Shown: positions 1 through 52,035 of the stretch, one piece after another
Layout: the number at the start of each line of letters is the position of its first letter
Numbering within the stretch: position 1 is the stretch's first letter
Assembly (NCBI RefSeq): GCF_015163655.1
Contig: NZ_JADEUF010000012.1
Coordinates: forward strand, 1 to 52,035
Source: Xenorhabdus griffiniae
GTDB taxonomy: Bacteria; Pseudomonadota; Gammaproteobacteria; Enterobacterales; Enterobacteriaceae
Length of the DNA: 52,035 nt
Reading direction: 5' to 3'
Program-made: the position numbers and the translations under genes
The notes under the pieces: generated by a model
Seen by the model: only the letters and a program-made list of their open reading frames with translations
The model's database searches: none
What the model was told of the DNA's origin: nothing

Positions 1-467
1 TAAATATCATGATTTTATATTGACGTTCCCGATAATCATGACAATAAAAACTAAATGTTATGGTGATAACGGGATAATAAAATGCACATGTCTTTCAGGA
101 AGATAAAACAGAACAATAAAACAACACCAATTAAGATACTAAATTACTAAACATTGTTCGATATAACTCAGGGGAATAACCCAAAATTGATAAATAATTA
201 GTAAAATATACTACTCGTTATCCGTACTTTTTGGCAAAAATTCATATTTCATATGATGTTAAGGATCATAAGTAGATTTATCGGCTGAAATTTGACTTAA
301 GATTTATTATGTACAATGATATTGCCGGTTTGGTTTATTTTGACTGGGTATGATTTCTGTCAAAAAACTAAATAATCATTTGCCTAAGTGTCAGAAATTA
401 ATTTCTGGGCTTCGGCTTCCCTTTGGTTATGAATATCTACTTTTTGATTAAAGGAATAAGTTAAATT
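1..467 (+). promoter_or_regulatory. AT-rich upstream region of the mrx fimbrial operon
   Basis: This gene-free stretch precedes the pilin gene. It is strongly AT-rich, as expected for a fimbrial promoter under global regulators such as Lrp or H-NS (inference). A weak sigma70-like pair is TTGACT at 292-297 and AATGAT at 315-320 with a 17-bp spacer, which would give a leader of about 140 nt. An AAGGAA Shine-Dalgarno lies at 451-456. By eye I see no long inverted repeats flanking a promoter and no recombinase gene, unlike the invertible mrp promoter of Proteus mirabilis. Confidence 0.4.
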
Positions 468-1010
468 ATGAAACTTAACAAATTGGCAATGGTTTTAGGT
501 TTTGGTGTAGCTTTAGCTGCTGGCGCTGCAAGTGCAACTAACCAAGGTAGTGGTACAGTTAAATTCAGAGGCTCTATCATTGATGCGCCTTGCTCAATCA
601 AAAACACCAATGTTGAAGTTGATATGGGTGCTGTTTCTAGTCAGCTTCTGGACAAAGGTGGTCGTTCAGAGTCTAAGCCTTTCAAAATTGAGTTAGAAGG
701 TTGTAATACTGAGACTAAAAAGAGTGTGAAAACCACCTTCACTGGCCCAGAAGCGAGTGAGAAAGGTTTGTTGGCTATCGAAGGTACGGCACAAGGTGCA
801 GCAATCGCAATCACTAACCACGGTAACAAAGTCATTCCTTTAGGTTCAGAATCAGATGCAATGTCTCTGCATGACGGTAATAACGATCTGAATTTCGCAG
901 CACATCTGAAAGGTTTGACAGGTCAGTCTGGAGAAGAAGGTGCAACTCCTGTGAAAGTTGTACCAGGTGACTTCACTGCGATCGCAAACTTTACTTTAAA
1001 CTACCAATAA
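468..1010 (+). CDS. mrxA: Major fimbrial subunit, MrxA-type pilin
   Basis: A 180-aa pilin of the type 1/MR-P class, exported by Sec and polymerised at the outer membrane. The first 23 residues form a signal peptide (KLNK basic start, hydrophobic core, ASA cleavage before TNQG). Mature-domain hallmarks are Cys42 (APCSI) and Cys79 (EGCN), the usual pilin disulfide, and a C-terminus ending NFTLNYQ with the penultimate Tyr recognised by chaperone. It is the first gene of the operon and is separated from the usher by about 400 bp, which fits a highly expressed first cistron. In X. nematophila the MrxA pilin has been reported to be toxic to insect cells; whether that holds here is inference. Family is certain; the exact symbol rests on operon layout. 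Confidence 0.9.
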   Translation: MKLNKLAMVLGFGVALAAGAASATNQGSGTVKFRGSIIDAPCSIKNTNVEVDMGAVSSQLLDKGGRSESKPFKIELEGCNTETKKSVKTTFTGPEASEKGLLAIEGTAQGAAIAITNHGNKVIPLGSESDAMSLHDGNNDLNFAAHLKGLTGQSGEEGATPVKVVPGDFTAIANFTLNYQ

Positions 1011-1023
1011 TATTGTAAGCTAT

Positions 1024-1089
1024 CTGATATTTTTTAATGCTTGAATATCAGGAAATTCACTTTAATTGTTAACCTTGACTTTCCTGATA
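1024..1089 (+). terminator. Alternative hairpins downstream of mrxA (candidate attenuator)
   Basis: CTGATATT (1024-1031) can pair with AATATCAG (1044-1051). The second arm, extended as TATCAGGAAA (1046-1055), can instead pair with TTTCCTGATA (1080-1089). The two structures are mutually exclusive. Neither is followed by a long perfect T-run, so partial termination or an mRNA-stabilising end of a monocistronic mrxA transcript is the likely role (inference). The stems are read directly from sequence. Confidence 0.5.
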
Positions 1090-1301
1090 ATATATTTAGG
1101 GTATTTCTGGGATATAACGTGTCAGTAAGGTATGACTACAATATTCTCTAACAAGATCTGTTTTATTGATGTAAATCAATATTATTCATGATTGAGTAAG
1201 CAGATTGTGTCATTAACAAAATGATCCCTATAGCGGTAAATTGAAATACCCTTTTTTATTTAACTAACCCTAGTATCGGTCAGGGTCCTCAATGTAGATC
1301 G

Positions 1302-1385
1302 ATGAACTTTAATGACGCCAGAACTCCTGTGCGCTTACAGACTTGGTCGCGTCAGGTAGCGGCTAAATTCAAACTGGATGATTAA
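1302..1385 (+). CDS. Possible 27-aa small ORF before the usher gene
   Basis: An ATG at 1302 opens a 27-codon frame ending 23 bp before the usher start. The peptide is rich in Arg/Lys and Asp (starts MNFNDARTP, ends AKFKLDD). The stretch is visibly richer in G+C than the surrounding intergenic DNA. No good ribosome-binding site is visible. It could be a small protein, a leader peptide, or the remnant of a lost gene such as a second pilin. I do not recognise it. Confidence 0.2.
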   Translation: MNFNDARTPVRLQTWSRQVAAKFKLDD

Positions 1386-1408
1386 CGATTCATTGTTCAG
1401 AGGATGCT

Positions 1409-4090
1409 ATGGCTTTGTTTTCAGATTCTATGAATCATGATTTTTTATCTGATAATAGAGAAATAATCAGTAATAAAAAGACAAACAGTAATAGAAAAAA
1501 TATCTTTAATAGAAATAAAGTGATTAATCAAAAAAGAATAGCGAATAAAATAAAAACAGAGCACCTACTATTCGGAATTAATCCTCTTTTTGCTCTTATA
1601 CTGTTTGCCTTGTCTGGCATTCAGGTCACTCATTCTAAGTCATCAATAGAATTCAATATTGGTGCACTGGATGTCAATGAACGTGACAATATTGACTTGG
1701 ATAAATTTGCCCGTGCAGGTTACATCATGCCGGGTAACTATATGATGAATGCTCGGATAAATCAGCATGAACTGCCAGATACCTATTCTATCGATTTTAT
1801 TGCACCACCTGATGATCCAACAGGTAGTGAAGCCTGTATATCCCCTGAATTAGTGAAACAAATCGCACTGAAACAGCAGTGGGTAGAAAAATTAGGTTGG
1901 CAGAATGAAGGTCAATGTCTTGATCTCAATACGTTGCCCGGTATGTCAGCCAGAGGTGATCTCGCTACTTATACGCTTTATTTAATCATCCCTAAAGTTT
2001 ACCTGGAATATGACTTACCAGACTGGGACCCTCCTGCCCGTTGGGATAATGGGATAGCCGGATTGCTGTTTGATTATAACGTTAACGCACAAACCTCTAA
2101 ACCTGCTCACGGTAGTAGTAACCAACAAATAAGTGCGATCGGGACAGCGGGCATGAATCTAGGGGAGTGGCGTTTTCGGGCTGATTGGCAGGCCAGATAT
2201 AACCGTTTCAAAAACCAGAGTGGTGATAAATTAGATTCGTCTGGTGGAAGAGAACGTGATTGGGATTGGAGCCGTTACTACATGTATCGTGCGATCCCGC
2301 GTCTGGAAGCAAAATTGACATTAGGTGAGGATTACCTCAATTCCAGCATTTTCGACAGCTTCCGCTATACGGGTGTCAGTTTAGTGACTGATGAAAATAT
2401 GTTGCCGCCGAATTTACGTGGATATGCGCCTGAAGTCACAGGTGTAGCACGGACTAATGCCAAGGTAACGATTAAACAACAGGGGAGAGTGCTGTATGAA
2501 ACGCAGGTCGCTTCTGGCCCATTCCGTATTCAGGATCTGAGTGATGCGGTGGTAGGAGCGCTGGATGTCAGAGTCGAAGAACAAGACGGTGGAGTGCAAG
2601 AATTTCAGGTTAATACTGCGACGATCCCCTATCTGACTCGTCCCGGGCGAGTCCAGTACAAATTTGTTGGTGGTCAATCCACGAATGATAAGCACCGTCG
2701 TGAAGGGCCTGCGTTTGGTTTGGGTGAATTCTCATGGGGAATTAACAACGGTTGGTCGCTGTATGGCGGTCTTTTAGCCGCGGGAGATTATAATTCTCTG
2801 TCACTGGGGATCGGCCGCGATTTGCTGATGTTTGGTGCACTGTCGTTTGATGTGACGGAATCAAGGGCAAGATTACCGAGAGAAAACAAAACGCTAACCG
2901 GAGGATCTTATCGTTTCAGTTATTCGAAACGTTTTGATCAATATAACAGTCAGGTGACGTTTGCCGGTTATCGTTTCTCTGAGCGTAATTTCATGAACAT
3001 GGGGCAATATATCGATCGCCGCTATCGCAACATTTCTTCCAATAGCGGTAAAGAGATGTATACCATTACCTTCAGCAAACAATTTATAGATATTGGCTTA
3101 AGTGCCTACCTTAACTATAGCCATCAAACTTACTGGAATCGGCCAACAAACGATCGCTATAACATTTCCTTATCCAAATATTTTGATATTGGGCGTTATA
3201 AAAATATCAGCGTCAATCTGTCAGCCTACCGTAACAATTTTGACAATAAAAAAGATGACGGCATGTATCTGAATCTTTCCATTCCGTGGGGAGAAAGTGG
3301 CACGGTCAGTTACAACGGGTTGGTTAATCGTCAGGGCAATGCTCATACAGTGGGTTATTTTGATCGTATTGATGATCGCAATAACTATCGAGTTTCAATG
3401 GGGACGAGTATCGAGGGCAGGGCATCCGTTGACGGTTATTACAACCATTATGGTGACCAGACGTTGCTCACTGCCAGTGCCAGTTATCGGGATGGTGGCA
3501 ATACTACGGCAGCTCTTGGCCTGCAAGGTGGGGTGACTGTAACGGCAAAAGGGGCTGCACTGCACCGTACTAATATGCCTGGTGCGACGCGCTTGATGGT
3601 CGATACAGAAGGGGTTAGCAATGTACCTATTCGGGGATTTGGTTCAGCGGTGTATACCAACTACTTTGGTAAAGCTGTGCTGGCCGATGTGAATAGCTAC
3701 TATCGCAACAAGGCAAATATTGACTTAGATAACTTACCGGATGATGTAGAAGCACTACGTTCTGTTCAGCAGGCAACATTAACGGAAGGTGCAATTGGTT
3801 ATCGTAAATTCCAAGTGATATCTGGCATTAAAGCGATGACAATTATTCGGTTACACGATGGTTCATTCCCACCTTTTGGTGCATCTGTCTTGAATTCTGC
3901 CCAGCGTGAAATCGGGATTGTCAGTGATGATGGATATGCATATCTGAGCGGAATAAATCAGGGTGAAAAACTGCAAGTGCATTGGGATGGACAAGCTCAG
4001 TGCGAGATTACAGTACCGGATCAAATGACGCCAGAGTCTTTAACTTCACTTTTGCTACCTTGCCGGTTTTTAACAGGTGATGGTAAGTAA
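1409..4090 (+). CDS. mrxC: Outer-membrane fimbrial usher (MrxC/MrpC/FimD family)
   Basis: An 893-aa usher that takes chaperone-subunit complexes and secretes the growing fimbria. The N-terminal periplasmic domain starts at about residue 79 (SSIEFNIGALDVNE, typical usher opening) and carries the Cys pair near residues 145-174. A long beta-barrel region follows, interrupted by the plug-like segment near 340-410, and the C-terminal domain ends with the usual Cys pair (QCEITVPD ... LLPCRF). The start at 1409 follows AGAGGA at 1399-1404. Odd: about 50 Asn/Lys-rich residues precede the hydrophobic signal core (about residues 58-70), making an unusually long signal region with no later in-frame ATG before the core. 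Confidence 0.93.
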   Translation: MALFSDSMNHDFLSDNREIISNKKTNSNRKNIFNRNKVINQKRIANKIKTEHLLFGINPLFALILFALSGIQVTHSKSSIEFNIGALDVNERDNIDLDKFARAGYIMPGNYMMNARINQHELPDTYSIDFIAPPDDPTGSEACISPELVKQIALKQQWVEKLGWQNEGQCLDLNTLPGMSARGDLATYTLYLIIPKVYLEYDLPDWDPPARWDNGIAGLLFDYNVNAQTSKPAHGSSNQQISAIGTAGMNLGEWRFRADWQARYNRFKNQSGDKLDSSGGRERDWDWSRYYMYRAIPRLEAKLTLGEDYLNSSIFDSFRYTGVSLVTDENMLPPNLRGYAPEVTGVARTNAKVTIKQQGRVLYETQVASGPFRIQDLSDAVVGALDVRVEEQDGGVQEFQVNTATIPYLTRPGRVQYKFVGGQSTNDKHRREGPAFGLGEFSWGINNGWSLYGGLLAAGDYNSLSLGIGRDLLMFGALSFDVTESRARLPRENKTLTGGSYRFSYSKRFDQYNSQVTFAGYRFSERNFMNMGQYIDRRYRNISSNSGKEMYTITFSKQFIDIGLSAYLNYSHQTYWNRPTNDRYNISLSKYFDIGRYKNISVNLSAYRNNFDNKKDDGMYLNLSIPWGESGTVSYNGLVNRQGNAHTVGYFDRIDDRNNYRVSMGTSIEGRASVDGYYNHYGDQTLLTASASYRDGGNTTAALGLQGGVTVTAKGAALHRTNMPGATRLMVDTEGVSNVPIRGFGSAVYTNYFGKAVLADVNSYYRNKANIDLDNLPDDVEALRSVQQATLTEGAIGYRKFQVISGIKAMTIIRLHDGSFPPFGASVLNSAQREIGIVSDDGYAYLSGINQGEKLQVHWDGQAQCEITVPDQMTPESLTSLLLPCRFLTGDGK

Positions 4091-4220
4091 ATTGTAATGA
4101 AACGATCTGAAAAAACATTATTTAATAGATTATTATGTTTGCTTGATTTGAAAAATGCGGCGATGAGCTAGTGCAGCAAATATAAACATGAGTTTCTTTT
4201 GAGCTTGAGCAAATGACACT

Positions 4221-4979
4221 ATGAAACTGAAAAATATTCTAATGATAACCGCTATGACGGTAAGTTGCTTGATGCCAATGCACCAGGCAACGGCAGCGAT
4301 AGCGCTAGATCGCACACGTGTGATTTTTAATGGCAATACAAAATCTGTCAGCCTGAACATTGAAAATCAGCATCTTGATTTGCCTTATCTGGCACAGGCG
4401 TGGATTGAAGATGATAAGGGAAATAAGATCAATGGCCCGATTGTAGTTGTTCCGCCAGTACAGCGTGTTGAAGCTGGAGCGAAGAGCCAGGTCAAAATTC
4501 AAACACTGCCAACAATAGCCCAATTACCACAAGATCGGGAAAGCTTGTTCTATTTCAACTTACGTGAAATTCCACCACGTAGTGAGAAACCAAACGTACT
4601 GCAAATCGCCTTGCAAACACGCGTCAAGCTGTTCTATCGCCCTGAAGCTGTGATTGCACGCCGTATCGATCTTGATAATCCCTGGCAGGAAAAACTCACC
4701 TTAACCCGTGAAGGTAATCAATATGTGGTGAATAACCCAACACCTTATTACATCACTATTTCAGAAGCATCGAATAAGGTGAACGGTAAAAGTATCGAGG
4801 GGTTTGAGCCTCTTATGTTGGCACCCAAAAGCAGTGAAAAACTGAGAGGAAGCGCTAATTCATTAGGCAATACACCAGTACTGACTTATGTCAATGATTA
4901 TGGTGGACGTCCACAGTTAACATTTAGCTGTAGTGGCAATACCTGCGCAGTAATAAAAGCCGTTACTGATGGAAACTGA
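4221..4979 (+). CDS. mrxD: Periplasmic fimbrial chaperone (MrxD, PapD-like)
   Basis: A 252-aa PapD-family chaperone that donates its G1 strand to pilin subunits in the periplasm. A signal peptide ends near ATAA (residue 26). The family pocket residues are visible: an Arg in ALDRTRV (31/33) and a Lys in the G1 strand (K136 in TRVKLFYRP), preceded by alternating hydrophobics LQIAL. A C-terminal Cys pair, C237 and C242, corresponds to the disulfide near the end of PapD. It follows the usher by 130 bp, and no strong Shine-Dalgarno is seen before its ATG, so translation may be modest or coupled to something unseen. A palindromic repeat follows it. Confidence 0.93.
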   Translation: MKLKNILMITAMTVSCLMPMHQATAAIALDRTRVIFNGNTKSVSLNIENQHLDLPYLAQAWIEDDKGNKINGPIVVVPPVQRVEAGAKSQVKIQTLPTIAQLPQDRESLFYFNLREIPPRSEKPNVLQIALQTRVKLFYRPEAVIARRIDLDNPWQEKLTLTREGNQYVVNNPTPYYITISEASNKVNGKSIEGFEPLMLAPKSSEKLRGSANSLGNTPVLTYVNDYGGRPQLTFSCSGNTCAVIKAVTDGN

Positions 4980-4987
4980 TTAAGTTG

Positions 4988-5094
4988 TATATAGCAATCT
5001 CACTTCAAGATGCGTGTGATCTCTCCCCGCGAAGCGGGGAGAGATCAGGTCTCATAGCGTGTTGTAAATTGCAACTTGAAGTTTAATGCGTATA
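4988..5094. repeat. Palindromic MITE-like element, copy A
   Basis: A 107-bp element inside the fimbrial operon, between the chaperone and mrxG. It begins TATATAGCAATCTCACTTC and ends in ACTTGAAGTTTAATGCGTATA-like sequence, so the ends are imperfect inverted repeats. The centre is a strong hairpin, CTCTCCCC-GCGAAGC-GGGGAGAG. Three further copies are in this window at 13927, 42245 and 48059. It encodes nothing and shows TATA at both ends, suggestive of TA-targeted MITE insertion (inference). Confidence 0.8.
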
Positions 5095-5200
5095 GATGAT
5101 TTTCCATCAATCAAGATATTGACGGAGCATCAACACAGAATTAGTCGAAATACGATGCGTTTTTTCGGTAATTAGTTGGATAAATGTAGGGTAAATAATA

Positions 5201-5764
5201 ATGAATCCGTTAAGTATCAGATTATCCAGATATGTATTGCCAATGCTGTTTCTTTTCGGCATGGGTAGTCAGCAACGTGCCTATGCACAAGATAATCTGC
5301 GTCAGGATGTCAGAATTACGCTAACTGTCCTCGCTCCTACCTGTTCGATTAAGACAGCAGATAAAAACATAGAAGTGGATTTTGGAAATATTCTTAACAG
5401 CGATCTTTATCTGAAACATCGTACAGAGGGCGAACTATTTTATCTGTACTTAAACGACTGTGATCCCCAGATGATAAAGCGGTTAAAAATCAAATTCTTG
5501 GGAGAGGCAAGCGAAGAGTTACCGGGGTTATTGGCAATGAGATCTAACGGCCGCCTTCACGGTGTTGCCATTGGTATGGAAAAAATTGATGGTACGCCGA
5601 TGCCGTTTAATAAAACCCATGAATTCCCGTTATTAGCGAATAAAAAAGAGAATGCGATTCCATTCCAGGCATATATACAAGCAGCTCCCCGTGCTATTCA
5701 AGAGAAAAAAATTGGTTTTGGTCCATTTACTGCTATCGCGACTTTTGAAGTTAATTACGACTAG
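5201..5764 (+). CDS. mrxG: Minor fimbrial subunit (MrxG-like)
   Basis: A 187-aa exported pilin-family protein, probably a linker or adaptor near the fimbrial tip. A signal peptide ends about residue 29 (AYA before QDN). Pilin hallmarks are Cys48 (APTCSI) and Cys87 (LNDCDP), the glycine-rich middle, and the C-terminal FTAIATFEVNY beta-strand ending with a Tyr just before the last residue. AGGG lies nine bases before the ATG. Its position between chaperone and tip adhesin matches MrpG in Proteus mrp and MrxG in Xenorhabdus. A MITE sits between it and the chaperone gene, so its mRNA segment may be processed or expressed separately from the upstream part (inference). Confidence 0.85.
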   Translation: MNPLSIRLSRYVLPMLFLFGMGSQQRAYAQDNLRQDVRITLTVLAPTCSIKTADKNIEVDFGNILNSDLYLKHRTEGELFYLYLNDCDPQMIKRLKIKFLGEASEELPGLLAMRSNGRLHGVAIGMEKIDGTPMPFNKTHEFPLLANKKENAIPFQAYIQAAPRAIQEKKIGFGPFTAIATFEVNYD

Positions 5765-5828
5765 TCATGCTGACTGGTTTTTCATCCACGATCTTTAGTC
5801 AGAGTCTGATGTTATTGGAAAATAAGTT

Positions 5829-6668
5829 ATGCACCATATTAAGAAATCGTTGTTGAAGCTAGCAGCCTTGTTGTTTTTGGTCAGTACCACGTATGTTTAT
5901 GGCGGTGCTTATGTTATGCCGGTGAATACATTTCCGTCAGGTAACCAGGCTATTACAACTATGGAAATCGTTGCCTGGACAGAGGAAGAAGGGATACCGA
6001 ATCCTTGTTATGGAAATGCCATATGCTATGTTGGCCCAGATGTAAAGTATAGGAATGAGCTATGGCCGGGAATGCAGGGTTCCTGTGAAGAGGCAAAAGT
6101 ATGTTTAAATGATGCACATAAATACCCGACAACTGCCGACGTTATGCGAGCCTATAAACATAAATTTGGTATTCCTAAACAGGTAACATTTACCATCATG
6201 ACCACAGAGGCGGATTGTATCGGTTTGTTTTATACATCAAAGATAGATCCGGGATACGGTGATGCTCAACAATTTCCTAATTCCATTTGCAACAAAATGC
6301 CTCCTCTAAATCAACGTTGTGAAATCCATTTACCTTCTGAAATTGCTTATGGGGAATTAACCGCAGCAGAAGTGAATAATGCCACTCGCACCATTGACGG
6401 TACATTTAAATGTGCTGTTGGTAGCGACGGAATTATGTTGCATGCCAGATCAACCAATAATGAAGAAAAAGTTTATCTTGATTCCGATAAGCAAATATAT
6501 TCGACGTTGCAGATTAATTACAAAAATGCGGCAGATGGGGTGAGAGTCACTACTGACGGGAAGAATATTGGCAAGAATTTCAAACTGACATCAGTATTAC
6601 ACACATTAACGCCACCGAAAGCCGGAAAATATGAAGGTACCGCAATAGTTTATTTAACTTATTTATAA
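5829..6668 (+). CDS. mrxH: Two-domain fimbrial tip adhesin (MrxH/MrpH-like)
   Basis: A 279-aa tip adhesin. A signal peptide of about 25 residues precedes an N-terminal receptor-binding domain rich in cysteines (C60, C67, C86, C92, C130, C154), then a pilin domain beginning near C164 (QRCEIHLPSEIAYG) with partner C195 and a C-terminal beta-strand ending YLTYL. This two-domain plan and length match MrpH of Proteus mirabilis (about 275 aa), whose receptor domain binds zinc through three histidines. Here I find only H97 and H111 in the receptor domain, so the zinc site may be altered. Last structural gene of the operon; the regulator follows after 18 bp. Confidence 0.85.
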   Translation: MHHIKKSLLKLAALLFLVSTTYVYGGAYVMPVNTFPSGNQAITTMEIVAWTEEEGIPNPCYGNAICYVGPDVKYRNELWPGMQGSCEEAKVCLNDAHKYPTTADVMRAYKHKFGIPKQVTFTIMTTEADCIGLFYTSKIDPGYGDAQQFPNSICNKMPPLNQRCEIHLPSEIAYGELTAAEVNNATRTIDGTFKCAVGSDGIMLHARSTNNEEKVYLDSDKQIYSTLQINYKNAADGVRVTTDGKNIGKNFKLTSVLHTLTPPKAGKYEGTAIVYLTYL

Positions 6669-6686
6669 ATTGAGAGTAAAAATATT

Positions 6687-6962
6687 ATGCAAGTCAGTAT
6701 GCTGGTAGGAAAAAGAATCCAAATGAAAAGAAAAGAAATTGGAGTGACAGCAGCAGAGCTGGCAGACAAAATTGGAGTGAGTCATCAGCAATTGTCACGT
6801 TATGAACGCGGAACCAATAAAATCAGTCTGGAGCATTTGGTCGCTATTTCTATTGCCCTGGAAACGCCCGCAAACTGGTTTTTAGAGGATTGTTTTACTC
6901 CCCCTAAGGTTCATATGAATAATCAATATACTTGTGTAGCAGAAACAATCCTGGGTTTATAA
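6687..6962 (+). CDS. mrxJ: MrpJ-type HTH transcriptional regulator
   Basis: A 91-aa XRE/Cro-CI helix-turn-helix protein. Residues about 5-65 form the fold, with the recognition region VSHQQLSRYERG matching the SQQ-SRYE signature of the MrpJ family. In Proteus, MrpJ is encoded last in the fimbrial operon and represses flagellar master genes flhDC, switching cells from swimming to adhesion; the same wiring is likely here (family knowledge plus position). It starts 18 bp after the adhesin, so it is co-transcribed with the structural genes. A terminator follows immediately. Confidence 0.88.
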   Translation: MQVSMLVGKRIQMKRKEIGVTAAELADKIGVSHQQLSRYERGTNKISLEHLVAISIALETPANWFLEDCFTPPKVHMNNQYTCVAETILGL

Positions 6963-6982
6963 CACAAGCTTATATTGATAAT

Positions 6983-7016
6983 AGCCATTCCAATTCAGGA
7001 ATGGCTTGATTTTTTT
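6983..7016 (+). terminator. Rho-independent terminator of the mrx operon
   Basis: AGCCATTCC (6983-6991) pairs with GGAATGGCT (6998-7006) across a 6-nt loop and is followed by TTGATTTTTTT. A second hairpin, TACCGCC with GGCGGTA, follows directly at about 7016-7034 and lies 3' of carB on the other strand. Confidence 0.85.
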
Positions 7017-7042
7017 ACCGCCAAAAATGGCGGTATCTTATT

Positions 7043-10000
7043 TTATTTAGCAATCTTAGCATGCATTTCTTGTACAGAAATAACCTGCTCAGTTGGATCT
7101 GCGCTCAGAGCCATCGTGGTTGCAAAGCCGCCATTCAGGGTTGTGTCATAGTGCACTTTATATTGTAGTGCGCTGCGACGCAGCAGTTTTGAATCTTCAA
7201 TCGCCTGGCGACCTGCGGTGGTATTAACGATGTAGTCATATTCACCGTTTTTGATTCTGTCCTGAATATGTGGACGCCCTTCATGAACTTTATTCACCAA
7301 ACGCGGATTGATCCCTGCTTCACCCAGTACAATTGCTGTACCGTGCGTTGCGTCCAGTTCAAAGCCGTGTTTAAGTAATTTTGCCGCCAAATCGACAACA
7401 CGCTCCTTATCACCTTCGCGTACAGACAGTAGCGCCCGACCTTTCTTACGCATAGTGGAATTACTGCCTAACATTGCTTTTGAAAAAGCTTCGGCAAAGG
7501 TCCGGCCAACCCCCATTACTTCACCGGTAGAACGCATTTCTGGCCCCAGAATGGGGTCAACGCCTGGGAATTTATTGAATGGCAATACCACTTCTTTCAC
7601 GGAGTAGTAAGGTGGAATAATCTCTTCAATTGTCCCTTGCTCAAGCAGAGACTGGCCGGCCATCACACGTGCTGCTATTTTTGCCAGTGGCATACCCGTT
7701 GCTTTGGAAACAAATGGCACGGTACGTGCTGCGCGTGGGTTCACTTCAATCAGATAAACTTCGTTGTCTTTCACCGCAAACTGGACGTTCATCAGGCCGC
7801 GGACACGCAGTTCAAAGGCCAGTTTTTCAACTTGCTGACGCATCACATCCTGAATTTCTTTGCTCAAGGTATAAGCCGGCAAAGAACAGGCGGAATCACC
7901 AGAGTGAACACCTGCTTGCTCGATATGTTCCATGATGCCGCCAATCAAGACGCGTTCACCATCACAGATAGCATCCACATCAACTTCAACAGCATCATCA
8001 AGGAAGCGATCCAGCAGGACGGGGGCATCATTGGATACGCTAACCGCAGTCTGGAAGTAACGGCGCAAGTCTGACTCGTCGTATACGATTTCCATTGCAC
8101 GCCCACCCAATACATACGACGGACGAACGACTAACGGATAACCAATCTCATTACCTTTTTCAACCGCTTGCTCGATAGTGGATACTGTGGCATTGGCTGG
8201 TTGTTTCAGGCCAAGACGATTAACGGCTTGCTGAAAACGTTCACGGTCTTCTGCACGATCAATCGCATCAGGGCTGGTGCCGATAATAGGGACACCGGCT
8301 GCTTCCAGTTCACGAGCCAGTTTCAGTGGTGTCTGGCCGCCATATTGAACAATAACGCCTTTTGGTTGTTCAACACGCACGATTTCCAGTACGTCTTCCA
8401 GTGTGACAGGTTCAAAGTACAGGCGATCCGACGTGTCGTAATCAGTAGAAACCGTTTCGGGGTTACAGTTCACCATGATGGTTTCAAAACCGTCTTCACG
8501 CAGAGCCAGTGCAGCATGTACGCAGCAGTAATCGAACTCAATGCCTTGCCCGATACGGTTAGGGCCACCACCCAATACCATAATTTTCGGTTTGTCATTG
8601 TTCGGATTGGCTTCACATTCGTCTTCGTATGTGGAGTACATGTACGCAGTATCGGTAGAAAATTCTGCCGCACAGGTGTCAACTCGCTTATAAACTGGAT
8701 ATAAGTTGTAGTCATGGCGTAGCTTACGGATCTCTTTACCAGAGACACCTACCAGTTTTGCCAGGCGCTCATCAGCAAAACCTTTGCGTTTCAGATGACG
8801 CAAGAAATCAGGGGTCAGGCTGTTAACACCTTGTTCGGCAATTTGTTCTTCCATACGGATCAATTCTTCAATTTGCACCAGGAACCAGCGGTCGATATTG
8901 GTCAAGTTGAAAAGCCCATCAACAGACATGCCAGCGCGGAAAGCATCAGCGATATACCAAATACGCTCGGCGCCGGCATCTTTCAATTCACTACGGATTT
9001 TGGTCAGGGATTGTGGATCATCCAGATTGACTTTAGGATCAAATCCGGTTGCACCAACTTCCAGACCGCGCAGGGCTTTCTGCATGGATTCCTGGAAAGT
9101 ACGGCCAATCGCCATCACTTCACCAACAGATTTCATCTGGGTGGTTAGGCGGTCATTACTGCCGGCAAATTTCTCAAAGTTGAAGCGAGGAATTTTCGTC
9201 ACAACATAATCGATGGAAGGCTCGAAAGACGCAGGGGTACGTCCGCCCGTGATGTCGTTCATCAATTCATCAAGGGTATAACCGACTGCCAGTTTTGCGG
9301 CGATTTTGGCGATGGGGAAACCTGTTGCCTTAGACGCCAGTGCTGAGGAACGGGAGACACGTGGGTTCATTTCAATGACGATCAGGCGGCCATTTTTCGG
9401 GTTCACTGCGAACTGAACGTTAGAACCACCGGTTTCTACGCCGATTTCACGCAATACCGCCATCGAAGCGTTACGCATGATTTGGTATTCTTTATCGGTC
9501 AGTGTCTGTGCTGGCGCTACGGTGATGGAGTCACCAGTATGGATACCCATTGGATCGAAGTTTTCAATGGAGCAGACGATAATACAGTTATCGTTTTTAT
9601 CCCGCACCACTTCCATCTCATACTCTTTCCAGCCAATCAAAGATTCATCGATCAGCAATTCATTGGTTGGAGAGAGGTCTAAGCCGCGTTCGCAGATTTC
9701 TTCGAACTCTTCACGGTTGTAAGCAATACCACCGCCGGTTCCGCCCATGGTAAAAGAGGGACGAATAATGCAAGGGAAACCCACATCTTCGGCTACCGCC
9801 AGCGCTTCTTCCATCGTGTGCGCAATGCCAGAACGCGCGGTATCCAGGCCAATTTTCTTCATTGCCTTGTCAAAACGCTGGCGATCTTCTGCTTTATCAA
9901 TGGCATCAGCGGTTGCACCAATCATGGTGACGCCAAATTCTGTCAGTACACCTTGGCGCTCCAGTTCTAGTGCACAGTTTAATGCCGTTTGTCCACCCAT

Positions 10001-10267
10001 TGTTGGCAGGATGGCATCTGGGCGTTCTTTTTCAATGATTTTGCGTACCACTTCCCAATGGATCGGCTCGATATAAGTCGCATCAGCCATCTCAGGGTCG
10101 GTCATTATCGTTGCTGGGTTTGAGTTTACCAGAATGACACGATAACCTTCTTCTCGTAGCGCCTTACAAGCCTGCGCACCAGAGTAGTCAAATTCACAAG
10201 CCTGGCCGATAACAATGGGGCCAGCACCTAAGATCAGGATACTTTTAATATCAGTACGTTTTGCCAT
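7043..10267 (-). CDS. carB: Carbamoyl-phosphate synthase large subunit
   Basis: A 1074-aa synthetase that makes carbamoyl phosphate from bicarbonate, ammonia (channelled from CarA) and two ATP, feeding arginine and pyrimidine synthesis. Two homologous ATP-grasp halves are evident: the first opens [18 protein letters not shown] near residue 17, the second [16 protein letters not shown] near 560. The last ~140 residues form the allosteric MGS-like domain (UMP/ornithine). The start at 10267 (MAKRTDIK) matches the E. coli protein; an upstream in-frame start at 10324 would overlap carA. Only 16 bp separate it from carA, so the two form one operon. Length is within one residue of E. coli CarB. Confidence 0.98.
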
Positions 10268-10283
10268 TTTTTTCTTCTCCTGA

Positions 10284-11444
10284 TTATTTAGTGTTCTGAA
10301 CGTTTGCCTGGCGATATTGCTCAATTAACTCGATAAAATGATCGAACAGTGAAGCGGCTTCATGTGGACCAGGGCTGGCTTCAGGGTGTCCCTGAAAACT
10401 GAATGCTGGCTTGTCAGTACGATGAATGCCTTGCAAGGTGCCATCAAAGAGTGACTTATGCGTTACACGCAAATTGGCTGGTAGTGAGCTTTCATCAACA
10501 GCAAAACCGTGGTTCTGTGCCGTGATCATGACAACATTGCGATCCAGATCTTTAACGGGATGGTTGCCACCATGGTGACCAAACTTCATTTTTATGGTTT
10601 TTGCACCACTGGCCAGTGCCAGCAACTGGTGTCCTAAGCAGATGCCGAATACAGGGATTTCAGTCTCCAGGAAGGTTTTAATCGCTTCGATAGCATAGTC
10701 ACACGGTTCTGGATCACCAGGTCCATTGGACAGAAAAATGCCATCTGGTGCCATCTTCAGCACTTCATCGGCGGAAGTTTTTGCCGGTACAACGGTAACG
10801 CGGCAGCCGCGATCGACCAGCATACGCAGGATGTTGCGCTTCACCCCAAAGTCATAGGCCACAATGTGGTAAGGCAATTCTTGCGCTTCGCGAGCTTCGG
10901 GTAGCTCATCTGCTAATGTCCAACTTCCTTGTACCCATTGGTAAGATTGTGCTGTCGTAACTTCTTTTGCTAAATCCATACCTTTCAAGCCAGGGAATGC
11001 TTTTGCTTTTGCCAGTGCAACTTGGGCATCGGCCGCATTACCGGCAATGATACAGCCGTTTTGCGCCCCTTTTTCTCTTAACAGACGGGTCAGTTTGCGT
11101 GTATCGATATCCGCGATGGCGACGATATTATGACGTTTTAGGTAATCAGACAGGTTTTCTTCACTGCGGAAGTTACTGGTCACTAAGGGTAAATCACGAA
11201 TAACTAAGCCTTGGGCTTGAATGGCGGGGGATTCTTCATCAGCGGCATTGATGCCGACATTACCAATATGGGGATAAGTAAGAGTAACAATTTGGCGGGA
11301 ATAGGAAGGGTCGGTAAGTATTTCTTGATATCCGGTTATTGAAGTATTGAAGACCACTTCCCCAACAGCCACACCCTCTGCACCAATGGCGCGACCGTGA
11401 AATTGGGTTCCATCTTCCAGAACCAATATAGCTGACTTAATCAA
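10284..11444 (-). CDS. carA: Carbamoyl-phosphate synthase small (glutaminase) subunit
   Basis: A 386-aa class I glutamine amidotransferase that supplies ammonia to CarB. The catalytic triad is at family positions: Cys269 in GICLGHQ, His353 and Glu355 in GHPEASPG. The start is a TTG at 11444 (TTG ATT AAG), preceded by GGAGGG; E. coli carA also uses TTG, and the protein aligns from MIKSA. An ATG 36 bp upstream (11480) is less likely because it lies within the ARG-box region. First gene of carAB. Confidence 0.97.
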
Positions 11445-11457
11445 AACGCCCTCCAAA

Positions 11458-11496
11458 AATGAATAATCAGTCGCATCCAATGCATATTAATTCAGA
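11458..11496 (-). promoter_or_regulatory. Tandem ARG boxes over the carAB downstream promoter
   Basis: TGCATATTAATTCA (11481-11494) fits the ArgR half-site palindrome TGAAT-N4-ATTCA well. A weaker copy, TGAATAATCAGTCG (11460-11473), lies with its centre exactly 21 bp away, the standard spacing of paired ARG boxes. They overlap a candidate arginine-controlled promoter on the minus strand: TTGATT (11509-11514) and ATTAAT (11486-11491), spacer 17 bp. This matches P2 of E. coli carAB. Confidence 0.7.
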
Positions 11497-11556
11497 ATTA
11501 GTCCTTAAAATCAATGCCAATCATGATTTTTGTCAAAATTTTGGCAAATTGCGCGC

Positions 11557-11585
11557 ATTCTAATGATGAGAGTGGGGGTTGTCTA
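11557..11585 (-). promoter_or_regulatory. Candidate carAB upstream promoter (P1-like)
   Basis: On the minus strand TAGACA (11580-11585) and TAGAAT (11557-11562) are separated by 17 bp, each 5/6 to consensus, with a GCGCGC discriminator downstream. It lies about 70 bp upstream of the arginine-controlled promoter, like the pyrimidine-controlled P1 of E. coli. Confidence 0.55.
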
Positions 11586-11882
11586 CAAAAAATGGCATTT
11601 TTATTGGCTTTTTTACAACTCTCGCTCTTGTTTTGAGTAAATGTAGCTGAAAAATATAAGGAAAGTGGGAGTAGATAAACGATTCTGGTGAGAGAAAACT
11701 TAAGAACAGAAAAAATATAGGGCTTTTTTCGTGTTTATAGGAAAAAGGCAACAAAAAAGCTAACTATTCTTATAAAAACCGTGATTAATTTAGATATTTT
11801 ATAATGATATTTATATATGTCATTATTACGCAACTATTTTAAAAATAATTGCGTAATTACATAAAGTTACAATTTTTAAATA
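11586..11882. other. Gene-free AT-rich spacer between carA and dapB
   Basis: About 300 bp beyond the carAB promoters to the dapB stop. It is very A+T-rich, with several A- and T-runs. I see no gene in it. It probably carries upstream regulatory DNA of carAB (PepA/IHF-type sites occur here in E. coli) and the untranslated 3' end of dapB; no clear terminator hairpin was recognised. Confidence 0.4.
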
Positions 11883-13243
<1,361 letters not shown>

Positions 13244-13921
13244 ATGTTCAGATCAAAATCTTTTAATATTCTTCGGCCTGCAACATTGGATTCCTTAACT
13301 CATGCTAAGTCTGTTTCAGATATCTCCTCAGCAGTGATTGATGTCAGCATTTTTATAACAATCAGGGAAGTTAGCCCACATGAAGCATTAAATGTAACTA
13401 ATATAATAATGACAACCACCATGAACACTGAATGGAAATGTAGTAGCTCCGAATACTTGCCTGGTGATAATGAACAAGAAAAATGGAACATGAGATATGA
13501 TTCTGCATATTCTATGTTTGAGCTTGTACATAACAACATCGAGCGTTTTATTAGGAGAAAAAAATTATCAAGAATGGATTCATTATTTTTTGCTGCCTAT
13601 TTTAAAGGTGTTCCTGTTGGAATTTTAGCATTTACTCCTGCAAATGACATAACTTCTGAGCTGCCTACGGTTGAGTATTTGGCAACACATTGTGGTATTA
13701 GAAATTGTGGTGTTTTACTAATGGAACATGCAGTGAATAAATCACAGCAATTAGGAAACAATGGTAAGATAAAACTTTTTCCATTAAGTGAAGCTACGCC
13801 GGCATACATTAACATGGGATTTTCTCGTGGTGATTTAGGATACTGGGTGTTAGATCCTGCTAACAGTCATAAATGGCGTTTTAACCTTAGAAATAAGGGC
13901 TATAGATATATAACATGTTGA
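13244..13921 (+). CDS. GNAT-fold acyltransferase-like protein, paralogue 1
   Basis: A 225-aa protein I can place only at superfamily level. Residues about 110-205 resemble a GNAT acetyltransferase core: a beta-strand SLFFAAYFKGVPVGILAF, then THCGIRNCGVLLMEHAV in the place of the acetyl-CoA-binding motif A, and ATPAYINMGF like the GNAT motif B 'YxxxGF'. The canonical Q/R-x-x-G-x-G/A is not perfect. The first ~25 residues (MFRSKSFN, then Ser/Thr-rich) recur in the next gene and precede the fold, suggesting a separate tag. It is AT-rich compared with neighbouring core genes and inserted between dapB and ispH, where E. coli has rihC; horizontal acquisition is plausible. Substrate unknown. Confidence 0.65.
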   Translation: MFRSKSFNILRPATLDSLTHAKSVSDISSAVIDVSIFITIREVSPHEALNVTNIIMTTTMNTEWKCSSSEYLPGDNEQEKWNMRYDSAYSMFELVHNNIERFIRRKKLSRMDSLFFAAYFKGVPVGILAFTPANDITSELPTVEYLATHCGIRNCGVLLMEHAVNKSQQLGNNGKIKLFPLSEATPAYINMGFSRGDLGYWVLDPANSHKWRFNLRNKGYRYITC

Positions 13922-13926
13922 CTTAA

Positions 13927-14034
13927 TATACCAATCTAACTTCAAGATGCGTGTAATTTCTCTCCGCGAAGCGGGGGAAAAATCAGGTTTCATATAATGT
14001 TGTAAATTGCAACTTGAAGTTTATCAAGTGCATA
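13927..14034. repeat. Palindromic MITE-like element, copy B
   Basis: A 108-bp copy between the two GNAT-like genes. It begins TATACCAATCTAACTTCAAG, has a central CTCCGCGAAGCGGGGG hairpin and ends with a divergent right end (CTTGAAGTTTATCAAGTGCATA). Compared with the other copies it has several substitutions in its right terminus. Confidence 0.8.
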
Positions 14035-14055
14035 CGGAATTATTAGGAGAAAATG

Positions 14056-14703
14056 ATGTTTAGATCAAAATCTTTTAATACTCATCAACCTTTAGCATCT
14101 GGCTCTTTAACCCGAACACAATCCTTTTCAGAGAAATGGCCAAGCTCAGTCAATGTAAGAGCATCCATCGTTATTAAGGAGGTTAATCCACAAGAAGCGT
14201 TAGCTGCAGTGCGTCAGATAAGAGAAGAAATGGCGAGTAATGGTTGGAAATGTGGTAATGGTGATAGTGAGCAGAAAAAATGGAATAGTCGGTTTGCTAA
14301 AGCACATAGTATATTGGGTGGCATAGGAATAAATGCAGGACAACCTATACCAGGAGAGAATTCATCATTTTTTGTTGCTTATTTTAGGGGGACTCCCATA
14401 GGGGGATTACAGATGTCTTCAAGTGATAATACCTCCACTGATTTTCCTAAAGTTAATTATTTAGCGACTCATTGCGGTATTCGAGATTGTGGGGTTTTAC
14501 TGATTGAACAGGCAGTAAATAAATCGCAACAATTGGGGAAGAACGGTAATCTAAAACTTCGAGCAGTAATTGACGCTGTACCGGCATATATGAAGATGGG
14601 ATTTGTTGTGACAGAATCTTACATGGAATTACACCCGATTGAGTGCAATGACAAATGGAAATATGATGGGATAACTAATACTTATCGATATAAGTTTATC
14701 TAA
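14056..14703 (+). CDS. GNAT-fold acyltransferase-like protein, paralogue 2
   Basis: A 215-aa paralogue of the preceding gene. Shared features are the N-terminal MFRSKSFN, a middle segment IKEVNPQEAL / IREVSPHEAL, the motif-A-like THCGIRDCGVLLIEQAV and motif-B-like AVPAYMKMGF. The start at 14056 is preferred over an ATG three bases earlier because it aligns with paralogue 1 and has better spacing to AGGAGA (14045-14050). Divergence is greatest between residues 50 and 100 and at the C-terminus, as expected for a tandem duplication under diversification. A MITE separates the two genes, so they may not be co-transcribed from one promoter. Function is not recognised; the acyltransferase assignment is inferred from motifs only. 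Confidence 0.65.
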   Translation: MFRSKSFNTHQPLASGSLTRTQSFSEKWPSSVNVRASIVIKEVNPQEALAAVRQIREEMASNGWKCGNGDSEQKKWNSRFAKAHSILGGIGINAGQPIPGENSSFFVAYFRGTPIGGLQMSSSDNTSTDFPKVNYLATHCGIRDCGVLLIEQAVNKSQQLGKNGNLKLRAVIDAVPAYMKMGFVVTESYMELHPIECNDKWKYDGITNTYRYKFI

Positions 14704-14759
14704 ATTTCAATCAGAGCACTCAAGACATCGTCATGTATTCGGATTTTTTGTGGGAGATC

Positions 14760-14792
14760 GGGTCGGGATTTATTTCTTATCCTTCCCAACCC
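14760..14792. terminator. Inverted repeat between converging genes
   Basis: GGGTCGGGA (14760-14768) pairs with TCCCAACCC (14784-14792), allowing one G-U pair, in the gap where the GNAT-like gene and ispH converge. There is no clear T-run, so termination in either direction is only a suggestion. Confidence 0.35.
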
Positions 14793-14822
14793 ATCTTTAT
14801 AACTTAAAAAAGCTTATCTGAG

Positions 14823-15776
14823 TTAATTAACCTCTTTCACTTCAACCCGTAACTCTTTTGGTACTTCAAAAACAATATTTTCTTCGCGGCCATGCAGCTC
14901 GTTAACCGTTTCTGCACCGAAAGTTTTCAAGCGTTCAATCACTTGTTGTACCAAAATATCAGGCGCGGATGCTCCTGCCGTGACCCCTACTGCGCTTACA
15001 CCGCTGATCCACTCTTCCTGAATATCCTCAGCAGAATCAATTAAATAAGCAGGCTTGCCTACGCGCTGTGCCAGTTCGGCCAGGCGATTTGAATTTGATG
15101 AGTTTTTAGAACCAACCACCAACACAACATCAGCCCCTAATGCCAAATCACGTACCGCTTCCTGACGGTTAGTTGTGGCATAGCAGATATCGTCTTTGCG
15201 TGGACCGATAATATTGGGGAACTTTGCATTAAGCGCATCAATCACTTCTGAGGTGTCATCAACAGAAAGTGTCGTTTGGGTCATAAAGCAGAGGTTATTT
15301 TCATCCTTAACCTGCAGTTTCCATACGTCTTCCGGTGATTCCACCAGATACATGCCACCATTGGGGTTATTGTATTGCCCCATGGTGCCTTCAACTTCGG
15401 GATGACCAGCATGCCCGATTAAAATCGCCTCTTTGCCTTTGCGACTTGCCCTGGCGACTTCCATATGAACTTTGGTGACCAGCGGGCAGGTCGCGTCAAA
15501 CAGCATAGTTAAATTACGGGAGCGGGCTTCTGCACGAATGGCTTGGGAAACACCATGGGCAGAGAAGATCAAAATAGCGCCATCAGGCACTTCTGAAATT
15601 TCTTCAATAAAAATGGCGCCACGCTTTCTCAGGTTGTCAACCACATAACGGTTATGTACCACTTCATGGCGAACATAGATGGGAGCACCGTACAATTCCA
15701 GTGCACGCTCTACGATGCTGATAGCACGATCAACACCCGCACAGAAACCACGAGGGTTAGCCAGCAATATTTGCAT
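14823..15776 (-). CDS. ispH: 4-hydroxy-3-methylbut-2-enyl diphosphate reductase
   Basis: A 317-aa iron-sulfur enzyme performing the last step of the MEP isoprenoid pathway (HMBPP to IPP and DMAPP). The three cluster-ligand cysteines are C12 (PRGFCAG), C97 (FDATCPLV) and C198 (KDDICYATT). The start at 15776 (MQILLANP) equals the E. coli start; the frame continues upstream only by running through fkpB. It overlaps the end of fkpB by 20 bp, implying translational coupling in the ribF-ileS-lspA-fkpB-ispH operon. Confidence 0.98.
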
Positions 15777-16227
15777 GGGTTTCCTCCAACTGAGGGTCAA
15801 TTTCCAACACTTCAATCTCAAAAGTGATGTTTTGTTCAGCCAGTGGATGGTTAAAATCAACAGTAATGGAACCTTCAGCCACTTCTTTGATAAATCCAGG
15901 CATTTCACTGCCGTTCATGGCGGTAAATAACATGATGGTTCCCACTTCTGGCACACCGGCATCGGAAAAATCACGAGGAGTGAAATATTGGATTAAATCA
16001 GGATTGTGTTTGCCAAAAATGGTTTCTCCAGCCAGAGTAAATTGATGTTTATCACCGACTTTCAAACCAAGAAGCTGCTCTTCCAGTGGGGCTGAGAGAC
16101 TACCATTACCGAGGTGGAACAATGCGGGTTTACCTTGGTCGTAAGTCGAGTCCGCTGTAGAGCCATCATCCAGCTTTAAGGTGAAATGTAATAAAACTGC
16201 ACTGTGCGTTTGCACCTGCATTGACAT
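15757..16227 (-). CDS. fkpB: FKBP-type peptidyl-prolyl isomerase (SlpA)
   Basis: A ~156-aa SlyD-like FKBP prolyl isomerase/chaperone of the cytoplasm. FKBP fold landmarks are [12 protein letters not shown] at the start, the IF-domain region [14 protein letters not shown], and the closing [14 protein letters not shown] chose ATG 16227 because AAGG lies about 10 bases upstream; ATG 16221 and a TTG at 16236 are alternatives. It lies 106 bp after lspA and overlaps ispH, as in E. coli. Confidence 0.95.
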
Positions 16228-16291
16228 GTTGCTCAAGCCTTTTACTTAAAAATGATTGCAAATATACCGCTATTGGGTATAGACGAAGTTA

Positions 16292-16320
16292 CCATCCCCG
16301 GTTAACTAAGCCGGAGATGG
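16292..16320 (-). other. Intercistronic hairpin between lspA and fkpB
   Basis: CCATCTCCGG and CCGGGGATGG on the minus strand form a 10-bp stem with one G-U pair around a 9-nt loop. No T-run follows, so it is more likely an mRNA processing or stability element than a terminator. Confidence 0.5.
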
Positions 16321-16342
16321 TTTATTATCATTCTTTCAATGA

Positions 16343-16855
16343 CTAAGTTTTCGAGACTGCTTGTTTGTCCTTGTCATCAGGGCTGATAAAGCTCTCAATA
16401 ATAATGAGAGCAGCCCCGATGCAAATTGCAGAATCAGCAATATTAAAGGTAGGCCAGTGCCATTCTCCGACATAAAAGTCGATAAAATCGACAACAAAGC
16501 CATGCACCAGCCTATCGAACAAATTTCCCAAAGCGCCACCAATCACTAAAGCGTAGGCAATATTGCTCAGTTTTTGCCTGGCATGGGAACGATACATCAT
16601 TACCAGCAGTACAACCGTGATGACAACGGCGACCAATGCAAAGAACCAACGCTGCCAGCCGCCCTTATCGGCCAGAAAACTAAAGGCTGCCCCTAAATTC
16701 TGGGCGTAAGTCAGATTGAAATAAGGTATCAATGGCATGGATTCGTACAGCGTAAAATGCTGCAACACTAAATGCTTGCTTCCCAAATCCAGTATTAATA
16801 CCACAACAACCAGCCAAAGCCAGCGAAGTCCGGTGGAACAAATGGGTTTACTCAT
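16343..16855 (-). CDS. lspA: Lipoprotein signal peptidase (signal peptidase II)
   Basis: A 170-aa inner-membrane aspartyl protease that cleaves prolipoprotein signal peptides after lipidation. Four membrane segments are visible (about residues 11-28, 55-75, 72-90 and 140-158). The catalytic pair is D123 (VVDFIDF) and D141 (FNIADSAI), with the conserved NLFDR at 111-115. Its ATG shares one base with the ileS stop (TGATG), so translation is coupled to ileS. Confidence 0.97.
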
Positions 16856-19668
16856 CAGGCAAATTTACGCTCTTCACCGTTACCGGCAACGTTAGTCACA
16901 CAGCGGCCGCAAAGTTCTGCATGTTCCGCCACCTGGCCCACGTTTTTAGCATAATGCCAGCAACGTGGACATTTTTCTCCGTCTGCTTTGCGCAAGGCGA
17001 CTTTCAAGCCTGCAATTTCGCTTTGCTGTGCATTCTCATCGGCGGCTGCATAAGCAGCAACTTCAACCTGAGAGGTTAGCAGGACAAAGCGCAGTTCGTC
17101 AGACAGTTTGTTGAGTTTTTCTGCCAGTGCTGCATCGGCATAGAGTGTGACAGCCGCTTCCAGTGAACTACGGATATGTTTGTCATTACGCGCCTGTTCC
17201 AGAACTTTGTTCACTTCGCTACGTACTGTCAGCAGATCAGCCCAGAAAGTATCGTTCATATCTTCGCCATCTGCCAGACCAAATAATCCGTCATACCACT
17301 CTTCGGTAAAGACGTATTGAGCACGTTTGCCTGGCAATTCATGCCAAATTTCATCAGCAGTGAACGACAGAATCGGCATCATCCAGCGAACCAGGGCTTC
17401 TGCAATATGGAACAAGGCAGTCTGGCAGCTACGACGAGCAAGGCCATCACTTTTCGCGGTATATTGGCGATCTTTGATGATATCCAGATAGAACGAACCC
17501 ATTTCCACGGAACAGAATTGCATCAAGCGTTGAACAACAGAGTGGAAATCATACTCTTCGTAGTATTTAAGGATATCAGCTTGTGCTGCCTGAGCACGAC
17601 CTACAGCCCAGCGATCCAGAACCACCATATCTTCTGCTTTTACCATGTGCTCTTCTGGGTTGAAACCATTCAGGTTTGCCAGCAGGAAACGAGCGGTATT
17701 GCGGATACGACGGTAAGCATCAGCCGAACGTTTCAAGATCTCGTCAGAAACAGCGATTTCGCCAGTATAATCAGTGGCTGCCACCCATAAACGCAGAATA
17801 TCTGCACCCAGTTTGTTCATCACATCTTGCGGGCTGACGGTATTGCCGATGGATTTGGACATTTTACGCCCTTGTTCATCAACGGTGAAACCATGAGTCA
17901 GAACCTGGCGATAAGGGGCTTTGCCTTTGATCGCAGTGGACAACATCAGAGAAGACATGAACCAGCCACGGTGCTGGTCAGAACCTTCCAGATACAGATC
18001 GGCTGAATGACCGTTGAATTCTGGACGGGCATCCACAACCGAAGAGTGGGTACTGCCTGAATCAAACCAAACATCCAGTGTATCTGGCGCTTTGGTGTAA
18101 TCTGCGGCCTCATCACCCAGCAGGTCTGCTGCGTCCAGATCCCACCAGGCTTGAATGCCATTGGCTTCAACGCGCTTGGCGACTTCTTCGATCAATTCAA
18201 CGGTACGAGGATGTGGTTCTTGTGTCTCTTTATGAATGAACAGAGACATTGGTACGCCCCATGTACGCTGGCGAGAGATACACCAGTCTGGACGGTTTTC
18301 TACCATTGATTCGATACGTGCTTGTCCCCAGCCTGGGATCCACTGGACATCTTTGATCTCTTTCAGAGATTGTTCACGCAAACCATTTTTGTCCATGCTG
18401 ATGAACCATTGTGGTGTTGCACGGAAGATAATGGGTTTTTTGTGACGCCAGCAGCACGGGTAGCTGTGTTGGATTTTTGCCAGATTCAGCAATGCGCCTT
18501 TCTCTTTCAGTAATTCAACAATGATGTCGTTAGCTTTAAAGACAAATTGTCCATCCAGAGAAGGATAAGTACCAGAGAGATAGCAGCCATTCGGCCCAAC
18601 CGGGTTGGCGATTTCAAGGCCATATTTTAAGCTGATAGCGTAATCGTCTGGACCGTGACCACCCGCGGTATGGACTGCACCTGTACCTGCTTCAAGCGTG
18701 ACGTGATCACCGAGGATAGCAGGCACATCGTAGCTCATGAATGGATGGTTAAAGCGCAATAGTTCCAGAGCCTCACCCGTGCAATCGCTTAAAACTTCCC
18801 ATGCAGTGATACCCGCGCGCTGCATAACGCTCTCGACAAGCTCAGCCGCCAGAATGATGCATTCATCATTGATTTTGACCAATTGGTAGGTGATTTCTGC
18901 ACCCAAAGCAATCGCACGGTTTGCTGGCAATGTCCACGGGGTGGTGGTCCAGATAATTAAAGAAACAGGCAGGCCTTGTGGTTGTACATCAAATTTGGCG
19001 TACACGGCATCAGCATCAACAGCCGTGAAGCGCACGTCGATGGAAGGGGAGGTTTTATCGTAGTATTCCACTTCCGCTTCGGCGAGGGAGGAACCACAGT
19101 CAGTACACCAGTGAACGGGTTTTACCCCTTTCAGTAAGTGTCCATTCTTGATAATACGGCCTAGCGCACGAATGATGTCAGCTTCAGTTTTGAAGTCCAT
19201 GGTCAGGTAAGGTTTATCCCAATCACCCAGAACACCCAGACGTTTGAAGTCCGCTTTCTGTGCTTCGACCTGAGTCATGGCATATTTACGGCACTCAGCA
19301 CGAAATTCAGCGGCGGAAAATTTTTCCCCAGGCTTGCCGATAATCTGCTCAACCTTGAGCTCAATAGGCAAACCGTGGCAGTCCCAACCTGGAATATAAG
19401 GCGAGTCGAAGCCTGACAGCCCTTTGGACTTAATAACAATATCTTTGAGAATTTTATTAACTGAGTGACCAATATGAATATCGCCGTTTGCATATGGAGG
19501 GCCATCATGCAAAATAAACGTTTTCTTGCCAGATTTTGCTTTTCTAATTGCCTGATACAAACCTTCTTTGTACCAACGTTTTAACATATCTGGTTCGCGC
19601 TTCGCTAAATCCCCGCGCATAGGGAACCCTGTTTCCGGTAAATTCAGGGTGTCTTTATAGTCACTCAT
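16855..19668 (-). CDS. ileS: Isoleucyl-tRNA synthetase
   Basis: A 937-aa class Ia aminoacyl-tRNA synthetase, the usual bacterial length. The HIGH motif is at residues 65-68 (GDIHIGHS), the editing CP1 domain follows (residues about 180-400), KMSKS is in [10 protein letters not shown] near residue 604, and a C-terminal zinc finger carries CPRCW and CGRC pairs. It lies 26 bp after ribF and overlaps lspA by one base, as in the E. coli operon. Confidence 0.98.
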
Positions 19669-19694
19669 TATAGATTCTCAGTTCCAATTTTCCG

Positions 19695-20639
19695 CTAGAT
19701 ACATGACTTGGATCGCTGCAAGAGATAGTCTCTCGCTGCAACCACATCATTTGCGATTTGCTGTTTAAGCGCATCAAGCGAAGCAAATCGCTGCTCATTA
19801 CGCAATTTTTTACGTAATACTACATCGATATGACGCCCATACAGATCCATTTGGGTATCAATCAAATGCACTTCAAGTTGCAGGCCCAGGCCCGCAACCG
19901 TAGGGCGATTGCCTATATTTGCAACACCCGGTAGGGGGTTATCACCTAATCCATGGACTTCTACAGCATAAACGCCCTTAACAGGCGCCACGAGACGTTT
20001 CAACGGTAAATTGGCAGTGGGAAAACCGATGGTGCGTCCCAATTGCTTACCGTGAACAACTCTGCCACTTATACTGTAAGGATGCCCCAGTAATATTTCG
20101 GCCAAAGTCAGGTCATCATTTTGCAGTGCCTGACGAATGATTGTACTGCTGATCCTAAGACCACTGTCACAAAAGCTGGCTGTGCTGGCGACATCAAAAC
20201 GGTATTGTTTACCTGCTTGCTGCAAATAGTGGAAATCTCCGCGGCGATTTTTGCCAAAACGGAAGTCATCTCCTATTGCCAAAAACTTAACACCCAGTTT
20301 TTCAACGAGCAACTGTGAAACAAAGGCTTCAGGTGAGTTGGCTGCAAAATGTTTGTCAAATTTCACACATAACAGATAATCAACGCCATTTTGGGCTAGA
20401 TACTTTATTTTATCTCTCAGCCTTGTCAGGCGAGCAGGCGCTTTATCTGCCACAAAAACTTCCAGAGGCTGCGGTTCGAAAATCATGACCATCGTCGGTA
20501 ATCCGAGACGCTGCCCTTCTTGCTTCAAGTGTTTTAATAAAGCCTGATGCCCGCGATGGACACCATCAAAATTACCAATCGTCAGCACGCAACCATGGTG
20601 ACGCGCCCGGATATTGTGTATACCGCGAATTAGCTCCAT
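19695..20639 (-). CDS. ribF: Bifunctional riboflavin kinase / FMN adenylyltransferase
   Basis: A 314-aa enzyme that makes FMN and FAD. The N-terminal nucleotidyltransferase domain has GNFDGVHRGHQ at residues 22-32; the C-terminal kinase domain has the GFPTANL signature near residue 204 and the family tail with R/K-rich helices. First gene of the ribF-ileS-lspA-fkpB-ispH operon, divergent from rpsT. Confidence 0.97.
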   Translation of the reverse strand: MELIRGIHNIRARHHGCVLTIGNFDGVHRGHQALLKHLKQEGQRLGLPTMVMIFEPQPLEVFVADKAPARLTRLRDKIKYLAQNGVDYLLCVKFDKHFAANSPEAFVSQLLVEKLGVKFLAIGDDFRFGKNRRGDFHYLQQAGKQYRFDVASTASFCDSGLRISSTIIRQALQNDDLTLAEILLGHPYSISGRVVHGKQLGRTIGFPTANLPLKRLVAPVKGVYAVEVHGLGDNPLPGVANIGNRPTVAGLGLQLEVHLIDTQMDLYGRHIDVVLRKKLRNEQRFASLDALKQQIANDVVAARDYLLQRSKSCI

Positions 20640-20988
20640 AGCTGGCTCAATACCGTGGAAATTGCCGGATTATACCTTGTACAAAGCGCAAGGTTAACCC
20701 ACGATCACAAAGGGTTTTAATTAATAACCTGATTCATACAATAAAAATAGGCTAGATGCCCGAAAAATATTTAATTTATCGCATTTCTCTGTGATTCATT
20801 CAGTTTTTTTATTGCGAAAGACTGTATTCCCTCTGAGTAAGCTGATAAAATCCCGCCCCATCACAACGTAACCAGCGTCGCTGTACAACGACGCTTATTT
20901 GCACAAATCCATTGACAAAAGAAGGCTGAACAGGCATATTCCTCGGCCTTTGAATTGTCCTCGATAGAATATATTTGGGAGTTGGACC
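20640..20988 (+). promoter_or_regulatory. rpsT promoter and leader; divergent ribF upstream region
   Basis: The 349-bp spacer carries a candidate rpsT promoter: a -10 hexamer TAAAAT at 20846-20851 followed by a CCCGCCCC discriminator, the G+C-rich type seen at stringently controlled ribosomal promoters. The -35 is not obvious. The transcribed leader contains a hairpin AGCGTCG/CGACGCT at about 20874-20897. The ribF promoter on - was not resolved. Confidence 0.5.
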
Positions 20989-21249
20989 TTGGCTAATATC
21001 AAATCAGCTAAGAAACGCGCCGTACAGTCTGAGAAACGCCGTCAGCACAATGCGAGCCGTCGTTCTATGGTGCGCACTTTTATCAAGAAAGTCTACGCGG
21101 CTATCGCTGCTGGCGACAAAGAAGCTGCACAGAAAGCATTCAATGACATGCAACCAATTGTTGATCGTCACGCCTGCAAAGGTCTGATCCACAAAAACAA
21201 AGCAGCACGTCATAAATCTGCTCTGGCAGCACAAATCAAAGCAATGTAA
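20989..21249 (+). CDS. rpsT: 30S ribosomal protein S20
   Basis: An 86-aa basic protein binding 16S rRNA, starting [10 protein letters not shown] after the TTG. The start codon is TTG at 20989 with GGGAG at 20977-20981 as ribosome-binding site; E. coli rpsT also begins with UUG, linked there to autoregulation of translation. The Lys/Arg-rich body and the C-terminus LAAQIKAM are typical. Monocistronic, closed by a strong terminator. Confidence 0.98.
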
Positions 21250-21268
21250 TCATTGATTTTGATGACCT

Positions 21269-21297
21269 AAAAAAACCGGCTTAAAGCCGGTTTTTTT
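21269..21297. terminator. Bidirectional terminator between rpsT and nhaR
   Basis: AAAAAACCGGCTT and AAGCCGGTTTTTTT form a near-perfect stem with a tiny loop; T-runs are present on both strands, so it can end rpsT (+) and nhaR (-) transcription. Confidence 0.9.
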
Positions 21298-21310
21298 GTC
21301 TCTGCTGATT

Positions 21311-22237
21311 TTAATATAATTTTTCAGGACGACTTTTGGGTGGCGAGCTAAACAAAGCAGAAAAATCTTTGTTACACACGCGCTGGACAGCCGGATGCTG
21401 AATCATACGCTCGGCAAAGATAACGTAATATTCTTCCTGCACCGTATCCAATCGACCTATCTCAACAATATCACTGTCAGCGAAAATATCATTGGCGTAG
21501 AAAGAAGGCGCAATGAAAATGGCGTTGTGATACAGACCAAACGCTTTCATCAAAGCGGCATCATCAAATTCGCCCAGCACTTCAACTTCGAGATTTTTAT
21601 TGCGTATCCATGTCAGGAGCTTTCTGCCTAACATCGAGCGGCGGCCTGGGATTAATAAACGGCGCTCTTCCAAACAGGCTGGAAAGGGCTTTTCTGGGAT
21701 CGGCTGGCGGCAGTAAAAACTGATATTGCATTCGCCCAATTTCACTGAGAACAATCCTTCCTGCTGAGAAGAATCCACAGGGCAATCGGATAGGATCATA
21801 TCCAGTTTATGCTGGCTGAGCTGTTCAAGTAGCATTTCATGTGTCGATTCAAAGCAACGCAAGTGGATCTTTTCGTGCTCCACAACGGTTGTTTCCAGCA
21901 CTTTACTGACTAAACGTTTGGACAGCGCATCAGCGACACCCACATCAAACAGCAGATTTGATTCTCGGCTGTAAGTCACGATGTCCATCATTTCCTGGCT
22001 GAGTGTAAACATCTTATCCGCATAGCGAAAAATTAATTGCCCCAACTCTGAGGGGACTAATCCTCTTCCCTGGCGCTTGAATAACTTCCCACCCAGACGC
22101 TCCTCCAACGCTTTTATCTGCCCTGTAATGGTTTGTGGTGTCAGGTATAGCGCTTCTGCCGCCCCTACAACCGAGCCTTCCTTGCAAACATGCCAAAAAT
22201 AATAGAGGTGGTTAAAATTTAAATGTGAAACCCGCAT
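21311..22237 (-). CDS. nhaR: LysR-type activator of nhaA
   Basis: A 308-aa LysR regulator, sodium-responsive activator of nhaA in E. coli. The N-terminal winged helix (residues about 8-65: [33 protein letters not shown]) is near identical to E. coli NhaR, and the effector domain keeps [20 protein letters not shown] and [13 protein letters not shown]. It lies downstream of nhaA in the same direction, with the nhaA terminator between them, so it probably also has its own promoter. Confidence 0.97.
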
Positions 22238-22345
22238 ATATTTATCCTTGTGTATTGCCTCACATCTGTATAACAGCCGTGACCATACATTTCAGGTCGC
22301 CAGATTATGGCGTTTTCCTATTTTTCTATTGCTATTTTCTATGAC

Positions 22346-22395
22346 AATAAAAATATTCGCGGCATCACAGTTATAAACGCTTTGCCGCGAATATT
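22346..22395 (-). terminator. Terminator of nhaA
   Basis: AATATTCGCGGCA (22352-22364) and TGCCGCGAATATT (22383-22395) are a perfect 13-bp inverted repeat with an 18-nt loop. On the minus strand the stem is followed by TTTTATTGTC, giving a terminator between nhaA and nhaR. Confidence 0.75.
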
Positions 22396-22464
22396 AAGAG
22401 AATGTGTTACCTCGGAAATTCTTTCTATATCTGTGCTTAAATTAGTCTATTCATCTGTTTTTGA

Positions 22465-23634
22465 CTACGTCTTTTTCTTCGGTAACAGTATGGCTAGTAA
22501 TCCATAACCAACAACCGCTGCGGTGGTAGAACCTATCAATATACTTAAGCGGGAATATGTGCTGAAAGTGTCATTGAGACCTTCAAATGCCAGACCTGAG
22601 ATAAAAATAGACATGGTAAAACCGATCCCACACAGTACGGAAACAGCGAAGATTTGTCTCATGCCAATTTTTTCCGGCAATTTAGCAATTCCCAGTTTTA
22701 CCGCAATCCAGCTAAACAGGAAAATACCTAATGGCTTGCCAATAAACAGGCCAAGGGCAATGCCTATAGGCAATATACTGGTTAAGCCACCTAATGTGAC
22801 GCCTTGTAATGAAACGCCGGCATTGGCAAAAGCAAACAGTGGCAGAATGAAATAAGCAACCCATGAATGCAGTTCATGCTCCAAAGTTTCAGAAGGTGAC
22901 TCGCCTTTTTTATTTCGAAGGGGGATCAGAAACCCGACAATAACGCCAGCCAATGTAGCATGAATACCTGATTTCAAGATACACACCCATAAAACAGCAC
23001 CAACAATCAGATAAGCGGATGTTTTAGCGATCCCTTTCCAATTCATCCAGGCCAGTAGTCCAATCATGGCGGTAGCCAAGCCTAATGCAGTCAGAGAGAC
23101 TGTTTTGGTATAGAACAGTGCGATAATGATGATTACACCTAAATCATCAATAATCGCCAACGCAAGCAAAAATACTTTCAATGCGGTGGGAACGCGTTTC
23201 CCCAGCAACGCCATGACCCCTAATGCAAAAGCGATATCTGTTGCGCAGGGAATTGCCCAACCTTGTTGGGTGATCTCGTCACTGCCATTAAACAGCAGAT
23301 AGATCAATGCCGGCGCCAACATTCCTCCTAATGCTGCAATGGCTGGGAAAATGGCTTTATCACGGCCTGCAAGTGAGCCTTCCATGAGTTCTCGTTTCAC
23401 TTCCAGCCCGACAATGAGAAAAAAGACCGCCATTAATCCATCATTTATCCATAGTAATAATGGCTTGTTGATTTCCAGCGCTGCAAATTGTACTGCAACA
23501 GGAAGATTGAGAAAGTGATGATAGATACCCTGCAATGGCGTATTCGCCATAACCAGCGCAATGATGGCCGCGATAATGAGAAGGATCCCCCCTGCGGCCT
23601 CTAATTTCAAAAATTGGCGAATGATTGCAGTCAT
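22465..23634 (-). CDS. nhaA: Na+/H+ antiporter NhaA
   Basis: A 389-aa, 12-helix inner-membrane antiporter exporting Na+/Li+ in exchange for two protons; the length is that of E. coli NhaA. The ion-binding residues are D163 and D164 (AIIDDLGV) and D133 ([10 protein letters not shown]), at the E. coli positions. Upstream of nhaR on the same strand. Confidence 0.98.
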
Positions 23635-23841
23635 GGATAAATTAACCTATGAAATTACTCAAGGTTACGCATGTTATTATAGTCATGACATCGGAAAAAG
23701 TAGATTATTTGTGCAATATTGATCGTGATATTCGAATTGTAACATATTGAAATAATATTTTTTAAAATTTTGATAAATTACACTGTATAGAAGAAGAAAT
23801 TTTAATCATTATTTGTAATAACGAGATGAGTAAGATACTCC

Positions 23842-24687
23842 ATGACAACATTACTTTTCCTGTTTGTTCTTGGCGCTGCTTTGTTACATGCCAGTTGGAA
23901 TGCCTTAGTTAAGATTAGCGCTGATCGGTTCCTGGGCATTTCAATTATTGTCTTTTTTGCCGGAATTATTGCCACATTAGGGCTGTTTTGGGTTGGATTA
24001 CCGTCATTACCTTCTGTGCCGTGGTTAATCTTATCTGCTGTTTTACATACGGCTTATTGTCTGTTTTTAAGTCGCTCTTATGCGACGGGAGATTTGGGGC
24101 AGGTATATCCCATTGCCAGAGGTTGTGCACCACTCATTACCGCGTTATTGAGTTGGATAATTTTGCAGGAAATGTTACCGCCTCTAGCCATGCTGGGAGT
24201 GGCGCTTATTATCGTGGGGATTATGTTAATTGCTTTTCCACATGGGAAAAATGCTCTTCATCTGGATCGTAAAACGTTACTTGCGGCAATCACAACATCA
24301 GCATTTACCGCCGGTTATACTTTGTCCGATGGCGCTGGCTCCAGAGCTGGCGATAATACCTTGGCTTATATCTTATGGCTGTTTGCTATTAATGGTTGGA
24401 TCATGGGTGTGATGATGTATTTCAGGTATTGGAATACGGCCGGAAGGAAGCTTCATCAATATTGGAAACAAGGGGTATTGGGCGGGCTGATGCAATTACT
24501 CAGTTATGGCATCGTGATTTGGGCGATGAGTCATGCTCCCATCGTGCTGGTTGCGGCATTACGTGAAACTAGCGTGTTATTTGCGATGTTATTGTCTGTT
24601 GTTATCTTGCGAGAGCCGTTTAGCAAAATGCGTTTATTGGCTTGTATTGTGATTGTGGCTGGGGTGATTGTTACGAAGCTGGGGTAA
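23842..24687 (+). CDS. EamA/DMT-family membrane transporter
   Basis: A 281-aa protein with about ten hydrophobic segments, the 5+5 repeat layout of the drug/metabolite transporter superfamily. Family signs are the first helix HASWNALVKISADRF, the end of the first repeat GVALIIVGIMLIAF, and the second-repeat pattern VLVAALRETSVLFAMLLSVV and CIVIVAGVIVTKLG. Substrate cannot be told. It stands alone between nhaA and dnaJ, where E. coli K-12 has other accessory genes, and is divergent from nhaA. Confidence 0.88.
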   Translation: MTTLLFLFVLGAALLHASWNALVKISADRFLGISIIVFFAGIIATLGLFWVGLPSLPSVPWLILSAVLHTAYCLFLSRSYATGDLGQVYPIARGCAPLITALLSWIILQEMLPPLAMLGVALIIVGIMLIAFPHGKNALHLDRKTLLAAITTSAFTAGYTLSDGAGSRAGDNTLAYILWLFAINGWIMGVMMYFRYWNTAGRKLHQYWKQGVLGGLMQLLSYGIVIWAMSHAPIVLVAALRETSVLFAMLLSVVILREPFSKMRLLACIVIVAGVIVTKLG

Positions 24688-24723
24688 CTTCCCGTTAAAA
24701 TTGAAGGTGGCTTAATAAATTAG

Positions 24724-24764
24724 AAATCCCGCCAATACATTAGAAAAATAGTCAGGCGGGATTT
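24724..24764. terminator. Hairpin between the EamA gene and dnaJ
   Basis: AAATCCCGCC (24724-24733) and GGCGGGATTT (24755-24764) form a perfect 10-bp stem with a 21-nt loop between two converging genes. It can act in both directions, with short T tracts. Confidence 0.65.
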
Positions 24765-24778
24765 ATGAGAGATCTAAA

Positions 24779-25912
24779 TTACTTGGTCAGATCATCAAAA
24801 AATTTCTTCACGCCATCAAGGAAACTTTTGGAGCGAGGACTATTGGTTTCACCGCTTTTCCCGCCAAAAGATTCGCCTAATTTGCGCATCAGCTCTTTTT
24901 GTTCTTCATTCAGCTTAACCGGTGTTTCTACTACGACACGGCACAGCAAGTCGCCTTGGACACCGCCACGGACGGATTTAACACCTTTACCTTTCATACG
25001 GAACAGCTTGCCAGTCTGGGTTTCCGCAGGAATTTTCAGGCTGACACGACCATCAAGGGTTGGAACTTCAATTTCGCCACCCAATGCTGCCGTTGCGAAG
25101 TTGATCGGCACTTCACAATAGAGGTTGCTGCCATCACGCTCGAAGATATGGTGAGCCTTGACTTGAACCTGAACGTATAAATCGCCGGATGGTGCGCCGT
25201 GTTCACCTGCTTCACCTTCACCACTCAAGCGAATGCGATCGCCGGTATCGACGCCCGCTGGAATTTTAACGGACAGTGTCTTGTATTTTTCAACGCGGCC
25301 ATGCCCATGACATTTACCGCAAGGCTCTTTGATGATTTTTCCGCGGCCATGACACTGCGGACAAGGTTGTTGAACTGCGAAAAATCCTTGACGCATTTGT
25401 ACCTGACCAGCCCCATGACAGGTTGGACACGTTTCTGGGCTGGTACCCGCTTTGGCCCCACTGCCATGGCAGGTATCGCAAGATTCCAGAGTTGGAATGC
25501 GGATCTCTTTGGTCACACCACGGACAGCTTCTTCCAGGGTTAATTCCATGCTGTAACGCAGGTCTGATCCACGGCTAGGACGCTGCTGACGACGGCCACC
25601 ACCGAAAATATCGCCGAAAACGTCACCAAAGATATCGCTAAAGTCAGCTCCATTACCGAAACCACCTGCGCCGCCCATGCCACCTTGTTCAAAGGCAGCA
25701 TGACCATATTGGTCATAAGCAGCACGTTTTTGAGGATCTGTCAGGATCTCATACGCTGCTTTAATTTCTTTGAATTTACTTTCTGATTCTTTATCACCTT
25801 GGTTACGGTCAGGGTGATATTTCATTGCCAGCCGTTTATAGGCTTTTTTGATCTCTTTTTCATCTGCGGTTTTGGAAACACCCAAAACTTCGTAATAATC
25901 TTTTTTTGCCAT
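24779..25912 (-). CDS. dnaJ: Chaperone DnaJ (Hsp40)
   Basis: A 377-aa co-chaperone stimulating DnaK ATPase. Domains in order: J domain with HPD in [10 protein letters not shown] (residues 31-40), Gly/Phe-rich linker (about 75-105), zinc-finger region with four CxxCxGxG repeats ([32 protein letters not shown], about 140-210), then the substrate-binding C-terminal domains. The start at 25912 ([10 protein letters not shown]) is chosen; an upstream in-frame start at 25939 lies in the intercistronic hairpin. Second gene of dnaKJ. Confidence 0.98.
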
Positions 25913-25938
25913 CGTATTGTTTACCCTTAACACGCACA

Positions 25939-26000
25939 CACGGGCGTGGAGTTACCTCAACGCCCGTGCCAGTTAACAAGTAACAGGCGCCCTGTTACTT
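25939..26000 (-). other. Two hairpins between dnaK and dnaJ
   Basis: Stem one: CACGGGCGT (25939-25947) with ACGCCCGTG (25960-25968). Stem two: AAGTAACAGG (25978-25987) with CCTGTTACTT (25991-26000), three-base loop. Neither has a downstream T-run on the minus strand. They probably tune dnaK versus dnaJ mRNA ends rather than stop transcription. Confidence 0.65.
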
Positions 26001-26016
26001 TGCCCGCTAAGGGCTA

Positions 26017-27927
26017 TTATTTTTTGTCTTTAACTTCTTCGAATTCAGCGTCTACAACGTCGTCGTCTTTCTTCGCGTTATTTGCGCCTGCATCTGCAGC
26101 ACCAGCTTGGGCTTGCTGTTGGGCAATTTCCAGTAGTTTCTGGGATGCTTCAACCAGAGCTTGGATCTTCGCTTCAATTTCAGCTTTATCTTCGCCTTTT
26201 GCCGCAGTCTCCAGCTCAGAAGTTGCTTTCTCGATAGCTGCTTTATCGTCTGCTGCCAGTTTGTCACCCGCTTCTTCAACTTGCTTACGAGTGCCGTGGA
26301 TCAGTTGGTCAGCTTGGTTACGGATCTGAACCAGCTCTTCAAACTTACGGTCAGCTTCTGCGTTTGCTTCTGCGTCACGTACCATCTGTTGGATTTCTTC
26401 TTCGTTCAGACCAGAAGAGGCTTTGATGGTGATGTTTTGCTCACGACCTGTGTTTTTATCTTTCGCAGAAACATGCAGGATGCCGTCAGCATCGATATCG
26501 AAAGTCACTTCAATCTGCGGAGTACCGCGCATTGCTGGTTGAATGCCATCCAGGTTGAACTGGCCCAGAGATTTGTTATCGCTGGCACGTTTACGCTCAC
26601 CCTGTATTACGTGGATCGTTACCGCAGATTGGTTATCTTCCGCTGTAGAGAACACCTGGCTATGTTTAGTTGGAATAGTGGTGTTCTTGGAAATCAGGGA
26701 AGTCATCACGCCGCCCATGGTTTCAATACCCAGAGACAGTGGTGTGACGTCCAGCAGCAGAACGTCTTTCACGTCGCCAGCCAGTACACCGCCCTGAACC
26801 GCTGCACCCATTGCTACTGCTTCGTCTGGGTTCACATCTTTACGTGGCTCTTTGCCGAAGAAATCTGCAACGGCTTTCTGCACCATTGGCATACGAGTCT
26901 GACCACCAACCAGAATCACATCGTGGACGTCAGATACAGACAGACCGGCGTCATTCAGTGCGACTTTCAGAGGCTCGATTGAACGTTTAACCAGGTCTTC
27001 AACCAGAGATTCCAGTTTTGCACGAGTCACTTTAATGTTCATGTGCTTAGGACCGGTCGCATCGGCTGTGATGTATGGCAGGTTTACATCAGTCTGCTGT
27101 GCAGAAGAAAGTTCGATTTTCGCTTTTTCTGCCGCTTCTTTCAGACGCTGCATTGCCAGTGGGTCATTACGCAGGTCGATGCCTTGTTCTTTCTTAAACT
27201 CGTCAACCAGATAGTTGATCATGCGGCTGTCGAAGTCTTCACCACCCAAGTGGGTATCACCATTGGTTGCCAGAACTTCATACGTTTTTTCGCCATCAAC
27301 TTCATCGATTTCGATGATAGAGATATCGAAAGTACCACCACCCAAGTCATAAACTGCGATGGTGCGGTTGCCGATTTCTTTATCCAGGCCGTAAGCCAGT
27401 GCAGCCGCGGTTGGTTCGTTGATGATACGCTTAACTTCCAGACCTGCGATACGGCCAGCATCTTTAGTTGCCTGACGCTGTGCATCGTTGAAGTATGCAG
27501 GAACAGTGATAACAGCTTCTGTTACTGGTTCACCCAGATAGTCTTCCGCTGTTTTCTTCATCTTCTTCAGAACTTCAGCAGAAACCTGAGGTGGTGCCAT
27601 TTTTTGGCCTTTTACTTCCAGCCATGCATCGCCGTTATCCGCTGCCATGATTTTGTATGGCATGATAGAGACGTCACGCTGCACTTCTTCGTCTTGGAAA
27701 CGACGACCAATCAAACGCTTAATGGCGAACAACGTGTTTTGCGGGTTAGTAACAGCCTGACGTTTAGCTGGTTGACCAACCAGAGTTTCACCATCCTGAG
27801 TATATGCGATGATAGAAGGTGTGGTACGGTCACCCTCGCTGTTTTCAAGCACACGAGTGGTTGTGCCGTCCATAATTGCTACACAAGAGTTGGTAGTTCC
27901 CAAGTCGATACCAATGATTTTACCCAT
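26017..27927 (-). CDS. dnaK: Chaperone DnaK (Hsp70)
   Basis: A 636-aa ATP-driven chaperone. The nucleotide-binding domain starts [17 protein letters not shown] and contains the phosphate-binding [14 protein letters not shown]; the substrate-binding domain starts after the linker [19 protein letters not shown], and the C-terminus ends EFEEVKDKK like the EEVD-type bacterial tails. A GGAGG ribosome-binding site lies eight bases before the ATG. It leads the dnaKJ operon under a heat-shock promoter. Confidence 0.99.
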
Positions 27928-28080
27928 CTAAACGCCTCCACAAAGAATTCATATATTCGGTCAAGTTACTAAGCTATATGAGGACGAATGTTTGCTTTTC
28001 AATGGCGCTGTTCGCCAGAAATTCCTCATTTTATTTTCCAGCTAATGCCGAAATATTCAGTAGTAACTGTAGTTGAGACT

Positions 28081-28112
28081 TAGATGGGGTCATTCATCTC
28101 ATCATCAAGGGG
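28081..28112 (-). promoter_or_regulatory. Sigma32 heat-shock promoter of dnaK
   Basis: On the minus strand CCCCTTGATGATG (-35) is followed after the sigma32-type spacing by GACCCCATCTA (-10). This is almost the same as E. coli dnaK P1 (CCCCTTGATGA ... GACCCCATTTA). It lies about 150 bp upstream of the dnaK start. Confidence 0.9.
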
Positions 28113-28276
28113 AGAATTGAAAAAAAATTGAGATTTAATAAAAAAATTTTTCGCAGGCCATTGTGTAGTTGATGTCATCACATTATGATTCGCCGCCTTT
28201 TATGGTTTCTTGGTGCAGGAAAGTGCCACGATAACTTTTTCAATATTTTGTTTTATTTGTGTTTTCTAGGGGAAAT
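28113..28276. other. Upstream region of satP, divergent from dnaK
   Basis: With the dnaK leader this forms a 349-bp gene-free gap (27928-28276). Apart from the heat-shock promoter I see an A/T-run block at 28128-28150 and an AGGGG ribosome-binding site at 28268-28272 for satP. The satP promoter is not resolved. Confidence 0.4.
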
Positions 28277-28849
28277 ATGCATTCTAATCAGTTAGCGAAC
28301 CCAGGCCCATTGGGTTTAATGGGTTTTGGCATGACAACCATTTTGTTGAATCTGCACAATGCAGGTTTTTTCCCATTGGCATCAGCAATTTTGAGCATGG
28401 GAATTTTTTACGGTGGTTTGGCTCAGGTACTGGCAGGTATCTTTGAGTACAAAAAAGGAAATACGTTTGCGGCAACCGCATTTACCTCTTACGGCTTGTT
28501 CTGGCTGAGCCTGATCGCTTTGCTGTTTCTGCCAAAGATGGGGCTGGCTGAAGCAACCAGTCATGAGTTCCTTGGCGTTTATCTCGCCTTGTGGGGAATA
28601 TTCACCCTGTTTATGTTCTTTGGTACGTTGAAAGCTAACCGTGTCCTGCAATTTGTATTTGCCAGCCTGACGCTGCTGTTTGCATTGCTGGCAATTGGCA
28701 ATATCACCGGCAATGCCAGCATTTTGACCTTTGCAGGTTTTGAAGGTGTTATCTGCGGTGCGAGTGCTTTCTATCTGGCAATGGCTGAAGTTCTGAATGA
28801 ACAATATGGCCGTACTATTCTGCCAATTGGTGAAGTGAAACACGCTTAA
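28277..28849 (+). CDS. satP: Acetate/succinate transporter SatP (YaaH)
   Basis: A 190-aa inner-membrane acetate-succinate:H+ symporter of the GPR1/FUN34/YaaH family. The signature [14 protein letters not shown] is at residues 7-20, and six membrane helices follow; the tail [16 protein letters not shown] matches E. coli SatP. I chose ATG 28277 behind AGGGG over an upstream GTG (28259). In E. coli it likewise lies between mog and dnaK. Confidence 0.96.
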
Positions 28850-28859
28850 CCGTTTTTAG

Positions 28860-28888
28860 ACAGGATGAGTGAGTTATGCTCATCCTGT
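28860..28888 (+). terminator. Hairpin 3' of satP
   Basis: ACAGGATGAG (28860-28869) pairs with CTCATCCTGT (28879-28888), nine-nt loop, followed by ATTTGATT. It lies between converging satP and the MFS gene. Confidence 0.65.
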
Positions 28889-28919
28889 ATTTGATTATCC
28901 TTTAATTTCCCACCTGTTT

Positions 28920-30191
28920 TCAGTTAGATTTTTTCCGCAAGTAAACCCCCAATAAAAGACCAACTACCGATAAGGTCATCATGTAATAAGCAGGTGCCAG
29001 CGCGGTATATGTCAGCAATAAGGTGACGAAGATTGGTGTCAGTCCCCCAAAAATGGCATAAGCCAAATTATACGCAAATGAAATGCCACTAAACCTGACT
29101 TCTGGCGGATAGCTTTTCACCATAACAAAAGGAGTAGCGCCAATCACACCGACAGTCAGACCAGTGAGGGAATAAGTACTAAATAGTTTGAGCGGTTCAT
29201 GGCTGATATTGTGGTAGAAAAACCATGTTGTGGCAGCCAATAGAATGCAACCTATAATCAGCACGATACCGGCTCCCCATTTATCACATAAGTATCCGGC
29301 AAAGATACAGCCAATCGCTAATGAGATAATCGCCAGACTGTTTGCTTTCAAAGTCAGTGATTGTTCAAGATTAAATACTGTCTGCATATAGGTTGGTGTC
29401 ATCAAGATAACAACGACAATGCCAGCAGAAAGGAGCCATGTAAGCAGCATGGAAATAGAGGTGGCGCGCTTGTAATTAAAAACAACCGTCTTTAGTGGCA
29501 GCTCTTCTGCTAACGCTTTGCGTTCCTGCATTTCCTTGAAGACAGGGGTTTCATGCAGCCAGCGGCGCAGATACATAGCGCATAAACCGAAAATACCGCC
29601 TAAGAAAAATGGCAGACGCCATGCCCAATCCAGGACTTCTTGTCTGGAATAAATCGAAGTAATAATGGTTGCGACGAGAGAACCAAATAAAATCCCCAAA
29701 CTCAATCCTGCCGTTAAAACACCACAGGCAAATCCAATGCGTTTATGGGGAACATGTTCTGCCACAAAAACCCAGGCTCCGGGCACTTCTCCGCCAATTG
29801 CGGCTCCTTGCATAATCCGCATCAGTAGCAGCAGGACAGGGGCAGCCATGCCTATGACGTCATAGGTGGGTAACATGCCGATAGCCAGTGTTGGTAAAGC
29901 CATCAACAATATGCTGAGTGAAAACATTTTCTTACGCCCAATGAGATCACCAAAATGGGCCATGATGATCCCACCTAAAGGCCGAACCAGATAACCCGCC
30001 GCAAAAATACCGAATGTCTGTAGTTGTCTGAGCCATTCAGGTATATCAGCGGGGAAAAAGAGTTCTCCAAGTGCAACAGCAAAAAAGATAAAGATAATGA
30101 AGTCGTAAAATTCCAGAGCGCCACCTAAAGCCGCTAAGGACAGCGTTTTATAATCTTGTTTATTTAATGGACGATTGTGATGTTGTGACAT
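28920..30191 (-). CDS. MFS transporter, metabolite:H+ symporter family
   Basis: A 423-aa permease with 12 predicted helices. The MHS-family signs are LGGALEFYDFIIFIFFA near residue 18, GGIIMAHFGDLIGRKK (the loop 2-3 MFS motif) near 77-92, and MRIMQGAAIGGEVPGAWVFV at about 123-142. Relatives include ProP, ShiA and citrate/alpha-ketoglutarate carriers; the substrate cannot be assigned. It is divergent from the PTS operon and not part of the conserved 0-minute block, so probably an insertion. Confidence 0.88.
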   Translation of the reverse strand: MSQHHNRPLNKQDYKTLSLAALGGALEFYDFIIFIFFAVALGELFFPADIPEWLRQLQTFGIFAAGYLVRPLGGIIMAHFGDLIGRKKMFSLSILLMALPTLAIGMLPTYDVIGMAAPVLLLLMRIMQGAAIGGEVPGAWVFVAEHVPHKRIGFACGVLTAGLSLGILFGSLVATIITSIYSRQEVLDWAWRLPFFLGGIFGLCAMYLRRWLHETPVFKEMQERKALAEELPLKTVVFNYKRATSISMLLTWLLSAGIVVVILMTPTYMQTVFNLEQSLTLKANSLAIISLAIGCIFAGYLCDKWGAGIVLIIGCILLAATTWFFYHNISHEPLKLFSTYSLTGLTVGVIGATPFVMVKSYPPEVRFSGISFAYNLAYAIFGGLTPIFVTLLLTYTALAPAYYMMTLSVVGLLLGVYLRKKSN

Positions 30192-30385
30192 AAGTTACCG
30201 ATTTATAGTTATAAAATGGGTTCTGAGGTGTTTATTTTCAATGTTCTGACCAGACTCAAAATAGATGAAAATAAAACTTATGCTATATTAAAAGGTATTT
30301 ATTCTACAAATTTTAAAAAGAATCCAACCCACATGTTATGTCACTTCCATGTCGAATAAAATCACACGCATACTATCTTTTTTAA

Positions 30386-33276
<2,891 letters not shown>

Positions 33277-33290
33277 TTCTATTTTTTTAT

Positions 33291-33325
33291 CCATAAGGTT
33301 CTGAGCCTGTTCAGAACCTTTATGG
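33291..33325. other. Inverted repeat between the glucosidase gene and mog
   Basis: CCATAAGGTTCTGA (33291-33304) pairs with TCAGAACCTTTATGG (33311-33325), with one bulged base, between converging genes. The T-run precedes the stem on the plus strand, so it is not a textbook terminator. Confidence 0.5.
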
Positions 33326-33334
33326 TATGGACTT

Positions 33335-33910
33335 TTAACGACGTGCACTTTTCGGCCTGAACGCGGCAACAACGTTTTCATCCGTTTCCACATAGGGACC
33401 ATCCAGCAATTGGATGCAATAGGGAACACTGGCAAAAATTCCCGCTACCAACACCTTGCCATTTTCGTCTTTTAATCCTTCCAGTGTTTCTGCGATGGCT
33501 TTCGGTTGTCCGGGAAGGTTGAGAATCAGCGCTTGATTGCGGATCACGCCGACTTGTCGGGACAGGATGGCGGTTGGCACAAATTGAAGGCTGATTTGAC
33601 GCATCTGTTCCCCAAATCCTGGCATTTCACGATCCGCAATTGCCAACGTTGCATCTGGCGTGACATCACGACGCGCAGGCCCTGTTCCTCCCGTGGTGAG
33701 CACCAAATGGCAGCCCAGTTCATCGACCAATTCACACAATGTTTGTTCAATCAGGATTTGCTCATCAGGAATAAGGCGGGTTTCTACGCTAAAAGGTGTG
33801 GTAATCGCTTTTTTCAGCCATGTTTCCAGTGCGGGCAGCCCTTTATCCTGATAAACGCCGTTTGAAGCACGATCGGAAACAGACACGAGGCCAATGCGCA
33901 ATACATTCAT
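33335..33910 (-). CDS. mog: Molybdopterin adenylyltransferase
   Basis: A 191-aa MogA-family enzyme that adenylylates molybdopterin before molybdate insertion. The MPT-binding motif TTGGTGPARRDVTPDAT (about residues 72-88) and the following MPGFGEQMRQISL are typical, as is the start RIGLVSVSDRAS. It lies next to talB as in E. coli; 123 bp containing the talB terminator separate the two genes. Confidence 0.96.
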   Translation of the reverse strand: MNVLRIGLVSVSDRASNGVYQDKGLPALETWLKKAITTPFSVETRLIPDEQILIEQTLCELVDELGCHLVLTTGGTGPARRDVTPDATLAIADREMPGFGEQMRQISLQFVPTAILSRQVGVIRNQALILNLPGQPKAIAETLEGLKDENGKVLVAGIFASVPYCIQLLDGPYVETDENVVAAFRPKSARR

Positions 33911-33974
33911 ACAAACCTCAATTAATTATAATAATAGGAAAAATAATAAAATTTATTGGCGGTAACGTGAAATA

Positions 33975-34004
33975 AACAAAAGGCGACCTATTTTGTCGCC
34001 TTTG
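33975..34004 (-). terminator. Terminator of talB
   Basis: AAAGGCGAC (33979-33987) and GTCGCCTTT (33995-34003) form a 9-bp stem. On the minus strand it is followed by TGTTTATTT. Confidence 0.75.
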
Positions 34005-34033
34005 TGCAAGAAAAAATAGCGTATCGCTTGAAA

Positions 34034-34987
34034 TTACAGCAAGTCAGCGATCATGCTTTCAAGTTTGCCTTGGTCTACTGCAAACTTACGGATACCTTCT
34101 GCCAGTTTTTCCGTTGCCATTGCATCCTGGTGGTGGTTCCAGTAGAACTCAGCTTCAGTCATTGGTGCTGGGCGCTCTTTGATTTCGCCTTCATAACCCA
34201 ATTTACGTTCAACTTCACCCGCTGTTTCTGACAGCTCTTTCAGCAGTGCTGGAGAGATTGTCAGGCGATCACAGCCTGCCAGTTCCAGAATTTCACCCGC
34301 GTTACGGAAACTTGCACCCATAACAACTGTGTTGTAACCGTGTTCTTTGTAGTACTGATAAATTTCAGTAACGGAAATCACGCCTGGATCTTCATGCGGT
34401 GCGAATTCTTTCTGACCACTATTTGCTTTATACCAGTCAAGGATACGGCCAACAAATGGAGAAATCAGGTAGACACCCGCTTCAGCACAAGCACGTGCCT
34501 GGGCAAAGGAGAACAACAGCGTCAGGTTACAGTTGATGCCTTCTTTTTCCAGTTGTTCCGCAGCACGGATACCTTGCCAGGTGGAAGCCAGTTTGATCAG
34601 AATGCGATCGTTGCTGATACCTGCTTCGTTGTACAGCTTGATCAAACGTTTTGCTTTCGCTACGCTTGCTTCGGTGTCATAAGACAGGCGTGCATCAACT
34701 TCAGTGGAGATACGGCCAGGGATCAGTTTCAGAATTTCCAGGCCAATGTTGATAGCCAATTTATCGCTGGCATCAATAAGTTGTTGTTCACGGGAATCGC
34801 TTTGACCACGCGCCCATTCAACAGCTTCATCGATCAGTTGGCGATATTCTGGAATTTGTGCTGCATTCAAAATCAGGGAAGGGTTGGTGGTCGCATCTTG
34901 CGGCTGATACAGTTTCATCGCCGCGATATCCCCGGTATCTGCTACTACTGTTGTCAGTTTACGCAGGGAAGTCAGTTTATCGGTCAT
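34034..34987 (-). CDS. talB: Transaldolase B
   Basis: A 317-aa pentose-phosphate enzyme exchanging a dihydroxyacetone unit between sedoheptulose-7-P and glyceraldehyde-3-P; same length as E. coli TalB. The Schiff-base Lys132 is in [10 protein letters not shown], and DATTNPSL (residues 31-38) is the N-terminal family signature. Divergent from yaaA. Confidence 0.98.
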
Positions 34988-35157
34988 GTTTAATATCTCA
35001 TCGTTATACGTAAAATCTTTGGCAACATTGCCTCGCCATCTGGTGATAATAACATGGTCAGGCGCGGCTGTAAGGTAGGAAAATTCTATCGCTAAGATTC
35101 TCCTCTTTTTGTCTTTTTTGCTAAAGTGAGGGAAGTCTGGATTATTAGGAAAAAATA

Positions 35158-35934
35158 ATGCTTATTACCATTTCACCGGCAAAAACACTTGATTATGCAA
35201 GCCCACTCGCAACAGAAAAATATAGTCAACCACTGTTATTGGTGGAAGCCCAACAATTGATCGAGATTTGCCGGACTTTAACGCCTGCGCAAATCGGCAG
35301 TTTGATGAGGATTAGTGATAAGTTGGCAGGATTGAATGCTGCTCGTTTTGGTGAATGGCAGCCTCATTTCACGCCAGACAATGCTCGCCAGGCGATTTTG
35401 GCATTTAAAGGTGATGTTTATACCGGTATGCAGGCTGAAACTTTTTCTGCTGACGATTTTGATTTTGCTCAAACACATTTAAGAATTCTATCTGGTCTGT
35501 ATGGCGTTTTGCGTCCTCTCGATTTGATGCAGCCTTATCGTTTGGAAATGGGTATTAAGCTGGAAAATCCACGTGGTAAAGATCTGTATCAGTTTTGGGG
35601 CGACCGCATTACTGAAAATTTAAATGCGGCTCTGGAACAGCAAGGTGATGAGATTCTGGTCAATCTGGCATCAGATGAGTATTTTAAATCAGTAAATAGT
35701 AAAAAGCTGGCAGCCAGAGTTATCAAGCCTGTTTTTCTGGATGAAAAAAATGGCAAATACAAGGTCATTAGTTTCTATGCTAAAAAAGCCCGTGGCCTGA
35801 TGAGCCGTTTCATTATTCAGAACCAACTGACCAATCCAGCACAACTGGTGGCGTTCGATCTGGAAGGATACGCTTTTGATGAATCTCTCTCTAAAGGAGA
35901 TGAGTTGGTATTTAAGCGTTCTGAGCAGCATTAA
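35158..35934 (+). CDS. yaaA: Peroxide-stress protein YaaA (UPF0246)
   Basis: A 258-aa cytoplasmic DNA-binding protein that lowers intracellular iron and limits peroxide damage in E. coli (OxyR-induced there). Conserved blocks: ISPAKTLDY at the start, [21 protein letters not shown] around 120, and [17 protein letters not shown] near the end. In E. coli it sits between thrC and talB, as here. Confidence 0.96.
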
Positions 35935-35948
35935 TTTTCAATACCTGA

Positions 35949-35980
35949 TATCACTCCACCTATAAATAGGCGGAGTGATA
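35949..35980. terminator. Hairpin between converging yaaA and thrC
   Basis: TATCACTCCACC (35949-35960) pairs with GGCGGAGTGATA (35969-35980) with one mismatch and an 8-nt loop; it serves converging genes. No long T-run. Confidence 0.6.
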
Positions 35981-35989
35981 ACTGCCATG

Positions 35990-37282
35990 TTATTTCGATG
36001 TTTTTTCCATCAAAAATTCACGCAATGTTGAGAAGTCAGCGGGCATAAAGTGGGATAACAAGTCCAGATCTGCGCGCTCAGATAACGCTTGTGGCAAGGA
36101 CAATGGTTGGCCGAGAGTGGCTTCGACGCTTTCCTTAAATTTGGCTGGATGAGCAGTGCCCAGGAACAAGCCATATTCCCCGTCTTGTAATTGATCCCGC
36201 AAAACACGATAAGCGATGGCAGCATGTGGTTCGGAAATATAGCCTTTTGCCGCCAGTTCGCGCATGGTGCTTTGAGTGGTTGAGTCATCTACAACCCCGT
36301 TTGCCAGTTCACTCAGTGCCCAGCCTTTGCGTTTGAACAATTCTTCAATACGTGGCCAGTTATTGGGCTGGCTGACATCCATAGCATTGGATAGCGTCGG
36401 AATGGTTTGATGTGGCTGCCACTTACCTGCTGCTAAATAACGAGGAACGGTATCATTGACGTTGGTTGCCGCGATAAAACGTTTTACCGGTAGTCCTAAT
36501 GATTTTGCCAGCAACCCGGCGGTTAAATTACCAAAATTACCACTTGGGACGGAAATGACCAATTGCTCACGTTTTTCTGCGGGGATCTGCGCAACGGCTT
36601 CAAAGTAATAACAGATTTGTGCCAGTAGGCGGCTGATATTAATTGAATTAGCTGAGTTGAGATGTAAAGCCTGTTTCAGTTCTTCGTCATCAAAAGCCTG
36701 TTTGACCAATGCCTGGCAAGCATCGAAATCCCCCTTGATAGCAACTGTATGAATATTGCCACCCAGAGTACAAAAGAGTTTTTCCTGCAATGGGCTGATC
36801 TTGCCTTCGGGATAAAGGATCACCACCTGTACGTTATGCAAGCCATAGAAAGCATGGGCCACTGCGGCGCCGGTATCACCGGATGTTGCAGTTAAAATCG
36901 TGACGGGCTGCTCTCCTGCAATTTGGGCAAGAATTTGTGCCATAAAACGGCCACCAAAGTCTTTGAACGCCAGTGTCGGGCCGTGATAAAGCTCCAGTGA
37001 AGCGATGTCATCTTCGACAGTTGCTACAGGGGCAGGGAAGGCAAATGCGTTTTTTACGCGGCCTGCCAATTGTTCTGTGGGAATTTCATCGCCAATAAAA
37101 GCAGAGAGAATGCGTTGGCTGCGGCTGACAAAATCCAATTTCAATAAATCGTCAATTTCATTACGGCTGAATTCTGGCAAATCCTGCGGAAAAAAGAGGC
37201 CCTGCTGTTTACCTAACCCTTGTTTTACCGCCTGTGAAAAACTGACCTGCTCACTGTTATCTTTTAAGTTATATAATTTCAT
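35990..37282 (-). CDS. thrC: Threonine synthase
   Basis: A 430-aa PLP enzyme converting O-phosphohomoserine to threonine. The PLP lysine lies in LAFKDFGGRFM (about residue 107) and the Ser/Thr-rich phosphate-binding loop TATSGDTGAAVAH follows. The start at 37282 (MKLYNLKD) matches E. coli; the frame's earlier ATG lies in thrB. Only 2 bp separate it from thrB. Confidence 0.98.
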   Translation of the reverse strand: MKLYNLKDNSEQVSFSQAVKQGLGKQQGLFFPQDLPEFSRNEIDDLLKLDFVSRSQRILSAFIGDEIPTEQLAGRVKNAFAFPAPVATVEDDIASLELYHGPTLAFKDFGGRFMAQILAQIAGEQPVTILTATSGDTGAAVAHAFYGLHNVQVVILYPEGKISPLQEKLFCTLGGNIHTVAIKGDFDACQALVKQAFDDEELKQALHLNSANSINISRLLAQICYYFEAVAQIPAEKREQLVISVPSGNFGNLTAGLLAKSLGLPVKRFIAATNVNDTVPRYLAAGKWQPHQTIPTLSNAMDVSQPNNWPRIEELFKRKGWALSELANGVVDDSTTQSTMRELAAKGYISEPHAAIAYRVLRDQLQDGEYGLFLGTAHPAKFKESVEATLGQPLSLPQALSERADLDLLSHFMPADFSTLREFLMEKTSK

Positions 37283-37284
37283 GG

Positions 37285-38217
37285 TTACTTTACCTGTCGT
37301 GCGCCTGCGAGATCCAGACGGCAAATATGTACAAAGCCTTCATCATTCTGTACGTAATGTTGTTGCAGCCACTGTGCAACTTCTTCTGCTACAGCCATTT
37401 CATGGCAAATTGCAAACAGTGTCGGGCCGGAGCCGGAAATGCCGCACGCCAGCGCCCCTAATGTTTTGACTGCATCACGTGCATGAGCAAAGCCGGGTAA
37501 CAGTTGTGTGCGATAAGGTTCTGCCACAACGTCTTGCATTAATTTGGCAGCTAACCCTGATTGCTGGGTATGGCAGGCATGGATAAAGCCAGCAAAGTGA
37601 CGTCCGTGCTCAATGATGTCCTCACGGGGATAGTGATTGGGCAGGATTGCACGGGCTTCTGCTGTTGATACTTTGATGCCGGGATAAGCCATTACCCATA
37701 GCCAATCCGCAAATGTGGGAACAGGCAGGCAGGTGGTATCTTCCTGAGATAATATCAATTGCAATCCGCCTAAATAGCAGGGAGCGACATTATCATAATG
37801 AACACCACCGGAAATACGTCCTTCTAATTCTCCCATCATCTCCAGCAACTGGTGTTGGTTAAATGGGCGGCCAGCATATTCATTCAATGCGACTAAACCA
37901 GCGACGACAGAGCAGGCACTGGAGCCTAATCCCGAACCGATCGGCATATTTTTCTCTAATGTCATGGTAACGGGCAGGTCTTTTCCCAGTCGTTGACAAA
38001 AAAGCTGCCAGCATTGATAGACGATATTCTGTTTGGGATTGGCAGGTAATTTGCCAACAAATCGTCCTTTATTATTCAAACTGAAACTATCAGCTTCACT
38101 TACAGAGACACAATCTCCAAGTAATGAGCCATCAATGGGAGAAACTGCTGCGCCAAGCACATCAAATCCGACGCCAACGTTCCCGATAGAGGCAGGCGCA
38201 TAAACCCTGATAACCAT
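37285..38217 (-). CDS. thrB: Homoserine kinase
   Basis: A 310-aa GHMP-family kinase phosphorylating homoserine. The ATP loop is [17 protein letters not shown] (about residues 90-106), and the N-terminus [18 protein letters not shown] is typical. Its ATG shares one base with the thrA stop (TAATG), so translation is coupled. The upstream ATG at 38235 is rejected because it lies in thrA and the family start is at 38217. Confidence 0.98.
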
Positions 38218-40691
38218 TAAACCCCCAATTTCCATGACAGAGTGCGTAATATATCAGCAAAAACGCCGGCTGCCGTTACATCATTTCCTGCACCATAACC
38301 ACGTAATACCAGCGGAATGGGTTGATAATAACGGGTGTAGAAAGCCAAAGCGTTTTCGCCATTTTTGACTTTATAAAGCGGATCGTTGCCATCAACAGAG
38401 ACAATTTTCACTGTACAACGGCCTTGCTCAATTAAGCCAACATAACGTAATACTTTTCCTTGTTCTGCGGCTTGTTTTGCACGTTGGCTAAATTCCTGAT
38501 CCAGTTGTGGTAAACGTTGCAGGAAACTGTCAACATCGCCACTGGCGTCGAACGATATAGGCAAAACGGGGTCGACATGAATATCGTCCAGTTCCAGTTC
38601 ATAACCTGCCTCACGTGCCAGAATCAGCAGCTTCCGAGCAACATCCATGCCGGAGAGATCATCGCGTGGATCGGGTTCAGTAAAGCCTTTTTCTTTGGCC
38701 AGCATGGTCGCTTGTGATAGTGTCATACCTTCATCCAGCATACCGAAAATATAGGACAAAGAACCCGACAGGATGCCACTGAATTGCACTAATTCATCAC
38801 CGGCATTAAGCAGATTTTGTAAGTTTTCGATAACCGGTAATCCAGCCCCTACGTTAGTGTCATACAAGAACTTACGTTTCGATTTCTCGGCGGCCTGACG
38901 GATTTGGCGATAATAAGCCATTGATAAGGTATTGGCTTTTTTATTGGGTGTGACAACGTTAAAGCCATCGCTGAGGAAACTTGCATACTGTTCCGCAATC
39001 GACTGATTGGAAGTGCAGTCGACAATGACAGGATTCAGGAGATGGTACTCTTTTTCGAGGCGGATCAGACGACTCAAGCTAAAAGGTTCGGTTGCTTCTG
39101 AGAGTGCCTGCTGCCAGTTATCCAGACAGATGCCTTGCACATCAGTCAATAAAGCGCGGGAATTGGCAATACCACAGACGCGCAGATCGATGTGTTTCTG
39201 TTTGAGCCAGGTTTGCTGACGACGTATTTGCTCGATCAATGCACTGCCTACCCCCCCCACACCGACAACGAAAACCTCGACGACCTGAGCGGTGTTAAAC
39301 AGCATTTGGTGGCAAAGACGAACAGCCGTGGTCGCGGCATCGTTTTCAATAACGGCAGAAATGGAACGTTCAGAAGAGCCTTGCGCGATGGCAATGATGT
39401 TGATATTGGCGCGTGTCAATGCGGAGAAAAAGCGGGCAGACGTTCCTGGCTGAGTGCGCATACCATCGCCAACGACAGAAATAATGGCAAGATTGTCGAT
39501 CACGTCGATGGGATCAAGCACACCATCTTTCAGCTCCAGATAAAATTCTTCTGTCAGAGCCTTTTGTGCTTTTGCCAATTCTTTTTGTGGCACACAGAAG
39601 CTGATGCTGTACTCTGACGAAGATTGCGTGATTAATACAACGGAAATACCCTTGCGTGACATGACGGAAAAGATCCGTGCCGCCATCCCGACCATACCTT
39701 TCATGCCCGGGCCGGAAACGTTGAACATCGCCATGTGATCCAGATTGGTAATGCCTTTAATCGGCATATTCTGCTCTTTTTGCCCATCATTAATGTGTGC
39801 ATCGCCAATAAAAGTACCTGGCGCATCGGGATTGGCAGTATTTTTTATCAGGCAAGGAATTTGAAACTGAGCAATCGGGGCGATGGTGCGAGGATGAAGG
39901 ACTTTCGCACCGAAATAAGACAATTCCATCGCTTCCTGATATGACAAGCTTTTCAGCAAGCGTGCATCTTTCACCGCCCTTGGATCACAAGTATAAACAC
40001 CGTCTACATCCGTCCAGATTTCACAACAATCCGCACGCAGACATGCCGCCAATACTGCGGCTGAATAGTCAGAACCGTTGCGTCCCAACACGACCAATTC
40101 GCCATTTTCATTGCCCGCAGTGAAACCCGCCATCAGGATAATGTGGTCAGCAGGAATGTTGAGTGCTGCAATGCGTTTGGTAGATTCATGGATATCGACG
40201 GTGGATTCGAGACAATGCCCATGTGCCACAAGGTTTTTGACCGGATCAATGACAGTCACTTTATGACCACGAGCCTGTAGTACGGATTCCATGATGGCAA
40301 TCGACAATTTTTCGCCACGACAGATCAGGGAGGCATTAATGCTATCTGGGCATTGTTTTAACAAGGAAATGCCGTGCAGAGTCTGTTTAAGGCTGGCTAA
40401 CTCACGTTCTACTAGTCCTTTCAGACGTTCATAATCAAACCCGGGTTGTTGTTCTTTCAATCCTGACAGCAAATCAGTAAAGATTTGGCTGGCATCACTC
40501 ATATTGGAAACAATATCTTGCCCGGCAACCGTTTTTTCGATCATCGCCACCAGATGGTTTGTGATTTTTGCTGGTGCAGAAAGCACTAAGGCAACTTGCC
40601 CTAGGGATAACTCATTTTCGGCGATATCTGCAACACTCAGTACCCGCTGGTGATTCGCAACTGAGGTTCCGCCAAATTTCAATACTCGCAT
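38217..40691 (-). CDS. thrA: Aspartokinase I / homoserine dehydrogenase I
   Basis: An 824-aa bifunctional enzyme for the first and third steps of threonine synthesis, close to the 820 aa of E. coli ThrA. The kinase domain starts [12 protein letters not shown]; the ACT regulatory region (about 320-460) mediates threonine inhibition; the dehydrogenase part starts at the Rossmann motif [15 protein letters not shown] near residue 468 and keeps the catalytic-region [16 protein letters not shown]. First structural gene of thrLABC. Confidence 0.98.
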
Positions 40692-40716
40692 TAACGTTTT
40701 TCTCCTGATTTCTGTC

Positions 40717-40750
40717 CAAAAAAAAGCCCGTATCTTGTAGGATACGGGCT
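40717..40750 (-). terminator. thr operon attenuator terminator
   Basis: On the minus strand AGCCCGTATC and GATACGGGCT form a perfect 10-bp stem with a 6-nt loop followed by eight T residues (40717-40724). The upstream segment GCGGGCT (40776-40782), at the end of the leader peptide gene, can pair with AGCCCGT of the stem, giving the antiterminator expected when ribosomes stall at Thr codons. Confidence 0.9.
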
Positions 40751-40773
40751 TATTGTTGTTTTATGTGTATGCG

Positions 40774-40839
40774 TCAGCCCGCACCGCAACTCATGGTTCC
40801 GGTGGTAATCGTGGTTGTAGTGGTGTTTGCAAGAACCAT
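40774..40839 (-). CDS. thrL: thr operon leader peptide
   Basis: A 21-codon ORF on the minus strand just upstream of the attenuator. After MVLAN it reads five Thr, one Ile, two Thr, Gly, Thr, then ends MSCGAG. Eight threonine codons among 21 make the attenuation role clear. E. coli ThrL has the same length and a similar end (GAG), but carries four isoleucine codons while this one has a single Ile. No strong Shine-Dalgarno is seen before the ATG, as in E. coli. Too short for ordinary gene finders. Confidence 0.92.
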   Translation of the reverse strand: MVLANTTTTTITTGTMSCGAG

Positions 40840-40889
40840 TTTTTTTGAGCTGATGTGGAGCATAGTTTCCTGTCTGTCTTTTTAATTCG

Positions 40890-40945
40890 GTTGACCCCCT
40901 ATTGGTTAAATTAAATTGTGGTCAATGTCAAATATTTTTTATGGC
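40890..40945 (-). promoter_or_regulatory. Candidate thr operon promoter
   Basis: The minus strand has TTGACATTGACC and then TTTAACCAATA. The latter stretch is also present at the E. coli thr promoter. The exact -35/-10 pair is not certain: either TTGACA or TTGACC could serve as -35, and the -10 would lie in the AACCAATAGGG part. Confidence 0.5.
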
Positions 40946-41036
40946 GAAAGAAGAAAAAACCGTCATTTTCCGTATCGAAATTATTCAAAATATAGCCCAA
41001 ATGACAAATCATTATTTGGTTAGTCAGCTTATTTAA
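40941..41036 (+). CDS. Possible 31-aa small ORF in the thrL-arcA gap
   Basis: An ATG at 40941 opens a 31-codon frame (starts MAKEEKTVIFRIE, ends VSQLI) on the plus strand. It lies divergent from thrL and is followed 80 bp later by a terminator-like hairpin. No ribosome-binding site is seen. It may be chance; I do not recognise it. Confidence 0.2.
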   Translation: MAKEEKTVIFRIEIIQNIAQMTNHYLVSQLI

Positions 41037-41115
41037 TAGCATTTAATTTTACAAAAAACATATTTTGTAATTATTTTGTCTTTATGATAAAAACGTGTCA
41101 TCTGGATATTTCAGT

Positions 41116-41150
41116 GCCGAGTGAATCTCTTCAAGGATTCACGGCGTTTT
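41116..41150 (+). terminator. Terminator-like hairpin upstream of arcA
   Basis: GTGAATC (41121-41127) pairs with GATTCAC (41136-41142), extended by GCC/GGC with a two-base bulge, followed by GTTTT on the plus strand. No recognised gene reads into it, so it hints at a small + transcript from the thrL-arcA gap or is a relic of a lost gene (E. coli has yjjY/yjtD here). Confidence 0.4.
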
Positions 41151-41242
41151 AACATCCATTAACATAATTTATTCAAGTTAATAACAAATGACCCAAATTA
41201 AAATTAACAATTACAATTAATGTTAACGTGCTACAATTGATT

Positions 41243-41304
41243 TTGATATGTATCAACAAAAGTTAGTTTTTTTAGAAGGCAAATGCATTACTAGCTGTTA
41301 TATT
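41243..41304 (+). promoter_or_regulatory. FNR box and extended -10 promoter of arcA
   Basis: TTGATATGTATCAA at 41243-41256 is a perfect FNR palindrome (TTGAT-N4-ATCAA). An extended -10, TGTTATATT, follows with the hexamer at 41299-41304, putting the FNR box at about -61.5, a class I activating position. E. coli arcA is also FNR-activated under anaerobiosis. The mRNA leader would be about 200 nt. Confidence 0.75.
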
Positions 41305-41515
41305 GCTGTTAATAGACTAATATAGAAGCCTCGTTTAAATCGGGTATGTACCCTCTAGGAAAGCGACGCTAGCTTTTAGCGTAAAACATATCAAAACGTT
41401 TATTTCGGGCATAAGCTGGTTTTCTGGCATTCAGAACAAGATCAGTATATTTTCTTTTAATAATAACAGCTTGTGCCATACAGATTCTGTTTTTTAGCGA
41501 TTTTAGGTAGCAACC

Positions 41516-42232
41516 ATGCAAACCCCGCACATTTTGATTGTTGAAGACGAAATTGTCACACGCAATACCCTTAAGAGTATTTTTGAGGCTGAAGGGTATG
41601 TTGTTTATGAAGCCAATGATGGTTCAGAAATGCACAACATTCTGTCAGATAACGATATCAATTTAGTCATTATGGATATCAATCTGCCAGGTAAAAATGG
41701 CTTACTGCTTGCCCGTGAATTACGTGAGCAGGCAAATGTTGCATTGATGTTCCTAACCGGCCGTGATAATGAAGTGGACAAAATTCTTGGTCTCGAAATC
41801 GGTGCTGATGATTATATAACTAAGCCATTTAACCCACGCGAATTAACCATCCGTGCACGTAATTTGCTTTCGCGGACAATGAACCTGAGTCATCCAGGAG
41901 AAGAGCGTCGCCAAGTTGAAAGTTATAAGTTCAATGGATGGGAGCTGGATATTAATAGCCGCTCTTTGGTTAGTCCGATGGGCGATCATTACAAATTGCC
42001 GCGTAGCGAATTCCGTGCGATGCTTCATTTCTGTGAGAATCCAGGAAAAATCCAAACCCGTGCCGAATTGTTGAAAAAAATGACAGGCCGCGAACTGAAA
42101 CCGCACGATCGTACTGTTGATGTGACTATTCGCCGCATTCGTAAGCACTTCGAATCGACACCAGATACTCCAGAAATCATTGCTACCATCCACGGTGAAG
42201 GTTACCGTTTCTGTGGTGATTTAGAAGACTAA
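41516..42232 (+). CDS. arcA: Response regulator ArcA (aerobic respiration control)
   Basis: A 238-aa OmpR/PhoB-type regulator, same length as E. coli ArcA. The receiver domain has the acidic pair E10/D11, phosphoacceptor Asp54 (VIMDINLPG), Thr in MFLTGRD and Lys in YITKPF; the C-terminal winged helix ends [20 protein letters not shown]. It receives phosphate from ArcB, which is not in this window, and represses aerobic metabolism without oxygen. Confidence 0.98.
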
Positions 42233-42244
42233 TTGATACTTTTT

Positions 42245-42319
42245 TATACCAATCTAACTTCAAGATACGTGTGATTTCATAGCGTGTTGTAAATTGCAAT
42301 TTGAAGTCTAATGCGTATA
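42245..42319. repeat. Palindromic MITE-like element, copy C (hairpin deleted)
   Basis: A 75-bp copy between arcA and the arcA/creA terminator. The two ends are intact (TATACCAATCTAACTTCAAG and TTGAAGTCTAATGCGTATA) but the ~32-bp central GC-rich hairpin is missing: GTGATTTC joins directly to ATAGCGTG. Confidence 0.8.
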
Positions 42320-42350
42320 TAGGTATATCTTCTACATAGTGTATCTGTCA

Positions 42351-42385
42351 AAAAGCCCCGTATGTCCGATGGCATCAGGGCTTTT
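42351..42385. terminator. Bidirectional terminator between arcA and creA
   Basis: AAAAGCCC (42351-42358) and GGGCTTTT (42378-42385) form a stem with a 19-nt loop. A/T runs on both sides allow termination of arcA (+) and creA (-). Confidence 0.75.
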
Positions 42386-42406
42386 CTTGTCTCAGTGATG
42401 AGTTAT

Positions 42407-42883
42407 TCACTCTTTCCACGGCATAATCGGTACAGCACTGATTGCATTTTTAGGAGAACCATCGATCACTTTGTCAGAATAAGTTAAATAAATTAGCGAA
42501 TTACGCTTTGGATCATAGAAGCGTACAACCTGCAATTTTTTAAATACCAAAGAAGTGCGTTTTTGGAAGACGACTTGTCCTTTCTTAGGGGATTTTTTTA
42601 TCTTATCTGCCAATTCAATCGGGCCAACTTGCTGGCAGGATATGGCTGCATCAGAAGTATCTTCTGCCAATCCTAATCCTCCCTTGAGTCCGCCAGTTTT
42701 AGCTCTGCTCAGATAACAGGTGACATTTTTAACGTCAGGATCATCAAAAGCTTCTATCACTATCTTGTTATCAGGGCCAAAAAGTTTGAACACGGTGTCA
42801 ACAGAACCGATCTCTTCAGCATGTAAAGCCGCAGGAGAAAAGAGTAAGGTCGCCGCTATCACTATTTTCTTCATTGTTGCCAT
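42407..42883 (-). CDS. creA: Periplasmic protein CreA, function unknown
   Basis: A 158-aa secreted protein. A signal peptide ([12 protein letters not shown]... ALHA) ends near residue 22, and the mature part [15 protein letters not shown] through [15 protein letters not shown] is closely similar to E. coli CreA. Two start codons compete: ATG 42883 (TTGGA eight bases upstream) and ATG 42874. In E. coli creA precedes creBCD; those three genes are absent here, and arcA is directly adjacent. Confidence 0.95.
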
Positions 42884-43513
42884 ATATAGTCCAATTGAAT
42901 TAAATAAATACAGTGAAAATATCTATCATTCACATATAATGTAACGCAATAAATTTAATTAAATCATTTCTAATGTGAATGTATCTGTGATGGAAAACTT
43001 GGGCATTATAGCTGAATATGCATCCAAGACGAGTAAGTCCTGATCTTTAAAAAGTTATGTCATTGGAGTTAGGTCAACATCCAGCACTTCGGTAGTAAAT
43101 AATTTTCTCTTACAATTCATAACACTGGCTTATTTATCAAGACAATGCTTGACATATTACCAATTCTGCTATTAATTTATTCCAAGCAAAAGCTTGTTTA
43201 ATTTATTGAGAGTGTGTTGGTAACATCAATGTAACAATCAATATGCCTAATGGAACCAGCTTGGCATATTGTACCTAAAGAATAACTAACCAATAGTTAT
43301 AATAAATATTAGTAACCAATTACTAGGATAGTGGATACTGCAACAACACTCAGGGAAATTGTAATCTAGGTTTATTTTGGGAAAAGTATAGGTGTTGATT
43401 ATTGATCAAACTACATAAGATCTGTTTTTAGGGAAAAACTTTTAGTTTTCAAACTGATAAGTTGTTTTACATTTATATGATTTTCTTTTTGTCTTAATGA
43501 CTGAGGGAGATGT
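42884..43513. other. 630-bp gene-free gap between creA and rob
   Basis: AT-rich non-coding DNA between divergent genes. Candidate plus-strand signals are TTGACA at about 43149 with ATTAAT 16 bp later, and TATAAT at 43298-43303; which serves rob is not clear. A GAGGGAG ribosome-binding site precedes rob. No coding sequence, repeat or RNA gene was recognised. The gap is unusually long for this compact region. Confidence 0.4.
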
Positions 43514-44395
43514 ATGGATCAAACCAACATCATTCGAGACTTGCTGCATTGGGTGGATAATAATCTGGATCGTCCATTGTCTCTTGATAACGTTGCAGCA
43601 AAAGCCGGTTACTCCAAATGGCACTTGCAGCGCATGTTTAAGGACGTAACAGGCCAGGCAATAGGTTCTTATATTCGTGCGAGAAGATTATCCAGGGCTG
43701 CCGTTGCATTACGTTTAACCAGCCGTCCAATCTTGGACATTGCCTTGCAATATCGTTTTGATTCTCAACAAACTTTCACAAGAGCTTTTAAAAAACAGTT
43801 TGACCGAACGCCAGCAGCCTATCGTCGCAGCGAAGAATGGTGCGCAAAAGGAATACATCCTCCTATCTTGCTGGATAACAAACCGTTGCCAGAGCATAAA
43901 TTTGTCACGTTGGAAGAGAAATCACTTATCGGTACTGAGCACACTTGCAGTTACACACTTGAGCAGTGGTCAGAAGATTGCAAGAATATGCGTCATGATT
44001 TTTGGGTTAACTATCTACAGAATGTTGAAGTATTACCACCGAGACTTTATGGATTACACCATACGACCCCTTGTGTGGAGAGTGAAGATGAACAGACCGT
44101 ATTCTATACCACAGCTGTAGAACCAGAATATGCGACCTTTGATAGCAAAAATAGCCATCCAGTCGTCTTGCCAAGTGGGGATTATATTTCATTCAGTTAT
44201 TTTGGTGATAAAGAGCAGTTACAAGAGTTTCTCTTTACAGTTTATGGCGTCTGTTTGCCTACACTAAACATAACTCGCAGAAAGGGATACGATGTCGAGC
44301 GATATTACCTCACCAATCTTGAATGGAAAAATCTTGGGGATGAGACACAAAATCATATTGTGGAATTTGAGTATCTCATCCCAATTGAACGTTAA
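43514..44395 (+). CDS. rob: AraC-family regulator Rob
   Basis: A 293-aa Rob protein: an N-terminal AraC DNA-binding domain (two HTH; SLDNVAAKAGYSKWHLQRMFK and YIRARRLSRAAVALRL nearly identical to E. coli) and a C-terminal GyrI-like ligand-binding domain (about residues 120-290, ending HIVEFEYLIPIER). In E. coli it activates the marA/soxS/rob regulon for antibiotic, solvent and superoxide resistance after binding bile acids or fatty acids. It overlaps the end of convergent gpmB by 4 bp. Confidence 0.97.
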   Translation: MDQTNIIRDLLHWVDNNLDRPLSLDNVAAKAGYSKWHLQRMFKDVTGQAIGSYIRARRLSRAAVALRLTSRPILDIALQYRFDSQQTFTRAFKKQFDRTPAAYRRSEEWCAKGIHPPILLDNKPLPEHKFVTLEEKSLIGTEHTCSYTLEQWSEDCKNMRHDFWVNYLQNVEVLPPRLYGLHHTTPCVESEDEQTVFYTTAVEPEYATFDSKNSHPVVLPSGDYISFSYFGDKEQLQEFLFTVYGVCLPTLNITRRKGYDVERYYLTNLEWKNLGDETQNHIVEFEYLIPIER

Positions 44396-45039
44396 CCTTG
44401 TAATTCATCCAAGGCGGGCATATCCAGATGAGTGATATCGCCCGTTGTTTCAACTATCCAACCTGGAGCCAGCCACGGGCTATCTTGATAATCCACCCGT
44501 GAGATGGAACAGTTTCTCAATCGTAGACGGCGTTCTGAGTTAGCGGGAAGACCCAGAATAGAGCAGATCAAACTGACGAGAGCTATTCCATGACTGACCA
44601 ACAGTGGACGACTACCCGCAGGCAGGTTAAGGCAATTTTCCAGTGCGGCCCGCATACGGGTAGACACTTCATCCATCGATTCACCTTCTGGGATCCGTCC
44701 ATTTGGTGTACCATCAACAAGACTTTTACGCCAGGATTCTTCTTTTGGTGTAAGGGAAGTTAGTTCGCGATTTTCCAGAACGCCCATATTTAACTCTCGC
44801 AGGCGTGGTTCCAGTATGATATCGCAGCCACAGGCTCTCGCGATGATTTCTGCTGTTTGGCGTGTCCGACCAAGGTCACTGGTGATAACATGGGTAATGT
44901 TTTCTGATTTAACTCTCTGCGCGACCAAGTGAGCTTGGCGCCGGCCAGTTTCGGTCAAAGGGCTGTCAGACTGCCCCTGAATACGATGAGCCACATTCCA
45001 TTCGGTTTCGCCATGACGAACAAGATAGACCTGTAACAT
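44392..45039 (-). CDS. gpmB: Phosphoglycerate mutase-like phosphatase GpmB (YtjC)
   Basis: A 215-aa histidine phosphatase. The catalytic LVRHGETEWN gives phospho-His9, and the second His lies in LLVSHGIALV; the spacing matches cofactor-dependent phosphoglycerate mutases, though the E. coli protein acts mainly as a phosphatase. Convergent with rob, divergent from yjjX with 54 bp between. Confidence 0.95.
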   Translation of the reverse strand: MLQVYLVRHGETEWNVAHRIQGQSDSPLTETGRRQAHLVAQRVKSENITHVITSDLGRTRQTAEIIARACGCDIILEPRLRELNMGVLENRELTSLTPKEESWRKSLVDGTPNGRIPEGESMDEVSTRMRAALENCLNLPAGSRPLLVSHGIALVSLICSILGLPANSERRLRLRNCSISRVDYQDSPWLAPGWIVETTGDITHLDMPALDELQG

Positions 45040-45093
45040 AGTTATTTTCCGTTATACTGCATCATGAAATAATTCAAAGGATAATTTATTTAT

Positions 45094-45621
45094 ATGTACC
45101 ACGTTATTGCAGCAACAACTAACCCTGCGAAGATAAAAGCGATTAGTCTTGCATTCGATGATGTTTTTGGCCCAGGCACCTACCACATAGAAGATGTTAA
45201 TGTAGACAGTAGTGTACCTCAGCAACCTATTGGTAATACTGAAACGCGTACAGGTGCCCGTCATCGGGTTATGGCTGCTCGCCAGGTTCGGCCAGAAGCT
45301 GATTTTTGGGTTGGCGTTGAAGCAGGAATTGAAGATGACATGACGTTTGCCTGGATGGTCGTTGAACATAAACAAATTCGGGGAGAATCGCGTTCTGCGA
45401 GTTTGATGTTGCCAGAAAAAGTCCTGGAAGGCATTCGTCAAGGACGCGAACTTGGCCATGAAATGGCGGATGTTACTGGCGTCGATAATATCAAGCAGAA
45501 AGGTGGTGCGATTGGCTTTTTTACCCATGGTATTCTGACGCGTACTAGCGTTTATCATCAAGCTCTGATACTGGCTCTTGTGCCTATCCATCATGAAATT
45601 TACAAAGAGTCGAATAACTAA
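45094..45621 (+). CDS. yjjX: Inosine/xanthosine triphosphatase YjjX
   Basis: A 175-aa house-cleaning NTPase that removes ITP/XTP. Signature stretches: [11 protein letters not shown] near the start (Ham1-like fold), the substrate loop [17 protein letters not shown], and the acidic [11 protein letters not shown] followed by FAWMVV. Lies between gpmB and trpR exactly as in E. coli. Confidence 0.95.
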
Positions 45622-45643
45622 TCTTAACGGTATGTCGTTGTTT

Positions 45644-45666
45644 GGGGGCGCGATTAGACGGCCCCC
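45644..45666. other. GC-rich hairpin between yjjX and trpR
   Basis: GGGGGC (45644-45649) pairs with GCCCCC (45661-45666) across an 11-nt loop between the converging genes; T-rich DNA follows on + but not immediately. Weak terminator candidate. Confidence 0.4.
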
Positions 45667-45704
45667 GCTGCATTATTTAATTTGTTATTTTATCGTGGTT
45701 ATTG

Positions 45705-46028
45705 TCAATCAGTAATTAATTGATTTTCCAGCCATTTCTTAACATGAGCCGGTGCATTTTTTAAGCTATTGGAACCACGTGTAATTGTCGCAATACCAAC
45801 GCCCAGCTCATTTTTCAGTTCGCGCTGATTCATTTTCCCACGCATCAATTCCTGAATAATCCGAACCCGTGTTGATAAAGCGGTACGTTCATCGGGAGTC
45901 AATAATAGCTGCAAAATAGAATGTTGCAAATTTTGTTCAAATGCTATTTTTAACAACTCAACAAAAGCGAGCCAGTCATCACTATCTTCCGGGGAAAGTG
46001 CCGGATCAATCAAATGATTTTGTGCCAT
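45705..46028 (-). CDS. trpR: Trp operon repressor
   Basis: A 107-aa dimeric repressor that binds operators when loaded with L-tryptophan. The helix-turn-helix (QRELKNELGVGIATITRGSNSL) and the Trp-pocket ALSTRVRIIQELMRG match E. coli TrpR (108 aa). A trp operator directly upstream indicates autoregulation. Same strand as slt, 54 bp apart. Confidence 0.97.
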   Translation of the reverse strand: MAQNHLIDPALSPEDSDDWLAFVELLKIAFEQNLQHSILQLLLTPDERTALSTRVRIIQELMRGKMNQRELKNELGVGIATITRGSNSLKNAPAHVKKWLENQLITD

Positions 46029-46038
46029 AATTCACTAC

Positions 46039-46058
46039 CATACTATTCAACTAGTACA
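46039..46058 (-). promoter_or_regulatory. trp operator upstream of trpR
   Basis: The 20-bp palindrome CATACTATTCAACTAGTACA has one arm (AACTAGTACA) matching the consensus trp half-operator AACTAGTACG at 9 of 10 bases and the other at 7 of 10. It starts 11 bp before the trpR ATG, overlapping where the promoter should be. Confidence 0.8.
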
Positions 46059-46082
46059 ATAGCATACCATATTTATCTTAAA

Positions 46083-48002
46083 TTAATAACGTCTTTGCCA
46101 TTCCGCATTTGTCAGCACATTTGACATTTTCCCCATAAAATTATGGTAGAACATATCGTAGGCCAGAACATTTTTGACATAAGCGCGCGTTTCTGCAAAG
46201 GGAATGCTTTCTATAAAGGCGATGGGATCGATATTCCCGGCGGTATTAGCTAACCAACGTTCAACATTTGCAGGGCCGGCATTATAAGCGGCACTGGCAA
46301 GAATACGGTTATTTTCAAAACGCTGATAGACCGATTCCAGATAAGCAGTGCCAATTCTAATATTCGTAATCGGGTCCATTAATTGATTGCTGTTGACATA
46401 ACCCTGAATTTTCTCTTTTTTCACAGTATGTTCGGCAGTTTTTGGCATGATCTGCATTAATCCGCTAGCTCCTTTGGAAGAACGGGCCAGTGGGTTCCAG
46501 GCACTTTCCTGACGGGCAATTGCCATGGCATAACTTTGTGAAATATTTTTATCTGACGTGAAGTTTGCAAATTCGTTTTGCCATGCCATCGGGAAACGCT
46601 CTTCAAGGTGATCCCACATTTTTCCCGCAATGGTAGCTTGTACACTGAATGCGGGCCAGTGCTGCTCGAATGCATAACGAGCTAACTGTTCTTGTGTCAC
46701 GCGATCTTGCGAAGAAACCAGGAGGAGCCATTCTGAGCGAGCCAAATTATCCATATTCCAATACAGCAACTCTCGGATACGCTTAATTGCCGGCATATTG
46801 GCAATGGAGCGATCGGGTTTCTCTGATTTATTGATGGTCAATGGATAAGAAATATCTAATTTCTGGGCTGCCACCATGGGATAAAAACCACGATGTCCGG
46901 TCAGTTTATATAATATCGCATGGCCTTCTGCGTTTTTCCTTTGATTGATCAGAATAATAGCACGCCAATATTGCCACTCATCTTGTTGCAACGTTTTTTG
47001 CGGCAGCAACGAAATCCATCTTTCAAGCCCAGAAAGATCACCATCCCTCAATGCTAAACGAGCACGTCTCTCAATTAATTTGATAGAGTGTGAAGCGCGA
47101 ATAGTATCATCCCGCCATTTTGCCTGCTCTGGTGTAATGTCTCCCATCAATTGCCATGCGACGATATCTTTTAATTGCTGTCGTTCGTCGTTATGCATCT
47201 TTTGGGCGCGGACAAGTGTAGGAATGCTTATTCTGGCAAGTTCAGCATTTGTGCGGGCAAATCGAGAAAAGGTCGTTATGATAACCGAGCGGGTGAAGTC
47301 GGTTGGTGTGGCAGTTGTAGCAAATTGTTCAATTAACGCTGGATCTTGTTGCAGCTTCAGTAAATTCGTACTCAAGCTTTGATAAGACAACGGCAAGCGT
47401 TTGGCAAGATAGGTAACAAGTGTGGTGTTATTGGCTTTCATCGCCAATTCGATACGCTGTAAAATTAATTTTGCAGACAGGTATCCAGCTTGATCCCAGG
47501 CAGTGAGTAACTTATCGCAACTATCAGGTAATGAGTTGCCACTGAGCCAAATTTCTTTAGCCCCTTGCCAAGCGACTTGTTGGTGTCCTGTGGCCCATTG
47601 CGCAAAATAGTAATCACAGCGTTCGGCAACGGTAGTTGGCGGGTTGGGGCTGAATGTCAGGATGCCGCGCCAATCACTATTGTTTGCCAGTACATTGATA
47701 AATCGAGATGTTAGCGAACGTGCTGGTGGCAAGGTAGGGTGAGTATTAATAAAGTGCTGAACTTGCTCAGGCGTGGACGTTGCCAAATCCTGAGATAATT
47801 GACGATATTCGAGATAGGGATACAGGGGATAGTTTTTCAACGTTGGCATCAGACGCGCCACTTCCGCGCTATTTTTGTCATCCCATGCCTGCTTTATTGC
47901 TTGATATCGTTGACGTTGTGCATTCAGAGAATCGGCATGTGCCACTCCAGTAACAACAGAAACCATACACACAGCCGTAATGAAATGCTGCCACTTACTC
48001 AT
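46083..48002 (-). CDS. slt: Soluble lytic murein transglycosylase (Slt70)
   Basis: A 639-aa periplasmic exo-muramidase, near the 645 aa of E. coli. A signal peptide of about 24 residues ends VAHA-DS; the doughnut-like superhelical U/L domains follow (PLYPYLEYRQLSQDL), then the lysozyme-like catalytic domain from about residue 470 with the Glu in ARQESAWNP, SSKGASGLMQIMP and SAAYNAGPANVERWL. The start at 48002 (MSKWQHF) has AAGGGG upstream; an in-frame ATG at 48077 falls inside a MITE and is rejected. Confidence 0.97.
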   Translation of the reverse strand: MSKWQHFITAVCMVSVVTGVAHADSLNAQRQRYQAIKQAWDDKNSAEVARLMPTLKNYPLYPYLEYRQLSQDLATSTPEQVQHFINTHPTLPPARSLTSRFINVLANNSDWRGILTFSPNPPTTVAERCDYYFAQWATGHQQVAWQGAKEIWLSGNSLPDSCDKLLTAWDQAGYLSAKLILQRIELAMKANNTTLVTYLAKRLPLSYQSLSTNLLKLQQDPALIEQFATTATPTDFTRSVIITTFSRFARTNAELARISIPTLVRAQKMHNDERQQLKDIVAWQLMGDITPEQAKWRDDTIRASHSIKLIERRARLALRDGDLSGLERWISLLPQKTLQQDEWQYWRAIILINQRKNAEGHAILYKLTGHRGFYPMVAAQKLDISYPLTINKSEKPDRSIANMPAIKRIRELLYWNMDNLARSEWLLLVSSQDRVTQEQLARYAFEQHWPAFSVQATIAGKMWDHLEERFPMAWQNEFANFTSDKNISQSYAMAIARQESAWNPLARSSKGASGLMQIMPKTAEHTVKKEKIQGYVNSNQLMDPITNIRIGTAYLESVYQRFENNRILASAAYNAGPANVERWLANTAGNIDPIAFIESIPFAETRAYVKNVLAYDMFYHNFMGKMSNVLTNAEWQRRY

Positions 48003-48058
48003 TGCCACATACCCCTTCGGAAAACGACTCTCAGTGTCCAAATGAATTGTTAAGATGC

Positions 48059-48165
48059 TATACCAATCTAACTTCAAGATGCGTGTGATTTCTCCGCGCG
48101 AAGCGGGGGGAAATCAGGTTTCATATGGTCTTGTAAATTGCGCAACTTGAAGTTTCATGCGTATA
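48059..48165. repeat. Palindromic MITE-like element, copy D
   Basis: A 107-bp copy just upstream of slt: starts TATACCAATCTAACTTCAAG, central hairpin CTCCGCGCGAAGCGGGGGG (imperfect), ends CAACTTGAAGTTTCATGCGTATA-like. Ends and spacing match copies A and B. Confidence 0.8.
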
Positions 48166-48193
48166 TAAATAGCGTTTCAAAATGATAGGAATA

Positions 48194-48219
48194 TTCCTTA
48201 CCCCGCGCGGGGTAAGGAA
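48194..48219. repeat. Perfect 26-bp palindrome
   Basis: A loop-free inverted repeat made of TTCCTTACCCCGC and its exact complement GCGGGGTAAGGAA. It lies between copy D of the MITE and the toxin-antitoxin module. Too symmetric to be chance; it may be a protein-binding site, a terminator stem without T-run, or the end of a mobile element. Confidence 0.6.
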
Positions 48220-48514
48220 CTCCCACATCTGATACGCTCAGTATTATGAAAACCTATTTATAATTATAATCATATTATTGATATGAGTTATTACAATTGT
48301 CATACCAAATGGAAAACGCTAAAAAAGTGTTATTTTATAAGTGGATAGATAAAATACACCATCCAGGTTCGATAAATACAAACGATTTTTTAATCAAAAG
48401 ACAAAATTTATTTGCTCCAGGTGTGCGAAATCCCAGCAGGAACTGCGGCATATTAACATTGAGACGCAATGAAGCCGGCACTAGAAAAGAGAAATCCGTA
48501 CGAGGCGGGTTGGG
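48220..48514 (+). other. Spacer with possible degraded coding sequence
   Basis: No intact gene is convincing between the palindrome and the toxin gene. A plus-strand frame at 48297-48530 (77 aa) ends within the toxin gene; its latter part (PSRNCGILTLRRNEAGTRKE), and an overlapping frame reading KPALEKRNPYEAGW, have the look of a decayed mobile-element gene tail, possibly the 3' end of an IS200/IS605-type tnpB. That resemblance is from memory and weak. Confidence 0.25.
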
Positions 48515-48865
48515 TTATTCGAAAAAATGATTTGCGCCAATCAATGAAATCAATCGAGTCAAAACCTCGTCCATCACATCAGATTCAGCTTCAGTTACAA
48601 ACTGAGATTTTCTGTCTTTCCATGACAATGTTTGAACCAAGCTTGCAGCAACAACGCTTGTTTTTGCCAGATTATTTACTGGCACTTCAGTCATTCCGCC
48701 ACGGATACTTGTACTAATTGGACATATAATGACTAACCCAGTTTTTTTATTGTATTCCTCACTTGAAAGAACAAGTGCCGGTCGGTACTTACCGTTCTCT
48801 TTTCCTTTAACGGGTTCAAAATCAAGGAAAATTATGTCATTTCTTTTAGGTAAGTAAGGCGACAT
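48515..48865 (-). CDS. mazF: MazF/PemK-family mRNA interferase toxin
   Basis: A 116-aa toxin of the MazF/PemK/ChpB endoribonuclease family. Landmarks: NDIIFLDFEPVKGKE in the first strand, YRPALVLSSEEYNKKTG (the RPA-V-S-xxYN signature, about residues 27-43), and ICPISTSIRGG. Its ATG shares a base with the antitoxin stop (TAATG), the classical toxin-antitoxin arrangement. It would stop growth by cutting mRNA when the antitoxin is lost (family knowledge). It is an insertion between slt and ettA. Confidence 0.85.
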   Translation of the reverse strand: MSPYLPKRNDIIFLDFEPVKGKENGKYRPALVLSSEEYNKKTGLVIICPISTSIRGGMTEVPVNNLAKTSVVAASLVQTLSWKDRKSQFVTEAESDVMDEVLTRLISLIGANHFFE

Positions 48866-49110
48866 TATGAACCTAACTCCGTGCTGGTCGTGATTGCTAA
48901 TTCATCCGCATGAGAATTATGCTCATTAATATCCGCAAGCAGCGCACTCTCAGAGAAGATTTTCCTTTTTCTCTTTGGGGTTAAAATAATTTTTCCAGAA
49001 TCAACCTGCATATCCAGCGCTTCACCGGTTTTCAGACCAACCTGATTGAGGATATGGGTAGGCATAATAATTCCTTGACTATTCCTCCCTTTTTTAATGG
49101 CAGTAGACAT
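48865..49110 (-). CDS. mazE: MazE-like antitoxin (AbrB/SpoVT fold)
   Basis: An 81-aa antitoxin. The N-terminal swapped-hairpin DNA-binding fold reads KGRNSQGIIMPTHILNQVG followed by DSGKIILTPKRKRK; the Ser/Glu/His-rich C-terminus would wrap the toxin. The start is ATG 49110, seven bases after an optimal GGAGG; an in-frame ATG at 49122 overlaps that site and is rejected. Autoregulation of the operon is expected for the family; a TATAAA on - lies upstream of the gene. Confidence 0.85.
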   Translation of the reverse strand: MSTAIKKGRNSQGIIMPTHILNQVGLKTGEALDMQVDSGKIILTPKRKRKIFSESALLADINEHNSHADELAITTSTELGS

Positions 49111-49360
49111 ACAAACCTCCATAGTGAGTGTTTATACATAGCATATGACTTCTATCTGTGAGAATGACAAAGTGATTTGTTCAAAATTTGACACATCAAT
49201 TTCAGGCACTGGTATACATCGCCCAGCCAAAAATGACAAGGTGATAAAAAAGGCAGAACAGCGATTACAGTGAGAAAGATCCAACTTCCTCAGTTGGCAA
49301 GTTAAAAAGAAGTCGTACAATACCAGATCCATTAAGCAGATAATCAAAAGGTAAACTACA
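49111..49360. other. Spacer between mazE and ettA
   Basis: 250 bp holding the divergent promoters of the toxin-antitoxin operon and ettA. A 42-codon plus-strand ORF at 49145-49273 (starts MTSICENDK, ends KAEQRLQ) lacks a ribosome-binding site and resembles nothing I know; it may be a gene fragment brought with the insertion. Confidence 0.3.
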
Positions 49361-51028
49361 TTGGCCCAATATGTTTATAGTATGCATCGGGTAGGAAAAG
49401 TTGTTCCTCCTAAAAGGCATATTCTGAAAAATATTTCTCTGAGTTTTTTCCCTGGAGCAAAAATTGGTGTTCTCGGCCTCAATGGTGCTGGTAAATCTAC
49501 GTTACTGCGCATCATGGCGGGTATTGATAAAGATATTGAGGGAGAAGCACGTCCACAACCGGGTATTAAAATCGGCTATCTGCCGCAAGAACCTAAGCTT
49601 AATCTTGAACATACGGTTCGTGAAGCTGTGGAAGAAGCTGTTAGCGAAGTTAAAAATGCGTTGACTCGCCTGGATGAAGTTTATGCTGCTTATGCTGATC
49701 CAGATGCGGATTTCGATAAGCTGGCAAAAGAGCAAGGTGAACTGGAAGCGATTATCCAATCCCATGACGGCCACAATCTGGATAATCAGCTTGAGCGAGC
49801 GGCTGATGCTTTGCGTCTGCCTGCATGGGATGCGAAGATTGAACACTTGTCTGGTGGTGAACGCCGTCGTGTAGCAATTTGCCAGCTGTTGTTGGAAAAA
49901 CCAGACATGCTGCTGCTTGACGAACCCACTAACCACCTTGATGCTGAATCTGTCGCATGGCTGGAGCGCTTCCTGCACGATTATGAAGGCACAGTGGTTG
50001 CGATCACCCACGACCGTTACTTCCTGGATAACGTCGCTGGTTGGATCTTGGAGCTTGACCGTGGTGAAGGTATTCCGTGGGAAGGCAACTACTCTTCATG
50101 GCTGGAACAAAAAGATGCACGTCTGGCACAGGAAGCGGCGTCAGAAGCGGCTCGTCGTAAATCCATTGAGAAAGAACTTGAGTGGATCCGCCAAAATCCG
50201 AAAGGACGTCAGGCAAAAGGCAAGGCACGTTTAGCGCGCTTTGAAGAACTGAATAGTGTTGACTACCAGAAACGTAATGAAACCAGCGAATTGTTTATTC
50301 CGCCTGGCCCACGTTTGGGGGACAAGGTGTTGGAAGTCACTAATCTAACCAAGTCTTATGGTGATCGCGTACTGATCGACAACTTGAGTTTCTCTTTGCC
50401 AAAAGGGGCGATTGTTGGGATCATCGGCCCGAACGGTGCAGGTAAATCAACGCTGTTCCGTATGTTGTCCGGTCAGGAGCAGCCAGATTCTGGCTCAATT
50501 ACACTGGGTGAAACGGTTAAATTGGCTTCTGTTGAGCAGTTCCGCGATAGCATGGATGATAGCAAAACCGTTTGGGAAGAAGTTTCTGGCGGTCAAGACA
50601 TTATGCGCATTGGTAACTTTGAAATTCCGAGCCGTGCCTATGTGGGGCGCTTTAACTTCAAAGGCGTAGATCAAGGTAAGCGTGTTGGTGAATTGTCTGG
50701 TGGTGAGCGTGGCCGTCTGCATTTAGCTAAGTTGCTGCAAGTTGGCGGCAACATGTTACTGCTTGACGAACCAACTAACGATTTAGACGTCGAAACTTTG
50801 CGTGCATTGGAAAACGCCTTGTTGGAGTTCCCTGGCTGTGCGATGGTTATTTCCCATGACCGTTGGTTCCTTGACCGTATCGCGACACACATCATTGATT
50901 ATCAGGATGAAGGTAAAGTCACCTTCTTTGAAGGAAACTTCAGCGAATACGAAGATTACAAGAAGCGGACTATGGGGGCGGAAGCGCTGGAGCCTCACCG
51001 CATTAAATATAAAAAGATCAGTAAGTAA
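49361..51028 (+). CDS. ettA: Energy-dependent translational throttle protein EttA
   Basis: A 555-aa ABC-F protein that binds the ribosomal E site and gates entry into elongation according to ATP/ADP. Two ABC cassettes: first Walker A GLNGAGKST and LSGGERRR/LLLDEPTNHLD, second GPNGAGKST and LSGGERGR/LLLDEPTNDLD; the interdomain linker (PtIM, about 245-320) carries ELEWIRQNPKGRQAKGKARLARFEEL. The start codon is TTG at 49361 with AAAAGG upstream; the family protein begins MAQ. All motifs are intact, in contrast to the next gene. Confidence 0.97.
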   Translation: MAQYVYSMHRVGKVVPPKRHILKNISLSFFPGAKIGVLGLNGAGKSTLLRIMAGIDKDIEGEARPQPGIKIGYLPQEPKLNLEHTVREAVEEAVSEVKNALTRLDEVYAAYADPDADFDKLAKEQGELEAIIQSHDGHNLDNQLERAADALRLPAWDAKIEHLSGGERRRVAICQLLLEKPDMLLLDEPTNHLDAESVAWLERFLHDYEGTVVAITHDRYFLDNVAGWILELDRGEGIPWEGNYSSWLEQKDARLAQEAASEAARRKSIEKELEWIRQNPKGRQAKGKARLARFEELNSVDYQKRNETSELFIPPGPRLGDKVLEVTNLTKSYGDRVLIDNLSFSLPKGAIVGIIGPNGAGKSTLFRMLSGQEQPDSGSITLGETVKLASVEQFRDSMDDSKTVWEEVSGGQDIMRIGNFEIPSRAYVGRFNFKGVDQGKRVGELSGGERGRLHLAKLLQVGGNMLLLDEPTNDLDVETLRALENALLEFPGCAMVISHDRWFLDRIATHIIDYQDEGKVTFFEGNFSEYEDYKKRTMGAEALEPHRIKYKKISK

Positions 51029-51037
51029 GTCTGCCAG

Positions 51038-51067
51038 AAAAAACGGCCTGCTCGCAGGCCGTTTTTT
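51038..51067. terminator. Terminator of ettA
   Basis: AAAAAACGGCCTG (51038-51050) and CAGGCCGTTTTTT (51055-51067) form a perfect 13-bp stem with a CTCG loop; T-runs on both strands also allow it to end the minus-strand ABC gene. Confidence 0.92.
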
Positions 51068-51103
51068 GTTGCATGTAACTAACCCATTGTTACTACTGAG
51101 CGA

Positions 51104-51832
51104 TTACGACACTAAAACGCGTTGTTCCATTATGGATTCATAAGTCTTAGTTGCCTTTCCATATGCTAAAGTGATAACGCTATCCGCGTGTTTTATCAGG
51201 CGTCTGTCCTGAGAGGCAATGACAACCGTACCTTTCTGTTCATGGGCAATAAATTTAAAGATATTCATGAATGTCTGAAATGCCTGATCATCTAAATTGC
51301 GTGTTGGGTCATCTGCAAATAAATACTCAGGTCTTCTGACTATGGCTTTCGCCATTGCTGCCAATTGTTTCTCGTTTTCAGACAGTTCCCCTGGATAATA
51401 ACGGCTTTTATCGCCTAATTTCACAATATCCAGCGATTTTTGTGCGATTTTTTCGGCTTGCTCGCGAGCAAGTGACAATCCATAAGACGTTGATAATAAC
51501 AAGTTATCTAAGAGAGTGAGTTCACTAAATAAGTTGAAATCTTGGAAAATAAACCCGCTATTTTCATGATGAAACTTTCCTAACTCCACATCATTCATTA
51601 GTTTCAACTTGTTATTATTAATTAATACATCTCCTTGATCTGGTTGTAACATACCCGATGCAATCGACAATACCGTGCGGTTAGTCGATGCCTTCGGCCC
51701 TGTTATCAAAGTAATTTCACCTGGTATAATAGAAAATGTGATATTTGAAATCATTTCATGATTAACTGTTGCATCAGTTAAACCATATGAAATATTGATA
51801 ACCTCAATCGATTTAAATTGATTCAAGTTCAT
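51104..51832 (-). CDS. ABC-transporter ATPase-like protein with degenerate active site
   Basis: A 242-aa protein with the full fold of a LolD/MacB-type ABC ATPase (start ISYGLTDATVNHEMISNITF, Q-loop GFIFQDFNL with Q97, D-loop NLDD). Nearly all catalytic elements are changed: Walker A reads GPKASTNRT (residues 45-53) instead of G-x-x-G-x-G-K-S/T, so the essential Lys is Asn51 and two glycines are lost; the signature is LSENE (150-154) instead of LSGGE; Walker B is FADDP with Asp175 for the catalytic Glu; the switch His is Gln208 (ASQD). The frame is intact and full-length, so this is not simple decay. ATP hydrolysis is unlikely. No permease lies in the window; a divergent gene starts 152 bp away. 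Confidence 0.8.
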   Translation of the reverse strand: MNLNQFKSIEVINISYGLTDATVNHEMISNITFSIIPGEITLITGPKASTNRTVLSIASGMLQPDQGDVLINNNKLKLMNDVELGKFHHENSGFIFQDFNLFSELTLLDNLLLSTSYGLSLAREQAEKIAQKSLDIVKLGDKSRYYPGELSENEKQLAAMAKAIVRRPEYLFADDPTRNLDDQAFQTFMNIFKFIAHEQKGTVVIASQDRRLIKHADSVITLAYGKATKTYESIMEQRVLVS

Positions 51833-51983
51833 ATTCTCAACACAATTAGGTTAAAAGATTAAAGCTTTTTCCTTAAACATATGCTGTCTAAATTCATTCG
51901 CAATAACACTGATATCCTTATGGTATTATGTGAATAAAAATAGTCTATATGCGAAACATCTTCATCAAGGATATATTCATCTT
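51833..51983. promoter_or_regulatory. Divergent promoter region at the right edge
   Basis: 151 AT-rich bp between the degenerate ABC gene (-) and the partial gene (+). AAGGA at 51968-51972 is the ribosome-binding site of the partial gene. Promoters are not resolved. Confidence 0.4.
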
Positions 51984-52035
51984 ATGTCAATTATTATTTA
52001 CAATGACTATCTAATAAATGAGATGTTTCTTAGTC
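51984..52035 (+). CDS. Start of an unidentified gene, cut by window edge
   Basis: ATG at 51984 with AAGGA 11 bases upstream opens a frame that stays open to the window end (17 codons: MSIIIYNDYLINEMFLS). It is divergent from the degenerate ABC gene, so the two may share a regulatory region. Too short to identify. Confidence 0.45.
   Translation, partial: MSIIIYNDYLINEMFLS

Follow-up and report, generated by a model that had tools for sequence, protein, structure and literature searches.

Why should an ABC ATPase gene be kept when nearly every catalytic motif of its product has been replaced? The question arises at one end of the window, i.e. the whole stretch of 52,035 nucleotides of Xenorhabdus griffiniae DNA that was analyzed, where a 242-aa protein does not show the canonical ABC set of Walker A (GxxGxGKS/T), signature (LSGGQ/E), Walker B Asp-Glu pair and switch His. 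To our knowledge, it is unusual for an ABC domain standing alone to have lost Walker A, signature, switch and, in most cases, the catalytic Glu while retaining the fold. Xenorhabdus and Photorhabdus, bacteria living with insect-killing nematodes, are studied for symbiosis and natural products. In a literature search outside of which most subscription papers fall, we found nothing joining Xenorhabdus with nadR and an ABC transporter, nor with a degenerate, inactive or orphan ABC protein, a pseudo-ATPase or an orphan ATPase.

The frame is open from ATG to stop, as a reading made earlier from the letters of the DNA (the sequence-only reading) had it, and gives a match to the ABC ATPase model of Pfam (PF00005, ABC_tran) with an E-value of 2e-18 and 67.8 bits, above the gathering score of 25. 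Its best NCBIfam models were DevA (137.9 bits), LolD and FtsE, each far under its own cut-off; the DevA family (TIGR02982) requires 295.8 bits, and the protein is thus below the family threshold. An AlphaFold model (mean pLDDT 84.3) has the ABC fold, the closest PDB structures being YbbA, MJ0796, MacB and LolD (TM about 0.87), and among the 50 matches listed those of the LolD, FtsE, MacB NBD and YbbA type gave TM values of about 0.8-0.88, normalised to the query. The gene and the features discussed below are collected in Table 1.

Table 1. Positions of the pseudo-ATPase gene, its motifs and its 5' region in the window.
Feature	Position	Strand	Basis
Orphan ABC pseudo-ATPase gene, DevA-derived, 242 aa	51104..51832	-	ORF, ABC_tran match, orthologues, AlphaFold ABC fold
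Walker A remnant, codons 45-53, GPKASTNRT	51674..51700	-	alignment
Signature remnant, codons 149-155, ELSENEK	51368..51388	-	alignment
Walker B, codons 171-176, LFADDP	51305..51322	-	alignment
Switch residue Gln208	51209..51211	-	alignment
Element constrained at the nucleotide level, gene positions about -40 to +246	51587..51872	-	pairwise distances, codon use
Block 1, -40 to +54	51779..51872	-	distance 0.039 at -40..-1, 0.027 at +1..+54 in CDS
Block 2, +67 to +136	51697..51766	-	distance 0.016
Block 3, +169 to +246	51587..51664	-	distance 0.075
Candidate antisense promoter-like site, TTATCA-16-TATAAT, TG before -10	51703..51730	+	promoter scan; inside block 2
In-window part of the nadR-to-pseudo-ATPase gap	51833..52035	-	upstream distances in relatives

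The altered residues that the sequence-only reading had listed (GPKASTNRT, LSENE, Asp175 and Gln208) are all present. The window was aligned with 28 further genomes to give 29 Xenorhabdus sequences (G060 and the second copy in G023 were left out). Walker A position 51 has changed from Lys to Asn in all 29, and GKST is kept in 12 of 12 Photorhabdus sequences. The Xenorhabdus signature reads LSENE (27/29) or LSGNE (2/29), with Asn153-Glu154 in every sequence, and that of Photorhabdus LRDNE (9/12) or, once each, LHDNE, LGDSE and LRDSE, with no LSGG. At position 175, that of the catalytic Glu, Xenorhabdus has Asp in 23 and Glu in six of the 29, and all 12 Photorhabdus have Glu. Position 208, a His in the relatives with DevA operons, is Gln in 28 and Thr in one of the Xenorhabdus sequences and Gln in 12/12 Photorhabdus. 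The Q-loop and D-loop had also been read as retained, which is so in the window but not across the genus, Gln97 being replaced in 4/29 and Asp181 in 9/29 sequences. P-loop positions 47-49 and 52 vary among the relatives.

Orthologues were found in 30 of 30 Xenorhabdus genomes searched (80-100% identity) and in 12 of 12 Photorhabdus genomes searched (52-55% identity), none with an internal stop. A family-wide search of 392 genomes gave 11 with a match at E <= 1e-47, namely six Xenorhabdus, four Photorhabdus and one other genome (G393). Two contig copies occur in G023 (contamination 7), and in Xenorhabdus hominickii two contigs of one assembly (L096 and L097) each carry a copy with 90% identity to that of the window; these double copies may be a real duplication or an assembly effect.

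The window stops at the contig end, beyond which a partner gene had been proposed as worth looking for. In G060, a genome of the same species, the next gene upstream is nadR (NCBIfam), about 670 bp off, and the relatives likewise show nadR there. The order nadR, pseudo-ATPase gene, ettA, with ettA convergent, was seen in 13 of the 14 loci readable on both sides (L032, L033, L035-L037, L039-L041, L049 and, in Photorhabdus, L050-L053), and the gap behind nadR measures roughly 670-750 bp across the readable loci. The exception is L034, where ettA is not downstream; L038 ends at its own contig end. In the window the adjoining gene at 49361-51028 is EttA by NCBIfam, in agreement with the earlier naming; nadR and ettA were named by NCBIfam in G060 or the window and in L050, and by likeness in the other loci. 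Neither a permease nor a second transporter ATPase adjoins the pseudo-ATPase gene in the loci examined, G060 included, nor does a peptide gene adjoin it in the relatives, and an adjacent partner beyond position 52035 is thus not supported. Between slt and ettA, at 48515-49122 (minus strand), lies a MazE/PemK-type toxin-antitoxin pair (Pfam), which by sight is also found in L038; the same-species L049 has only a 71-aa ORF on the toxin side, and in the other loci no such ORF of at least 70 aa is listed between slt and ettA.

With regard to origin, a tree of 37 rows places Xenorhabdus and Photorhabdus in one clade (100/100), nested in a 17-row set (100/99) together with G039, G393, G577, G461 and one Planctomycetota sequence, all five of which have intact motifs. 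DevC-DevA-DevB operons are present in G039, G393, G577 and G461, that of G039 with FtsX/MacB_PCD and HlyD domains. The outer branch (100/99) shows common descent with the DevA of DevCAB operons, and the exact place among the DevA relatives is poorly fixed, as the inner forks are weak (85/43, 84/77 and 87/48). Two own-genome paralogues (L171 and L172), for which no alignment was obtained, were left out of the tree. A search with one DevC query protein (E <= 0.001) found no close DevC permease in 10 Xenorhabdus and Photorhabdus genomes and gave a match in both operon-bearing genomes included, and no DevC permease or DevB adaptor gene was seen adjacent to the pseudo-ATPase gene in the loci examined. 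A decayed devC in the gap behind nadR was also considered, with no match better than E 3.8.

Selection on the protein was judged from codons 81-242 only, the low protein divergence of codons 1-80 being partly due to constraint on the DNA. For these codons Xenorhabdus has a mean pN of 0.085 and pS of 0.532, with a median dN/dS of 0.090 over 337 of 406 pairs, and Photorhabdus a median dN/dS of 0.184 over 65 of 66 pairs. Given these low ratios, the protein is under purifying selection and the gene is not decaying. Sequencing error, already doubted in the sequence-only reading, is unlikely as well, since the motif changes are conserved, dN/dS is low and internal stops are absent from the 30 and 12 genomes; the relaxed dN/dS near 1 and broken frames in sister strains that would mark a decaying gene were not seen. 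Counts of positions invariant across both genera differ by motif, i.e. 1/9 in Walker A and 1/6 in the D-loop against 5/8 in Walker B, 4/9 in the switch and 3/7 in the signature, and therefore Walker A and the D-loop are relaxed, and the signature, Walker B and switch are maintained in their altered form. Positions 96-118, which we take to be the permease-contacting part in ABC ATPases, are invariant at 11 of 23.

The explanation that we favor, with about even confidence, is that the gene encodes a retained, free-standing, non-hydrolytic pseudo-ATPase, formerly the nucleotide-binding subunit of a DevCAB-type exporter and now without permease and adaptor in both genera (DevC having been searched in 10 genomes, and the absence of DevB being that seen next to the gene). 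Its observed basis is the kinship with DevA proteins of intact motifs, the presence in every genome searched, the fixed motif changes and the purifying selection. Selection for a non-hydrolytic role had been suggested beforehand and is partly supported by the genus-wide altered motifs and low dN/dS; the adjacent permease, peptide or second transporter ATPase that would go with some of the roles then named is missing. The signature and switch His would have been lost in the common ancestor, followed by the Walker A Lys in Xenorhabdus and the Glu in most Xenorhabdus. The protein would then no longer hydrolyse ATP, and in Xenorhabdus would probably not bind it normally. Nucleotide binding may still be possible, most so in Photorhabdus, because Walker B, switch and signature are partly invariant and Photorhabdus keeps GKST and the Glu. 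We infer that the protein binds a second protein and so serves as an ABC domain that is fixed and does not cycle, the most likely partner being a surviving permease or ATPase of the MacB, LolCDE or FtsX type, which may be encoded elsewhere in the genome.

The 5' part of the gene is constrained in another manner, namely at the level of nucleotides, a feature that the sequence-only reading had overlooked. Its three blocks have mean pairwise distances of 0.016-0.075, as compared to 0.178 and 0.199 in the patches between them and 0.181 over the remainder of the CDS (26 of the 29 Xenorhabdus rows, those with full upstream sequence), and the second patch (0.199) spans most Walker A codons. Among degenerate codons of invariant amino acids, a single codon serves all 29 sequences at 43 of 57 positions in codons 2-80, as against 6 of 75 in the remaining codons 81-242 (p 3.6e-16 by Fisher's test, a nominal value as the species are related). 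Silent-site divergence in Xenorhabdus is 0.120, 0.042, 0.272 and 0.195 over codons 1-80, taken 20 at a time, and then lies at 0.436-0.625; in Photorhabdus it is 0.014-0.094 per 20 codons in codons 1-60 and 0.148-0.356 later, with no dip in codons 61-80. Many positions match between the two genera. Upstream, the gap in relatives has distances of 0.091 at -210..-150 and 0.147 at -560..-440, with less conserved stretches reaching 0.330, and the conserved stretches out to -560 suggest a large regulatory region. In one locus (L004) the gap holds, at -197 to -121 from the ATG, the inverted copies GAAACATCT (-197) and AGATGTTTC (-129), which may be regulator sites or a stem, and alifold of -220..-20 gave three sense pairs with two-sided changes.

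Two controls were used to place this effect. In most of 10 neighbouring genes, though not in nadR, silent divergence is likewise lowered at the 5' end, for 20-60 codons, and the lowest 20-codon value among them was 0.17 versus 0.04 in the pseudo-ATPase gene (8-10 of 11 loci per gene, creA only four; some starts are ragged). Over 80 codons the pseudo-ATPase gene has, at 0.178, the lowest value of 15 real gene sets in the window, a small sample drawn from the 16 of 42 window ORFs that have orthologues in at least five of six other genomes, the other 26 falling outside. Next is arcA (41516-42232, plus strand; ArcA by NCBIfam), with 0.233 in the first 80 codons versus 0.438 in the whole gene. The sixteenth set, a 180-aa frame at 45052-45594 (minus strand) antisense to the inosine/xanthosine triphosphatase gene (45094-45621), was set aside as an antisense shadow; its pS of 0.092 lies below its pN of 0.126, as would be expected of such a shadow of a conserved gene. 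The 5' silent-site effect is strongest in the pseudo-ATPase gene and is found in milder form elsewhere.

It could be argued that this element is the main function of the locus, whether as a regulatory RNA of either strand or as a large region bound by a regulator, with the protein secondary or a relict. The codon use, the low silent divergence shared by the first 60 codons of Photorhabdus and the lowest 80-codon value in the window all speak for it, as does a sigma-70-like antisense site whose 37-nt surroundings are identical in 29/29 Xenorhabdus. The -10 of that site is AAAAAT in 12/12 Photorhabdus, however, which counts against this view; the scan found no terminator-like site to go with it, and in 1.5 kb it gave two promoter-like sites versus 8.7 in shuffles, so a promoter-like match is not unusual in itself. 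Covariation is nearly absent, with two-sided covarying pairs over -60..+260 numbering zero sense and one antisense in Xenorhabdus and one sense when both genera are aligned together, although invariant sequence gives this count little power, and Rfam returned only two matches on 49000-52035 (E 0.16 and 0.94), both below half the gathering score. The RNA fold z was -1.72 in sense and -2.42 in antisense. Considering also the protein-level purifying selection on codons 81-242, and the shorter 5' dips of the neighbours together with the arcA value, we find it doubtful that the element is the main function, though it deserves weight. Other sources of the constraint were tried and rejected. An overlapping gene would have to run through interruptions, as all five other frames are broken in the commonest stop patterns and the longest clear run, about 40 codons in antisense, lies between stops at +194 and +71. 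As to a repeat or gene conversion, a 138-nt stretch has a single strong copy per genome in the nine searched, other matches having E 0.007 or worse. Low GC3 (0.277 versus 0.348) fits Xenorhabdus but not Photorhabdus (0.308 versus 0.311), and composition alone is therefore no explanation. Returning to the free-standing pseudo-ATPase, a large cis region through codon 80 would govern how it is expressed, acting as DNA or as RNA.

A further possibility is a degenerate half-site partner, which would join an intact LolD, MacB or YbbA-type ATPase in an asymmetric heterodimer and slow or gate a type VII permease. In favor of this, the protein shares fold and subfamily with LolD, MacB and YbbA, and its own genome has 21 further profile matches, nine of which, those in the tree alignment, have intact Walker A and LSGG. 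There is also a precedent in heterodimeric exporters, whose degenerate sites work by way of a partner according to the part of the source available to us (PMC7756269). A maintained composite site would hardly let its sandwich residues vary as the P-loop positions, Gln97 and Asp181 do here, and we judge this arrangement improbable. That the gene is a slowly decaying remnant, as its stepwise motif loss and drifting P-loop positions might suggest, is very improbable with the frame open in all 42 genomes of two genera and a dN/dS of 0.09 outside the 5' element.

Taking the protein and its 5' region together, we tentatively propose, as a possibility rather than a probable outcome, a locus with two functions that is special to the nematode-symbiont genera. 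In it a dead ABC ATPase would serve as a protein-binding regulator, and its first 60-80 codons would at the same time act as a regulatory nucleic-acid element that predates the split of Xenorhabdus and Photorhabdus. Being fixed in two genera, the motif changes offer a readable series of steps in which an ABC motor may have turned into a protein that is no longer one, from active DevA through the Photorhabdus state, which retains GKST and Glu and has neither LSGG nor the switch His, to the two Xenorhabdus states. The frozen 5' region gives a lead, open to testing, towards a regulatory element so far unrecognised.

Among known systems, LolD, FtsE, the MacB NBD and YbbA (type VII ABC subfamily) share the fold of the pseudo-ATPase; their motifs are intact, and they work with cognate permeases of the FtsX/MacB type. 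Degenerate NBDs also occur in heterodimeric ABC exporters (e.g. TM287/288, TAP and CFTR NBD1); as a rule they retain Walker A, and a transmembrane domain and an intact partner are either fused to them or encoded alongside. They resemble the pseudo-ATPase in that, as far as the accessible parts of the literature go, the catalytic residues of one site are replaced, and differ in that the pseudo-ATPase is also without Walker A and its gene stands alone. The DevBCA-type tripartite exporters include DevABC of Anabaena, according to the accessible part of PMC5985334. From the DevA of such exporters (TIGR02982) the pseudo-ATPase is set apart by its score below the cut-off, its altered catalytic motifs and the lack of an adjacent permease or adaptor gene, yet DevA is its best NCBIfam model and its neighbors in the tree sit in DevC-DevA-DevB operons.
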